This document shows, piece by piece, positions 1 to 51,559 of a DNA stretch of 51,559 bases (positions within the stretch are counted from its first letter, which is position 1; each line of letters begins with the position of its first letter). The DNA is from Clostridiales bacterium (lineage in GTDB: Bacteria > Bacillota > Clostridia > Lachnospirales > Bianqueaceae), in assembly GCA_024689505.1 (NCBI GenBank), contig JAILDJ010000032.1, positions 1 through 51,559 on the forward strand, given 5' to 3'. The notes under the pieces were generated by a model. The model was not told where the DNA came from and searched no databases. It saw only the letters and a program-made list of their open reading frames with translations. Made by a program: the position numbers and the translations under genes.

Positions 1-374
1 TTTTCACTTTCGACCTTGGGCAGTGCCGGGAACTGTGTTCCATCCTGTCCGGGTACCGTAAATTTGGATTTTGCGCAGCGGATGGTGATACCGGAACGAT
101 CGTTGGTCTCGATATATACATCATCATCCGGCAGTTTGCGGATGATCTCCGAGAACAGCTTCGCATTGACTGCGATCAGTCCTTCTTCTTTGATTCGTGC
201 TTCGATGGTCGTCTGGATACCCAGATCCATATCATTTCCGACCAGTGTAAGTTCTCCGCCGGAAGCTTCCATTAAGATGCATTCCAGGATCGGCATCGTC
301 GTCTTGACAGAAACCGCTTTGGATACGGTACCGACACCTTTGATCAAGTCCGCTTTATTGCAGATGAGATACAT
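1..374 (-). CDS. dnaN: DNA polymerase III beta sliding clamp, N-terminal part
   Basis: The beta clamp encircles DNA and tethers the replicative polymerase. Only the first 124 codons are present; the gene runs off the left edge of the window. The translation begins MYLICNKADLIKGVGTVSKA and continues with the typical clamp features PILECILMEASGG and LVGNDMDLGIQT, which match the first clamp domain. The start ATG at 374-372 is preceded by a strong AAGGAGGG ribosome binding site at 381-388. It lies downstream of dnaA on the same strand, the standard dnaA-dnaN order, with an origin-bearing spacer of about 320 bp between them. Confidence 0.95.
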   Translation of the reverse strand, partial: MYLICNKADLIKGVGTVSKAVSVKTTMPILECILMEASGGELTLVGNDMDLGIQTTIEARIKEEGLIAVNAKLFSEIIRKLPDDDVYIETNDRSGITIRCAKSKFTVPGQDGTQFPALPKVESE

Positions 375-693
375 AGTTTTCCCTCCTTGTTTAATACACA
401 TTGTGGATGTTATCCCCACTCATGATCTCCCTGCGGGATAACATAGTATATTTCTATATTTATTTTATTTTTTAGTAGAAGTAGTAGTAGAGGCTGTGGA
501 TTCGGGGATAAGTAGCTGAAACCCCTGTTTTTAAGCCAAATTCGTTCGGGATAACCTGGTGGATTCGCTTTGGATAAAACAGGCGGTTATCAAGACTTTC
601 CACACCGGGCATTTTTCAGATTTTTTCGTTTGGATCTTTCCACTGCTTATGCAGGTGGTTTCCACAGGTTATCCACGGAAAAATGTGGGCATT
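375..693. other. oriC spacer between dnaA and dnaN with DnaA boxes
   Basis: This 319-bp spacer has no gene. It contains several DnaA-box-like 9-mers: TTATCCACG at 669-677, TTATCCCCA at 410-418 next to TGTGGATGT at 402-410, and the pair TGTGGATTC/CGGGGATAA at 495-511. Further weaker boxes lie at 433-442 and 547-555. Together with the unwinding element at 441-511 and the boxes upstream of dnaA, this matches the bipartite origin known from Bacillus subtilis. The box calls are read from the sequence; function as origin is inferred from layout. Confidence 0.85.
441..511 (-). promoter_or_regulatory. Basal unwinding element: DnaA boxes, GC clamp, DnaA-trios, AT-rich tract
   Basis: Read on the minus strand the order is: two adjoining DnaA boxes (511-495), a short GC-rich step (494-491), six trinucleotides CTA-CTA-CTA-CTT-CTA-CTA (490-473), then an almost pure A/T tract (472-441). 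On the plus strand the trios read TAG TAG AAG TAG TAG TAG. This is the arrangement described for the B. subtilis basal unwinding system, in which DnaA loads from the boxes onto the trios and opens the AT tract. The position between dnaA and dnaN is also the same. Confidence 0.85.
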
Positions 694-2052
694 TTATTCG
701 CCTTTGATCCACTTCTGAATATCGTCCAGACGGCGCCTGAGTTCTTCACCGGTCCCGCCCTCCAGATCTTCCTTGATTTTGTTGATTCCGTGCAAAACTG
801 TAGTATGATCCCTGTCACCGAAGTAAGAACCGATGCTGTTCAAAGATTCATCCGTCATGTTTCTGCACAGGTACATGGCGATCTGTCGGGGATAGGCGAT
901 CTCCTGATTCCGTTTTTTGGATTTCAGATCGTCCATGCTTACGTGATAGTATTCACACACCGCATCGGAGATACGATAGATCGTAATAGGATTGGAAGGA
1001 TTGGTGGCGTAGCCTTTCAAAGCTTCTCTTGCGATGGCCTCATCGATGACGGTGGATGAAGACTGCAGGCTTGAAAAAGCAGCGACCTGGGTCAGCGCGC
1101 CTTCCAGTTCACGGATGTTGGAAGAGATATGATTTGCGATATAACTGAGCGCGCTGTTGTCGAAAGGCTTCTTATATATATTATGTATGTTTGAGTCGAC
1201 TTTTTTCTGCAGGATGGCCAGTCGGGTTTCATAATCCGGGATCTTGATGTCGGCGATCATGCCCCAACGGAAACGGGTGAGCAGACGTTCTGCCAGACGA
1301 TCGATCTCTTCAGGCGGACGGTCACCGGAAATGACGATCTGCTTGCCAGCTTCTTTCAAAGAGTTGAAAGTGTGAAAAAATTCCTCCTGCGTTTCAGTCT
1401 TACCACCGATGAACTGGATATCATCGATCAGAAGCACATCCACTTGACGGTATTTATCACGGAACTGCTGCTGCGAATGTTTCTGGATGGAAGCGACCAG
1501 CTCGTTCGTGAAAGTTTCACAGGTCACATACAGCACTTTCTTTTCAGGATCGGTCTGCAGGATGTGATTGCCGATGGCGTGCATCAAGTGTGTTTTTCCA
1601 AGACCGGAAGAACCCCAGATGAACAATGGATTGTACTGGCCTCCGGGCATTTCCGCGACCGCGATGGAAGCAGCGTATGCCAGGCGGTTGGTGGCCCCTT
1701 CGACGAACTCATCGAACGTGTGACGTGAGAAAAGGTTGGCCGCGCGGATCCTCTCGTTCAGAAGCTCGTCCTTACCCTTTTTTGTCTCTGGTTTGTAAGA
1801 ATCAGGCTCCACAATTTTAAAGGAAAGATCGGTATAGTCCAAACGCTGGAAGCATTGCAGGATATGATCCGTGAAACGTGAAGTGATGATATCGCAGCCC
1901 ATGGAGCCGCGATCGGTCTCCAGGATGAGAACATTGTTATCCACAGTCAGTGGTTTCATGTTTTCAAACCATGTTTCATAGGAGACGTCAGTGAGCATAT
2001 CTTTCAATAAAAGCTTGACTTCTCCATATACAGATGAAGCATCGTATTCCAT
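694..2052 (-). CDS. dnaA: Chromosomal replication initiator protein DnaA
   Basis: DnaA is the AAA+ ATPase that binds DnaA boxes and opens the origin. The protein has 452 residues: an N-terminal helicase-loading domain, an AAA+ core with Walker A GSSGLGKTHLMHAIGN and Walker B LLIDDIQFI, and a C-terminal box-binding domain with the signature GDRDHTTVLHGI. An upstream in-frame ATG at 2085 would add 11 residues, but the ATG at 2052 has a GGAGG Shine-Dalgarno about 7 bases before it, and the longer form would be read through a consensus DnaA box, so 2052 is preferred. The DnaA box in its leader suggests autoregulation. Confidence 0.97.
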   Translation of the reverse strand: MEYDASSVYGEVKLLLKDMLTDVSYETWFENMKPLTVDNNVLILETDRGSMGCDIITSRFTDHILQCFQRLDYTDLSFKIVEPDSYKPETKKGKDELLNERIRAANLFSRHTFDEFVEGATNRLAYAASIAVAEMPGGQYNPLFIWGSSGLGKTHLMHAIGNHILQTDPEKKVLYVTCETFTNELVASIQKHSQQQFRDKYRQVDVLLIDDIQFIGGKTETQEEFFHTFNSLKEAGKQIVISGDRPPEEIDRLAERLLTRFRWGMIADIKIPDYETRLAILQKKVDSNIHNIYKKPFDNSALSYIANHISSNIRELEGALTQVAAFSSLQSSSTVIDEAIAREALKGYATNPSNPITIYRISDAVCEYYHVSMDDLKSKKRNQEIAYPRQIAMYLCRNMTDESLNSIGSYFGDRDHTTVLHGINKIKEDLEGGTGEELRRRLDDIQKWIKGE

Positions 2053-2071
2053 GAAAAAACCTCCAAAAATC

Positions 2072-2120
2072 GGTGTTATCCACATATATTCACAGAACTA
2101 TTCACAAAAACTGTGGATAT
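2072..2120. promoter_or_regulatory. DnaA-box cluster upstream of dnaA
   Basis: A perfect consensus DnaA box TTATCCACA lies at 2076-2084, just upstream of the dnaA ribosome binding site. Two TATTCACA-type boxes (around 2087 and 2099) and TGTGGATAT (2112-2120) follow. The cluster sits in the divergent dnaA/rpmH spacer. It is the likely second origin subregion and a probable site of dnaA autoregulation. Confidence 0.8.
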
Positions 2121-2223
2121 CTGTTCAGATTTTGTTGAAAAGTGTATGTATATGATATCAAAAATAAAGAAAAACTGCAACTCATCAAATGAGATTTTCC
2201 TTTATTTTTAAGGAAAAAAACGC

Positions 2224-2252
2224 TTGACTGAGAGCCTTGCGATGCATATAAT
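2224..2252 (+). promoter_or_regulatory. Promoter of rpmH-rnpA
   Basis: TTGACT (2224-2229) and a perfect TATAAT (2247-2252) are separated by exactly 17 bases. The promoter is about 35 bp upstream of the rpmH start and directs transcription away from dnaA. Confidence 0.85.
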
Positions 2253-2286
2253 AAGAACAGTGCTCTAAAATAAGGAGGTGTACCAG

Positions 2287-2421
2287 GTGAATACTACTTA
2301 TAATCCGAAAGTTAAGCAGCGCAAGAGAGAACATGGTTTCCGTAAAAGAATGCGTACATCCAGTGGTCGTGCTGTTCTGTCCGCAAGAAGAAGAAAAGGC
2401 AGAAAGTCTTTAAGCGCTTGA
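2287..2421 (+). CDS. rpmH: 50S ribosomal protein L34
   Basis: This 44-residue, highly basic protein is a small component of the large ribosomal subunit. The translation begins [18 protein letters not shown] and contains the family core [13 protein letters not shown] followed by [15 protein letters not shown]. The start is GTG at 2287, with AAGGAGG at 2272-2278, eight bases upstream; no ATG fits. It follows a strong promoter and precedes rnpA, the classical order beside the origin. Confidence 0.95.
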
Positions 2422-2441
2422 TCTCGCAGCTATGAATGTAG

Positions 2442-2490
2442 ACAGGCCGCAGTATGTGAAGCCTCAGGGTACCACGATGCGGCCTGTTTT
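2442..2490 (+). terminator. Hairpin with T-run between rpmH and rnpA
   Basis: A perfect 10-bp stem (2442-2451 with 2478-2487, ACAGGCCGCA/TGCGGCCTGT) encloses a 26-base loop and is followed by TTTT. It could terminate part of the rpmH transcripts, so that rnpA is made at a lower level, or serve as an RNA processing site. The loop is longer than in most terminators, so the role is uncertain. Confidence 0.55.
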
Positions 2491-2513
2491 AGTCTTCATG
2501 AACCAGTTCAACT

Positions 2514-2843
2514 ATGACTAAAAGTCTCAAGAATCTTGAATTCAGCAAGGTCTATCGATCCGGAAGATCCAAAGCAGACGCCTGCCTCGTATTGTATATT
2601 CTGGAGAACGGCACTGACGAGAAACGTTTAGGTATCTCGGTCAGCAAAAAAATCGGAAACAGTGTCGTCCGAAGCAGGGTCAAACGCATAATTAAAGAAG
2701 GATTCCGCATGCAGGAACCATCACTGGCCAATGGATATGACTATGTGTGGATCGCGCGGGGCCCATCCAAAACAAAGAAGAGCACAGATATGCAGATCTC
2801 CATCAGACGCCTTGCGGAACGGTTGAAGGTATATCAGGCATGA
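2514..2843 (+). CDS. rnpA: Ribonuclease P protein component
   Basis: RnpA binds the RNase P RNA and helps it recognise pre-tRNA leaders. The 109-residue basic protein shows the family signature region [25 protein letters not shown] (within residues 35-65) and the N-terminal [12 protein letters not shown]. The start ATG at 2514 is the only in-frame ATG fitting the family length; no strong Shine-Dalgarno is visible, and it lies just after the hairpin that follows rpmH. Its stop overlaps the yidD start, so the two are probably translationally coupled. The RNase P RNA gene is not in this window. Confidence 0.93.
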
Positions 2844-3052
2844 AACGGGTATTGTTATTACTGATCAGAGTATATCAGAAGTATATTTCGCCTCTTTCGA
2901 GGCCACATTGTCGGTTCTACCCGACCTGCTCTGTCTATGCATATCAGGCCGTTCAAAAGTATGGAGCCATCAAAGGTTCCTGGCTTGCGATCCGCAGGCT
3001 GCTCAGGTGTCATCCTTTTTATAAGGGTGATCTTTATGATCCGGTCCCATGA
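2840..3052 (+). CDS. yidD: Membrane protein insertion efficiency factor YidD
   Basis: YidD is a small membrane-associated protein that helps YidC/Sec insert membrane proteins. The 70-residue product begins [20 protein letters not shown] and carries the family pattern [19 protein letters not shown], then a conserved region ending [14 protein letters not shown]. The chosen start ATG at 2840 overlaps the rnpA stop by four bases; a longer reading in this frame starts inside rnpA and is not needed. It lies directly before yidC. Confidence 0.93.
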
Positions 3053-3081
3053 CCGGTGCAATGTAAACATAAGAAAGGTGG

Positions 3082-4317
3082 ATGGTTTTGAATTATATCG
3101 TTCTTGCAAAGACGTCCAATTTCATTTTAAAACCTATCGCCTGGCTGTTGGGTCAGATCGTCAATCTGATCTTTGCCGGTGTATATTCTCTCACCGTCAG
3201 CCATTCCATGGTAATCAGTATCATTCTGTTTACCTTCATCATCCGTGCTTTGATCCTGCCGCTGTCTTTGAAACAGCAGCGTTCTTCTCGTAAAATGCAA
3301 CGTATCCAGCCGCAGATCGCCAAGATCCAGGACAAGTATAAAGGAAAGACCGATCCTGAATCACGGCAGCGGATGAGTGCGGAAATGCAGGAACTCTACT
3401 CCAAGAACAAGACATCGCCCTTCTCCGGCTGTCTGCCGCTGATCATCCAGATGCCGATCCTCTTCGCGATGTACGAGATCCTGAGAAACCTGCCCTTCTA
3501 CATGACGGAGATGGGCAAACTGTATTCCACCATGGCCGATACCGTAATGAACGTCAACGGCTATGCTGATATCATGAAGGAATCTTTCTCCGGTGTCATC
3601 AAAGGCATTGGAAAATTCGATGCAACGAATGTCAATTCCGTCATTGATTTCTTAAGTCATCTTTCACGTACGCAGTGGACCGAATTCATGGCCGCGACGA
3701 AGCTTTCTTCTGATACCGCTTTCACTGCATTGCAGGCGAAGCAGGCTTCCATCAACGCGTTCATCGGATTCAACCTTTCCGAAGCTCCTGGATGGGGATG
3801 GCCCGGCATCATCTGGCCGCTCCTTTCCGGCGGTACCACATGGCTGCAGCAGTGGCTCATGCAGAAGACCAACGACCGTCGTCAGAAGATGATCGGTGCG
3901 GAAAGCGATCAGCAAAAACAGCAGCAGCAGTCCATGAAGGTCATGAACATCGTATTCCCCATCATGATGGCGGTCATCGTTGTCAGCATGCCTTTGGGTA
4001 TCGGCGTATACTGGGTCGCCAGCAACATCTTCTCGCTGATCCAGCAGGTCGCTCTTGATAAAGTCATCGATCATGAGGAATACAAAGAAGCGCTGAAGCG
4101 TCGTGATGAATTCGAAGAAAAGAAACGGGTCAAGGAAGCTGCCAAGTCCTCTATCGACCAGAAGACCGGAAAACGGATCGGAACGGCACAGGATATGATC
4201 AATAAAAGCTCCATGGCAGGCAATAAGCAGGCTGCGATCCGTAAGCAGTTAGAAGCCAGGAAGGCGGAAGAGCTTCAGAAAGAGGCAGAGACCGTTATTT
4301 CTGACGAGGAGGTCTGA
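3082..4317 (+). CDS. yidC: Membrane protein insertase YidC/OxaA
   Basis: YidC inserts and folds membrane proteins, alone or with SecYEG. The roughly 411-residue protein has the five-helix core of Gram-positive YidC: a helix around LLGQIVNLIFAGVYSLT, ISIILFTFIIRALILPLS with the conserved Arg in the membrane groove, a charged coiled-coil hairpin, SGCLPLIIQMPILFAMYEI, and a last helix FPIMMAVIVVSMPLGIGVYW, ending in a long basic tail. No lipoprotein cysteine is visible. The ATG at 3082 sits almost on top of the AAGAAAGGTGG ribosome binding site; a TTG at 3088 has better spacing and may be the real start. Confidence 0.95.
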   Translation: MVLNYIVLAKTSNFILKPIAWLLGQIVNLIFAGVYSLTVSHSMVISIILFTFIIRALILPLSLKQQRSSRKMQRIQPQIAKIQDKYKGKTDPESRQRMSAEMQELYSKNKTSPFSGCLPLIIQMPILFAMYEILRNLPFYMTEMGKLYSTMADTVMNVNGYADIMKESFSGVIKGIGKFDATNVNSVIDFLSHLSRTQWTEFMAATKLSSDTAFTALQAKQASINAFIGFNLSEAPGWGWPGIIWPLLSGGTTWLQQWLMQKTNDRRQKMIGAESDQQKQQQQSMKVMNIVFPIMMAVIVVSMPLGIGVYWVASNIFSLIQQVALDKVIDHEEYKEALKRRDEFEEKKRVKEAAKSSIDQKTGKRIGTAQDMINKSSMAGNKQAAIRKQLEARKAEELQKEAETVISDEEV

Positions 4318-4320
4318 TAC

Positions 4321-5136
4321 ATGAATTTCGTAGAAACAACGGGAAAGACCGTGGATGAGGCCATTGCACAGGCTTTGATCCAGTTGGGTGTCCCGAGCGA
4401 TCAGGTCAATATCGAAGTCCTGGAAGAAGGCAGCAAGGGTATCCTTGGGTTGTTTGGTAAAATGACCCGCATCCGCGCCACCTTGAAAGAGGACACGGAA
4501 GAAGAAGAGATCTACAACGATCTTGCGGCGATCCGTGAAACGATCAGTGAGATCAAAGAACAGAAAGAGCCGGAAGAAGAAGCAAAGCCGCAGCCGGAAG
4601 TCAAACCGGAACCGCAGCCTGCCCATGAGCCGGAAATCAAAGAAGAAGTCAAAGCGCCTGAAGTCGACGTCGAGAAAAAGGCAGCCCTGTTCCTTATGGA
4701 TGTTCTGGAAGCCATGGGGATCGATGCCATCATCAATACCAGCCTTACAGAAGATAACGTGCTGGAGATCGATGTTGAGGATTCCGCTGAAGAAAGCAGC
4801 ATGGGCGTCATTATCGGTAAGCGCGGCAATACGCTGGACTCTCTGCAGTATCTGACCACCATGGTCGTCAACAAGGATACCACAGAGCACATCCGCGTCA
4901 AGCTGGATACCGAGAATTATCGTGCCCGCCGTCAGGATACGCTTGAGAAACTGGCACGCAGCCTGGCACGCAAGGTGCGCAAGACCGGCCATAAGGTCGT
5001 TCTGGAACCCATGAATCCCTACGAGCGTCGGATCATTCACTATACACTGCAGAACGATCCTGCCGTAGAGACCCACAGTGAAGGTGAAGAGCCGTACCGC
5101 AAGGTCGTCATCACACCGAAGCGTGGAAGAAGATAA
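4321..5136 (+). CDS. jag: RNA-binding protein Jag/KhpB (Jag-N, KH, R3H)
   Basis: Jag (also KhpB or EloR) is an RNA-binding regulator linked to cell elongation and is usually encoded next to yidC. The 271-residue protein has a Jag-N domain (1-60, with EEGSKGILGLFGK), an acidic Glu/Pro-rich linker (about 75-115), a KH domain with GKRG at the GxxG loop (VIIGKRGNTLDSLQYL), and a C-terminal R3H domain (RRQDTLEKLA ... MNPYERRIIH). It starts three bases after yidC and is followed by a terminator, so yidC-jag end the first operon. Confidence 0.94.
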   Translation: MNFVETTGKTVDEAIAQALIQLGVPSDQVNIEVLEEGSKGILGLFGKMTRIRATLKEDTEEEEIYNDLAAIRETISEIKEQKEPEEEAKPQPEVKPEPQPAHEPEIKEEVKAPEVDVEKKAALFLMDVLEAMGIDAIINTSLTEDNVLEIDVEDSAEESSMGVIIGKRGNTLDSLQYLTTMVVNKDTTEHIRVKLDTENYRARRQDTLEKLARSLARKVRKTGHKVVLEPMNPYERRIIHYTLQNDPAVETHSEGEEPYRKVVITPKRGRR

Positions 5137-5150
5137 GTATCGTATGCACG

Positions 5151-5180
5151 AAAAACCCGGGAAAAAGGCCGGGTTTTTCT
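5151..5180 (+). terminator. Terminator after jag
   Basis: A 10-bp stem AAAAACCCGG/CCGGGTTTTT (5151-5160 with 5169-5178) with an eight-base loop and flanking A and T runs forms a strong intrinsic terminator, probably active in both directions. Confidence 0.9.
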
Positions 5181-5205
5181 TCTCTTAAATCGAGAGGATC
5201 AGGTT

Positions 5206-6606
5206 ATGGAACTGTTAGATCAGGAAAGAACGATCGCTGCTATAGCGACAGCACCAGGCACCGGCGGGATCGGGATCGTCCGTATCAGCGGACCCAAAGC
5301 GGTGGGGATCGCGGATGCAGTCTTTCGTACGCCGTCCGGCAAGAAATTAGCGGATGCGCACACGCACACCATCCATTATGGTCATGTGGTGGATCCGGCG
5401 GTGCAGGAAACGATCGATCAGGTGCTGGTCATGCTGATGCGTGCACCTCATACGTATACCGGTATTGATACGGTGGAGATCCAGTGCCACGGCGGTCCGT
5501 TCGTAGAGCAGCGGATCCTGGAGACGGTCGTCAGTGCCGGAGCTTCTCCCGCGGATCGAGGCGAGTTCTCCAAGCAGGCGTTTTTGAATGGTAAGATGGA
5601 TCTTTCCCAGGCGGAAGCGGTCATGGATCTGATCACTTCTTCTTCGGAAATGAGCCGTCGGGCTTCCATCGAGCAGCTGGCGGGCAATTTGGCTAAGGAG
5701 ATCGAGTATCAGTGCAGTCTGCTCTTGGATCTGACCACGTTGATCGAAGCGAATATCGATTACCCGGAGTATGATATCGAAGAAGTCACCTATGACAGGC
5801 TTTTGGATGATATTTCTTCCGTGCTCGTCAGGCTGGAGGACTTATACCGCACTTCGGACAGCGGGATCCGCATCCATCAAGGCGTACGCACGGTCATCCT
5901 CGGTCGGCCGAATGTGGGAAAATCTTCCTTGATGAACCGCATCCTGGGGCGGGAACGTGCCATCGTGACCGAGATCGCCGGCACAACGCGGGACGTGATC
6001 GAGGAAAACGTGGATCTGGACGGCGTACCGCTGCGTTTGATCGATACCGCCGGCATACGTCAGACAGCGGATACGGTGGAAAAGATCGGGGTGGACCTGG
6101 CCAGGAAAGCTGCGGAATCGGCTGATTTAGTACTGTGGCTGCTGGATGCTTCTGCTCTGGATGATATGGAGCCGGTGGAGGATCCCTCCGAGATGCTTGA
6201 TTTCCTTAAGGAAAAACAGTATATTATTCTCATTAATAAAAACGATCTTACAGAGGATCGGACACGGCCCCCCTTCCTTCCGGAGGACGCGCCGGTGATC
6301 TGGGTCAGCGCTCGAACCGGTGACGGGATCCGTGCGTTGTCGGAGAAGATCCGTGCGATGTTCTTTTCCGGGGCGGTGCAGGCGGACAGCCAGCCGCTGA
6401 TCACGAATGTGCGCCAGAAAGATGCGCTGCGCCGTGCTTTGGAAGCTTTGACGTCCGCAAAAGAAGCGGTCACCGAAGGCATGCCGGAGGATATCATCAT
6501 GATCGATCTGACCAATGCCTATGATGCTTTGGGAGAGATCTCCGGAAAAACGCTGAAGAGCGATGTGATCGACGAGATCTTCAAAAGATTTTGTTTAGGA
6601 AAGTAA
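5206..6606 (+). CDS. mnmE: tRNA uridine-5-carboxymethylaminomethyl GTPase MnmE
   Basis: MnmE works with MnmG to modify the wobble uridine at position 34 of several tRNAs. The 466-residue protein has the N-terminal tetrahydrofolate-binding domain (TIAAIATAPGTGGIGIVRISG), helical dimerisation segments, a G domain inserted around 215-375 (P-loop GRPNVGKSSLMN, DTAG in LIDTAGIR, NKND), and the C-terminal CLGK motif with the essential cysteine. Length and ends match the family. It is followed by mnmG after 27 bases. Confidence 0.96.
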   Translation: MELLDQERTIAAIATAPGTGGIGIVRISGPKAVGIADAVFRTPSGKKLADAHTHTIHYGHVVDPAVQETIDQVLVMLMRAPHTYTGIDTVEIQCHGGPFVEQRILETVVSAGASPADRGEFSKQAFLNGKMDLSQAEAVMDLITSSSEMSRRASIEQLAGNLAKEIEYQCSLLLDLTTLIEANIDYPEYDIEEVTYDRLLDDISSVLVRLEDLYRTSDSGIRIHQGVRTVILGRPNVGKSSLMNRILGRERAIVTEIAGTTRDVIEENVDLDGVPLRLIDTAGIRQTADTVEKIGVDLARKAAESADLVLWLLDASALDDMEPVEDPSEMLDFLKEKQYIILINKNDLTEDRTRPPFLPEDAPVIWVSARTGDGIRALSEKIRAMFFSGAVQADSQPLITNVRQKDALRRALEALTSAKEAVTEGMPEDIIMIDLTNAYDALGEISGKTLKSDVIDEIFKRFCLGK

Positions 6607-6633
6607 TGCAAAGAAATATCAGGAGAAATCAAC

Positions 6634-8511
6634 ATGTATCTGGAACAGGGTGTGGATGTAGCAGTCATCGGAGGCGGCCACGCGGGATGTGAGGCAGCTC
6701 TTGCCGTCGCGCGCATGGGGCTGTCCTGCATCATGTTTGCTGTCAATCTGGACAGTATCGCCATGATGCCCTGCAACCCCAGCATCGGCGGCACGTCGAA
6801 GGGCCATCTGGTCCGTGAGATCGATGCGTTGGGCGGGGAGATGGGCAAGAATATCGACAAGACCTATATCCAGTCCCGCATGCTGAACACGGGCAAAGGA
6901 CCGGCGGTCCATTCACTGCGTGCGCAGGCGGACAAGTTCCGATACAAGGAGACGATGAAGCACACGCTGGAGGAGCAGCCAGGACTAAAGATCCGCCAAA
7001 GCGAAGTTGTCGATATCGATATCCAGGATGGCAAGGTACAGGGCGTGATTACCGCGGCCGGCGCTTATCATCCGTGTAAGGCAGCGATCATCTGCACCGG
7101 CACCTATCTGAATTCCATCTGTTTCCATGGGGATTTCCAGGCGCACACGGGGCCGAACGGCATGCAAAGCGCCAGCGGCGGTCTGTCGGAAGCGCTTGAG
7201 AAGAAAGGTCTGCCGCTGAGACGGTTCAAGACCGGTACGCCGGCCCGTGTAGATGCGAAGACTCTGGATTTCTCAAAGATGGAGGAACAGAAAGGTGACG
7301 AGCATATCGTACCTTTCTCTTTTGAGAACCGGGCAGAAAAGATCGCGAGGCCGCAGCTTTCCTGCTATTTAACGTATACAAATGAAAAAACACACGAGAT
7401 CATCCGGGCGAATCTGGACCGCTCTCCCCTTTTTGGCGGTGTGATCCAGGGCGTTGGACCCAGGTATTGCCCCTCGATTGAGGATAAGGTCGTGCGTTTT
7501 GCGGATAAAGAACGGCATCAACTCTTCCTGGAGCCGGAAGGCGAGAATACCAACGAATATTATGTGCAAGGAATGTCCTCTTCCCTGCCGGAAGATGTGC
7601 AGCGGGACATGCTGCGCACTATCCCGGGCATGGAACATGTGGAGATCATGCGGACTGGGTACGCGATCGAGTATGATTGCGTCGATCCTCTGGAGTTGAA
7701 GCATACGCTGGAGATCAAGCGGTTCGACGGTCTGTTCAGTGCGGGTCAGTTCAACGGCAGTTCCGGTTATGAAGAGGCAGCTGCCCAGGGTCTGATCGCG
7801 GGTATCAATGCGGCGTTGAAGATCAAGGGTGAGGAACCGCTGATCATCGATCGTTCACAGGGATACATCGGTGTTTTGATCGACGATCTGGTCATCAAGG
7901 GTACGAATGAACCTTATCGTATGATGACGAGCCGCGCGGAATATCGCTTGCTGCTGCGGCAGGACAACGCAGATCTGCGATTGACGCCCTCTGGATATCG
8001 CGTCGGTCTGATCTCCGAAGCGCGTTATCAGGCATTGCAGGAGAAGATCGCAGCTATCGAGGCCGAGACCCTTCGTCTGCAGCAGGTCCATGTATCGATC
8101 GGTGCCAATGATCTGCTGCGTTCCCTTTCTTCCACGGAACTGAGCTCCGGTACCACACTGGCCGAGCTTTTGAAGCGGCCGGAAGTGTCTTATGAAGCCC
8201 TGCGGCCCATCGATCCGGAGCGTCCGGATCTGCCGGAGGACGTGACCGAGCAGGTGGAGATCCAGATCCGGTACGCGGGATACATCGAAAAGCAGATCGC
8301 GCAGGTGGAAAAGTATAAGAAGTTGGAATCCAAAAAGATCCCGGAGGATATCCGTTATGAGGAGATCGGGAATCTGCGGACGGAGGCAGTCCAAAAACTG
8401 TCCCGGATCCGGCCGGCTTCGGTTGGGCAGGCTTCCCGCATTTCCGGTGTTTCCCCGGCAGATATTTCCGTGTTGATCATCTGGCTTGAAAAAACGCGCA
8501 GGCATGCATAA
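6634..8511 (+). CDS. mnmG: tRNA uridine-5-carboxymethylaminomethyl enzyme MnmG (GidA)
   Basis: MnmG is the FAD/NADH-dependent partner of MnmE. The 625-residue protein starts with the FAD-binding motif [21 protein letters not shown] and shows [40 protein letters not shown] and the C-terminal helical domain near [29 protein letters not shown]. Length is normal. It is followed after nine bases by rsmG; mnmE, mnmG and rsmG form one unit. Confidence 0.97.
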
Positions 8512-8520
8512 AGGAGTCTT

Positions 8521-9228
8521 ATGAATACAGAAAGATTGATCCGCGGAGCAGCCGCGTTCGGACTGGATCTGACAGAACATCAAGCCGGTCAGTTCGCTCA
8601 ATATTATGAACTGTTGGTCGAGTGGAACGAGAAGATCAACCTGACGGCGATCACGGATGAGGAAGAAGTCATCGATAAGCATTTTCTGGACAGTCTGGCG
8701 GGTGTGAAAGCATGTATCGTGCCAGATGATGCCAGAATATTGGATGTGGGGACCGGTGCGGGCTTTCCCGGAATGGCTCTGGCCATTGCTTTTCCTCAGG
8801 CACAGTTTTGTCTGATGGATGCGACGGGGAAGAAAGTCCGATTTCTGGAAACTGTGGCTTCTGCTCTTGGTCTGACGAATGTGCAGGCAATACAAGGACG
8901 TGCGGAAGAATTAGCGCATGACCCTGTCTTCCGTGCGCAGTTCGACCTGGTCACATCACGTGCAGTGGCCGCATTGCCCGTCCTGTTGGAGTATCTGTCC
9001 GGTTTTGTGAAGATGAACGGCCGGATCGCGGCCTATAAGGGACCGACATTTAACGAAGAGTTTGCAGCGGCAGCTGGTGCGATGAAAACGTTAGGTTTGG
9101 CACTGGAAAAGACAGAACTCGTGTCCATCGGGGATCAGCAGCATACCATCGCCGTTTTCACTAAGAAAAAAGCGCTTGCTGACCGATATCCTCGGCCGCA
9201 AGCGCAGATCCGTAAAAAACCTTTGTAA
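8521..9228 (+). CDS. rsmG: 16S rRNA (guanine-N7) methyltransferase RsmG
   Basis: RsmG (GidB) methylates G527 of 16S rRNA using S-adenosylmethionine. The 235-residue protein has the Rossmann SAM motif ILDVGTGAGFPGMALAI, the conserved WNEKINLTAITD segment near the N-terminus, and DLVTSRAVA. Its stop lies within a hairpin shared with the convergent nitroreductase gene. Confidence 0.95.
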   Translation: MNTERLIRGAAAFGLDLTEHQAGQFAQYYELLVEWNEKINLTAITDEEEVIDKHFLDSLAGVKACIVPDDARILDVGTGAGFPGMALAIAFPQAQFCLMDATGKKVRFLETVASALGLTNVQAIQGRAEELAHDPVFRAQFDLVTSRAVAALPVLLEYLSGFVKMNGRIAAYKGPTFNEEFAAAAGAMKTLGLALEKTELVSIGDQQHTIAVFTKKKALADRYPRPQAQIRKKPL

Positions 9229-9250
9229 GACGCTCACGCTGGGCGTCTTA
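9226..9250. terminator. Hairpin between convergent rsmG and nitroreductase
   Basis: The 8-bp stem TAAGACGC/GCGTCTTA (9226-9233 with 9243-9250) overlaps the stop codons of both convergent genes. It could end transcription from both sides, but the T-runs are poor. Confidence 0.5.
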
Positions 9251-9826
9251 ATTTATCAGTTCATCCTGCAGAGAACGTTTCGGGACATAATGCGTATCGT
9301 TAGTATCACGATAGTAATTGGTATTGCCTTCTTCCGGCACGTCCACCAGAACGATCTCTTCGTCCGGCTTGCCGAAGGCAACGACCAGCATAGGATGCAG
9401 ATTTTCCGCAAGTCCCAGCACCTGGGAGATATTGCCGGCTGTAAAGTTGCCGATCATACATCCGCCAAGGCCCTCCTCCACCGCGCCAAGCAGCATGGTC
9501 TGCGCAACGATGCCGATATCCTTCATATACCGATTCAGGTTAGGATCCAACGTATCATCCTGGCAGATGACGATGAACGCGGTCGGTTCCTTGCCGGGTC
9601 TCGGCAGGATCGTAGGCTGCAGTGCCCTGGCCCAGCGGGTCTCCGCCTGGATCGTGGCAACCTTCTCCGGCTCCCAGGCCAGATAGTATTTCAGCGGCTG
9701 CTTGTTGACACTGGATGCGCACAGACGTGCCAGGTCCACATAGTGTTCCAGCTGCGCGCGGGTAAACTGATAGGAATGGTCATAGCCGCGATAACTGCGG
9801 TTTTTTACAACAAGATCGTAAAGCAT
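9248..9826 (-). CDS. Nitroreductase family protein
   Basis: A 192-residue protein of the FMN-dependent nitroreductase superfamily, which reduces nitro groups, quinones or flavins with NAD(P)H; the substrate cannot be told. The N-terminus MLYDLVVKNRSYRGYD carries the RSYR FMN-phosphate motif, followed by LARLCASSVNKQPLKYYL with the SxNxQP motif, and a C-terminal LGGCMIGNF segment. A GAAGGGAAG ribosome binding site precedes the ATG at 9826. It is divergent from the DUF2461 gene only 36 bp away. Confidence 0.85.
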   Translation of the reverse strand: MLYDLVVKNRSYRGYDHSYQFTRAQLEHYVDLARLCASSVNKQPLKYYLAWEPEKVATIQAETRWARALQPTILPRPGKEPTAFIVICQDDTLDPNLNRYMKDIGIVAQTMLLGAVEEGLGGCMIGNFTAGNISQVLGLAENLHPMLVVAFGKPDEEIVLVDVPEEGNTNYYRDTNDTHYVPKRSLQDELIN

Positions 9827-9862
9827 AATTACTTCCCTTCATAATAAAGCTGAGGTATCAAC

Positions 9863-10546
9863 ATGTTTCAAGGATTTACAGAAGAAACGACAGAGTTTTT
9901 GATGGGGATCACCTTCAACAATGAACGAAGCTGGTTTTTGGAGCATAAGCAGGATTTTGAACGCTTTCTGCATGGACCTATTAAAGAACTGACTTCGGAT
10001 ACATTGGATCTGATCCAGAAAACTTTTCCTGAAGAGGACCTTTGGCCGCACATTTCCCGCATCTACCGGGACGCGCGGCGCGTCTACGGAAAGGGACCTT
10101 ACCAGGATAACATGTGGTTTACATTCCAGAGAGGTACGACAAAATCCATAGGACCTGTCTTCTGGTTCGAAATCACGGCGTTTTCCTACTCATATGGCGT
10201 GGGCATCTGGGAACAGGATGCTAAGTTGATGAAGATCTTCCGCGAAGAGATCGACCGGGATCCGACCAGCTTCACACAGATGGTGCAAAAGCTGGATGCG
10301 ATCGGCGGCTATCGCCTGTATGGTGATATGTACAAAAAGCTGAAAGGCCGTCAAGGTACCCTGTTGGAACCTTGGTATAACCGAAAGTCTTTCAGTGTGG
10401 GCTGGGAATTCTCTTTGGATGCGTCCATTTATGAAAAGGATCTGCCGCAGCGTTTGTTGGAGGTTTTTTCCAACCTGATGCCGATGTATCGCTTCTTCCG
10501 CAAGGTATATGACTTTGCCGCCGAGACACAGGAAGAAGAGTTTTAA
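9863..10546 (+). CDS. DUF2461 family protein
   Basis: A 227-residue protein resembling the DUF2461/TIGR02453 family of unknown function. It begins FQGFTEETTEFLMGITFNNE, with the characteristic NNERSWFLEHKQDFE and later SRIYRDARRVYGKGPYQDN and FWFEIT segments. No signal peptide or membrane segment is seen. Its stop overlaps the 3' end of the convergent FakA-like gene by four bases. Confidence 0.85.
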   Translation: MFQGFTEETTEFLMGITFNNERSWFLEHKQDFERFLHGPIKELTSDTLDLIQKTFPEEDLWPHISRIYRDARRVYGKGPYQDNMWFTFQRGTTKSIGPVFWFEITAFSYSYGVGIWEQDAKLMKIFREEIDRDPTSFTQMVQKLDAIGGYRLYGDMYKKLKGRQGTLLEPWYNRKSFSVGWEFSLDASIYEKDLPQRLLEVFSNLMPMYRFFRKVYDFAAETQEEEF

Positions 10547-10794
10547 CCCTGCAGTCCGCGGGACTGGCGGTCCATATCCTCTACTACGATATCAAAGATC
10601 TCACCAAGAGAAGCACAGTATTCCAGGATCTCCCAGGGACGGTTGGTGTGGAAGTGGATCTTGATCAGATCTTCGTCGCCGACAGCCAATAAACTGTCAC
10701 CTTCAAAATGCTCGATGATATAATCGTTGATCTCATCCTCATCCAGGTCATGACCTTCGATCAGCATCTGGGTATCATAGCGAAATTCTAACAT
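10543..10794 (-). CDS. Stand-alone FakA/YloV subdomain protein
   Basis: An 83-residue protein that resembles one piece of the long C-terminal region of fatty acid kinase FakA (YloV, Dak1_2 region): EFRYDTQMLI corresponds to the EYRYCTEF start of that domain, and GDSLLAVGDEDLIKIHFHTNRPWEILEYCASLGEIFDI to its GDSLVVVGDEDLVKVHVHTNDPG stretch. The kinase DhaL domain is absent. A good AGGAAGGAA ribosome binding site precedes the ATG at 10794, and no frameshifted remainder of fakA surrounds it, so it looks like an intact small gene. Its role is unknown. Confidence 0.75.
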   Translation of the reverse strand: MLEFRYDTQMLIEGHDLDEDEINDYIIEHFEGDSLLAVGDEDLIKIHFHTNRPWEILEYCASLGEIFDIVVEDMDRQSRGLQG

Positions 10795-10819
10795 TTTGCA
10801 ACAATTCCTTCCTATTATA

Positions 10820-11293
10820 TTATAGTATCGTTTCCATGCCGATCTTGTAAGGAACCAGACCCAGGCTCTCGTAGAACTTCAGAGCGGTCGGGTTACAGGA
10901 CCAGACATTGAGTGTTACATTGTAGCAGCCGATGGATCTGGCATAGGACTTGACGTATTCGTACAGAGCCTTGCCGACATGCATCCCGCGGCTCCGCTCA
11001 TCGACGCAGATGTCATCGATGTACAGTGTTTTGATATCGGTCAGGATGTTGTGATCCTTGTGCTGTTCCAGAACGCAGAAGGCATAGCCGAGCAGATGAT
11101 CGTTTTCATCCGCAAAGCCGAAGATCGGCCGAGCCTCATCCTGAAGGATCTCCTTGAGCTCATCCACCGTGTATTTCGTTGCATTGGGTTTGAACAGATC
11201 CGGACGTCCATGATGATGCACCATCAGGACCTGAGACAGGAGATCCATGATGGCTGGAATGTCCTTTTCCTGTGCCCGTCGTATCGTTTGCAT
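10820..11293 (-). CDS. GNAT family N-acetyltransferase
   Basis: A 157-residue Gcn5-related acetyltransferase; the substrate is unknown. The acetyl-CoA pattern is DDICVDERSRGMHVGKALYEYVKSYARSIGC, preceded by a beta strand ending TLYID, and followed by VWSCNPTALKFYESLGLVPY, the usual C-terminal strand-helix. The N-terminus TIRRAQEKDIPAIMDLL is typical. It is transcribed divergently from argS, from overlapping promoters. Confidence 0.88.
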   Translation of the reverse strand: MQTIRRAQEKDIPAIMDLLSQVLMVHHHGRPDLFKPNATKYTVDELKEILQDEARPIFGFADENDHLLGYAFCVLEQHKDHNILTDIKTLYIDDICVDERSRGMHVGKALYEYVKSYARSIGCYNVTLNVWSCNPTALKFYESLGLVPYKIGMETIL

Positions 11294-11328
11294 ACATATT
11301 GCCTGCTTTCTTTGGTAAATCTTCTTGT

Positions 11329-11357
11329 ATTATAGCTTTTTTTGCCCTTGAATGCAA
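11329..11357 (-). promoter_or_regulatory. Promoter of the GNAT gene
   Basis: On the minus strand, TTGCAT (11357-11352) and TATAAT (11334-11329) are separated by 17 bases, 36 bases upstream of the GNAT start. The -35 element overlaps the -35 element of the divergent argS promoter. Confidence 0.65.
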
Positions 11358-11376
11358 ACTTTGAATCGATTATAAT
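11348..11376 (+). promoter_or_regulatory. Promoter of argS
   Basis: TTGAAT (11348-11353), a 17-base spacer and TATAAT (11371-11376) lie about 60 bp upstream of argS. The overlap with the opposite GNAT promoter means the two cannot be occupied at the same time. Confidence 0.65.
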
Positions 11377-11436
11377 AATACAAATCTCGATATAGAATCA
11401 ATAATCCAACACATGTCGTAATAATGGAGGCAACAA

Positions 11437-13146
11437 ATGATCCAGAATATATTCGCTGAAGCTTTACTGGCCGCGATCCCCGATCTTCCGGAGGATCAGA
11501 TCCGTGCAGGAATAGAGATCCCTAAGGAAAAAACCATGGGTGATTTTGCTTTCCCGTGCTTCCGCCTGGCTAAAGCTTTTCGTAAGGCCCCGGCTATGAT
11601 CGCACCGGAGATCGCCGAAAAGCTTAAGGACAACCCTTTGTTTGAGAAGGTGGAAGCCGTCGGTCCCTACGTCAACGTCTTCATCGATAAGGAACACTGG
11701 GCCCAGTCCGTGATCCGTGACTTCATGGAAGCGGATCAGTATGGCTCCGGTACAGAAGGCATCCGCGAAGATGGAACGCGCAAAAACATCGTGCTGGACT
11801 ACTCTTCCATCAATGTGGCCAAGCCCTTCCACATCGGCCATCTTCGGACCACCGTCATCGGCAATTCCATCAAGAAACTGCACGAGTTCCTGGGATACAA
11901 CACGATCAGTGTCAATCATCTGGGTGACTGGGGCACGCAGTTTGGTAAAATGGCCGTCGCCTATCAGAAATGGGGCGATCCGGAGACTGTGGACGCACGC
12001 GGCGTTCGTGGTTTGATGGATCTGTACGTACGCTTCCATGAGGAAGCCAAGAAAGATCCCTCTCTGGATGATGAGGCGCGCGCTGCCTTCACACGTATGG
12101 AGAACAATGACGAGGAGATCCTGTCCCTGTGGCAGCGTTTCGTGGATATCAGCCTGAAAGAAGTTTCCCGTGTATACGATCTGCTGGACGTACAGTTTGA
12201 TTCATATAATGGGGAGAGCTTCTACCGGGATAAAATGGACGCGCCGATCGCCCTCCTCCGCGAAAAAGGCCTTTTGAAGGAAAGTGAAGGGGCACAGGTC
12301 GTCGATCTGTCCGAATTCAATATGCCACCGTGCCTTGTTTTGAAGAGTGACGGCAGTTCGATCTATGCCACGCGCGATATTGCGGCCGCGATCTATCGTA
12401 AAAACACATATGATTTCGCGAAATGCCTGTATGTGACCGCCACAGAGCAGATCCTGCACTTCTCCCAGGTCTTCAAGGTCATTGAATTGATGGGTTACGA
12501 CTGGTACGCAGACCTGGTCCATATTCCTTATGGATACGTCTCTCTGGAAGAAGGCAAGCTTTCCACCCGCGAAGGCAACGTGATCTTCCTTGAGGATCTG
12601 CTGAATGAGGCGATCGCAAAGACCCGCGATATCATGAATGAAAAGAATCCGGATCTTGAGAATCTTGAAGAAGTAGCCCAGCAGGTCGGCGTCGGTGCCG
12701 TCGTTTTCCACGATCTTTTCAACAACCGCATCAAAGACGTAACGTTCTCCTGGGACAATGTTCTGAATTTCGATGGCGAAACGGGTCCTTATGTACAGTA
12801 TACTTTTGCTCGCTGCTCCAGTGTTCTGAGGAAAGCCGGCAAACTGGAGAAAAAAGTACCGGACGCAAGCAAACTAACGGACGAATATGCGCAGGAAATC
12901 ATCAAACTGATCGAAGATTTCCCGAATCGTGTTCGCGAAGCAGCGAAAAAATACGAGCCGTACATTATTACTCGTTATACGGTAGCTGTTGCCACTGCCT
13001 ATAACAAGTTCTATCATGAAAACTCTATTTTGAACGCGGAAGATGCGGAAACCCGCTTTGCTCGCTTGTATCTTACAAAGATGGTAGCATATATTCTCAA
13101 AACAGGGTTAAGCCTGATCGGCGTAAAAGCCCCCGAAAGAATGTAA
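11437..13146 (+). CDS. argS: Arginyl-tRNA synthetase
   Basis: ArgRS charges tRNA-Arg with arginine. The 569-residue class I enzyme has an N-terminal tRNA D-loop recognition domain (1-110), the HIGH motif in SSINVAKPFHIGHLRTTVIGNSI, the KMSKS-equivalent in EEGKLSTREGNV, and a C-terminal anticodon-binding helical domain (DEYAQEIIKLIEDFP ... YNKFYHENSIL). GGAGG precedes the ATG at 11437. A parS site begins eight bases after the stop. Confidence 0.96.
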   Translation: MIQNIFAEALLAAIPDLPEDQIRAGIEIPKEKTMGDFAFPCFRLAKAFRKAPAMIAPEIAEKLKDNPLFEKVEAVGPYVNVFIDKEHWAQSVIRDFMEADQYGSGTEGIREDGTRKNIVLDYSSINVAKPFHIGHLRTTVIGNSIKKLHEFLGYNTISVNHLGDWGTQFGKMAVAYQKWGDPETVDARGVRGLMDLYVRFHEEAKKDPSLDDEARAAFTRMENNDEEILSLWQRFVDISLKEVSRVYDLLDVQFDSYNGESFYRDKMDAPIALLREKGLLKESEGAQVVDLSEFNMPPCLVLKSDGSSIYATRDIAAAIYRKNTYDFAKCLYVTATEQILHFSQVFKVIELMGYDWYADLVHIPYGYVSLEEGKLSTREGNVIFLEDLLNEAIAKTRDIMNEKNPDLENLEEVAQQVGVGAVVFHDLFNNRIKDVTFSWDNVLNFDGETGPYVQYTFARCSSVLRKAGKLEKKVPDASKLTDEYAQEIIKLIEDFPNRVREAAKKYEPYIITRYTVAVATAYNKFYHENSILNAEDAETRFARLYLTKMVAYILKTGLSLIGVKAPERM

Positions 13147-13154
13147 AACAAAAA

Positions 13155-13170
13155 TGTTCCACGTGGAACA
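13155..13170. promoter_or_regulatory. parS: parS centromere site 1
   Basis: TGTTCCACGTGGAACA is a perfect 16-bp palindrome, one step from the Bacillus parS consensus TGTTTCACGTGAAACA. ParB loads here and spreads. It sits at the end of the inverted repeat copy that follows argS, about 1.5 kb from an identical site in front of parA. Confidence 0.93.
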
Positions 13171-13300
13171 AATAAGCCATGCACAACAAGAAGCAAATGA
13201 ACGTATGAAGCTGCTTGCAGGTTCAGACGCTCATTTACTTCTTGTTGTATAGGGCGCATGCCCGCATGAGCTCGCGTAGCGAGCGAATGGCATGGCTTGC
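13171..13300 (-). repeat. Palindromic repeat element, copy A (inverted)
   Basis: Directly after parS 1. Its outer parts AATAAGCCATGCACAACAAG and CTTGTTGTATAGGGCGCATG flank a variable 50-base centre (13191-13240) that folds on itself; then follow a CGCATGCCCGCATGAGCTCGC block and GCGAATGGCATGGCTT. It is the near-identical mirror image of copy D at 14505-14632 outside the variable centre. Confidence 0.85.
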
Positions 13301-13353
13301 TATGCGTGATATCACACTAATTATCAAATTCACCCAGTAAAGGAGGTAACAGA

Positions 13354-14247
13354 ATGGAAAGAATTCTGCTTTTATATAATTCTACAGCCGGAGACGCTTC
13401 CTTTAATAACAAGCTGGATGGTTTTATTAAGGTTTTTAACAGTTTAGGGTATGCTGTCGAGATTTTTAGAAGTCCCGGACTTGGAAAAATGACAGAATAC
13501 CTGAACAATCGAGATCTTTCAGATGTTAAAGCTATTTTTGTCGCTGGTGGTGATGGTACATTCAATGAAGTCGTCAATGCGATCATGCGAAGCGAAATCA
13601 AACCTCCTTTAGGTGTGATCCCAATAGGAACTGGCAATGATTTCGCCAAAGCTGTCGGCCTGAATCTACCAATTGAGGAAGTATATAAGGCCATAGCTAA
13701 GCTGCAAATGCAAACCGTCGATGTTGGAGAGGCAAACGGACAGTATTTTATCAATGTATGCGGCGCTGGATTATTTACAAATGTCTCACAAAACACGAAT
13801 GCGGATCTAAAGCATATTTTTGGAAGACTACCATACTATACGACAGGAATTACCCAATTAAAGTCATTTAAACCGTTTCATTTAACCATAGAAGCTGATG
13901 GAAAGACGTATACTGATGAGTTTTTGTTGTTTGTAGTCATGAATTCTGACTCTGCGGCTGGTATTCGCATGGCACCAGGGACAGATCTGGCTGATGGTCA
14001 ATTTGATTTTGTTGGCATCAAAAAAGCTGCTTTACCTGTCTTAGCGACTGTGTTAGTCAAATTAATGAAGAAAAAACACTTAAAAGACAAACATGTGCTG
14101 CATTTGAAATCAGACTACTATAAAATATCATCCGATGATATTTCTGAATCTTTGAAAGAGGCTGACATTGATGGCGAAAGCGGTCCGCAGCTTCCACTAG
14201 AGATCAAGGTCCATAAAAACGCATTGACTGTGATTACTAACTTCTAG
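13354..14247 (+). CDS. Diacylglycerol/lipid kinase family protein (DagK/YegS type)
   Basis: A 297-residue lipid kinase of the DagK/YegS fold, which phosphorylates diacylglycerol or a similar lipid with ATP and so recycles lipid from envelope synthesis. Motifs: LLLYNSTAGD at the N-terminus, the nucleotide-binding FVAGGDGTFNEVVNAIM, PIGTGNDFAKAVGL, and a C-terminal beta domain with DGESGPQLPLEIKVHKNAL. It has a good AAAGGAGG. The coding sequence is clearly more A/T-rich than its neighbours and is bracketed by inverted parS-ended repeats, which suggests acquisition as a unit. Confidence 0.9.
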   Translation: MERILLLYNSTAGDASFNNKLDGFIKVFNSLGYAVEIFRSPGLGKMTEYLNNRDLSDVKAIFVAGGDGTFNEVVNAIMRSEIKPPLGVIPIGTGNDFAKAVGLNLPIEEVYKAIAKLQMQTVDVGEANGQYFINVCGAGLFTNVSQNTNADLKHIFGRLPYYTTGITQLKSFKPFHLTIEADGKTYTDEFLLFVVMNSDSAAGIRMAPGTDLADGQFDFVGIKKAALPVLATVLVKLMKKKHLKDKHVLHLKSDYYKISSDDISESLKEADIDGESGPQLPLEIKVHKNALTVITNF

Positions 14248-14248
14248 A

Positions 14249-14275
14249 GAGGCTGCAAATGCAGCCTCATCTTTA
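14249..14275 (+). terminator. Terminator after the lipid kinase gene
   Basis: A 9-bp stem GAGGCTGCA/TGCAGCCTC (14249-14257 with 14260-14268) with a two-base spacer is followed by ATCTTTATT. Confidence 0.75.
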
Positions 14276-14280
14276 TTGTG

Positions 14281-14385
14281 CAAGCCATGCCATACGCTCA
14301 CTTCGTGAGTTCATGCGGGCATGCGCCCTATAAAACAAGTGTCAGATAAGCATCCGAACTTGCGTCTGTTCTGATTGTCGAGCAT
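14281..14385 (+). repeat. Palindromic repeat element, copy B (partial)
   Basis: The copy starts CAAGCCATGCCATACGCTCA, then CTTCGTGAG, a CATGCGGGCATGCGCCCTAT block and ACAAGTGTCAGATAAGCATC, close to copy D. The right-hand end is degenerate and lacks a parS. Confidence 0.75.
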
Positions 14386-14504
14386 GAGCCATACCATTCG
14401 CTCACTTCGTGAGCTCATGTAGGGCATGCGCCCTATACACACTCGCACTCATTAGCATCCAAATTCGCAAGCGATTTGTCTGCTATTGTTTTTGGCGTGC
14501 ATGG
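14386..14504 (+). repeat. Palindromic repeat element, copy C (degenerate)
   Basis: The same order of blocks as copy B: GAGCCATACCATTCGCTCAC, TTCGTGAGCTCATG, GGGCATGCGCCCTATACA, then ATTAGCATCCAAATTCGCAA. The distal half has diverged and there is no parS. Confidence 0.7.
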
Positions 14505-14632
14505 TAAGCCATGCCATTCGCTCGCTGCGCGAGCTCATGCGGGCATGCGCCCTATACAACAAGCGACAGATAAGCATCCGAACTTGCAAGCAGTTCGTCT
14601 GTTTATCTGTCACTTGTTGTGCATGGCTTATT
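14505..14632 (+). repeat. Palindromic repeat element, copy D, ending in parS
   Basis: The copy runs from GTAAGCCATGCCATTCGCTC through GCTGCGCGAGCTCATGCG, GGCATGCGCCCTATACAACAAG and a self-complementary centre (GACAGATAAGCATCCGAACT ... GTTTATCTGTC) to CTTGTTGTGCATGGCTTATT, and then parS 2. It is the inverted counterpart of copy A. Confidence 0.85.
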
Positions 14633-14648
14633 TGTTCCACGTGGAACA
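14633..14648. promoter_or_regulatory. parS: parS centromere site 2
   Basis: The same perfect palindrome TGTTCCACGTGGAACA as site 1, located 65 bp upstream of the parA start. The position overlaps the parA control region, so ParB bound here may also affect parAB expression. Confidence 0.93.
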
Positions 14649-14675
14649 TTTGGGGTTTTTTTTGGTGTAGGTTTG

Positions 14676-14684
14676 TGTTATAAT
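14676..14684 (+). promoter_or_regulatory. Extended -10 promoter of parA
   Basis: TGTTATAAT is an extended -10 element (TG, one base, TATAAT) about 30 bp upstream of the parA start. No good -35 is visible in the T-rich stretch after parS 2. Confidence 0.5.
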
Positions 14685-14712
14685 GTTGAAAAATGAATTT
14701 TGAGGTGAGATA

Positions 14713-15492
14713 TTGGGTATTATTTTTGCAGTTGCGAATCAAAAGGGTGGCGTTGGTAAGACTACGACAACGGTCAATCTGGCGGCGTGTCTGGCTGAAA
14801 AACGGAAAAAGGTCCTGATGGTGGATATGGATCCGCAGGGAAATGCCACGAGTGGATTCGGTATAGATAAAGAAAAGCAGTTGCGTACTAGTTATGAGGT
14901 TTTGCTGGGAGAGGCTGAGCCTGATGAATGTACACAGTATTTAAAGGATTTCCGGTTGTCTGTTATTCCTGCTAATATGAACTTGGCCGGGGCTGAAGTT
15001 GAATTGATCGGGATCGAACGGCGGGAAATGCTTTTGAACGAAGCGTTACAGAGTGTGAGAGATCAGTATGACTATATTGTGATCGACTGTCCGCCGTCTT
15101 TAAGCATGCTGACGGTCAATGCCTTGTGTGCGGCGGATGCGGTGATCGTCCCGCTGCAGTGTGAGTATTATGCGCTGGAGGGGCTGACGCAGCTGATCAA
15201 TACGATCAATCTGGTCAAGAAACGCCTGAATCCGCGCATTGAGATCGAAGGGATCGTATTCACGATGTATGATCCTCGAACGAATCTGAGTAATCAAGTG
15301 GTGGAAGAAGTCCGCACGTATATGCCGGAACAGGTATATGAAACTTTGATCCCAAGAAATATCCGACTTGGGGAAGCGCCGAGCTACGGCCTTCCGATCA
15401 TCTATTATGATGAGAAATCCAAAGGAGCCGAGAGCTATCGGGATCTAGCGGCGGAAGTCATCAAAAGGAATCGAAAGAAGAGGAAAGCATAA
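14713..15492 (+). CDS. parA: Chromosome partitioning ATPase ParA/Soj
   Basis: ParA is the ATPase that works with ParB-parS in origin segregation and, as Soj, regulates DnaA. The 259-residue protein has the deviant Walker A KGGVGKTTTTVNLA (residues 11-24), the A' motif MVDMDPQGNATSG and Walker B DYIVIDCPPSLSML. The start is TTG at 14713, preceded by GAGGTGAGA; no ATG lies at the correct place and the TTG gives the standard N-terminus GIIFAVANQKGGVGKT. The next gene parB starts two bases after the stop. Confidence 0.95.
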   Translation: MGIIFAVANQKGGVGKTTTTVNLAACLAEKRKKVLMVDMDPQGNATSGFGIDKEKQLRTSYEVLLGEAEPDECTQYLKDFRLSVIPANMNLAGAEVELIGIERREMLLNEALQSVRDQYDYIVIDCPPSLSMLTVNALCAADAVIVPLQCEYYALEGLTQLINTINLVKKRLNPRIEIEGIVFTMYDPRTNLSNQVVEEVRTYMPEQVYETLIPRNIRLGEAPSYGLPIIYYDEKSKGAESYRDLAAEVIKRNRKKRKA

Positions 15493-15494
15493 AT

Positions 15495-16490
15495 ATGGCA
15501 GTTAAGAGAAGAGGCGGCCTGGGCAAGGGACTGGATTCACTCATTCCATCCGTTGCGAATGAGCCGGAAGAGACCACGGCGCCAGTAGTCCAGAAGCCGG
15601 AAACAAAAAAAGCACCGGCAAAGAAGACGCCGGCAAAGAAAAAACCGACAGTGAGCAAACCGGCGCCGAAAAAAGAAGAAAAGAAGCCAGAACCACAAAT
15701 TATTGTGGATAATCAGCCGAAACTTGTGGATATTTATGAAGTTGAGCCGGATCGTGAGCAGCCGCGCAAAGAATTTGATGCGGAAGGGCTGGAGGAATTG
15801 GCTCAGTCGATCCGCCAGTATGGGATCCTGCAGCCGATCCTGGTCAACCGGGGTGAGGGGTATTATAAGATCATTGCGGGAGAGCGTCGATGGAGAGCTG
15901 CCAAATTGGCGGGCCTTGCGCAGGTACCGATACTTGTTAAAGAATTAACAGATGAAAAGGCCTTTGAGATCTCATTGATCGAGAATATCCAGCGTCAGGA
16001 TCTGAACCCGATTGAAGAAGCGTTGGCCTACCGTCGCCTGATGGATGAGTATCATATGACCCAGGAGACGGTCGCAGAGCGGGTCGGCAAGAGCCGTTCC
16101 GGTATTGCCAATGCTTTGCGTCTGCTGCAGCTGGAACCGGAGGTACAGCAGTGGGTGCAGGAAGGCAGCCTGTCATCGGGACACGCCAAAGTGCTCTCGG
16201 GTGTCTCTGTAGGACAGACAGAACTGGCTAAAAAGGCCATCGATGAGGGGTGGAGTGTCCGCCAGTTGGAGAAAGCAGTCAAAGTATGGGGGCAGACGCG
16301 CCGGCAAAAAGAAACCCTGGTGATCCCGCAGTATCAGGAAGTGGAGAAAAAGATCCGCGATATCCTTGGGACAAAGGTCAATGTCCAGTATGGAAAACGT
16401 AAGGGCAAGATCGAGATCGAGTACTATTCTGAAGAGGATCTGGAGCGTCTGATGATGCTGTTCGGCTCGATCCGTTCCGAAGAGATCTAA
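15495..16490 (+). CDS. parB: Chromosome partitioning protein ParB/Spo0J
   Basis: ParB is the CTP-dependent clamp that loads at parS and recruits ParA and SMC. The 331-residue protein has the N-terminal ParA-activating peptide (RRGGLGKGLDSLIP), a long Lys/Pro/Ala-rich linker (about 25-75), the CTP-binding domain with IAGERRWRAAK and ENIQRQDLNPIEEA, a helix-turn-helix (TQETVAERVGKSRSGIANALRLL) that reads parS, and a C-terminal dimerisation domain. Two parS sites lie just upstream of parAB. Confidence 0.95.
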   Translation: MAVKRRGGLGKGLDSLIPSVANEPEETTAPVVQKPETKKAPAKKTPAKKKPTVSKPAPKKEEKKPEPQIIVDNQPKLVDIYEVEPDREQPRKEFDAEGLEELAQSIRQYGILQPILVNRGEGYYKIIAGERRWRAAKLAGLAQVPILVKELTDEKAFEISLIENIQRQDLNPIEEALAYRRLMDEYHMTQETVAERVGKSRSGIANALRLLQLEPEVQQWVQEGSLSSGHAKVLSGVSVGQTELAKKAIDEGWSVRQLEKAVKVWGQTRRQKETLVIPQYQEVEKKIRDILGTKVNVQYGKRKGKIEIEYYSEEDLERLMMLFGSIRSEEI

Positions 16491-16505
16491 GAAAGGAGGA
16501 GCGGC

Positions 16506-17033
16506 ATGCAAAGCTTTATTTATGAGAATCTGAGCTTGATCGTTGTGATCCTGTTCGTACTGATGGTCCTGATCATCGCGCTGTTGTTCCTCAATATCAC
16601 ACAGACGAACAATCTGCGTGAGAAATATGAGTTCTTCATGAAGGGCAAGAATGGACAGTCGATCGAATCGGCACTTGGACAGTGCATGGACGAGGTCGCC
16701 CGGGTGGAGCGTGATTATCAGCAGCTGAAACGTTACACGAAAGAAGTCATTGAGACGAAGGCCAACCATGGTTTGTACAAGCACTATATGAAGCGTTATG
16801 ATGCTTTCGAAGGCATGGGCGGCGAATTATCCTTCGTGCTGGTCCTTCTGGACGAGAACAATGATGGGTATCTGCTGAACAGTGTCCAGGGCCGCGACAG
16901 CGCTCATATGTATTCCAAGAACATCGAGAACGGAGTCTGCCGGCAGCGCCTGGCGCCGGAAGAAGAACAGGCTCTGAAAGAGACCCTCGATTACTGGAAA
17001 ACCAAGAACAAAGACCAGTCCGTGAACAACTAA
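16506..17033 (+). CDS. DUF4446 family membrane-anchored protein
   Basis: A 175-residue protein with one N-terminal transmembrane helix (about 9-30, LSLIVVILFVLMVLIIALLF) followed by a charged helical region with coiled-coil character (residues 40-85) and a compact C-terminal domain (RYDAFEGMGGELSFVLVLLDENNDGYLLNSV). This matches the DUF4446 family, which commonly follows parB in Firmicutes. The function is unknown. AAAGGAGG precedes the start, and the gene is the last in the parAB unit. Confidence 0.88.
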   Translation: MQSFIYENLSLIVVILFVLMVLIIALLFLNITQTNNLREKYEFFMKGKNGQSIESALGQCMDEVARVERDYQQLKRYTKEVIETKANHGLYKHYMKRYDAFEGMGGELSFVLVLLDENNDGYLLNSVQGRDSAHMYSKNIENGVCRQRLAPEEEQALKETLDYWKTKNKDQSVNN

Positions 17034-17047
17034 CTACAAATCAAAAA

Positions 17048-17079
17048 GACGTCACATTAGGATAGTGTGACGTCCTTTT
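17048..17079 (+). terminator. Terminator after parA-parB-DUF4446
   Basis: A 9-bp stem GACGTCACA/TGTGACGTC (17048-17056 with 17066-17074) with a nine-base loop, preceded by five A and followed by CTTTTT-type sequence. Confidence 0.9.
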
Positions 17080-17161
17080 TCCGTAGAAACAAAACGTTTC
17101 ATTAGCAGATTTGTACGAATTTAACAATAAAACATTGTTAAACATCCCGACTTTGTGCATG

Positions 17162-17190
17162 TTGACAATAGATGGGATCTATGGTAAGAT
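17162..17190 (+). promoter_or_regulatory. Promoter of the 17.2-17.7 kb RNA
   Basis: A perfect TTGACA (17162-17167), a 17-base spacer and TAAGAT (17185-17190). The expected transcript start is near 17197. There is no normal open reading frame downstream before the terminator at 17664-17703. Confidence 0.8.
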
Positions 17191-17209
17191 ATAGCCAACA
17201 AAGCAAGAA

Positions 17210-17238
17210 GGAGGACACGCCCGATGTACAATGAGTAA
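17210..17238 (+). other. SD-AUG motif 1 with mini-ORF MYNE
   Basis: GGAGGACACGCCCGATG: Shine-Dalgarno GGAGGA, then ATG 14 bases after its first G, opening a four-codon ORF (17224-17238, MYNE, stop TAA). The first of three motifs with the same spacing. Confidence 0.45.
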
Positions 17239-17472
17239 TGGTGGGATCGTAGATGATTGACTATGACTCCACCGTAATGATTGAAAAACAAATCAATCAC
17301 CAGACGGTCCGAAGAAGACCACATAGGTCTCGGCCATAGACAAGCATATAAACGTATCTGAACATTATTCGTTGTTTGGGAAAAATGGAGAAAAGACCGG
17401 AAGGGTCACAAACTCCACCAAGTGTAATGTCTTAGTTCGAATGTTTTGTCAAAGAAAGTGAATTCCCAAACA

Positions 17473-17510
17473 GGAGGACACGACCCATGGACGTAAAAGC
17501 TTCCTGCTAG
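17473..17510 (+). other. SD-AUG motif 2 with mini-ORF MDVKASC
   Basis: GGAGGACACGACCCATG, matching motif 1 in 15 of 17 positions. The ATG at 17487 opens a seven-codon ORF (MDVKASC, stop TAG at 17508-17510). The motif follows directly on the 3' strand of the 9-bp long-range stem. Confidence 0.45.
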
Positions 17511-17635
17511 TTAGACTCAGGTGCTATTTCACGTAAAGCGACATATCGCAAGGCAAAATCAATAAGCCACCAAAAAGAAGAATAAAGATACTGAGTCATA
17601 GCTGGCGAAACAGTCCAGAAAAAACAATTGAATAT

Positions 17636-17664
17636 GGAGGATCAGTCCAATGGATGATCGTTAA
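17636..17664 (+). other. SD-AUG motif 3 with mini-ORF MDDR
   Basis: GGAGGATCAGTCCAATG, with the same 14-base spacing. The ATG at 17650 opens a four-codon ORF (MDDR, stop TAA at 17662-17664) that ends exactly where the terminator stem begins. Confidence 0.45.
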
Positions 17665-17708
17665 AAGGCGGGAGTTGCTGAAGAGAAGAAGACTCCCGCC
17701 TTTATCGT
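17664..17708 (+). terminator. Terminator of the structured RNA
   Basis: A perfect 12-bp stem AAAGGCGGGAGT/ACTCCCGCCTTT (17664-17675 with 17692-17703) with a 16-base purine-rich loop, followed by ATCGTTT. Confidence 0.9.
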
Positions 17709-17819
17709 TTCTAAACAAAAGCTCTGAAATGTGCTTGCAAGAGTAGAATAGTTAGAATTGAGGAAAGACTGCTAACTATACGTGAAATCCCAAAAGACTG
17801 CTTTGAAAAGTATGAATAA

Positions 17820-17850
17820 AAGGACAACGGAGATCGCTTCCGTTGTCCTT
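17820..17850. terminator. Terminator downstream of the acetyltransferase gene
   Basis: A perfect 12-bp stem AAGGACAACGGA/TCCGTTGTCCTT (17820-17831 with 17839-17850) lies just past the 3' end of the minus-strand acetyltransferase gene. A and T runs on both sides suggest activity in both directions. The 115 bases between the RNA terminator and this hairpin hold nothing I recognise. Confidence 0.85.
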
Positions 17851-17876
17851 CCTTATATGTATACAGTTACACAATA

Positions 17877-18521
17877 TCAATCTTCCAGGAAATCCAGATG
17901 GGGCATATCAGCAGGATCTCGCTCCGGCTGTTCATCGAACCGATGATTGCCGAAATAGTACTCCTCATCATGCTCGTTGATTTCGCGAAGCACCTTGCAA
18001 GGCACACCCACGGCGACGACGTTGTCCGGGATATCCTTGGTAACGACGCTGCCGGCGCCGATGACGGAATTCTTGCCGATGGTGACACCAGGCATGACAA
18101 TTACATTGGCACCCAGCCAGGCTCCATCCTTGATGGTGATCGGGAATGAATACATGCCGTCACCACGGTGTTTCGGGGAAATCGCATGGCCGGTGGTGCA
18201 GACCGTCACGTTCGGACCGAACATGACATAGTTGCCGATGGTGACTTTCCAGTCATCGATGATGGTAGCGCCCATATTGAAATAGCAACCATCGCCGATG
18301 GAGGTGTAGACGCCGGTCGTTACCTTGAACGGAGGTACGATCCAGACATGATCGCCGCACTCGCCAAACAGTTCCTTGCAAAGGTCATGACGCTCCTTAT
18401 TCGCATCCGCGGGCAGGTTGTTGAATTTCTCGACCAGACCTCTTGCGCGGTCCTGGATCGCCATGTTTTCTGCATCGTCCAGCCACATGTAGCCGGCTTT
18501 CATTCTTTCTTGTTCCGTCAT
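17877..18521 (-). CDS. Maltose/galactoside O-acetyltransferase-like protein
   Basis: A 214-residue left-handed beta-helix acetyltransferase of the LacA/Maa type, which acetylates sugars with acetyl-CoA. The N-terminal Mac segment MTEQERMKAGYMWLDD is followed by hexapeptide repeats (IVPPFKVTTGVYTSIGDGCYFN, VTIGNYVMFGPNV) and the conserved CTTGHAISPKHRG with the active-site His. The tail is acidic. AAAGGAGG lies nine bases before the ATG at 18521. It follows the M18 aminopeptidase gene by 27 bases on the same strand, so the two are likely cotranscribed. Confidence 0.9.
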   Translation of the reverse strand: MTEQERMKAGYMWLDDAENMAIQDRARGLVEKFNNLPADANKERHDLCKELFGECGDHVWIVPPFKVTTGVYTSIGDGCYFNMGATIIDDWKVTIGNYVMFGPNVTVCTTGHAISPKHRGDGMYSFPITIKDGAWLGANVIVMPGVTIGKNSVIGAGSVVTKDIPDNVVAVGVPCKVLREINEHDEEYYFGNHRFDEQPERDPADMPHLDFLED

Positions 18522-18548
18522 GGGGGTAGAGCCTCCTTTATGTATTAA

Positions 18549-19958
18549 TTAAATGAATTCCAGGAATGCCTTATAGGCACGGTACGCTTCGTAGATGTCG
18601 ACCTTGGAAGCGGTCTCCCACGGTGCGTGCATGCTGTGGACCGGAATGCCCAGATCGATGACGTCCATGTTGTAGTTGCCCATGATGTAGGCGATGGTGC
18701 CACCGCCGCCGCCATCGACTTTGCCCAGTTCTGCCAGCTGGAAACGGATCTCGTTGTCATCGTAGATCTTGCGGATCTCAGCGATGAATTCCGGAGATGC
18801 ATCGTTGGAACCGCCTTTTCCGCCGCCGCCGGTATACTTATGCAGGGTCGGGCCGAAAGCGAAGAACGGAGCGTTGGTGCGGTCGTGGATGGAAGCATAG
18901 TTCGGATCGAAACCGTTGGTAACGTCAGAAGAAAGCATCTTGGCGGTGCTCAGGATGCGGCGCATGTTCAGCTCGGAATACTCACCGGTCAGGTTCATGA
19001 TCTCAGCGATGGCATTCTCGAAGAAGCGGGACTGCATACCAGTCGCGCCGACGCTGCCGATCTCTTCCTTATCTACAAGCAGAGAGACCAGCGTACGCTC
19101 GGTCACGGTGTCAGCAAAAGCCAACTGTGCCATGGCGGAAGTGTAGGAGCAGATGCGATCGTCGTGGCCATAGGCCATGATCATGCTGCGGTCGATACCA
19201 TAGTCGCGCGCGGCACCAGCCGGAACGATCTCGAATTCAGAAGAAAGGAAGTCCTCCTCATCAAAATCATATTTATCCTTCAGGATGTTGAGGACGTTCT
19301 TGCGTATCGCCTCGGAAATATCCTTGGCTTCCTCTTCGTCTTCAGTCACGTAGGGGATGCTGCCGACGCTGACATTCAGATCTTCGCCGGTGAACGCGGT
19401 GCCGATGGGCTTGGTGCGCATGTCTTTATCGAAATGCGGCAGCAGATCGGTGATGCCCAGGACTGGATCGGACGGATCCTCGCCGATGACGACCTTGATG
19501 CTGCGGCCGTCTTTCTTGGCGATCACTCCGTGCAAAGCCAGGGGCAGTGCCAGCCACTGATACTTTTTGATGCCACCATAATAGTGCGTCTTGAACATGG
19601 CAAAACCATTGTCCTCGTACAGCGGGGTGGGCTTCAGGTCGATGCGCGGGCTGTCGATGTGGCCGCCCAGGATGTTGATATGATCATTGAACGTGCCTTT
19701 GCCCAGCTGGACCAGCATGAGCATCTTGCCGCGGTTGTTGATGTAGATCTTGTCGCCCGCCTTGAGCTCGGCGCCTTCCGCCAACAGATCCGCAAGATCA
19801 CGGTAACCCTTTTCTTCAGCAAGTTCGATGATGCCGGTCACACATTCACGTTCCGTTTTGCAGTTGGACATGAATGCTTTGTATTCCTCACAGAAGGCCT
19901 GCGCTTCCGCAAGCTGTTCCGGAGTATAAGTTTCCCATAATGTCTTTTTCTTAGCCAT
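18549..19958 (-). CDS. M18 family aminopeptidase
   Basis: A 469-residue zinc aminopeptidase of family M18, which removes N-terminal residues from peptides in the cytoplasm. Metal-binding and catalytic segments are visible: GHIDSPRIDLKP, a YGHDDRICSY stretch, DKEEIGSVGATGMQ and a C-terminal PVHSMHAPWE. The frame is open upstream to 20120, but the ATG at 19958 (MAKKKTLWETYTPE) has GGAGG at the right distance and lies behind a promoter, so the upstream 54 codons are not used. Confidence 0.92.
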   Translation of the reverse strand: MAKKKTLWETYTPEQLAEAQAFCEEYKAFMSNCKTERECVTGIIELAEEKGYRDLADLLAEGAELKAGDKIYINNRGKMLMLVQLGKGTFNDHINILGGHIDSPRIDLKPTPLYEDNGFAMFKTHYYGGIKKYQWLALPLALHGVIAKKDGRSIKVVIGEDPSDPVLGITDLLPHFDKDMRTKPIGTAFTGEDLNVSVGSIPYVTEDEEEAKDISEAIRKNVLNILKDKYDFDEEDFLSSEFEIVPAGAARDYGIDRSMIMAYGHDDRICSYTSAMAQLAFADTVTERTLVSLLVDKEEIGSVGATGMQSRFFENAIAEIMNLTGEYSELNMRRILSTAKMLSSDVTNGFDPNYASIHDRTNAPFFAFGPTLHKYTGGGGKGGSNDASPEFIAEIRKIYDDNEIRFQLAELGKVDGGGGGTIAYIMGNYNMDVIDLGIPVHSMHAPWETASKVDIYEAYRAYKAFLEFI

Positions 19959-19991
19959 TACTAAACCTCCAGATGGTGTTGATATACAGAT

Positions 19992-20020
19992 ATTATAGTA
20001 TAGTTTCGGTAAAACCACAA
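19992..20020 (-). promoter_or_regulatory. Promoter of the M18 aminopeptidase-acetyltransferase unit
   Basis: On the minus strand TTGTGG (20020-20015) and TATAAT (19997-19992) are spaced by 17 bases, 34 bases upstream of the aminopeptidase start. Confidence 0.65.
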
Positions 20021-20049
20021 GGGAGCAAATGATCATCTCAAAGAAACTG

Positions 20050-20079
20050 TTGGCAATATCCTCTGAAAAATGATATGAT
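20050..20079 (+). promoter_or_regulatory. Promoter of the VOC-GH78-fumarase unit
   Basis: TTGGCA (20050-20055) and TATGAT (20074-20079) with an 18-base spacer lie 40 bp upstream of the VOC gene, divergent from the aminopeptidase promoter. Confidence 0.55.
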
Positions 20080-20118
20080 ATATTCAAATGGGCTTTGCTG
20101 AAAAAGGAGGAACGAGCC

Positions 20119-20508
20119 ATGGCAGTACGCAGTGGATTTCATCATGTAGCAGTCAATGTCAGAGATCTGAAAGAGGCGATCTCTTTTTATGAAGCATTAG
20201 GCGCCAAATTCTTACGTGCCTGGCCGCCGGAAGCTCCGACAGCGGCCATGATCGACGTCGGCGGCAGTCGGATCGAGTTTTTTGCTAAAGGAGACGGTGA
20301 TCCGGAGGCAGACGCCATGATCCCTCACTTTGCGCTGAATTCAGATGATGTCGATGGGGATTTTGCGATCGCTCTGGCGCATGGAGCGAAGCCGCAGACA
20401 GAGCCGAAAGACGTCATGCTGCCCAGTGAACCGCCACTGCCTGTGCGCCTGGCATTCTTTGTCGGCCTCAGCGGAGAAGTAGTAGAACTATTTCAGGAAA
20501 AGGAGTAA
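20119..20508 (+). CDS. VOC (glyoxalase/dioxygenase fold) family protein
   Basis: A 129-residue single-domain vicinal oxygen chelate protein. It opens with FHHVAVNVRDLKEAISFYEALGAKF and ends FFVGLSGEVVELFQE, so the His and Glu positions used for metal binding in this fold are present. The substrate is unknown. The ATG at 20119 is preceded by AAAAAGGAGG; an in-frame ATG at 20095 would place the ribosome binding site inside the gene and is rejected. The GH78 gene begins six bases after its stop, so it could act in the same sugar pathway, for example as an isomerase or epimerase, but that is inference. Confidence 0.8.
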   Translation: MAVRSGFHHVAVNVRDLKEAISFYEALGAKFLRAWPPEAPTAAMIDVGGSRIEFFAKGDGDPEADAMIPHFALNSDDVDGDFAIALAHGAKPQTEPKDVMLPSEPPLPVRLAFFVGLSGEVVELFQEKE

Positions 20509-20514
20509 GAATTC

Positions 20515-23289
20515 ATGAAGATCACACGGTTAAAGACCAATCATATGACGAACCCGTTGGGGTATCATCTGGGGTTTGGTAAACCGGTCCTGAGCTGGGT
20601 CGTGGAGGATGCGGCAGAGCAGAAGCCGGTGACAGTCCGGATCGCTTCTGACGCAGCATTTCAGAACATTATAAGTGAGGAAACCGTAGCACAGGCCGAC
20701 AGTCGGTATTATCCGGCGCCGGTCGAGCAGAAGCCGCGTACTCGCTATTATTGGCAGGTGGAGATCGATGGTCAGGTCAGTGAGACCGCGTGGTTCGAGA
20801 CGGGCAAGATGTACGAGCCCTGGACCGCACAGTGGATCTCACCTGTCGTGCCGGACGATGCGCCGCATCCGATCCTGAAAAAGACAGTCACCGTGAAAGA
20901 CGGACTGACGTCGGCCCGCCTGTACATGGTCGGACTGGGCGTGTACGAACTGTACATCAATGGCACCAAAAAGGGCGATGAGTATCTGATGCCCGGCTGC
21001 AACGGGTACGACGCCTGGATCCAGTATCAGACCTATGACGTGACCGCGGAACTCATGGCGGAGCCGGAAGCTGAACTCAGGATCCTGCTGGGCGGTGGCT
21101 GGTATAAAGGGCTTTTCGGTCTGGAATTCAAAGAAAACAATTATGGAGACCGGTTCTCGGCTATCGCAGAATTGCATCTGACATACGAGGATGGAACGGA
21201 AGAGGTCGTCATCACGGATGACAGTTGGACAGCCTGCGCTTCCACCATCACCTACAGCAGCATCTATCATGGAGAGTATCAGGACGCCCGCCTTGCGGAA
21301 ACGCCCTATCCGGTCGAGGTCATCGAAGGATGGACGGACAAGCTGCAGGGGCGCCTCAGCCCCGCGATCAACGGGCACGAGCGCATCACCCCGGTCCAGA
21401 TCCTGAAGACCCCGAAGGGGGAGACCGTGCTGGATATGGGCCAGAACATGGTGGGCTGGCTGGAATTCTATCTGGACGCGCCGGAAGGTTGGCAGGTCGG
21501 CTTCAAGACCGGGGAGCTGCTGCAGGATGATTGTTTCTATCGGGACAATCTGCGCCGTGCGAAGTCTGAATTCTCCTATATTTCCAATGGACAGCCCGGT
21601 GTGGTGCGTCCGCACTTCACCTTCTATGGCTTCCGATACGTCCTGCTGGAAAACTGGCCGACAGAGCCGAAGGCGGAGGATTTCGTAGGACTGGTCATTC
21701 ATTCTGACATGGAGGAGACCGGGCATATCGAGACATCCGATCCGTTGGTCAACCAGCTGCTGAAAAATGTCCGCTGGGGCCAGAAAGGCAATTTCCTGGA
21801 TGTGCCGACGGATTGCCCGCAGCGTGACGAGCGCATGGGCTGGACCGGCGACGCACAAGTCTTTTCCGGCACCGCGAGCTTCAACTACGATACTTACGAG
21901 TTCTACACCAAATTCGGGCATGACCTGTATTACGAGCAGCTGAAACTGAACGGCAGCGTTCCCTTCGTCGTACCGACCTGCAACTACCAGGGCGACGGAT
22001 CCACCGCCTGGGGCGAGGCCGCCACGGTCATTCCCTGGAACGTATACCTGCACTTCGGGGATCCTTCGATCCTGGAGAACCAGTTCGACAGCATGAAAGC
22101 CTGGGTCGATTACATGGAACGTCAGGAGAAAGCGACCGGCCGGCCCGGTCTGTGGGATTCCGGCTTCCATTTCGCTGACTGGCTGGCCCTGGACGGCCCG
22201 GTGGAAGGCGGAGTCATGGGCGGTACCGATCCGTACCTGATCGCTTCCTGCTATTACAGTTACTCTGCCAGGCTTGTGGCCAAAGCCGCCCACGTTTTGG
22301 GCAAAGCCGAGGAAGAAGCCCACTACAGCACCTTGTCCGAGCGGATCCGCCAGGCAGTCTGCGATGAGTATCTGACGCCCAACGGCAAGCTGGCCATGGA
22401 TACCATGACGGCTTATGTCGTGATGCTCTTCATGGATATCGCACCGCAGAAGGACAGGGAGCGTCTGGCACGCCGTCTGTACGAATTGCTGCAGGACAAC
22501 AAGTATCACTTGAAGACCGGTTTTGTCGGTACGCCGTATTTGTGCCGCGTCCTGTCTGAGAACGGGTACAATGACGTGGCTTATACGCTTCTGATGAATG
22601 ATGACTATCCCAGCTGGCTGTACGAGGTCAAGATGGGCGCCACCACCATCTGGGAGCGTTGGAATTCCGTCCTGCCGGATGGGAAGATCAGCGGCATCGA
22701 GATGAATTCCATGAATCACTACGCCTATGGTTCCATCGCGGAATGGGTCTACCGCAATGTGGCAGGTATCCGTCCGAGTGAGGAAGGAGCCGGATTCCGC
22801 TGCTTCACTTTGGCGCCGCAGCCCGACTATCGCCTGCAGTGGATCGACGCGAAACTGGATTCCGCCAGTGGCCCGATCCGCTCCTGCTGGAAGATCGAGG
22901 ATCCGAAGCACCTGCGGTATGCCTGCACCGTGCCCTATGGCAGTACGGCGAAGGTCGTCCTGCTGGATGCCTGTGCAGAAGCTTTGGGTGAGGGATGGTC
23001 ACAGGAAGGCAGCAGCGCCGTACGCACCGTCGGCACCGGCTCTTACGAGTGGACCTATGAGCTGACGAAGGAGTATCGCAGGATCTATTCCATCGATACG
23101 CCGCTCAAGGAACTGTTCGCTGATCCCAGAACGAAGGAGATCGTGTTCCGCCATTTCCCGGATCTGGAACAGGCGCCGTTCGCCGCGGAGATGGGTACGC
23201 TCAGCAGTCTTCTGGCATCACCGTTCGCACGTACGGCGGCGGAGAAAATAGAAGCACTGGCCGCAGATCTGTACGAGGTGCGGGACTGA
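20515..23289 (+). CDS. Alpha-L-rhamnosidase, family GH78 (first copy)
   Basis: A 924-residue glycoside hydrolase that removes terminal alpha-L-rhamnose from glycosides. N-terminal beta domains (about 1-410) precede the (alpha/alpha)6 catalytic domain with TDCPQRDERMGWTGDAQ; Glu439 in the DER triplet corresponds to the general acid, and Glu714 in TTIWERWNS to the conserved C-terminal glutamate. There is no signal peptide, so it acts on imported glycosides. The start has AAAAGGAG. Its stop overlaps the fumarase alpha start (TGATG). Confidence 0.93.
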   Translation: MKITRLKTNHMTNPLGYHLGFGKPVLSWVVEDAAEQKPVTVRIASDAAFQNIISEETVAQADSRYYPAPVEQKPRTRYYWQVEIDGQVSETAWFETGKMYEPWTAQWISPVVPDDAPHPILKKTVTVKDGLTSARLYMVGLGVYELYINGTKKGDEYLMPGCNGYDAWIQYQTYDVTAELMAEPEAELRILLGGGWYKGLFGLEFKENNYGDRFSAIAELHLTYEDGTEEVVITDDSWTACASTITYSSIYHGEYQDARLAETPYPVEVIEGWTDKLQGRLSPAINGHERITPVQILKTPKGETVLDMGQNMVGWLEFYLDAPEGWQVGFKTGELLQDDCFYRDNLRRAKSEFSYISNGQPGVVRPHFTFYGFRYVLLENWPTEPKAEDFVGLVIHSDMEETGHIETSDPLVNQLLKNVRWGQKGNFLDVPTDCPQRDERMGWTGDAQVFSGTASFNYDTYEFYTKFGHDLYYEQLKLNGSVPFVVPTCNYQGDGSTAWGEAATVIPWNVYLHFGDPSILENQFDSMKAWVDYMERQEKATGRPGLWDSGFHFADWLALDGPVEGGVMGGTDPYLIASCYYSYSARLVAKAAHVLGKAEEEAHYSTLSERIRQAVCDEYLTPNGKLAMDTMTAYVVMLFMDIAPQKDRERLARRLYELLQDNKYHLKTGFVGTPYLCRVLSENGYNDVAYTLLMNDDYPSWLYEVKMGATTIWERWNSVLPDGKISGIEMNSMNHYAYGSIAEWVYRNVAGIRPSEEGAGFRCFTLAPQPDYRLQWIDAKLDSASGPIRSCWKIEDPKHLRYACTVPYGSTAKVVLLDACAEALGEGWSQEGSSAVRTVGTGSYEWTYELTKEYRRIYSIDTPLKELFADPRTKEIVFRHFPDLEQAPFAAEMGTLSSLLASPFARTAAEKIEALAADLYEVRD

Positions 23290-24134
23290 TGGCGCTTCGA
23301 GACATACCGGCAGAGCGGGTGACGGAAGCGGTTGCCCGCCTTGCCATCAAAGCTAATATCGAACTGGATCCCGCGGTGGAGGCAGCGATCCGTGCCGCCC
23401 GGCAGACGGAGGCATCTCCTGTCGGGCAGGCCATCCTGGACCAACTGATCGAGAACGCTGCAGTCGCAAGAACGCAGAGGATCCCCATTTGCCAGGACAC
23501 CGGACTGGCCGTCGTTTTTGTGGAGATAGGACAGGATGTCCATGTGGTGGGCAGCCTGGAAGATGCCATCAATGAAGGTGTGCGTCGGGGTTATACGGAA
23601 GGATATCTGCGCAAGTCTGTGGTACGGGACCCGATCGACCGGGTCAATACCCAGGATAATACGCCGGCGATCATTCATTATGAGATCGTCCCGGGCGACC
23701 GGCTGAAGATCACCGTTGCACCGAAAGGGATCGGAAGTGAAAACATGAGCCGCATCTACATGCTCAAACCGGCCCAGGGCATCGAGGGGATCGAACAGGC
23801 AGTGCTGGAGACCGTGCAGCTGGCCGGCCCCAATGCCTGCCCGCCGATGGTGATCGGCGTCGGTGTAGGGGGCACGTTTGAAAAGTGCGCCTATCTGGCC
23901 AAAAAAGCGTTGCTGCGGAGCATCGGGGATCCATCTAAGGATCCGTTCTGGGCGGCGGAAGAAAAGCAGCTGCTTAAGAAAGTGAACGAGACCGGTATCG
24001 GCCCCCAGGGATTCGGCGGCACGACCACCGCGCTCTGGCTGGCTATCGAGACCTGGCCGACCCATATCGGAGGCATGCCCGTGGCGGTCAATATCAACTG
24101 CCATGTGGCCCGTCATGAAAGCGAGGTGCTCTGA
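23289..24134 (+). CDS. Class I fumarate hydratase, alpha subunit
   Basis: The 281-residue alpha subunit of an iron-sulfur (de)hydratase of the fumarase/L-tartrate dehydratase family. Three cysteines fit the ligands of the 4Fe-4S cluster: Cys68 in PICQDTG, Cys184 in PNACPPM and Cys271 in NINCHVARH. GVGGTFEKCAYLAKKALLR is typical. Fumarate as substrate is the usual assignment; L-tartrate or mesaconate cannot be excluded. It overlaps the preceding GH78 stop and the following beta subunit by one base at each end, a strong sign of translational coupling. Confidence 0.88.
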   Translation: MALRDIPAERVTEAVARLAIKANIELDPAVEAAIRAARQTEASPVGQAILDQLIENAAVARTQRIPICQDTGLAVVFVEIGQDVHVVGSLEDAINEGVRRGYTEGYLRKSVVRDPIDRVNTQDNTPAIIHYEIVPGDRLKITVAPKGIGSENMSRIYMLKPAQGIEGIEQAVLETVQLAGPNACPPMVIGVGVGGTFEKCAYLAKKALLRSIGDPSKDPFWAAEEKQLLKKVNETGIGPQGFGGTTTALWLAIETWPTHIGGMPVAVNINCHVARHESEVL

Positions 24135-24682
24135 TGCGCAGGATCGAGACACCCTTGACGAAGGAGATCGTCCGTACGCTGCACGCGGGAGATACGATCC
24201 TGCTCAGCGGTACGATCTATACAGCGCGGGATGCCGCGCATAAACGTATGGTGGAACTGCTGGATCGGGGCGAACCACTGCCCTTGGATCTGACAGACAC
24301 GGTCATCTACTATGTAGGACCCACGCCGGCGCCGCCCGGACGTGTGATCGGCTCGGCCGGGCCGACCACCAGCGGCCGTATGGATGCGTACGCGCCGCGG
24401 TTGATCGCGGAAGGTGAGACCGGCATGATCGGCAAAGGGTTTCGGACCGATGCCGTTGTGCAGGCCATGAAGGAACAAACGGCGGTGTACTTTGCAGCGA
24501 CCGGCGGGGCAGGCGCACTGCTTTCCAGCCGCATTTTGGAGGCGGAGATCATCGCCTGGGAGGATCTGGGACCGGAGGCGCTGCGTCGCCTGAAAGTGCA
24601 GGACCTGCCGCTGACCGTGGTCATCGACTGTGAAGGTCATGACCTCTACAAAGAAGCACCCATAAAATATAGAAAGAGTTAA
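24134..24682 (+). CDS. Class I fumarate hydratase, beta subunit
   Basis: The 182-residue beta subunit that completes the two-subunit iron-sulfur hydratase. Family motifs: LHAGDTILLSGTIYTARDAAHKR, YYVGPTPAPPGRVIGSAGPTTSGRMD and GKGFRTDAV, with ATGGAGALL near the C-terminus. It begins within the alpha subunit stop and is followed four bases later by pyrE. The split arrangement is the one known from anaerobic bacteria and archaea, in contrast to the fused FumA of E. coli. Confidence 0.9.
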   Translation: MRRIETPLTKEIVRTLHAGDTILLSGTIYTARDAAHKRMVELLDRGEPLPLDLTDTVIYYVGPTPAPPGRVIGSAGPTTSGRMDAYAPRLIAEGETGMIGKGFRTDAVVQAMKEQTAVYFAATGGAGALLSSRILEAEIIAWEDLGPEALRRLKVQDLPLTVVIDCEGHDLYKEAPIKYRKS

Positions 24683-24686
24683 TGAT

Positions 24687-25346
24687 ATGATCACACCGGA
24701 AAAGAAGGCTTTCATTGAGTTCATGATGAGCGCGGACGTGCTGCGTTTCGGGGCATTCACCACGAAAAGCGGCCGCCTGAGCCCGTATTTTGTCAATACC
24801 GGAAATTATAAGACCGGCGGACAGATCCTGACGCTGGGCAAGTTCTATGCCGAGCTGGTAAAGGATACGATCGGCGATGCATTCGACTGCATGTTCGGAC
24901 CGGCCTATAAAGGCATCCCGCTGGTCACCACCACCGCGGCCGCACTGGCCGGCATGGGCATCGACAAACCGTATTTCTTCAATCGCAAAGAGGCCAAGGA
25001 TCACGGAGAAGGGGGCAGTCTGGTGGGCTATAAGCCTCAGGACGGCGACCGGATCATCATCATTGAGGACGTGATCACCGCCGGGACCGCTGTGCGCGAG
25101 ACTCTGCCCATCCTGAAGGCACAGGGCGACGTCAAGGTGGAGCACATGTTCATCTCGGTGAATCGCAGCGAAGTGGGGCAGACGCCGGGTAAGACCGCCG
25201 TTATGGAAGTCTATGAGAATTTCGGCATCCAGGTGCATCCGATCATCACGGTGCAGGACATCCATGCTTATCTCAAGGAACAGCCGGAATATAAAGAAGT
25301 CCTTGCTTTGATGGAGGACTATATGGAGAAATACTGCATCCTATGA
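24687..25346 (+). CDS. pyrE: Orotate phosphoribosyltransferase
   Basis: PyrE joins orotate to PRPP to give OMP in pyrimidine synthesis. The 219-residue protein has the PRPP motif RIIIIEDVITAGTAVRE, the conserved FGPAYKGIPLV and FFNRKEAKDHGEGG loop, and the N-terminal SGRLSPYFVN. No other pyrimidine gene is present; pyrE sits between fumarase and a membrane protease. Its stop overlaps the start of the next gene by four bases. Confidence 0.94.
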   Translation: MITPEKKAFIEFMMSADVLRFGAFTTKSGRLSPYFVNTGNYKTGGQILTLGKFYAELVKDTIGDAFDCMFGPAYKGIPLVTTTAAALAGMGIDKPYFFNRKEAKDHGEGGSLVGYKPQDGDRIIIIEDVITAGTAVRETLPILKAQGDVKVEHMFISVNRSEVGQTPGKTAVMEVYENFGIQVHPIITVQDIHAYLKEQPEYKEVLALMEDYMEKYCIL

Positions 25347-26005
25347 ATATGAACATAGAACGATTGCTGTATTCCGCGCCGGCCGTACTGATCGCCATGG
25401 TGCTGCACGAACTGTCGCACGCGTATACCTCGTATCGCCTGGGCGATCCGACACCGAAGGAGACGGGCCGCCTGACGATCAACCCGCTGAAGCATCTGGA
25501 CCTGTTTGGTTCCCTCTGCCTGCTGTTTTTAGGGTTCGGCTGGGCCAAACCTGTACAGATCAACCCCAGGTATTATAAGAATCCCAAGATCGGCACGCTC
25601 TGGGTCTCCCTGGCGGGACCGGGGATGAATTTCCTGCTGGCCTTCATCGGCAGCCTGGGGGTCAGCCTGATCTTCAAGATCGCCGGTGACAGTCTCACGT
25701 TCCAGACGGAAGCGGGGTATAAAGCATTTTTGTACGTCTATCGCTTCCTGCAGTACTTCATGCTGATCAATATCGGCTTAGGGATCTTCAACCTGATCCC
25801 GTTTCCGCCGCTGGATGGCTCAAAGGTGTTGGCAGCGGTATTGCCGGACCGCGCTTATTATACCTGGATGCGCTATGAACGGTACGGGCAGTTCGTATTG
25901 ATGATCCTGCTGTACACAGGGCTCCTGAGCGGGCCGCTGGCATATCTGCGCTCCGGCGTCTATTACGGGCTGCAGACGGTGACCAATTTCCTACTGCAGG
26001 TTTAA
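25343..26005 (+). CDS. Site-2 protease-like M50 family zinc metalloprotease
   Basis: A 220-residue polytopic membrane protein of peptidase family M50. The zinc site is HELSH (His22-Glu23-His26) in the first membrane helix, and the third ligand is the Asp of PFPPLDGSK in a later helix; NPLKHLD is also typical. It lacks the PDZ domain of RseP and matches the short, widespread Firmicutes type whose substrate is unknown. The ATG at 25343 overlaps the pyrE stop. Confidence 0.88.
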   Translation: MNMNIERLLYSAPAVLIAMVLHELSHAYTSYRLGDPTPKETGRLTINPLKHLDLFGSLCLLFLGFGWAKPVQINPRYYKNPKIGTLWVSLAGPGMNFLLAFIGSLGVSLIFKIAGDSLTFQTEAGYKAFLYVYRFLQYFMLINIGLGIFNLIPFPPLDGSKVLAAVLPDRAYYTWMRYERYGQFVLMILLYTGLLSGPLAYLRSGVYYGLQTVTNFLLQV

Positions 26006-26048
26006 AGTAAGGATCGTTCCACAAACTGATAGAAAGGGGGGACCGCAC

Positions 26049-27581
26049 ATGATTCGATTCTTCAGCAAGATCATGCGGCTGGTGACGAGACGGTTGTTCA
26101 TAATCGCCTTGCTGATCCTGATCCAGCTGCTGTTCATCGGCGTGACGATCCAGGTGTTCAGCGAATACTACGTGTATGTCAATGCGGTCCTCATCGCTGT
26201 CAGCATCGTGGTGACCATCATCATCGTAAATAACAACGAAGATCCAGGCTATAAACTGGCCTGGACAGTCTCGATCTTGCTGGCACCGGTCCTGGGCGGG
26301 ATCCTGTACCTGGCCGTCGGCGGTCAGAAGCTGCGCCGCGGCGCGGCCGGCCGCATCCCCATGGATCCGCTGGACGCACGGGTGGACAAAGACTGGCTCA
26401 GCGAGATCACAGATCCGCATGTGCGGCAGCAGGCAGGCTACATCCAGAACCAGCTTATGTTTTCCCCGCAAGGCCGGACCTCGGTCCGCTATTTCGCTTC
26501 AACAGAAGAGGCTTTCGATGTGATGGTGGAGCAGCTGGAAGCGGCAGAACACTACATCTTTCTGGAGTATTTCATCCTGGAAGAAGGTGTCTTTTGGGAT
26601 ACGATCCTCGAGATCCTGGAACGCAAGGTGCGCCAGGGGCTGGATGTGCGGCTGATCTACGATGATGTGGGCTGCGTGAAGACCCTGCCCCAGCATTATT
26701 ACAAGCGACTGCGCGACAAAGGGATCCGCTGCTATGCATTCAACCGCTTCGTGCCTTTCATCTCTTTCCGCATGAACAACCGGACGCACCGCAAGATCCT
26801 GGTGATCGACGGATATACCGGCTTCACCGGCGGCTACAATCTGGCAGACGAATATATCAATGTGAAGGAGCGCTTCGGCCACTGGAAAGACACTGGATTG
26901 ATGTTGCAAGGTGCCGCGGTCTGGAACCTGACGGCCATGTTCCTGCACACCTGGAACTTCGTCAGCGCCGCCGAAAACCGCACCAATTTCGAGAATTATC
27001 GTCCGGAACGATACCACGCCCTGCCTGAGACCCAGGGGATCATCGCGCCTTATGGCACCACGCCTGTCAACCCGGAATCCGGAGCTGTGGGTGTGTACTG
27101 CAATATGATCGACAAGGCGGAAGCGTACGTGTACATCACTACGCCTTATCTGATCCCGAACAACGAGATCATGCGGGCACTGGAACGGGCTGCATTGAAC
27201 GGTGTCGACGTGCGGATCTTAACGCCCGCCCGCTGGGACAAGTACTCGATCCACATGCTGACGCAGTCCAACTATCGTGAACTGATCACGGCCGGTGTGC
27301 GCATCTTTGAATATACCCCCGGTTTTCTGCACGCCAAATCCTTCGTCAGCGATGACGAGATAGCGATCGTAGGCACGATCAACCTCGACTACCGCAGCCT
27401 GTACCTGCATTATGAAGATGCGGTCTGGATGTACCAGAGCCCAGTGGTGAAAGACGTGAAAGACGATTTCCTCGCGACCCAGGCATTAAGTGAAGAGATC
27501 ACACCACTGTTCCTCAAAAAACGTCCCCTGCACCGCCGCATCATCGGCTGGCTTTTGAAACTGTTTGCCCCTTTGGTGTAA
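26049..27581 (+). CDS. cls: Cardiolipin synthase
   Basis: A 510-residue phospholipase D superfamily enzyme that makes cardiolipin from phosphatidylglycerol. Two N-terminal transmembrane helices (about 15-75) are followed by two HKD motifs, HRKILVIDGYTGFTGGYN and HAKSFVSDDEIAIVGTINLD, and the order and length fit bacterial ClsA-type enzymes. An AAAGGGGG site precedes the ATG. It is the last gene of the packed unit that begins with the VOC gene; no terminator is obvious before the tRNA promoter. Confidence 0.92.
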   Translation: MIRFFSKIMRLVTRRLFIIALLILIQLLFIGVTIQVFSEYYVYVNAVLIAVSIVVTIIIVNNNEDPGYKLAWTVSILLAPVLGGILYLAVGGQKLRRGAAGRIPMDPLDARVDKDWLSEITDPHVRQQAGYIQNQLMFSPQGRTSVRYFASTEEAFDVMVEQLEAAEHYIFLEYFILEEGVFWDTILEILERKVRQGLDVRLIYDDVGCVKTLPQHYYKRLRDKGIRCYAFNRFVPFISFRMNNRTHRKILVIDGYTGFTGGYNLADEYINVKERFGHWKDTGLMLQGAAVWNLTAMFLHTWNFVSAAENRTNFENYRPERYHALPETQGIIAPYGTTPVNPESGAVGVYCNMIDKAEAYVYITTPYLIPNNEIMRALERAALNGVDVRILTPARWDKYSIHMLTQSNYRELITAGVRIFEYTPGFLHAKSFVSDDEIAIVGTINLDYRSLYLHYEDAVWMYQSPVVKDVKDDFLATQALSEEITPLFLKKRPLHRRIIGWLLKLFAPLV

Positions 27582-27619
27582 TTTTTGCAGGAAAATAGCG
27601 GAATTTTGCAAGATTTCAG

Positions 27620-27649
27620 TTGACAAACCCCGGCAACATGTGGTATTAT
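27620..27649 (+). promoter_or_regulatory. Promoter of the tRNA-Phe-tRNA-Lys pair
   Basis: TTGACA (27620-27625), an 18-base spacer and an extended -10 TGGTATTAT ending at 27649, about 90 bp upstream of the first tRNA. Confidence 0.7.
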
Positions 27650-27741
27650 ATGCGATGCACTTGCTTGAAGAGAATGAAGAAAAGCAAGTTTCATATAGAG
27701 AGACATGATGTCCTATATATGAAAGACATCAAGTCACATTT

Positions 27742-27814
<73 letters not shown>

Positions 27815-27818
27815 TGAT

Positions 27819-27891
27819 GGGCCGCTAGCTCAGTCGGTAGAGCATCAGACTTTTAATCTGGGTGTCGCGGGTTCGAATCCCGCGCGGCTCA
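27819..27891 (+). tRNA. tRNA-Lys (TTT)
   Basis: A 73-base cloverleaf four bases after tRNA-Phe: acceptor GGGCCGC/GCGGCTC with one G-U pair, D arm AGCTCAGTCGGTAGAGC, anticodon loop ACTTTTAAT (anticodon TTT), T arm CGCGGGTTCGAATCCCGCG. No CCA is encoded. Confidence 0.97.
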
Positions 27892-27900
27892 TGAACAAAA

Positions 27901-27936
27901 AAAGGATCACTCCAAATGAGTGGTCCTTTTTTTCTG
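27901..27936 (+). terminator. Terminator after the tRNA pair
   Basis: A 12-bp stem with one G-U pair, AAAGGATCACTC/GAGTGGTCCTTT (27901-27912 with 27918-27929), followed by a run of T. Confidence 0.9.
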
Positions 27937-27975
27937 TTCTATCACCGTCTGTGGGATTCGAACGCCCCGTAAAGG

Positions 27976-27996
27976 AAAAGGCCTGGTGGGCCTTTT
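27976..27996. terminator. Terminator at the 3' end of gpsA
   Basis: The stem AAAAGGCC/GGCCTTTT (27976-27983 with 27989-27996) lies 11 bases past the gpsA stop. It reads as a terminator on the minus strand and is symmetrical enough to act on both. Confidence 0.75.
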
Positions 27997-28007
27997 TGAT
28001 GTATACT

Positions 28008-29024
28008 TTACCGTTTAAGAGCAAGTTTGGGTAATTCCGGTTTGCTGTCCCGGCCCATCAGTTCGCCAACTGTTTCGGCTGGATCTTTTCCATGATTGAT
28101 GACTTGATCGGCAGCTTCAATGATGGGCAGCTCTACATTATATTTTTGCGCTAGGGTCAATGCGGCGGGAATGGCATTGATGCCTTCCACGACCATGCCG
28201 ACCTGCTGTACCGCTTCTTTCGGCGTATACCCTTGACCGATCAGGAATCCACAACGATTGTTTCGACTATGCCTGCTGGTCGCGGTAACGATCAGATCGC
28301 CCATTCCCGCCAGGCCAGAGAACGTTTCGAACATGCACCCTGCAGCCATGCCAAGACGTGTGATCTCTGCCAGTCCGCGTGTGATCAAAGCTGCCTTTGT
28401 ATTGTCGCCGTAACCAAGTCCGGACGCGACACCGGTGGCCAGCGCGATGATGTTCTTCAGGGCACCGCAGAGCTCGACTCCTTTGATGTCAGTGTTTGTA
28501 TATACGCGCATGACAGGATTCGAAAAAACAGCCTGGACCTGTTCGGCAATCGTTATATCCTCATGTGCGGCTACGATCGTTGTAGGGAGATCCATAGCGA
28601 CCTCTTCCGCGTGTGTGGGTCCGGAAAGCGCTACGACCTTCGCGTGGGGAATTTCGGAGATGATCACTTCGGACATCGTCATGAGTGTTTCAGCCTCAAG
28701 TCCTTTTGCTACGTCTACTATGATCTGATCTTCTTTAATATATGGAGCAGCCTGTTTGGCTGTTGAACGGACAAAAACAGATGGAACGGCAAACACAAGG
28801 ATATCTTTATCAGCACAAGCGTCACGGATATCTTTTGTAAAAATAATTGCCTCAGGTATGATCATCTCGGGCAGATTCTTTTGTTTTCTTGTTTGATTCA
28901 GTTCATCGATCTCAGCGGGAAGAGCGGACCAGACGGATACAGTGTGTCCAGAATTACAAAGCATTCTGGCCAATGCCATTCCCCAGGTACCGGCTCCGAG
29001 TATACTTACTTTTATTGTTCTCAC
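28008..29024 (-). CDS. gpsA: NAD(P)-dependent glycerol-3-phosphate dehydrogenase
   Basis: GpsA reduces dihydroxyacetone phosphate to glycerol-3-phosphate for phospholipid synthesis. The protein has the N-terminal dinucleotide motif ILGAGTWGMALARML, VAKGLEA, SGPTHAEEVA, the catalytic Lys in GALKNIIALATG, and GLAGMGDLIVTATSRHSRN. The start is unusual: there is no ATG. The frame is open up to a TTG at 29072. I give GTG at 29024, but AGAGGTGAG is best spaced for the AUA codon at 29015, where the family N-terminus (KVSILGAG) would follow at once. Confidence 0.9.
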   Translation of the reverse strand: MRTIKVSILGAGTWGMALARMLCNSGHTVSVWSALPAEIDELNQTRKQKNLPEMIIPEAIIFTKDIRDACADKDILVFAVPSVFVRSTAKQAAPYIKEDQIIVDVAKGLEAETLMTMSEVIISEIPHAKVVALSGPTHAEEVAMDLPTTIVAAHEDITIAEQVQAVFSNPVMRVYTNTDIKGVELCGALKNIIALATGVASGLGYGDNTKAALITRGLAEITRLGMAAGCMFETFSGLAGMGDLIVTATSRHSRNNRCGFLIGQGYTPKEAVQQVGMVVEGINAIPAALTLAQKYNVELPIIEAADQVINHGKDPAETVGELMGRDSKPELPKLALKR

Positions 29025-29132
29025 CTCTTCATTTGTTTTTCTGCACGCATGGCCACGTGACTTGCATGCCAAGGATCATTTTATCAAAAAAGGGTATATT
29101 TTACAAGGAATATATTAATTCGGAGCTGTGCA

Positions 29133-29161
29133 TTGCAAATCCCAACGCCATTCAGTATAAT
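29133..29161 (+). promoter_or_regulatory. Promoter of the first aldo/keto reductase
   Basis: TTGCAA (29133-29138), a 17-base spacer and a perfect TATAAT (29156-29161), 36 bp upstream of the start. Confidence 0.75.
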
Positions 29162-29197
29162 GATGCAAACTGTCATAAGCTGCAAGGAGGTTTTATT

Positions 29198-30313
29198 ATG
29201 GCGATCGACACGAGTCAAGTATCTAAGCTGGGGTTTGGCCTGATGCGCCTGCCCGAGACCGATGGCAAGATCGACCTTCCGCAGGTCTGCCACATGGTCG
29301 ACAAATTCATCGAAGCGGGGTTCAACTATTTTGATACCGCCTATGTGTATCACAGCGGTCTGTCGGAAGTTGCCGCCCGGGAAGCCCTTGTCAAGCGGTA
29401 TCCCAGGGATTCCTTTTATCTGGCAACCAAGCTTCCGGCCTGGGAGATGCAAGGACCGGAAGACAATGAGCGGATCTTCCAGGAGCAGTTGGAGCGCTGC
29501 GGTGTCGAGTATTTCGATTTCTACCTGCTGCATTCCATCGAGGATGGATCCAATCATGATACGTATGAGAAGTTTGGCAGCTGGGATTGGGCCAAAGTGA
29601 AGAAAGAAGCCGGTCAGATCCGGCACCTGGGTTTTTCCTTCCATGGCAGCCCCGAACTGCTGGAGGATGTGCTGGACCGGCATCCGGAAGTGGAATTCGT
29701 ACAGATCCAGCTGAACTATGCCGACTGGACGAACCCGCTGGTCCGTTCCGGCCGCCTGTACGAGATCCTGCATGAAAGAAACATCCCCATGGTCATCATG
29801 GAGCCCGTCAAGGGCGGAACGCTGGCCAATCTGCCGGAGCAGATCACGGACATGTACAAAGAAGCGCGGCCGGACAAGTCCATCGCTTCCTGGGCACTGC
29901 GCTTTGTAGGTTCTCTGCCGGGGATCATGACGATCCTTTCCGGCATGTCCAACGAGGCACAGATGGAGGACAACCTGTCCACCTTCAAGGCGTTCGAACC
30001 GCTTTCCGCAGAAGAGAGCGCTTTGGTGGAAAAGGCTTCCGAGATCTGGCGCAGCATCCCGCAGATCGGCTGCACGGCCTGCCGGTACTGCTGTGATGGA
30101 TGTCCTATGCAGATCAACATCCCGGAGATCTTCCGTGCGGAAAACACGCTGCGCATCTATCCCGATGACTGGCGCGCAAAGGGCTACTATCGGACTGTAA
30201 CGGAAGCGGGCGGCAAGCCGGCAGACTGCATCGGCTGCGGTCAGTGTGAGAGCGTATGCCCGCAGCATCTGCCCATCATCGAACTGCTACAGGAGATCAG
30301 CGGCAAGTATTGA
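29198..30313 (+). CDS. Aldo/keto reductase with C-terminal 4Fe-4S ferredoxin domain (copy 1)
   Basis: A 371-residue protein: an AKR TIM barrel (about 1-280, GFGLMRLP ... FDTAYVYHSG with the Asp and Tyr of the active site, EPVKGGTLANL) joined to a cysteine-rich tail with CTACRYCCDGCPMQINI and CIGCGQCESVCP, enough for two iron-sulfur clusters. This architecture is common in anaerobes; the substrate is unknown. The ATG at 29198 has AAGGAGG; a much longer reading from 28889 crosses the promoter and is rejected. A paralogue lies at 45828-46949. Confidence 0.9.
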   Translation: MAIDTSQVSKLGFGLMRLPETDGKIDLPQVCHMVDKFIEAGFNYFDTAYVYHSGLSEVAAREALVKRYPRDSFYLATKLPAWEMQGPEDNERIFQEQLERCGVEYFDFYLLHSIEDGSNHDTYEKFGSWDWAKVKKEAGQIRHLGFSFHGSPELLEDVLDRHPEVEFVQIQLNYADWTNPLVRSGRLYEILHERNIPMVIMEPVKGGTLANLPEQITDMYKEARPDKSIASWALRFVGSLPGIMTILSGMSNEAQMEDNLSTFKAFEPLSAEESALVEKASEIWRSIPQIGCTACRYCCDGCPMQINIPEIFRAENTLRIYPDDWRAKGYYRTVTEAGGKPADCIGCGQCESVCPQHLPIIELLQEISGKY

Positions 30314-30323
30314 TCCTGTGGCT

Positions 30324-31601
30324 TTATGGAGCAGGAACGACGGCGCCAGTACCAACGGAGAGACCGAGGAGCTTTTCCTTTACGTGCTGCGCCGTGGGCT
30401 CGATATCGTAAGGCCAGAGGATCAGGTGTACGTCGTTCTCCCGGCAGAGCTGGTCTTTACGCTGATCCAGCTCCTGCCGCTGTTTGAGCGCTTCTTCCCC
30501 GCCGAAGAATTCGATCGGCAGATAATGCTGGATGCCCTGGTATTCGATGGCGGTCTTAAGTGATGGAATGTACAGATCCAGACTTTGACGTTCCAGCCAG
30601 TCCGGCCGGTACTGATACAAGGTGTCAGGGAATTGTTTGTGGACTTCCTGGAACAGGGAAAGTTCATGCTTCCATTTGGGACGGATCACACCTTGGACTG
30701 TGAGCCGTGTGCGGATACGCGTGCGCTCCAGCCGCCAGTTCGTACGGAAGCCGTCCTGTTCTTCATACAAGGCCAGGTCGGTGTACCACCACTGGAAAAA
30801 TGGCATCAGGACCAGTGTCAGGTTGAGAAAGAGCTCCAGCTCGGAAGCAACGTAGCCCTGTTCCAGGATATGTTCGATATTACGGCGCACATACACGGTC
30901 TTGGCAGGATCATGACAGTGCGGCAAAGAACCGAGATAGCGGGCTAGCCGATCCGGCAGATAGGGCGATCTGAGAACGATGCCGTCCTCCTGCAGCAGGT
31001 TCTGATACCAGGGAAGGGAATGACCATACAGGCAATAGCCTCCGAAGAGATCTTCGGAGGCATTTGTGTATAACAGGTGGAACATCAGCAGCACATCGTC
31101 CATTCGGCGTTTGTCGAAAACGGCCAAATAATGCACGGCCTCTTCATCCGGAAAGAGACTGCGTACCGGACGAAATACTTCTGCTTTCCTGCACACCTCC
31201 GTGACCACGAAAAACTGGGAAACAAAGCTCTCCGGGAAGAGGAAGCAGGCTTTATGGTCCATGTCCACGTCGGAGAACTGGTCCAGAAAAGCCCGAACGA
31301 ATGGGTTGACCTGAAAGGGCCCTGCCGCAAGGATCCTGGCGCGTGTGGCATAGCGGTAGGGCAGATCGTCCCAGGACAGCCGGATCAGAAAACGGTCATA
31401 ATGACCGGCTTCATATTCGGCACGGAGTGCTTCATCGAAGGTCCTACGATAGGACTCGTGCTCTTCCAGCAGCTGATCCAGCGTAGCACAGGTGCGCATT
31501 TCATGATGTGCGGGATAACGGTCCCAAAGCAGCTCCAGCCGGTCGAAGGACGTTGAAACGGTGGGGTTTCTATGGATCGGAGGGTAAGGCGTGTCGGACA
31601 T
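30324..31601 (-). CDS. Unknown protein with restriction-endonuclease-like C-terminus
   Basis: A 425-residue protein I do not recognise as a named family. Residues 1-310 are rich in aromatic and charged residues with no motif. The last 100 residues read LYQYRPDWLERQSLDLYIPSL followed by KTAIEYQGIQHY and later a DVHLILWPYD strand; this Asp-x-Tyr-Ile-Pro / Glu-Tyr-Gln-Gly pattern resembles the PD-(D/E)XK fold of Vsr-like and homing-type nucleases. No HNH motif is present. It stands alone between an aldo/keto reductase and a divergent AraC-type regulator. Nuclease activity is inferred. Confidence 0.6.
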   Translation of the reverse strand: MSDTPYPPIHRNPTVSTSFDRLELLWDRYPAHHEMRTCATLDQLLEEHESYRRTFDEALRAEYEAGHYDRFLIRLSWDDLPYRYATRARILAAGPFQVNPFVRAFLDQFSDVDMDHKACFLFPESFVSQFFVVTEVCRKAEVFRPVRSLFPDEEAVHYLAVFDKRRMDDVLLMFHLLYTNASEDLFGGYCLYGHSLPWYQNLLQEDGIVLRSPYLPDRLARYLGSLPHCHDPAKTVYVRRNIEHILEQGYVASELELFLNLTLVLMPFFQWWYTDLALYEEQDGFRTNWRLERTRIRTRLTVQGVIRPKWKHELSLFQEVHKQFPDTLYQYRPDWLERQSLDLYIPSLKTAIEYQGIQHYLPIEFFGGEEALKQRQELDQRKDQLCRENDVHLILWPYDIEPTAQHVKEKLLGLSVGTGAVVPAP

Positions 31602-31688
31602 GGGCGGACTCCTGATGAATAAGATGAAGCCATGATACCACGGCAGAAGACCAAAAAACGTCCGTTTTCATTGATTTCATACGGTTTA

Positions 31689-31717
31689 TTGCGTTTCTTT
31701 GATTTATTGTATATACT
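31689..31717 (+). promoter_or_regulatory. Promoter of the AraC-type regulator
   Basis: TTGCGT (31689-31694), a 17-base spacer and TATACT (31712-31717), about 30 bp upstream of the regulator start. Confidence 0.55.
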
Positions 31718-31748
31718 TTGAAACAACACCATGATCAAGGAGAACCAC

Positions 31749-32831
31749 ATGCCCACTGAACGAAGCAATGCACCATCCAAAGAGGAGCTTTTAGAATATC
31801 TGTGTACCTTCACGAAATCAGAAGAGATCTATCGCCGCTATCATGATCTGGCCGGCACACCTGATCAAAAGGCCGCCTATCTCAAGGAGATCGAGGCCTA
31901 TGCGGTGGAACACCATCTGATCATACCGGAGATCGTACAGTTGGAGCTGCCGGAGCAGTTCACGGAGCAGACGTATTACTCGCATCTGCCCATCGGCCGC
32001 GGGTCGGACGTCAACGTGGCAAGGCATCTGCGCTATACACCGGTCTTTCATTACAGCACCTCTTTCTTTGAGATCTACTACGCGCTTTCGGGCACGATCC
32101 ACTATACATTGAACGATGTGCCCTGCGTCCTTCCGCAGGGAGACATCAGCTTTATCGCGCCGGGCGTCCCCCGTTCGATTGAGGTCTTTGATGACAGCGT
32201 GCTTTTGAGCATCCATGTCCGGCATGACACGTTTGCCGCTGCCTTCAGCAACACGCTGCGATATGATAACATCCTTTCTGACTTCTTCCTGAGCAACCTG
32301 TACAGCCGCGAACCGATCAGCAACGTGCTGTTCCACGCCGAAGGGGATCCGGATCTGCGGGACTTGGTGCTGGACATGTATCGGGAAGCACATTATTCGG
32401 ATGATTTCAGTTTCCGCATGCTGAATCACCTGCTGTCCGTGTTCTTTATCCGGATCCTGCGGCGGTATGAGGATCAGGCGGTCGTAGACGCTGGCGGACA
32501 GGGAAGGGCAGGGAGCCCTGTCCCGGCTATGCTCAGCTATATTTATGATCACTTTACTGAGATCTCATTGGATGAGCTGGCGGAAAAGTTCAATTATTCT
32601 GCCTCGCACTGCTCCCGGTTGATCCGGACGCATACAGGCCGCGGGTTCCAGTCGATCCTGCGTGACGTGCGGATGCAGCAGGCATGTTCTGTGCTGCTGA
32701 CCACAGGTGACTCCGTCGCTGAGGTCAGTGGCAAGGTCGGATACGCCAACCCGGAGTCCTTCATCCGTGCTTTTGAAAAGCAGTTCGGCGTTTCACCGGC
32801 GGCGTTTCGGAAGCAAAACGCTGTGTCATAA
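31749..32831 (+). CDS. AraC family transcriptional regulator with cupin sensor domain
   Basis: A 360-residue regulator: a cupin-like sugar-binding region (about 90-180, FFEIYYALSGTIHYTLND ... DISFIAPGVPRSIEV), a helical linker, and a C-terminal AraC double helix-turn-helix (SLDELAEKFNYSASHCSRLIRTHTGRGF ... DSVAEVSGKVGYANPESFIRAFEKQFGVSPAAFR). The ATG at 31749 has AAGGAG six bases upstream; the ATG at 31731 would put that site inside the gene. It precedes the AlsK-GH78-esterase genes and probably controls them. Confidence 0.88.
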   Translation: MPTERSNAPSKEELLEYLCTFTKSEEIYRRYHDLAGTPDQKAAYLKEIEAYAVEHHLIIPEIVQLELPEQFTEQTYYSHLPIGRGSDVNVARHLRYTPVFHYSTSFFEIYYALSGTIHYTLNDVPCVLPQGDISFIAPGVPRSIEVFDDSVLLSIHVRHDTFAAAFSNTLRYDNILSDFFLSNLYSREPISNVLFHAEGDPDLRDLVLDMYREAHYSDDFSFRMLNHLLSVFFIRILRRYEDQAVVDAGGQGRAGSPVPAMLSYIYDHFTEISLDELAEKFNYSASHCSRLIRTHTGRGFQSILRDVRMQQACSVLLTTGDSVAEVSGKVGYANPESFIRAFEKQFGVSPAAFRKQNAVS

Positions 32832-33176
32832 GAAGGTTTTACGGTGTATTCATGCCTGATGGGACGGATTTGTTGAAAGAGCATGTATCCATAGAGGAGT
32901 GATCGAGCCATTTTTCATGCCTCAGGAGTTCGAAATTTCAAAAGGGCATGCCAAGAGGAATCATTATAGATTTCTTGGGCAAGCCTTTTATATGCATAGA
33001 GGAAAAAGGACATGATTTGAGCCTGATCGAAGAAGTGTTCAAAAAAAGGATAAAAACCAAGTGCATAGAATCGCAAGAATTATCAGTTATTGATGATCGA
33101 TTCGATCATTGGATCTCGATGTCGGGACTGATATAATATAGTCAAAGCATCGGAGAAACTATATAAGGAGGCAGCT
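32832..33176 (+). other. Gene-free spacer between the AraC-type gene and alsK
   Basis: This 345-bp spacer holds the alsK promoter and operator near its right end. A 62-codon frame (32948-33136, MPRGIIIDFLGKPFICIEEK) lacks a ribosome binding site and runs into the promoter, so I do not call it a gene. No hairpin terminator is obvious after the regulator gene. Confidence 0.5.
33093..33137 (+). promoter_or_regulatory. Promoter and palindromic operator of alsK-GH78-esterase
   Basis: TTGGAT (33109-33114), a 17-base spacer and TATAAT (33132-33137). A 17-bp palindrome ATGATCGATTCGATCAT (33093-33109) touches the -35 element, a position suited for a repressor or activator, for example the neighbouring AraC-type protein. 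Confidence 0.7.
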
Positions 33177-34073
33177 ATGATCATCATCGGAATCGATATC
33201 GGAGGGACCCATTTCCGCATCGGAGCGGTGGAGGATGGGCATATGCTGAAGTTCGAAAAAGTACCTACAGCCTCGGTCTTCTGCACCAGCAATGCCATCG
33301 AGGATCTGGCCCGGAAGATCCGGTCTTTCGGGGAAGGGATCGATTACAAGGCGGTGTCCGTCGGCATTCCTGCGGCGCTGGATCGCGCACGGAAAACAGT
33401 CCTGCAGGCGCCGAACCTGAAATTCATGGAGCGGATCCCGGTCGTGGACGGGTTGAGTGCTTTGCTGGGTGTGCCTGTGATCGCGGAGCGTGATGTGACC
33501 ATGGGTCTGTGCTATGACGCTGCGAAATACGATCTGCCGCAGGAAGGTATGATTTGCGGGATCTACTTCGGAACCGGCGTGGGTAATGCGATCCTGCTGG
33601 ATGGAAAACCATGGAAGGGGCACAATGGTGTGGCCGGTGAACTGGGGCACATCCCGGTCCATGGCAGCACGATCCCTTGCGGATGCGGCAATATCGGCTG
33701 TATGGAATGCAGTGCAGGCGGCAAGTATCTGGCGGTCCTGCAGAAGGAAAAGTATCCGGACACGCCCATCGGAAAGCTGTTCGCCGTACATGCAGCGGAA
33801 GCACCGCTTGTCGAATTCGTGGATCTGATGGCGCAGGCGGTGGCGGCGGAAGTCAACATCCTGGATCCGGATGCCTTAGTCATCGGCGGTGGGGTCATGA
33901 ACATGGAAGGCTTCCCAAAGGATCTGCTGAAAGAGCGGATCGAAGCGAGATTAAGAAAACCCTATCCGGCCGAAAGCCTGGAGATCCTCTTTGCGGAGGA
34001 TGAGCCGGATAAGAGCGTGGTAGGTGCTGTGCGTTTTGCTTTGAACCAACTGAAAGGAGAAAAAGAATGCTGA
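33177..34073 (+). CDS. alsK: ROK family sugar kinase, allose kinase (AlsK) type
   Basis: A 298-residue ROK kinase. Motifs: ATP-binding IGIDIGGTHFRIGAVEDG, catalytic RDV region, GELGHIPVHG with the zinc His, and the zinc cysteines CGCGNIGCMEC. The segments GTGVGNAILLDGKPWKGHNGVAGELGHIP and VIGGGVMNMEGFPKDLL closely resemble E. coli D-allose kinase, so phosphorylation of allose or a related hexose is likely. AAGGAGG precedes the ATG at 33177. It overlaps the start of the GH78 gene by seven bases, so the kinase probably acts on a sugar freed with or by that enzyme. Confidence 0.85.
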   Translation: MIIIGIDIGGTHFRIGAVEDGHMLKFEKVPTASVFCTSNAIEDLARKIRSFGEGIDYKAVSVGIPAALDRARKTVLQAPNLKFMERIPVVDGLSALLGVPVIAERDVTMGLCYDAAKYDLPQEGMICGIYFGTGVGNAILLDGKPWKGHNGVAGELGHIPVHGSTIPCGCGNIGCMECSAGGKYLAVLQKEKYPDTPIGKLFAVHAAEAPLVEFVDLMAQAVAAEVNILDPDALVIGGGVMNMEGFPKDLLKERIEARLRKPYPAESLEILFAEDEPDKSVVGAVRFALNQLKGEKEC

Positions 34074-37000
34074 AGGATCTGAGAGTGAATAATGTTGCTG
34101 CCCCCCTGGCACTGGATGAGGCGCCGGTATTCAGCTGGCGCATGGACTGTGCGCGCACGGGAGCCCGGCAGACCGCCTATCGTGTGGTGGTTTCTGCAGA
34201 AGAAAAGACTCTTTGGGACAGCGGCCGTGTAGAGAATGCGGCCTCCCTCGGGATCGCTTGCCCTGTGACATTGGAAAAAGAGTCTGATTATCAGTGGAGC
34301 GTCACCGCTTGGGATGAGACCGGTGCGGAGCACACGGCGGAGTCTTCCTTCGGGACCGGCTTGATGGGTGAAGATCTTGAAGCCTGGCACGGTGCGGAAT
34401 GGATCGGCCCGGACGAAATGTACCTGGCGGCCGAAACTATCCCTGTTTTCCGTCTGGAATACGCCATCCAGATCGAAGAAGGCGGGCGGAAAGCCGGCGT
34501 TATTTTCGGCGCGAACGATCCTCGCCTCCTTTCTTCTACCAAAAACAACTACCTCATCCATGGGGAAAACTATATGAGCTGCGTGCTGAACGTCGGGCAG
34601 ATCCCCGCGACGGTGGAATTCTACCGCAAAGGATATGCGCCGGGCGAAGAGGGCGAAGTGAGCTTTGCCGTGATCGAAGTGCCGGAAAGCATCATTTCTG
34701 AGGAAAATCGCTTCCAGCCGCATCGGTTTGAGTTGATCTGCAGCGGCAACCAGCTGGATCGCATCCTGCTGGACGGGACTGCTTTGGAAACAGACGAGGA
34801 GAACGCCCGTCTGGTACGCAGACCGATGAACATGGAACCGGAGCACACGCATCTGGTGCTCAATCCGCTGAAGAAAATCATTGACGTGCCGATCTATCCG
34901 CGTCTGAACGAAGTCGGCTTTGTGACCGACGAGGCCAGCACCGCTCGCTTCAGTGGCTACTCCATCCGCCACTATGCCCACGAGCATGCGGAGATCTTTG
35001 GCGCCTCCACCGGTGCGACCTTCAAGATCTTCTCCGGGAAACCTGGCCTGACCATCGAAGAGGACGTGATCACTGCCGGACCTGGCACCTTGACCTATGC
35101 CGATCCTTCGTATGCGTCAGTGCCGATGCTGCGTAAAGAATTCACGTTGGAGAAACCGATCGCTTCTGCCCGCCTGTATGCTGCTGCATGGGGCATCTAC
35201 GAGATCGAGATCAATGGACAGAAGGCAGGCGATGATTATCTGGCGCCTGGCGATATGGACTTCCGTCAGCACGTCGTATACGAGACCTATGACGTGACAG
35301 GATTGCTCAAGGAAGGTGCGAACGCCATCGGAGCCATTGTGGCATCCGGCTGGTACGGCGATCAGTCCTCCTATACCATCGAGAACTATAACTGGTACGG
35401 GGATCGGCAGGCGCTTCTGGCACTGCTCGCCGTGACTTATGCCGATGGGGAGACCGTCTACCTGCCGACTGACGGCAACTGGCTGTACTATGGCGAAGGT
35501 CCTGTCCGCTACGCAGGCAATTTCAATGGCGAGATCTATGACGCCCGGCGTGAGCAGGCGGTCGAAGGCTGGACCAAGGCCGGTTTTGCCGGCGCTGGCT
35601 GGCGCCCCGCAACACTGATGGGCAGCAAGGTCTTCGGGCAGGAGCCCATCATCACCGCCAAGCCCGATCCCTACGTTACCAAGGTGGAAGAGCGGACTGC
35701 TCAATATGTCGGTTCCGAGACCCGCGGGGCGGACCAGGATACGGTCTACATCTACGACATGGGCATCAACATGGTCGGTGTGCCGGAGATCACCCTGCCC
35801 GAAGGAAAGCCTGGGCAGAAGATCACGGTCCGCTATGCGGAGATCTGCTATCCGCGCCTGAAGGAAGACAACCCGTATTACTACGGTGATCTTGCCGGCC
35901 TGATCCTGACGGAGAACCTGCGCGGTGCATTGGTCACCGACAAATACACCATGAAAGGCGAGGGTACCGAAGTCATCCGCCCGCGGTTTACCTTCCACGG
36001 CTACCGCTACGTGGAGATCTCGGGTACGGACGGCCCGATCCCTGCGGAAAACATCAAAGGCATCGTGCTCAGTTCCGTTCGTGCGACCTCCCACTATCGG
36101 TCTTCCAATCCGCTGACCAACCAGCTGTTCGATAATATCGTCAACTCCACCAGCGGCAACCATCTGTCCATCCCGACGGACTGTCCGCAACGCGACGAGC
36201 GTCTGGGCTGGGCCGGCGACGCGCAGGTCTACAGCGAAGCGGCGGTCTACATGGCCGACATGCGCGCCTTCTACGCGTATTTCGATCAGTTGCAGAAAGA
36301 AGCGCAGGGGACAGACGGCACGTTCCATCTGTACGCACCTTCTTACAATGAGACCGGAAAGGCCTTTGCTTTGGGCTATACCTGGAACGCGGCCGGCGTG
36401 GTGATCCCCTTCCGTACATATCTGCAGTATGGAGATCAGAAACTGCTTAAAATCATGTATCCTGCGATGAAGAGCCACGTGCTGGGTATGATGGACTGGA
36501 CCAAGGAAGGCTATCAGTGTCTGTCCTCCCACATCGGCTTCCTGGGTGATCATTTGTCTGTCGTTCCTACGGATCCTTTCCTGCTGGACAACGCGCAGTT
36601 CTATCGTTCTGTCGTCTTTACGCAGCAGGCCGCAGAGATCCTGGGTGAAGACGCGGATGCTGCGACGTTCCGCAACTTCGCGGAAGACCTGAAAGCCGAG
36701 TGGAACAAGACTTTCATTGACAAAGACGGTCGCACCTGCAAGGCGGATGGAACCCTGGAAGATACCCAGGCTTCCTATGCACTGCCTCTGCTCTGTGGCA
36801 TCATCTCCGATGAGAACAAAACGATGGCACAGCTGCATCTGAAAGAAGCCTGCGAGAAGACCGATCATACCATGACCACCGGATTCATGGGCACCGGCCC
36901 CCTGCTGCCTGCTCTGACAGAGGCCGGAGAGACTGAGACCGCTTACAAACTGTTTGAGCAGACGAAATATCCGTCCTGGCTGTATCCGGTCGTCAACGGT

Positions 37001-37459
37001 GCCACGTCCGTCTGGGAGCGCTGGAATTCCTACACCATTGAAAATGGTTTCAGCGGCAACAACGGCATGAACTCCTTCAACCACTATTCTCTCGGCGCCG
37101 TCGGCTCCTGGATGATGGAATACCAGGCAGGTATCGCCCGTGGCGAAAAAGAGGCCTTCAAAGACTTCATCCTGCAGCCGACGCCGGGCGGACATTTCGA
37201 CTGGCTGAATGCTTCATATGATTCCATTTACGGAACGATCGAATCGAACTGGAAGACCGCCGATGGAGCTTTGACCGCTTATGAGGCTGTCGTTCCGGCC
37301 AACACCACGGCGACACTGTATCTCCCGGTGGGAGAAGACCAGGTCAAGGAACTTGAGCCCATGGAAGGGGCAGAGTATCAAGGCATGGTCAAACGTTTCG
37401 GCAAAGACACGGCCTGCTTCAAACTGACATCCGGCCGCTATTCCTTCACCTGGAACTGA
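34067..37459 (+). CDS. Alpha-L-rhamnosidase, family GH78 (second copy)
   Basis: A 1130-residue GH78 enzyme, longer than the copy at 20515-23289. An extra beta-sandwich domain of about 170 residues (roughly 120-310, FRLEYAIQIEEGGRKAGVIFGA) is inserted before the usual N-domain that begins SVPMLRKEFTLEKPIASARL. The catalytic domain has TDCPQRDERLGWAGDAQ with Glu711 as the likely general acid and Glu984 in TSVWERWNS. There is no signal peptide. The insert probably helps bind the substrate. AAAGGAG precedes the ATG inside alsK. Confidence 0.93.
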   Translation: MLKDLRVNNVAAPLALDEAPVFSWRMDCARTGARQTAYRVVVSAEEKTLWDSGRVENAASLGIACPVTLEKESDYQWSVTAWDETGAEHTAESSFGTGLMGEDLEAWHGAEWIGPDEMYLAAETIPVFRLEYAIQIEEGGRKAGVIFGANDPRLLSSTKNNYLIHGENYMSCVLNVGQIPATVEFYRKGYAPGEEGEVSFAVIEVPESIISEENRFQPHRFELICSGNQLDRILLDGTALETDEENARLVRRPMNMEPEHTHLVLNPLKKIIDVPIYPRLNEVGFVTDEASTARFSGYSIRHYAHEHAEIFGASTGATFKIFSGKPGLTIEEDVITAGPGTLTYADPSYASVPMLRKEFTLEKPIASARLYAAAWGIYEIEINGQKAGDDYLAPGDMDFRQHVVYETYDVTGLLKEGANAIGAIVASGWYGDQSSYTIENYNWYGDRQALLALLAVTYADGETVYLPTDGNWLYYGEGPVRYAGNFNGEIYDARREQAVEGWTKAGFAGAGWRPATLMGSKVFGQEPIITAKPDPYVTKVEERTAQYVGSETRGADQDTVYIYDMGINMVGVPEITLPEGKPGQKITVRYAEICYPRLKEDNPYYYGDLAGLILTENLRGALVTDKYTMKGEGTEVIRPRFTFHGYRYVEISGTDGPIPAENIKGIVLSSVRATSHYRSSNPLTNQLFDNIVNSTSGNHLSIPTDCPQRDERLGWAGDAQVYSEAAVYMADMRAFYAYFDQLQKEAQGTDGTFHLYAPSYNETGKAFALGYTWNAAGVVIPFRTYLQYGDQKLLKIMYPAMKSHVLGMMDWTKEGYQCLSSHIGFLGDHLSVVPTDPFLLDNAQFYRSVVFTQQAAEILGEDADAATFRNFAEDLKAEWNKTFIDKDGRTCKADGTLEDTQASYALPLLCGIISDENKTMAQLHLKEACEKTDHTMTTGFMGTGPLLPALTEAGETETAYKLFEQTKYPSWLYPVVNGATSVWERWNSYTIENGFSGNNGMNSFNHYSLGAVGSWMMEYQAGIARGEKEAFKDFILQPTPGGHFDWLNASYDSIYGTIESNWKTADGALTAYEAVVPANTTATLYLPVGEDQVKELEPMEGAEYQGMVKRFGKDTACFKLTSGRYSFTWN

Positions 37460-37474
37460 TCGGAGGAGCGTGAA

Positions 37475-38254
37475 ATGGCTGTTTTACAAGTCAAATTATC
37501 ATCAGCATCCTTATTGAGAAGTGTTCCGGTCACGGTCATCCTTCCAGTGGACAAGGTAGCTCTGCCGGGGATGCCGTACCAGGATCCGCGTCCGTTCAAG
37601 ACCCTGTATCTGCTGCATGGCATGTTCGGGGATCAGGAGGACTGGATCCAGTACACGAACATCCGCCGTTACGCGGAGGAGCATGATCTGTGTGTCGTCT
37701 GCCCGTATGGCGAGAACCGTTTCTACACCGACCAGCCGAAGGAATTTGCCCGGTATGGACAGTTCATCGGAGAAGAGCTGGTCGAACTCACCAGAAAGAT
37801 GTTCCCGCTTTCTACCAAGCGAGAGGACACCTGGATCGGTGGCCTTTCCATGGGCGGCTATGGAGCATTAAGAAACGGCCTGAAATATCATAAGACCTTT
37901 GGCCGGATCTGCTCCTTGTCCACGGCCAACCTGGCGGCGGATCTGGAGAAACTGCAGGAGGAAGCCCCGTTCCCGCTGTTGGACAAGCGTTTCGTCGAAA
38001 GCCTGATGGGCGGACTGGATACCATTCCTCAGAGCGACAACAGCATCGAGTGGCTGGCGGCAGACCTTGCAGGCAAGAAGGTGGACCTCCCGTCGGTCTA
38101 TTTGGCCTGCGGACTGTCCGATCCTTTCCTGACAGGAGTCCGGAAACTCAGGGACCTGCTGCTGCAGTTGGGTTATCGGGTGATATATGACGAGCGACCC
38201 GGCGGCCATGAGTGGGATTTCTGGGACGCCGAGATCAAGGAATTTCTGGGATGA
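37475..38254 (+). CDS. Alpha/beta hydrolase, CE1-like (tributyrin/feruloyl) esterase
   Basis: A 259-residue serine esterase of the EstA/esterase D group. YLLHGMFGDQEDW forms the oxyanion side, GGLSMGGYGAL carries the nucleophilic serine (GxSxG), CGLSDPFL the acid and GGHEWDFWD the catalytic His. No signal peptide is seen. It follows the GH78 gene by 15 bases with GGAGGAG and probably removes acyl groups (acetyl, feruloyl or similar) from the same rhamnose-containing glycosides. Confidence 0.87.
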   Translation: MAVLQVKLSSASLLRSVPVTVILPVDKVALPGMPYQDPRPFKTLYLLHGMFGDQEDWIQYTNIRRYAEEHDLCVVCPYGENRFYTDQPKEFARYGQFIGEELVELTRKMFPLSTKREDTWIGGLSMGGYGALRNGLKYHKTFGRICSLSTANLAADLEKLQEEAPFPLLDKRFVESLMGGLDTIPQSDNSIEWLAADLAGKKVDLPSVYLACGLSDPFLTGVRKLRDLLLQLGYRVIYDERPGGHEWDFWDAEIKEFLG

Positions 38255-38285
38255 TGCGCCGGATTTAAAGTAACGAACAAAAATA

Positions 38286-38327
38286 GGAGTCTGAAAAATG
38301 AGTGAATCGTTTTTCAGACTCCCTTTC
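38286..38327 (+). terminator. Terminator after the esterase gene
   Basis: A 13-bp stem GGAGTCTGAAAAA/TTTTTCAGACTCC (38286-38298 with 38310-38322), followed by CTTTC. It closes the AlsK-GH78-esterase unit. Confidence 0.85.
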
Positions 38328-38340
38328 ATATAAGAGAGCA

Positions 38341-38806
38341 AAATACGAAGACTTTTAGGCCGAATTACTTGATATATCGTCGAGGATGGCGACAGAAAGT
38401 AGTCATGGGGGTCAGAGTACTTGGAGAAACATCGAGATCGGCATCAGAAAGTAGCATCCACGGCAGCTTTACTGTCTGGTTATTATATCCTCATCTCAAC
38501 AAGTACCTGGTTCAGAACGATATACTTTCTGGATTTGTTTCTAGCAAAGCAAGAAGTATTCAAGCCCATCCCATTACTTCTTAAATCTAGCTAGGCTATC
38601 CTTTGGAAGTAAAGAGCGTCGTTCGGATACTTTCATCCTGGGCACAGGAAAATCTGGGAAGTAATGGTCCCGATCGGGCTACTGCCTATAGAATCAAAGC
38701 GGACATCAGAAAGTAAATGACCTCTTCGAAACAAAAGGCAAGACTATAATTCCATTACATCGATGGCCCAAAGGCTTTTTTGCAGCCTCTTATTATTGCT
38801 GAACAA
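38341..38806 (+). pseudogene. Gene-poor stretch, possible decayed coding remnant
   Basis: No intact gene is seen. Fragments in different plus-strand frames look coding: ASTAALLSGYYILISTSTWF and KYLVQNDILSGFVSSKARSI from 38440-38570, and SKERRSDTFILGTGKSGK near 38606-38660, the last resembling a Walker A segment. The order vaguely recalls conjugative VirB4/TraE ATPases, which would make this a relic of an integrated element. A short repeat CAGAAAGTA occurs three times (38392, 38447, 38707). The evidence is weak. Confidence 0.25.
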
Positions 38807-40042
38807 TCAGGACTGAGGATCTAAGAAAACACCGTTTTTTATATACTTTCTGCCATTCCCATCGACAAAGGTATCCATCTCTGAAGTGGCTTCGATCGTT
38901 ACGGTCTGTCCGTTGATCCCGACGTCGTAACGTCCACCGCCCAAAGGTTTGACAGGATCTCCATTCGGCAGGTGCATTTCTTCATTTCCAGAAATGATGA
39001 CTGTTGGCCGGCAGAAGATCAGGAAGAAGGCGGCGCCGATCAGGCTGAGGATGAACGCGATGGCGGAACTGCATCCCGGCGTGATGAAAGGAATGAAGCC
39101 CAGGAGAGACAGGGACAGGCCGATATTACTGTTATAGCGATAGGAGCGGTAGCCCAGGATGGCGATCATGACACCAGAAGCGATCCCGCCGACAAGGTTC
39201 AGATCCTGCTTCGTTCCAAGCACGACCACATGGTTCGCTTTCATATACAGGCCGGACAGGCAGCCGATGGCAAAAGCGAGCAGAATGTAAGGCAGAGGAT
39301 TGCGTTTTTTGGACGCATACATGACAGCGCCTCTCATCATGAAACCAGCAGCGATGAACACGAGGACCAGGATGCTGCCGGCAAAGTCGACCAAGGGGGC
39401 GAGGATCGCGGTGAGTACCGGCACCAGCACCAGAGAAAGGAAGTACACAAAAGGTGCTTTGGACTTGTGATATAAACCTGAGAAACAGGCAGCGATGAAG
39501 GATCCGGCCGCGATCCCGGCAACAGGGATATAGCAGGTGGGGAAAGCTTTGTTCATGTGGAATAGTTTCACATAGATCGCGTTCGTGATGCTGTCCATCA
39601 GGTGGTTCATCTGCGGTATCAGAGAGGACTGCAGAGCGAAAGCGCTTAAGACTCCGACCGCAAGACCGGCTGCCCACAGGGGCAATGGTGTATGATGTTG
39701 GCCGTTCAAAACTGCCTTTTTAGAAGAGGATCCGTCGGAAGTCATCAGGTTGCTGACACCAATGACACCGAACGTGAAAGTCAGTATGAGGGACAGCCAG
39801 CAGCCGAAACCGTATACGACCGTAACGAATAAACTCATGAAGTAGTGATCTTTGAAAAGGCCACTGGGAAGATGCTTGGAAATGTCCAGCTGATAGTGCC
39901 AGGAAAATACCGCCCAGCAGATCATCGCAAGGATTTCCATGACGAACATGGACTTTTTCCAGCCTTTGCCGATCATCAGCAAGGCGACTACGATCAGCAG
40001 ATGGATCACGATATAAGTCTGAAGATAAGAGTAGGTAATCAT
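38807..40042 (-). CDS. Polytopic membrane protein of unknown function
   Basis: A 411-residue protein with about ten hydrophobic segments from the N-terminus (IVIHLLIVVALLMIGK) to about residue 345 (LIGAAFFLIFC), followed by a soluble beta-rich tail of about 65 residues (NGDPVKPLGGGRYDVGINGQ ... FVDGNGRKYIKNGVFLDP). I do not recognise the family. It has no transporter signature that I can name. It is divergent from the tryptophan T-box operon, with 90 bp between its start and that promoter. AAGGAG precedes the ATG. Confidence 0.75.
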   Translation of the reverse strand: MITYSYLQTYIVIHLLIVVALLMIGKGWKKSMFVMEILAMICWAVFSWHYQLDISKHLPSGLFKDHYFMSLFVTVVYGFGCWLSLILTFTFGVIGVSNLMTSDGSSSKKAVLNGQHHTPLPLWAAGLAVGVLSAFALQSSLIPQMNHLMDSITNAIYVKLFHMNKAFPTCYIPVAGIAAGSFIAACFSGLYHKSKAPFVYFLSLVLVPVLTAILAPLVDFAGSILVLVFIAAGFMMRGAVMYASKKRNPLPYILLAFAIGCLSGLYMKANHVVVLGTKQDLNLVGGIASGVMIAILGYRSYRYNSNIGLSLSLLGFIPFITPGCSSAIAFILSLIGAAFFLIFCRPTVIISGNEEMHLPNGDPVKPLGGGRYDVGINGQTVTIEATSEMDTFVDGNGRKYIKNGVFLDPQS

Positions 40043-40134
40043 TGGAGAGCTCCTTCTCGTTTTGAACTTTTACCATGAATACGGGACGCCGATCACAAAG
40101 GTTACAGATATCAAAAAATTTTTATAAATAGTAC

Positions 40135-40163
40135 TTGACAAAATTGCGCTCAATCTATATAAT
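40135..40163 (+). promoter_or_regulatory. Promoter of the tryptophan transporter operon
   Basis: Perfect TTGACA (40135-40140), a 17-base spacer and perfect TATAAT (40158-40163), just upstream of the T-box leader. Confidence 0.9.
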
Positions 40164-40169
40164 GCGCTT

Positions 40170-40462
40170 TAAACCGATGAAGGAGAAAAGTACACTTGAC
40201 TTAAGGGCACAGCGAGCTGCGGATGGTGGGAGCGCGGCGCGGGCGGTCTCGTGGAATGGTTTCCTGAGGGCGACCTGAAACCGGCGGTAGTTTTCATTCG
40301 TGAAACACCGGGAGTAGGGAAGACGGAGATTCCCTCTGTTAACAAAGGACGCTGCATGATAGTGCGGTCAGAGTGGACATCGTAATGATGTCAAGCGGGG
40401 TGGCACCGCAGGAGAGTTCATATTCCCCTGTCCCAGCATGTTGCATGGGACAGGGGTTTTCT
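40170..40462 (+). promoter_or_regulatory. T-box riboswitch, predicted specifier UGG (Trp)
   Basis: The T-box leader senses uncharged tRNA and allows read-through when the amino acid is short. The 5' part has GAGAAAAGTACA, the specifier loop side reads GTGGAA-TGG-TTTCCTGAG, which aligns with ACGAAA-GGC-ATTCTTGAG of the B. subtilis glyQS leader and gives TGG (40257-40259) as specifier. The T-box sequence GGGTGGCACCGC is at 40398-40409. An 11-bp terminator stem CCCCTGTCCCA/TGGGACAGGGG (40425-40435 with 40446-40456) with TTTT follows. The specifier agrees with the TrpP-type gene downstream. Confidence 0.92.
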
Positions 40463-40531
40463 ATTGCAGGTCTCCTGTCCGAAGGATCCCGGGGCATGTC
40501 CCCGACAGCTTTCCACAAGGAGGAAACGATC

Positions 40532-41071
40532 ATGGCTGAAAAGAGAGTCATCAAAACCGAGGAGAAAAAGGGCCTCACTGTATCTGATATCATTTTGATC
40601 GCCGTACTGTTGGCGGCCGGCGCAGTGCTCAAGTATTTCGCGGGCTCCATCATCAACTTCTTCGGCATGAAACCAAACTTCATCATCGCGATGTACTGCC
40701 TGGCGATCCTGCTGATCCGCCCGCGGTTCATCGAGTGCTTGATCATCGGTCTGCTGGCTGGTGCGATCTGCCAGGTACTGCCGGGCACGCCCTACATCAA
40801 TTTCATCAGCGAACTGCTTGGCGCGGCTGTTATGGGCCTGCTGATCAAGGTCCCCTTCCGCATCAAGAAGCTGGACCTGAACCCCGTCCTTTCCACATTC
40901 ATCAGCACCGTGGTCAGCGGCGGAACGTACACCATCTGCCTGTTCCTGTTCATGCATTATGAAGCGAGCGCCATGGCCGCCTATGTGCCGATCGTACTGT
41001 GCACGGCCGTCATCAACGCCATTATCGTGCAGATCCTGTACCTGCCTTTGAAAAAAGTTCTGAACAAGTAA
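40532..41071 (+). CDS. trpP: ECF transporter substrate-binding subunit, tryptophan (TrpP-like)
   Basis: A 179-residue membrane protein with about five or six helices. After a short charged N-terminus it shows VSDIILIAVLLAAGAVLKYF and FFGMKPNFIIAMYCLAILLI, close to the TrpP family of tryptophan uptake proteins. It would bind tryptophan and dock onto the EcfAA'T module encoded directly behind. The ATG at 40532 has AAGGAGG; upstream in-frame codons lie inside the T-box leader. Tryptophan specificity is supported by the UGG specifier. Confidence 0.85.
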   Translation: MAEKRVIKTEEKKGLTVSDIILIAVLLAAGAVLKYFAGSIINFFGMKPNFIIAMYCLAILLIRPRFIECLIIGLLAGAICQVLPGTPYINFISELLGAAVMGLLIKVPFRIKKLDLNPVLSTFISTVVSGGTYTICLFLFMHYEASAMAAYVPIVLCTAVINAIIVQILYLPLKKVLNK

Positions 41072-41086
41072 GAAAGAGGTATTTCC

Positions 41087-41926
41087 ATGATCCAGATGAA
41101 GGAGTTCTCCTTTCAGTATGCGTCCGGCAGACGACCGGCACTCAAGGATATCGACCTGGAGATCCACCCGGGCGATTTTGTCGGAGTCATCGGCAACAGT
41201 GGTGCTGGGAAAAGCACCCTGACCTATGCCATCAACGGCATCATCCCGCATTATTATCCCGGGGATTTCTACGGATCCGTGCTGGTGGACGGGATGGACA
41301 CCGTCGAAACGAAGCCGGAGCAGCTGGCCGGGAAGGTCGGCAGTGTGTTCCAGGACGTGGACGCGCAGATGGTAGCCTCATACGTCGAGGATGAACTCCT
41401 TTTTGGACTGGAAAACTTCGGTGTTCCTAAAGATGAGATCGAGAGCAGACTGCAGGAAGCGCTGGAAAGGACCGGCATCACGGACCTGCGCTTCCGGGAG
41501 ATCGATTCCTTAAGCGGCGGGCAGAAGCAGAAGGTCGCCGTGGCGGCCATCATCGCCCTGCGTCCGGACATTATCGTGCTGGACGAACCGACCGGCGAGC
41601 TGGATCCCGAAAGCAGTGAGCAGATCTTCCGACTGCTCAAGTCCTTGAATGAAACCTACGGAACAACGATCGTGGTGGTGGAGCAGAAGGTCGGCCTGCT
41701 GTGCGGATATGCCAAGCGGTTGGTGCTGCTGGATCAGGGCCGGATCGTGATGGAAGGACCGGTCCGCGAAGTGCTCAAGAGCGCGGATCGCATGGAAGAG
41801 ATCGGCATCCACGTGCCGCGCGTGGTCTCCCTGTACAAAGAGCTGGTCCGCAAGGATCTGTTCCATGGAGCGGCGCCGATCCATACGGCGGAAGCGGAGA
41901 AGATGATGCAGGAGGTGCTTTCATGA
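41087..41926 (+). CDS. ECF transporter ATPase subunit 1
   Basis: A 279-residue ABC ATPase of the energy-coupling-factor module. Walker A GNSGAGKST, signature LSGGQKQKVAVAA and Walker B IIVLDEPTGELDPES are intact, and the Q-loop reads VFQDVDAQMVASYVEDELLFGLEN, the ECF-type pattern. It pairs with the second ATPase to power the S subunit. Its stop overlaps the next start (ATGA). Confidence 0.93.
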   Translation: MIQMKEFSFQYASGRRPALKDIDLEIHPGDFVGVIGNSGAGKSTLTYAINGIIPHYYPGDFYGSVLVDGMDTVETKPEQLAGKVGSVFQDVDAQMVASYVEDELLFGLENFGVPKDEIESRLQEALERTGITDLRFREIDSLSGGQKQKVAVAAIIALRPDIIVLDEPTGELDPESSEQIFRLLKSLNETYGTTIVVVEQKVGLLCGYAKRLVLLDQGRIVMEGPVREVLKSADRMEEIGIHVPRVVSLYKELVRKDLFHGAAPIHTAEAEKMMQEVLS

Positions 41927-42747
41927 TCACATTTGAGAACGTTTCCTTCGGTTATATCGAAGAAGGAAGCACCTTGAAGGACCTGTCTTTCACCATCGAA
42001 AAAGGATCGGTCACAGCGCTCATCGGTGCGAACGGTGCCGGAAAGACCACACTGGCCAAACTCATTCGAGGTCTGATCCGGCCGACATCCGGACGTATTC
42101 TTTTCGAAGGAGAGGATATCCGCCAGATGAAGACCAGTACCATGGCGGCACATATGGGATACCTGTTCCAGAATCCGGACCGGCAGATCTGTAAGAATAC
42201 GGTGGGAGAGGAACTGGATTTCACCCTGGAGAAAACGGTGCAGGACGAGGCCGAGCGCGAAAAGCTGAAAGCCGAAGTCCTGGCGGCGCTGCAGCTGGAT
42301 GCGGAAGATGAACCGTTCCTGCTGAGCCGTGGTGAGCGGCAGAAGATCGCCCTTGCCTCCGCTCTGGTACATCGTCCGGAACTCCTGATCCTGGACGAAC
42401 CCACGACGGGTCTGGATTATAAAGAGTGCACCCAGATCATGGAATATGTCAAGCGCCTGAACCAAGAGGGCGTTACGGTGGTCATGGTGTGCCACGACAT
42501 GGAGATCGTGCTGGATTATTCAGATCAAGTGATCGTCATGCGGGATGGCAGGATCGTGGCGGACGGCCGGACCCGTAAGGTCCTGCGGGATGCACAGGCA
42601 CTGGCGGCATCCGCACTTCTGCCGCCGCAGATCATCGGCCTGGCCACGATGCTGCAGGCAGATGGATTCACAGGCTTCGAAGAGGTCTGCACGGTGGACG
42701 AGATGACCGCGTGTGTGGAAGCGTACAGAAGGGAGGCACAGGCATGA
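41923..42747 (+). CDS. ECF transporter ATPase subunit 2
   Basis: A 274-residue ABC ATPase, the partner of the preceding subunit. Walker A is GANGAGKTT, Walker B LLILDEPTTGLD and the H-loop VCHDME. The signature motif reads LSRGERQKIALAS instead of LSGGQ, a common asymmetry in ECF pairs. The ATG at 41923 overlaps the stop of the first ATPase; a longer frame beginning at 41701 lies inside that gene and is a shadow. Confidence 0.92.
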   Translation: MITFENVSFGYIEEGSTLKDLSFTIEKGSVTALIGANGAGKTTLAKLIRGLIRPTSGRILFEGEDIRQMKTSTMAAHMGYLFQNPDRQICKNTVGEELDFTLEKTVQDEAEREKLKAEVLAALQLDAEDEPFLLSRGERQKIALASALVHRPELLILDEPTTGLDYKECTQIMEYVKRLNQEGVTVVMVCHDMEIVLDYSDQVIVMRDGRIVADGRTRKVLRDAQALAASALLPPQIIGLATMLQADGFTGFEEVCTVDEMTACVEAYRREAQA

Positions 42748-43502
42748 AAGGGTTGATGAACTACTTTCCGGGCGATACCTTCCTGCATCGGATGGACCCG
42801 CGCAGCAAGATCCTGTTCTCCCTCTTGATCTGCATCGCCTGCTTTGTGACCAATAACCTGTACGTCCTGCTGGGGATCCTGGTGCTGGATCTGCTGATCG
42901 GCGTTTGCGGCGGGATCTTCAAACAGGCATTGAAGCTTTTGAAAGGCCTTCTGAAAATCGCCCTGTTCCTGTTCATCCTGCAGGCGTTGGTGGTACGTAC
43001 CGGAGAGCCGGCGTTCTACATCGGGAAACTGGCCATCACGTGGGATGGCCTTAAGACCGCTTTGCTGGGTGTCCTGCGGTTGATCGACATCACGCTGCCC
43101 CTGGCACTGATGATCTCCCTCACTCGCATGTCCGATCTATCGAATGCCTTGGTCAGCCGCTGGCATGTGCCCTATAAATATGCTTTCGCGGTGACCTCCG
43201 CGATCCGCTTCATCCCGGTATTCACTTCAGATCTGAATGGTATCATGGAGGCGCAGACTGCCCGCGGCGTTGAATTCGATACGCGGAATTTCTTCAAAAA
43301 AGTGGGTCTCATCGTACCCTTGTGTGTGCCGCTTCTGATCTCTTCCGTCAAGAAGATCGAGACCGCGGCCATGGCCGTGGAGCTGCGGGGCTTCAACCTG
43401 CGCACCAAGGACAGCAGCAGTAAGGTAGCGCAGTTCCGCCTGCCGGACTATCTGCTGATGCTGCTGGGGCTGGGGCTGATCGTGCTGGCAGTGCTGCTGT
43501 AA
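42744..43502 (+). CDS. ECF transporter transmembrane coupling subunit EcfT
   Basis: A 252-residue membrane protein. Helices with FLHRMDPRSKILFSLLICIA at the start and a long cytoplasmic coupling helix region with AQTARGVEFDTRNF and AMAVELRGFNLRTK, the two conserved Ala-Arg-Gly-type coupling motifs, identify EcfT. It overlaps the second ATPase by four bases. With the S subunit and two ATPases it forms a complete transporter. Confidence 0.92.
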   Translation: MKGLMNYFPGDTFLHRMDPRSKILFSLLICIACFVTNNLYVLLGILVLDLLIGVCGGIFKQALKLLKGLLKIALFLFILQALVVRTGEPAFYIGKLAITWDGLKTALLGVLRLIDITLPLALMISLTRMSDLSNALVSRWHVPYKYAFAVTSAIRFIPVFTSDLNGIMEAQTARGVEFDTRNFFKKVGLIVPLCVPLLISSVKKIETAAMAVELRGFNLRTKDSSSKVAQFRLPDYLLMLLGLGLIVLAVLL

Positions 43503-43510
43503 TTGAATCA

Positions 43511-43551
43511 AAGGCCGTCTTGTGCTATAATGGCGCAAGACGACCTTTTTT
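43511..43551 (+). terminator. Terminator after the ECF operon
   Basis: The stem AAGGCCGTCTTG/CAAGACGACCTT (43511-43522 with 43536-43547, one mismatch) is followed by TTTT. Its loop contains TGCTATAAT, an extended -10 element that could also start the transcript of the next two genes. Confidence 0.75.
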
Positions 43552-43566
43552 GATAAGGAGAGAAAG

Positions 43567-43857
43567 ATGGATCAGGAAAACAAACAGCCGACATACCCAC
43601 AGAATTATCAAAGGATCACAGGATGCTGTGCCAAATGCGGGGCACCGCTTCAGGAAAATGCCATGTTCTGCTCTCAGTGTGGCTCGATGGTAGGCCGCGG
43701 TCAGATGGCAGAACTCTATGCCGCTCCGCCGGTCCGTGACGACAGGAGCTTTGCCGCCGTTTATGCTCCGCCGGAGTATTTCGGGCATCCAGCCCCCGTG
43801 TACGCGGCACCTCCCAAAAGATCGTTCCTGCAAAAGCTCTTTGGGAGAAAGCACTGA
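43567..43857 (+). CDS. Small zinc-ribbon protein with repeated YA(A)PP motifs
   Basis: A 96-residue protein. A zinc ribbon CCAKCGAPLQENAMFCSQCG (two CxxC pairs) occupies residues 20-40. The remainder is low-complexity, with LYAAPPVRDDRSF, VYAPPEYFGHPAP and VYAAPPKRSF, three related motifs, and ends in a basic tail LQKLFGRKH. AAGGAG precedes the ATG. The radical SAM gene starts two bases after the stop. It could be a generic zinc-ribbon protein or the partner or substrate of that enzyme. Confidence 0.75.
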   Translation: MDQENKQPTYPQNYQRITGCCAKCGAPLQENAMFCSQCGSMVGRGQMAELYAAPPVRDDRSFAAVYAPPEYFGHPAPVYAAPPKRSFLQKLFGRKH

Positions 43858-43859
43858 TC

Positions 43860-44870
43860 ATGGCAGTGCCATACGCGCTTACCTCCTGCGTGTGGGAGAT
43901 CACGCTGGCCTGCTGCTTTTCCTGTGCATATTGCGGCTCACGCGCCGGAAAAGCGAGGCCTTATGAACTGACGACAGAAGAATGTCTGGACGTGGTGCAG
44001 CAGCTCTCTGATCTGGGCTGCAGGCGGGTGTCATTGATCGGGGGAGAAGTGTTTCTCCGCAAAGATTGGGACCGGATCGTTTCAGCCTTGACTGCGCAGG
44101 GCATCCGCACCGCGATCATCACCAATGGATTCTTGTTCTCCGAGGATCTCATCGACAAGATCAAGGCGGCACAGGTGGAATCGGTCGCGGTTTCGTTGGA
44201 CGGAACGCGGGTCCTGCACGATCGTTACCGGCAGGAGGGCAGCTTCGACCGCGCACTGGCCGCCATCGATGTGCTTACGTCCGCAGGCATCCCCGTGTCT
44301 GTCATATCGACCCTCAATGCGGAAAACGTGCAGGTCCTGGAAGATCTGTACGATACGCTGCGGCAGTATCCGATCTTTGCCTGGCAGCTGCAGGCCTGTT
44401 CCCCCATGGGCAACGCCGCCGCGACCGGCATCGAGTATCATTTTGATTTCAGGCAGGTCATTTCTTTTGTTCGGAAACATGCCGAGAATGCGCCTTTCAC
44501 CTTGGGCATCGCGGATAATATCGGGTACTTTACGGAGGAAGAAGGCGTTTTGCGCGGCGGTGGTGTTTTCCCCGGGTGCAGTGCCGGCTTGAGCGGGATC
44601 GGCATCGACAGTGTCGGCAATGTTCGGGGCTGTGAAGCGATGTATGATGATGCCTTTATCGAGGGCAATCTGCGGGAGCGGACCCTTGCGGAGATCTGGA
44701 ACGATCCTGATGCCTTCCGATACAACCGGGCTTTCGATCCGTCGCTTTTGACTGGTGCCTGCGCCGAGTGTGCCTATGGCGCCAGGTGTGCCGCCGGCTG
44801 TCGTTCCTATAATTATTTTGTGCATGGGAAACTCTACGAATCCCCGTTCTGTGCGAGGAAGGCAACATAA
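43860..44870 (+). CDS. Radical SAM/SPASM domain protein
   Basis: A 336-residue radical SAM enzyme. The cluster motif is C-x3-C-x2-C in ITLACCFSCAYCGSRAG; GGEVFLRKDW and SLDGT are further core motifs. The C-terminal half has the SPASM cysteines (FPGCSAG, GNVRGCEAM, TGACAECAYGARCAAGCRS and a final SPFC), which bind auxiliary clusters in peptide- and protein-modifying enzymes. No peptide maturation system is named by sequence alone. Linked with the zinc-ribbon protein by a two-base spacer. Confidence 0.88.
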   Translation: MAVPYALTSCVWEITLACCFSCAYCGSRAGKARPYELTTEECLDVVQQLSDLGCRRVSLIGGEVFLRKDWDRIVSALTAQGIRTAIITNGFLFSEDLIDKIKAAQVESVAVSLDGTRVLHDRYRQEGSFDRALAAIDVLTSAGIPVSVISTLNAENVQVLEDLYDTLRQYPIFAWQLQACSPMGNAAATGIEYHFDFRQVISFVRKHAENAPFTLGIADNIGYFTEEEGVLRGGGVFPGCSAGLSGIGIDSVGNVRGCEAMYDDAFIEGNLRERTLAEIWNDPDAFRYNRAFDPSLLTGACAECAYGARCAAGCRSYNYFVHGKLYESPFCARKAT

Positions 44871-44900
44871 CCGTCAGGCACGCAAGATCCTATGACCAAA

Positions 44901-44949
44901 AAACAGGGATGTGAAGAAACGAGATCATCGTTTTTCCACATCCCTGTTT
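44901..44949 (+). terminator. Terminator after the radical SAM gene
   Basis: A perfect 13-bp stem AAACAGGGATGTG/CACATCCCTGTTT (44901-44913 with 44937-44949) extended by an inner AAACGA/TCGTTT pairing. Confidence 0.85.
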
Positions 44950-44972
44950 GTTATACTTGTTTTTTCAGTCCC

Positions 44973-45287
44973 GACCCACGGGTGGAGCAATGGAGCATCT
45001 ACAGTATGCTTGTTTCCAAGTCATGACCAACTGATGGAGGAATGTTGCCTCTACAGTATGCTTGTTTCCCAGGCTATGACCCACTGAAGGGGGAACGCAG
45101 CGTCTACAGTATGTCAGCTTCCAAAGCTATGACCCACGGGTGGAGCAACGGAGCATCTACAGTATGCTTGTTTCTTAAAACCTGACCCACTGTCTAAATA
45201 GCAGAGCCTTTTCAGTATGCCTGTTTTTATAACTTACCCACTGTCAGGGCAGCAGAGTCTCTTTCGTATGCTTCAGAGCCCTAAAAC
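44973..45287. repeat. Tandem repeat array, six degenerate units of about 53 bp
   Basis: Units begin at GACCCAC-like positions 44973, 45025, 45078, 45131, 45184 and about 45235, a period of 51-53 bases. The core of each reads GACCCACNG then a GGAGCAA-type stretch and TCTACAGTATGCTTGTTTCC. Units 1 and 4 are nearly identical; units 5 and 6 have diverged most. There is no spacer-repeat structure of the CRISPR kind. No gene lies in the array. Confidence 0.9.
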
Positions 45288-45300
45288 AGGGATCGAAGGA

Positions 45301-45831
45301 TCAGTAGGGTTCTGCCAGCCTCTTCTTGATCCTGACGATCAGGAAGATACCGACGAGGATAAAGGCTGCGATGTATTTCGTATCCGTCTCCGGCGGGTAT
45401 TCGAGAATGATGTCAGCACGCTCTATGAACCGAGTGGCGGCAAACACGAACGCGGCGATAAAAAGCACTTCCAATAGGAAGAATTTGCCATTAAACTTCA
45501 CTTTGCGGCGCATGGCCCTCCAGATGTGGCCGAGCAGTCCCAAGACGATGGCGACGGCGGTCGCACCGAACATAATGGTCAAATTCGTGTAGATCGCGCC
45601 TCCTTCGATGGGGATCTCGCCGTCCATCAAGGTGATCTGAAAGCCCAGTTTGTGCGGCAGCCAGGTATACAGCGTGGTCACATAGACCAGCACCAGTACA
45701 GCCAGCAACAGCCGATTGACCCAGCCCTTCTTTTTATCCAGGATGCGCTGGATCGCATCGTTGTACAGCTGCAGGTATACGTATTCGATCAATACAAAAA
45801 CGATCAATGCAATGAATCCGACCATGGTCAT
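45301..45831 (-). CDS. Small polytopic membrane protein of unknown function
   Basis: A 176-residue protein with about five hydrophobic segments (GFIALIVFVLIEYVYLQL, LLLAVLVLVYVTTLYTW, LTIMFGATAVAIVLGLLGHI, FFLLEVLFIAAFVFAATRF, YIAAFILVGIFLIVRI). No family is recognised. The ATG at 45831 overlaps the stop of the upstream aldo/keto reductase gene by four bases, so its translation is probably coupled to that gene. It might supply a membrane partner for electron transfer, but that is speculation. Confidence 0.7.
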   Translation of the reverse strand: MTMVGFIALIVFVLIEYVYLQLYNDAIQRILDKKKGWVNRLLLAVLVLVYVTTLYTWLPHKLGFQITLMDGEIPIEGGAIYTNLTIMFGATAVAIVLGLLGHIWRAMRRKVKFNGKFFLLEVLFIAAFVFAATRFIERADIILEYPPETDTKYIAAFILVGIFLIVRIKKRLAEPY

Positions 45832-46949
45832 CCTTCAAACATCTGGACTGCGGTCTGCAGCTGTTCGATGATATTGATGTGCTGTGGACATGCCGCTTCA
45901 CACTGTCCGCACTGGACGCAGTCCGAAGCCTTGCCGCCGCGGCTGGTGTTCCATCCGTAGCTGCCCTTGGCAGCGGCCATATGGTTGAAGATATAGACCT
46001 TGTTCATGGCTTCGAAGACGCCGGGGATGTTGATCTCCATCGGACATCCTTTGACGCAGTACTGGCAGGCGGTGCAGGGGATGTGCGGGATCGCGTTCAG
46101 AGCCGCGCGGACTTCGTCGATGACCTTGTATTCCTCGGCGCTCATGGGCTGGAAATCCTTCATGGTCTTCAGGTTATCCTTCATCTGCTCCACATTGCTC
46201 ATACCGCTGAGGGCTACGATCAGGCCTTCAACGGAAGCGGCGAAGCGGATCGCCCAAGAAGAAAGGGACGCATCCGGGTCCGCATCGTGGAAGATCTTGG
46301 CGACGGGTTCGGGCAGGTCGGCAAGAGAACCGCCCTTGACCGGTTCCATGATGATCACGGGCTTGCCATGCTTGCGGGCGACTTCATGGCAGAGTTTGGA
46401 CTGCACTTTCGGATCTTCCCAGTCCGCGTAGTTGATCTGCAGCTGGACGAACTCCACTTCCGGATGCAGGGTCAGGATCTGATCCAGCTTGTCGGCTGTG
46501 TCGTGGAAGGAGAAGCCCAGATGTTTGATCAGGCCTTCTTCTTTGCGGGCTTTCGCGAAATCCCAGATGCCGAAGCGATCGAAGCTTTCGGTACGGGTAT
46601 CGCCCAGATTGTGCAGCAGATAGAAATCGAAAAAACCGGCGCCGGTGCGTTCCAGAGAGGTATAGAACATCTGCTGGGCTTCTTCGGCGGTCTTCGGACC
46701 GGCCCAGGCCGGCAGCTTGGTGGCTAGCTGGAAGCTCTCGCGCGGATAGCGGTCAACAAGAGCGGTCTTGATGGCTTCTTCGGATTTGCCGTTGATATAT
46801 CCATAGGCGGTGTCAAAATAGGTAAAGCCGGCGTCCAGGAAAAGATCGACCATCTCCTTGACCTGCTCTACGTCCACTTCTTCTCCCAGCATGGGCAGGC
46901 GCATCAGGCCGAAACCCAGTTTTGGGATCTGTTCTCCTAAATAGCTCAT
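45828..46949 (-). CDS. Aldo/keto reductase with C-terminal 4Fe-4S ferredoxin domain (copy 2)
   Basis: A 373-residue paralogue of the protein at 29198-30313. It has the same TIM barrel start (PKLGFGLMRLP, YFDTAYGYINGKSEEAI), EPVKGGSLADLP, and the same tail with CTACQYCVKGCPMEINIPGV and CVQCGQCEAACP. A likely promoter on the minus strand is TTGTAT (47026-47021), an 18-base spacer and TATAAT (47002-46997). It is followed by the coupled membrane protein gene. Confidence 0.9.
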   Translation of the reverse strand: MSYLGEQIPKLGFGLMRLPMLGEEVDVEQVKEMVDLFLDAGFTYFDTAYGYINGKSEEAIKTALVDRYPRESFQLATKLPAWAGPKTAEEAQQMFYTSLERTGAGFFDFYLLHNLGDTRTESFDRFGIWDFAKARKEEGLIKHLGFSFHDTADKLDQILTLHPEVEFVQLQINYADWEDPKVQSKLCHEVARKHGKPVIIMEPVKGGSLADLPEPVAKIFHDADPDASLSSWAIRFAASVEGLIVALSGMSNVEQMKDNLKTMKDFQPMSAEEYKVIDEVRAALNAIPHIPCTACQYCVKGCPMEINIPGVFEAMNKVYIFNHMAAAKGSYGWNTSRGGKASDCVQCGQCEAACPQHINIIEQLQTAVQMFEG

Positions 46950-47028
46950 GTAAGTACATCCTTTCTGTTTGTTTCCGATACGGTTGCAGTATCGATATTA
47001 TAACATATATGATTTCCAATATACAAGA

Positions 47029-47055
47029 AAAAACCAGCCCGCGGCGGCAGGCTGG
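47029..47055 (-). terminator. Terminator after the MFS transporter gene
   Basis: On the minus strand the stem CCAGCC/GGCTGG (47055-47050 with 47039-47034) is followed by TTTTTTC. It lies 26 bases past the MFS stop. Confidence 0.8.
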
Positions 47056-47080
47056 AAAAGAACAGGATTTTAGGGAGTGC

Positions 47081-48241
47081 TTATTGCTCCTTTTTTTGAT
47101 CCCGCAGGTGGAACAGGACCGCTAACGCGGCGATGATCCCGGCGGAGGCGAAGGTCCAGGTATATCCCAGATGCTCCGAGGTCAGACCGAAGGTGGCGGC
47201 ACCGGCACCCTGACCCACATCCTGAAAGAGCATCAGGGAAGAGTTGGCGACGCCACGGCGTTTCTCGGAGACCCGGAGCAGGACGTCCGCCTGCAGATAC
47301 TGCGAATAGATCGTGCCGCCGAAGGCGATGACGATGGACGCCGCCAGCATCATGACCAGATTCTGCGCGAAGGCGATCATGAAGATGCCGGTTCCGGCGA
47401 TGATCGTGCCGAGAGTGATGATCCGCTTCACCGCCAGCTTCGCCCGCAGCCGGCCCGCGATGAGCCGGGTGGCGACGATGGCGAGATTGTGAACCGTAAA
47501 GAACAGGCTCATACCGGCGATCTGCCGGCTTTCACCGAAGGTAAGGGCGAAATTGTTCACAGCGCTGAAACCAAAGCAGGCAAAGAAGAACAGCAGGCAG
47601 GGGAGCAGTACAGAGGTTTCGATGACCGTACTGATGCGGAAGGGTTGACGGGCACCGGCAGAGACCGGTTCCGGCTTGTATTCATCTTTGTACAACAGAG
47701 CGGCGATCCAGGAAAGGATGGGCACCAGAGCGGTGGCGGTAAAGAAGGCCGCCGGGCTCACATGGTCGTACAGATAGAGGCCCACGATCGGAGAAAAGAT
47801 CGCCGGCAGGGAACTGGAGATACCGAAAACCCCCAGCGCGTCCACCAGTTTTTCCTTGGGAGAAACGTCGGAGATGCAGGTCGGCGGGACAGGGAAGAAG
47901 ATGCCCTGGGAGAAGCCGCTCATGCAGCGCATCAGCAGGATGCCCAAAACGGACTCTCGCAGCAGGAAGAAGCCGAAGGCGTTCAGCGTGAACAGGCTGA
48001 CCCCGGCCATCAGCATGGGTTTGCGGCCCACACGGTCGATCAGCGGTGAAAAAACAAACCGGGTCAGCAGGCCGAGAATGGTCATCCCGGCGCCCATCAG
48101 GCCGACATCCGTATTGCTGCCTCCGATGCGCAGCATGTGGACGGGCAGGATATAGATATAAGCGAAATTCGTAAAGGAAGCGAAAACGGAGCAAAGGTTG
48201 ATCAGGATGAAATTGCGGCTCCAAAGGCTTCTTGCTGTCAT
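47081..48241 (-). CDS. Major facilitator superfamily transporter
   Basis: A 386-residue protein with twelve predicted membrane helices. The loop after helix 2 reads GLLTRFVFSPLIDRVGRKPML, close to the MFS signature GxxxDRxGRK, and a shorter cognate, VATRLIAGRLRAKLAVKR, occurs in the second half. The substrate cannot be told; the type is seen among drug and small-molecule exporters. GGAGG precedes the ATG at 48241. It stands alone. Confidence 0.88.
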   Translation of the reverse strand: MTARSLWSRNFILINLCSVFASFTNFAYIYILPVHMLRIGGSNTDVGLMGAGMTILGLLTRFVFSPLIDRVGRKPMLMAGVSLFTLNAFGFFLLRESVLGILLMRCMSGFSQGIFFPVPPTCISDVSPKEKLVDALGVFGISSSLPAIFSPIVGLYLYDHVSPAAFFTATALVPILSWIAALLYKDEYKPEPVSAGARQPFRISTVIETSVLLPCLLFFFACFGFSAVNNFALTFGESRQIAGMSLFFTVHNLAIVATRLIAGRLRAKLAVKRIITLGTIIAGTGIFMIAFAQNLVMMLAASIVIAFGGTIYSQYLQADVLLRVSEKRRGVANSSLMLFQDVGQGAGAATFGLTSEHLGYTWTFASAGIIAALAVLFHLRDQKKEQ

Positions 48242-48343
48242 ACAATACCTCCAAGGATCGTGGTTTATATTGGTATCTTACCACGTCCTCGGAGGTACAT
48301 ACAAATGGTTATAACGAATATCGTGATATGCAATTATAGAATA

Positions 48344-49882
48344 TCAGGCTTGTAATTTGTCGTAACGGTTCCAGAAAGGCATCAGACGCTCCCAGACCTT
48401 GTCACAGCCGCCGGCACTGGAGGATTCCAGATTGACCGGAAGCACCGGATCGTGCAGGGACATGCGGACCAGGACCCAGCCACGGACGCCGTCCAGATCG
48501 AAGGAGATGCGGACGCCTTCGTAGTTTGGCTCTACGATGCGGAACACGGGCTCCGCCGCGGAAAACGCTTTGAAATCCGCAAGGACCTGCTGCCCATAGG
48601 CGGCGAAATCCTCTGTCTGGATGGAGAAACGCACTTCGCGGGCTTCAGCCGGCTGCTTCAGAGTGCGGATCAGATCCTCGATCCGTCCGCCTTCGGCCTT
48701 CATACGGGCCATCCGGCAGATGATCTTCACAGCGATATAAGCACCGTCGTCGGAGAAATGATTCTCGCGGAAAGCACCATGCCCGGAGGTCTCGATGGCC
48801 AGTTCGCAGGGGGAACCTTCTTCGTTGAGCAGGATCCCGCGGTCGATGACGTTTTTATAGCCGCGACGGTACCTGAGGTGATGCAGATGCAGGTCATTTT
48901 CCAGGAAGTCCGCCAGTTCGTCGGAGGTGACGGAATCCGTCACGACCCAGCTGTCCGGGCAGGTCTCGGCCACGATAGCGGAAAGCAGGGCGATCAGTGT
49001 GTTGCGATTGACCTCCGTGCCATCGGCAAAGACCACTGCACCGCGGTCACCGTCGCAGTCGAAGATGACACCCAGGTCGGCCTTAGCAGCAAGGACCGCC
49101 TCGCGGATCGAAAGCATGGCGGTTTCGTTCTCCGGGTTAGGGATGTGATTTGGGAAGTGCCCGTCCGGATCCAGGAACTGACTGCCGGAAATGTCCGCTC
49201 CAAGCGATTCCAGGATGTCCGTGGCGAAAAAGCCGGAAGCACCGTTGCCGGAATCCACGACGATGTGCAGTCCGGTCAGGGGATGATCATAGTCGGCAGC
49301 CTGGACGCTTCCACAGATGATCTGCTTCATGTGGGCGCTGTACAGCCCTTTCAGATCAAAAGGATGGACCAGCAGATCCGCTGCATCCGGCAGAGGCAGC
49401 GCATCTCCTGATGCGAAAGGTGCGGTCAGTTCGATGGCGATATCCAGGATGCGGTCCAGATCCTCGTGGGAAATGGCCCCTTGTTTCGTAAAGAATTTCA
49501 AGCCGTTGCGGTTGAAGGGCAGATGGCTGGCCGTGATCATGATCGACCCGTCAAAATCACTGTCGGGCAGGATGACCGACTGGAACATGGCCGGCGTGGT
49601 GATCAGACCGCAGTCGAATACCTGGCACCCGGCAAGACCGATGGTGCAGGCCTGCATCAAGGCGTCGGCGGTGATGCGGCTGTCGTGGCCGAGACCGACT
49701 TTCAGCATATCTGCCGGTTTGCCGGTGGTCTGTGCAAGGAAGCGGGCGAAGGCCTTGGCGATCCAGGCAGCCAGCTGAGGTGTTAAGGTAAGAGGTTCCT
49801 TCTCCGTGGCGATGGCGGCGCCGCGGACATCATTGCCGTTCTGCAGACGGCGGAAGGATTGGGAGAGAGATAATGCAGACAT
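48344..49882 (-). CDS. Phosphomannomutase/phosphoglucomutase
   Basis: A 512-residue alpha-D-phosphohexomutase. The phosphoserine loop reads ITASHLPFNRNGLK, the metal-binding loop FDCDGDRGAV, the sugar-binding loop ETSGHGAF and the C-terminal phosphate loop contains VRISFDLDGVRGWVLVRMSLHDP. The enzyme interconverts the 1- and 6-phosphates of mannose or glucose for cell surface sugars. The N-terminal 20 residues SLSQSFRRLQNGNDVRG are of normal type for one bacterial subgroup. Confidence 0.9.
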   Translation of the reverse strand: MSALSLSQSFRRLQNGNDVRGAAIATEKEPLTLTPQLAAWIAKAFARFLAQTTGKPADMLKVGLGHDSRITADALMQACTIGLAGCQVFDCGLITTPAMFQSVILPDSDFDGSIMITASHLPFNRNGLKFFTKQGAISHEDLDRILDIAIELTAPFASGDALPLPDAADLLVHPFDLKGLYSAHMKQIICGSVQAADYDHPLTGLHIVVDSGNGASGFFATDILESLGADISGSQFLDPDGHFPNHIPNPENETAMLSIREAVLAAKADLGVIFDCDGDRGAVVFADGTEVNRNTLIALLSAIVAETCPDSWVVTDSVTSDELADFLENDLHLHHLRYRRGYKNVIDRGILLNEEGSPCELAIETSGHGAFRENHFSDDGAYIAVKIICRMARMKAEGGRIEDLIRTLKQPAEAREVRFSIQTEDFAAYGQQVLADFKAFSAAEPVFRIVEPNYEGVRISFDLDGVRGWVLVRMSLHDPVLPVNLESSSAGGCDKVWERLMPFWNRYDKLQA

Positions 49883-49966
49883 GAGTGATCCTCGCTTTCG
49901 GAGAATATGATTGCTGCTTGTATCATATCATGGATCCCGAAAAAAACAAGAGGCACCATTGCTTCA

Positions 49967-49995
49967 TTGATTTAGCACATGGAAAATGATAGAAT
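49967..49995 (+). promoter_or_regulatory. Promoter of the DUF554 gene
   Basis: TTGATT (49967-49972), a 17-base spacer and TAGAAT (49990-49995), 36 bp upstream of the start codon. Confidence 0.6.
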
Positions 49996-50030
49996 ACAAA
50001 CGATATCGATAGGAGAATAAAAAGTAAATT

Positions 50031-50756
50031 ATGATAGGACTGGGAACGATCATCAACGGAGCCGCTATTATAGGAGGCGGCATCATTGGCCATTTTACCG
50101 GGAAGTTTTTTAAAGAAGAGCAGCAGGATGCCCTGAGCAAGGCCTGCGGTATAAGCACGATGTTCATTGCCATCGCAGGCGCGATGCAGGGCATGCTCAA
50201 GATCGACGCCGGGCAGATCCTCAGCGGGAAGGCCATGCTGGTGGTGCTGTGCCTTACGATCGGTACAGTCCTCGGAGAGCTGCTCCGCATCGAGAACGGG
50301 TTCGAGCGGTTCGGTGAGTGGCTGAAGAACAAGAGCGGAAACAGCGGGGACAGGCAGTTCGTAAACGCTTTCGTGACCGCGTCACTCACCGTCTGCATCG
50401 GTGCGATGGCGATCGTGGGTGCGATCCAGGACGGTATTCTGGGGGATTACTCCACGTTGGCGGTCAAGTCGGTATTGGACTTCATCATCATTGCGGTAAT
50501 GACGACATCTCTGGGCAAAGGCTGCGCCTTCTCGGCGATCCCGGTGGTCGTGCTGGAAGGCGGCATCACCCTGCTGGCGCGGCTGGTGGCACCGATCATG
50601 ACGGATCTGGCGGTCGCATACCTGTCGCTCATCGGTTCAGTGCTGATCTTCTGCGTCGGCATCAACCTGGTCTGGGGCAAGAAACTAAAGGTCGCCAACA
50701 TGCTGCCGGCAGTACTGCTGGCCATCCTGGCAGCCTATCTGCCCATCGGTTTCTGA
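50031..50756 (+). CDS. DUF554 family membrane protein
   Basis: A 241-residue membrane protein with about seven helices, resembling the DUF554 (YdfK-like) family. Characteristic segments are GLGTIINGAAIIGGGIIGHF at the N-terminus, FVTASLTVCIGAMAIVGAIQDG in the middle and GINLVWGKKLKVANMLPA near the end. The function is unknown; a channel or transporter role has been suggested for the family. The ribosome binding site is AGGAGA. Confidence 0.88.
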   Translation: MIGLGTIINGAAIIGGGIIGHFTGKFFKEEQQDALSKACGISTMFIAIAGAMQGMLKIDAGQILSGKAMLVVLCLTIGTVLGELLRIENGFERFGEWLKNKSGNSGDRQFVNAFVTASLTVCIGAMAIVGAIQDGILGDYSTLAVKSVLDFIIIAVMTTSLGKGCAFSAIPVVVLEGGITLLARLVAPIMTDLAVAYLSLIGSVLIFCVGINLVWGKKLKVANMLPAVLLAILAAYLPIGF

Positions 50757-50804
50757 GAAGACCTTCTTGTGTCCAAACATCTATGCGCGTTTCGTGATAA
50801 TACA

Positions 50805-50833
50805 TTGTATTTATACCAGGTGCTTTATATAAT
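50805..50833 (+). promoter_or_regulatory. Promoter of the ThuA-like gene
   Basis: TTGTAT (50805-50810), a 17-base spacer and a perfect TATAAT (50828-50833), about 30 bp upstream of the start codon. Confidence 0.75.
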
Positions 50834-50864
50834 GGTAAAAAAGGATCCGAAAGGAGATACGGAC

Positions 50865-51559
50865 ATGAAAAAAGTATTGATTTTCCAGGGAGGCTGGGAC
50901 GGACACGAACCCGCGCTGACCTCCAAACGTTTTGGCCGTCTTATGGAAGAAGCGGGGTATGAGGTGGAGATCTATGACACCCTGGACTGCTTGCTGGATT
51001 ATGAAAAACTGCTGGAATATCACCTGATCGTTGCCTGCTGGACCATGGGATCGATCCCGAGAGAGTGCTCGATCAATGTGGCGAAGGCGGTCGGCGCGGG
51101 CGTCGGCCTCGCAGGATGCCACGGCGGCATGTGCGATGCCTTCCGTCAGGATACCGAATGGCAGTTCATGACGGGCGGCCAGTGGGTCAGCCATCCGGGC
51201 GGCGACGGTATCGAGTATACGGTCAATATCTGCAAGGGGTCTTCGCCGATCGTGGAAGGGCTGGAGGATTTCCAGGTCTGCTCGGAGCATTATTATCTGC
51301 ATGTGGATCCGGCGATCGAAGTGCTGGCCACGACCCGCTTCCCCTCGGTCACCTACTATCATATCTCCAATAAGCCGGTGGATATGCCCGTGGCATGGAC
51401 CAAATTCTGGGGCAACGGCAGGGTGTTCTACACCTCCCTCGGCCATCATGATGACGTATTCGAGAAGTCACCTGCGGCGGAGATCCTGATGAAGCGCGGT
51501 ATGATCTGGGCGGCGGAAGGCCGGCAGGTGGCGCTGGACCAGGGCCTTACGACCGAGCG
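50865..51559 (+). CDS. ThuA-like domain protein, 3' end cut by the window
   Basis: The first 231 codons are open to the window end. The start ATG at 50865 has AAAGGAG. The translation MKKVLIFQGGWDGHEPALTS, then LIVACWTMGSIPRE, VGLAGCHGGMCDAF, and WTKFWGNGRVFYTSLGHHDDVF matches the ThuA (trehalose utilisation, glutamine-amidotransferase-like) fold. The family is linked to disaccharide oxidation products, but the substrate here is unknown. Codon use and frame are like the neighbours. Confidence 0.85.
   Translation, partial: MKKVLIFQGGWDGHEPALTSKRFGRLMEEAGYEVEIYDTLDCLLDYEKLLEYHLIVACWTMGSIPRECSINVAKAVGAGVGLAGCHGGMCDAFRQDTEWQFMTGGQWVSHPGGDGIEYTVNICKGSSPIVEGLEDFQVCSEHYYLHVDPAIEVLATTRFPSVTYYHISNKPVDMPVAWTKFWGNGRVFYTSLGHHDDVFEKSPAAEILMKRGMIWAAEGRQVALDQGLTTE

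Follow-up and report, generated by a model that had tools for sequence, protein, structure and literature searches.

A candidate structured RNA gene with repeated Shine-Dalgarno-like modules, restricted to a single genus of Clostridiales

The window analyzed here is a 51.6-kb stretch of DNA from a rumen bacterium of the Clostridiales. It holds an interval of 511 nt with its own promoter, for which homologues were found in two relatives, G003 and G002 (Table 1). The promoter, described earlier as consensus-like, is present as stated and conserved in both relatives. We placed the transcription start site about 7 nt past the -10 hexamer by inference, and the 3' end at or beyond the 3' hairpin. 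The preliminary description of about 510 bases lacking a normal open reading frame also held; no ORF was conserved in any frame between the three species, and the longest open stretches were 27-72 codons in varying frames. The downstream neighbour is a hexapeptide acetyltransferase gene (17877-18521) on the opposite strand. Since this gene is convergent, the RNA has no obvious target in cis.

Table 1. Coordinates of the features found at the locus in the window.
Feature	Coordinates	Strand	Evidence or remark
Conserved upstream box AACGTTTCATTAGCA-N3-TTGTACGAA, putative regulator site	17093..17119	+	24/24 specified bases identical in three species
Inverted repeat TTTAACAAT-AAAAC-ATTGTTAAA, putative operator 5' of the -35	17120..17142	.	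alignment
Promoter TTGACA-N17-TAAGAT, TG-extended -10	17162..17190	+	hexamer positions and 17-nt spacer the same in three species
Structured RNA, putative	17197..17707	+	511 nt; fold z -7.65, homologues in G003 and G002, Rfam blank
Module 1, GGAGGACACGCCCGATGTAC	17210..17229	+	20/20 identical in G003, 11/20 in G002
Mini-ORF 1, MYNE	17224..17238	+	codons from 17228 on in 5' arm of predicted stem P0
Predicted stem P0, 17228-17240 with 17363-17375	17228..17375	+	13/13 pairs in the window, 11/13 in G003, 9/13 in G002
5' domain (model R2), predicted to fold as a three-way junction in which an invariant ACUCCA stays unpaired	17248..17371	+	P2 stem invariant in 3/3 species
Candidate long-range pairing GUAUCU 17354-17359 / AGAUAC 17586-17591	17354..17591	+	both hexamers occur once per RNA and do not vary among the three
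Degenerate module copy lacking ATG, GGAGAAAAGACCGGAAGGGTC (GGAGGGCAGACCAAAAGG in G003, GGAGGGTAGACCGAAAGG in G002)	17387..17407	+	three species
Module 2, GGAGGACACGACCCATGGAC	17473..17492	+	20/20 identical in G003, 17/20 in G002
Mini-ORF 2, MDVKASC	17487..17510	+	TTG start in G002; stop in invariant stem
3' domain (model R1), predicted: CUAGUU/AGCUGG, GACUCAG/CUGAGUC stem, inner GCGA/UCGC hairpin	17507..17605	+	
Module 3, GGAGGATCAGTCCAATGGAT	17636..17655	+	20/20 identical in G003, 16/21 in G002
Mini-ORF 3, MDDR (MDNR in G002)	17650..17664	+	alignment
3' hairpin, terminator-like stem, weak U-tract	17664..17703	+	three pairs changed on both sides

In each species the alignable block begins about 70 bases 5' of the -35, despite a differing upstream gene. 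The conserved upstream box had a single occurrence per genome in the three species when up to three mismatches were allowed, and therefore looks like a dedicated regulator site. In the putative operator, an A and its partner T are replaced by C and G in G003, leaving the dyad intact (one compensatory change), and only a partial dyad was found in G002. The placement behind parAB, which had been thought possibly to matter, was found to have no specific tie to the RNA, as G002 carries an ORF (L003 352-1284) between DUF4446 and the RNA. This ORF resembles a HAD-type hydrolase in sequence and was found at that position neither in the window nor in G003.

Homologues were found by BLAST among 58 relatives in the same genus only, namely in G003 (87%) and G002 (68%). 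The whole unit of upstream box, promoter, RNA and 3' hairpin was single-copy and present in 3/3 genomes of the genus with the locus assembled. A fourth member of the genus (G001) gave no match to the RNA, to DUF4446 or to a close M18 peptidase; since the two genes were missing too, the locus is probably missing from this assembly. The covariance model of the 5' domain (R2) found nothing credible outside the genus in 392 genomes of the order and 391 of the class, and that of the 3' domain (R1) nothing credible elsewhere in 96 relatives; these genome searches are samples, in which diverged homologues may be missed. With filters off, R1 found nothing at four DUF4446 and M18 loci in other genera, and among twelve loci of this type only those of the genus itself had a motif-rich intergenic region. 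A 17-mer scan of public genomes returned real homologues only in two contigs from rumen Clostridiales MAGs, RUG159 and RUG14172. These MAGs are uncultured, and their records are apparently those of G002 and G003; the remaining matches failed against model R2. Plasmid and phage records gave no match or merely fragments of 27-34 bases, three conserved words searched in IMG/VR gave chance matches or none, and a loose scan of the family genomes with a 20-base motif gave noise, mostly ordinary gene starts.

The motif GGAGGA-N3-G-N-CC-N-ATG was found exactly three times on the + strand, at the start of modules 1, 2 and 3, with no further exact match in the window. Three copies of this strict motif were obtained in 0/4000 dinucleotide-preserving shuffles of the 511-nt interval, and likewise in 0/4000 for the relaxed form GGAGG-N5..10-ATG. 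Between the window and G003 the three modules were identical at 60/60 positions, against 440/521 for the RNA overall. The fixed distance of 14 bases to the ATG, noted previously, was found in the window and in G003; motifs 1 and 3 of G002 have 15 bases instead, and a TTG replaces the ATG of its motif 2. Loss of the spacing in relatives had been listed in advance as an observation against the idea, and it does occur in G002, where the modules themselves persist. Aligning all GGAGG sites gave a wider unit, GGAGG-N3..7-CC-N2..4-GG, with three matches in the window (GGAGR allowed), three in G003 and five in G002, each number being reached in 0/1500 shuffles; these counts are descriptive because the pattern was defined after the sequences were seen. 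Six copies of GGAGG-N4..8-CC were found in G002, some of them lacking an ATG. In this species some 65-70 bases inserted in the 5' part (L003 1432-1500) add two GGAGG..CC copies, both ATG-less, as if the number of modules were free to grow. The predicted pairing with the anti-SD sequence was -9.3 to -12.5 kcal/mol per intact GGAGG and -6.4 kcal/mol for the degenerate copy in the window. Part of most GGAGG pentamers is buried in the predicted structure, and accessibility was mixed and inconsistent among species.

The predicted fold of the RNA in the window had an energy of -153.5 kcal/mol compared to -109.8 ± 5.7 kcal/mol for shuffled sequences (z -7.65), and the z-scores in G002 and G003 were -3.5 and -2.7, respectively. 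The 13-pair stem of the 3' domain can form in 3/3 species with one-sided variation only, and the inner hairpin of this domain has a compensatory change. The 9-bp stem proposed earlier (17373-17381 with 17464-17472) was found to be perfect in the window and to keep 8/9 pairs in G003; it is lost from G002 through a deletion of the 3' arm, and it competes with the longer predicted stem P0. A hand-drawn model of 81 pairs was formed in 90.9% of cells compared to 32-41% when slid by 1-3 columns, a value that is biased because the model was drawn from the same sequences. Four pairs, three of them in the 3' hairpin, were changed on both sides in the three sequences, compared to 0-1 in the slid versions. 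The shuffle control for the model was modest, with 19-33 of 500 shuffles reaching the observed value (score and percentage paired). The covariation is thin because there are only three homologous sequences.

The interval had been described as closed by a strong terminator. The strong stem of the 3' hairpin was found, with a U-tract that is poor in the window and missing from G003. A canonical bidirectional terminator follows the hairpin of G003 shortly downstream (L002 1454-1481), which suggests a role for the conserved hairpin beyond termination.

No match to a known RNA family was found within 17197-17707 using Rfam 15 at gathering score or an E-value below 1, or permissively up to an E-value of 5, with ROOL, GOLLD, OLE, raiA, HEARO, 6S and RNase P included. 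The only weak matches fell in the downstream hairpin region outside these coordinates. The tmRNA of this genome is located elsewhere (G000:C246), as is a 6S-like match (G000:C262; 46.2 bits, just below the cut-off of 46.4), so both identities were ruled out for this locus. No RNA described in the literature searched shows such a pattern.

Altogether, the sequence analysis supports a discrete RNA gene that has a promoter to itself, is structured and apparently non-coding, and carries motifs conserved in relatives. We infer that it is transcribed, that it acts in trans and that its modules bind. Of the readings offered at first, a ribosome-binding or an ornate RNA may still apply. A genus-restricted stand-alone RNA, probably trans-acting, whose modules allow multivalent binding of one partner is the reading we tentatively prefer, at somewhat less than an even chance. 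The single-copy gene would give rise to a stand-alone RNA of about 510 nt from a regulated promoter, in which two well-folded domains would present several copies of the wider unit, each consisting of a Shine-Dalgarno-like pentamer and a potential tiny CC/GG hairpin. The partner may be a protein recognizing GGA-rich RNA or, on 30S subunits, the anti-SD of the 16S rRNA, and the RNA would sequester or scaffold it, with the conserved upstream box setting the conditions. This reading draws on the enrichment of the motif, the fold z-score, the module identity and the growing copy number including copies lacking an ATG, and also on the conserved promoter and upstream box, the convergent neighbour and the anti-SD pairing energies. 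The thin covariation in three homologues and the partly buried GGAGG pentamers argue against it.

It is rather improbable that the RNA is translated, with initiation at the three SD-ATG sites giving peptides of 4-7 residues. In that case translating itself, through ribosome occupancy or peptidyl-tRNA drop-off, would regulate folding or stability of the RNA. The three mini-ORFs read as first reported, and a start (ATG or TTG) with a nearby in-frame stop was kept at 9/9 sites in the three species, even where the spacer gained one base, for ORFs that are too short for codon statistics. The differences in ORF3 between the window and G003 preserve Arg and a stop. Against translation, the GGAGG-to-start spacing was 9-10 at the nine mini-ORF sites compared to 5-8 for 18 of the 19 protein starts that follow a GGAGG, in an approximate comparison set of mechanical ORFs with an SD from DNA of the genus. 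The ORF2 codons after the module drift (10/15 identical in G003 and 7/15 in G002, compared to 20/20 and 17/20 for module 2), some module copies carry no ATG, and the invariant stem accounts for the ORF2 stop. The ATG region of ORF1 lies beside and within the predicted long stem, which takes up the codons that follow. There is no co-directional gene downstream to control, and the polycistronic leader-peptide RNA that had been considered for this locus finds no support on these same grounds. In uORF and leader-peptide attenuators (PMC11109978) the SD and the start and stop codons lie within RNA structure, as is predicted here; unlike them, this RNA has no regulated gene downstream, its neighbour being convergent.

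The repeats may instead be architectural, GGAGG pairing with CUCC-type segments within the RNA or in other copies of it to give a monomer or oligomer, as in ornate RNAs, which we consider rather improbable. In the hand-drawn model the invariant ACUCCA of the 5' domain is left unpaired, all three species retain UGGAG both in module 3 and in the copy lacking an ATG, and GUAUCU/AGAUAC offers a long-range candidate. The pairing of ACUCCA with UGGAG is likewise a candidate, lacking covariation; more generally such 5-bp pairings are short and without covariation, and there are only 2-3 CUCC sites per RNA for 3-7 GGAGG copies.

A dedicated ribosome-capturing RNA would be a folded RNA presenting several SD modules, at which several 30S subunits are docked or held simultaneously. 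It would serve storage, sequestration or localization, with no normal protein being made; we find this quite unlikely. That the interval is a decayed protein gene or a remnant of a mobile element is very improbable, for it does lack an ORF but has long invariant blocks, no conserved reading frame and a conserved promoter, and is single-copy at the same locus in three species. The CsrB/CsrC and RsmX/Y/Z sponges are structured, terminator-ended RNAs with repeated GGA sites and an upstream regulatory dyad, and the usual form of a CsrA site is an A(N)GGA hexaloop. Despite the likeness in repeated GGA motifs, structure and upstream dyad, a sponge for CsrA is hardly credible here, as no CsrA was found in four genomes of the genus and four of the family in which controls were detected, and as the modules differ from the hexaloop form and include CC and ATG.

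The large ornate RNAs ROOL, GOLLD and OLE of bacteria are long, stand-alone and highly structured, and their function is unclear (PMC12286853). GOLLD is cited there as binding ribosomes in pull-downs, and OLE as having been proposed to sequester RpsU. The RNA described here would likewise be long, structured and stand-alone. Unlike them it is genus-restricted and chromosomal, lies away from tRNA arrays and prophage genes and carries SD-like repeats, and it did not match their Rfam models even at E-values up to 5. The smtA motif RNA is described as longer than 350 nt, found in one genus only and of unknown function (PMC11109978). Our RNA resembles it in exceeding 350 nt and in being confined to a single genus, and differs in its unrelated host, its far fewer representatives and its repeated GGAGG modules. 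Genus-restricted large orphan RNAs such as the smtA motif are thus already known, and the repeated SD-like modules are what is unusual here. If expressed, the RNA would be a new class of large bacterial non-coding RNA. Its modules suggest an RNA route to the translation machinery other than CsrA sponging, and being repeated they make the binding idea directly testable by pull-down and mutation. Two adjacent tRNA genes were found on the + strand of the window at 27742-27891, about 10 kb from the RNA.
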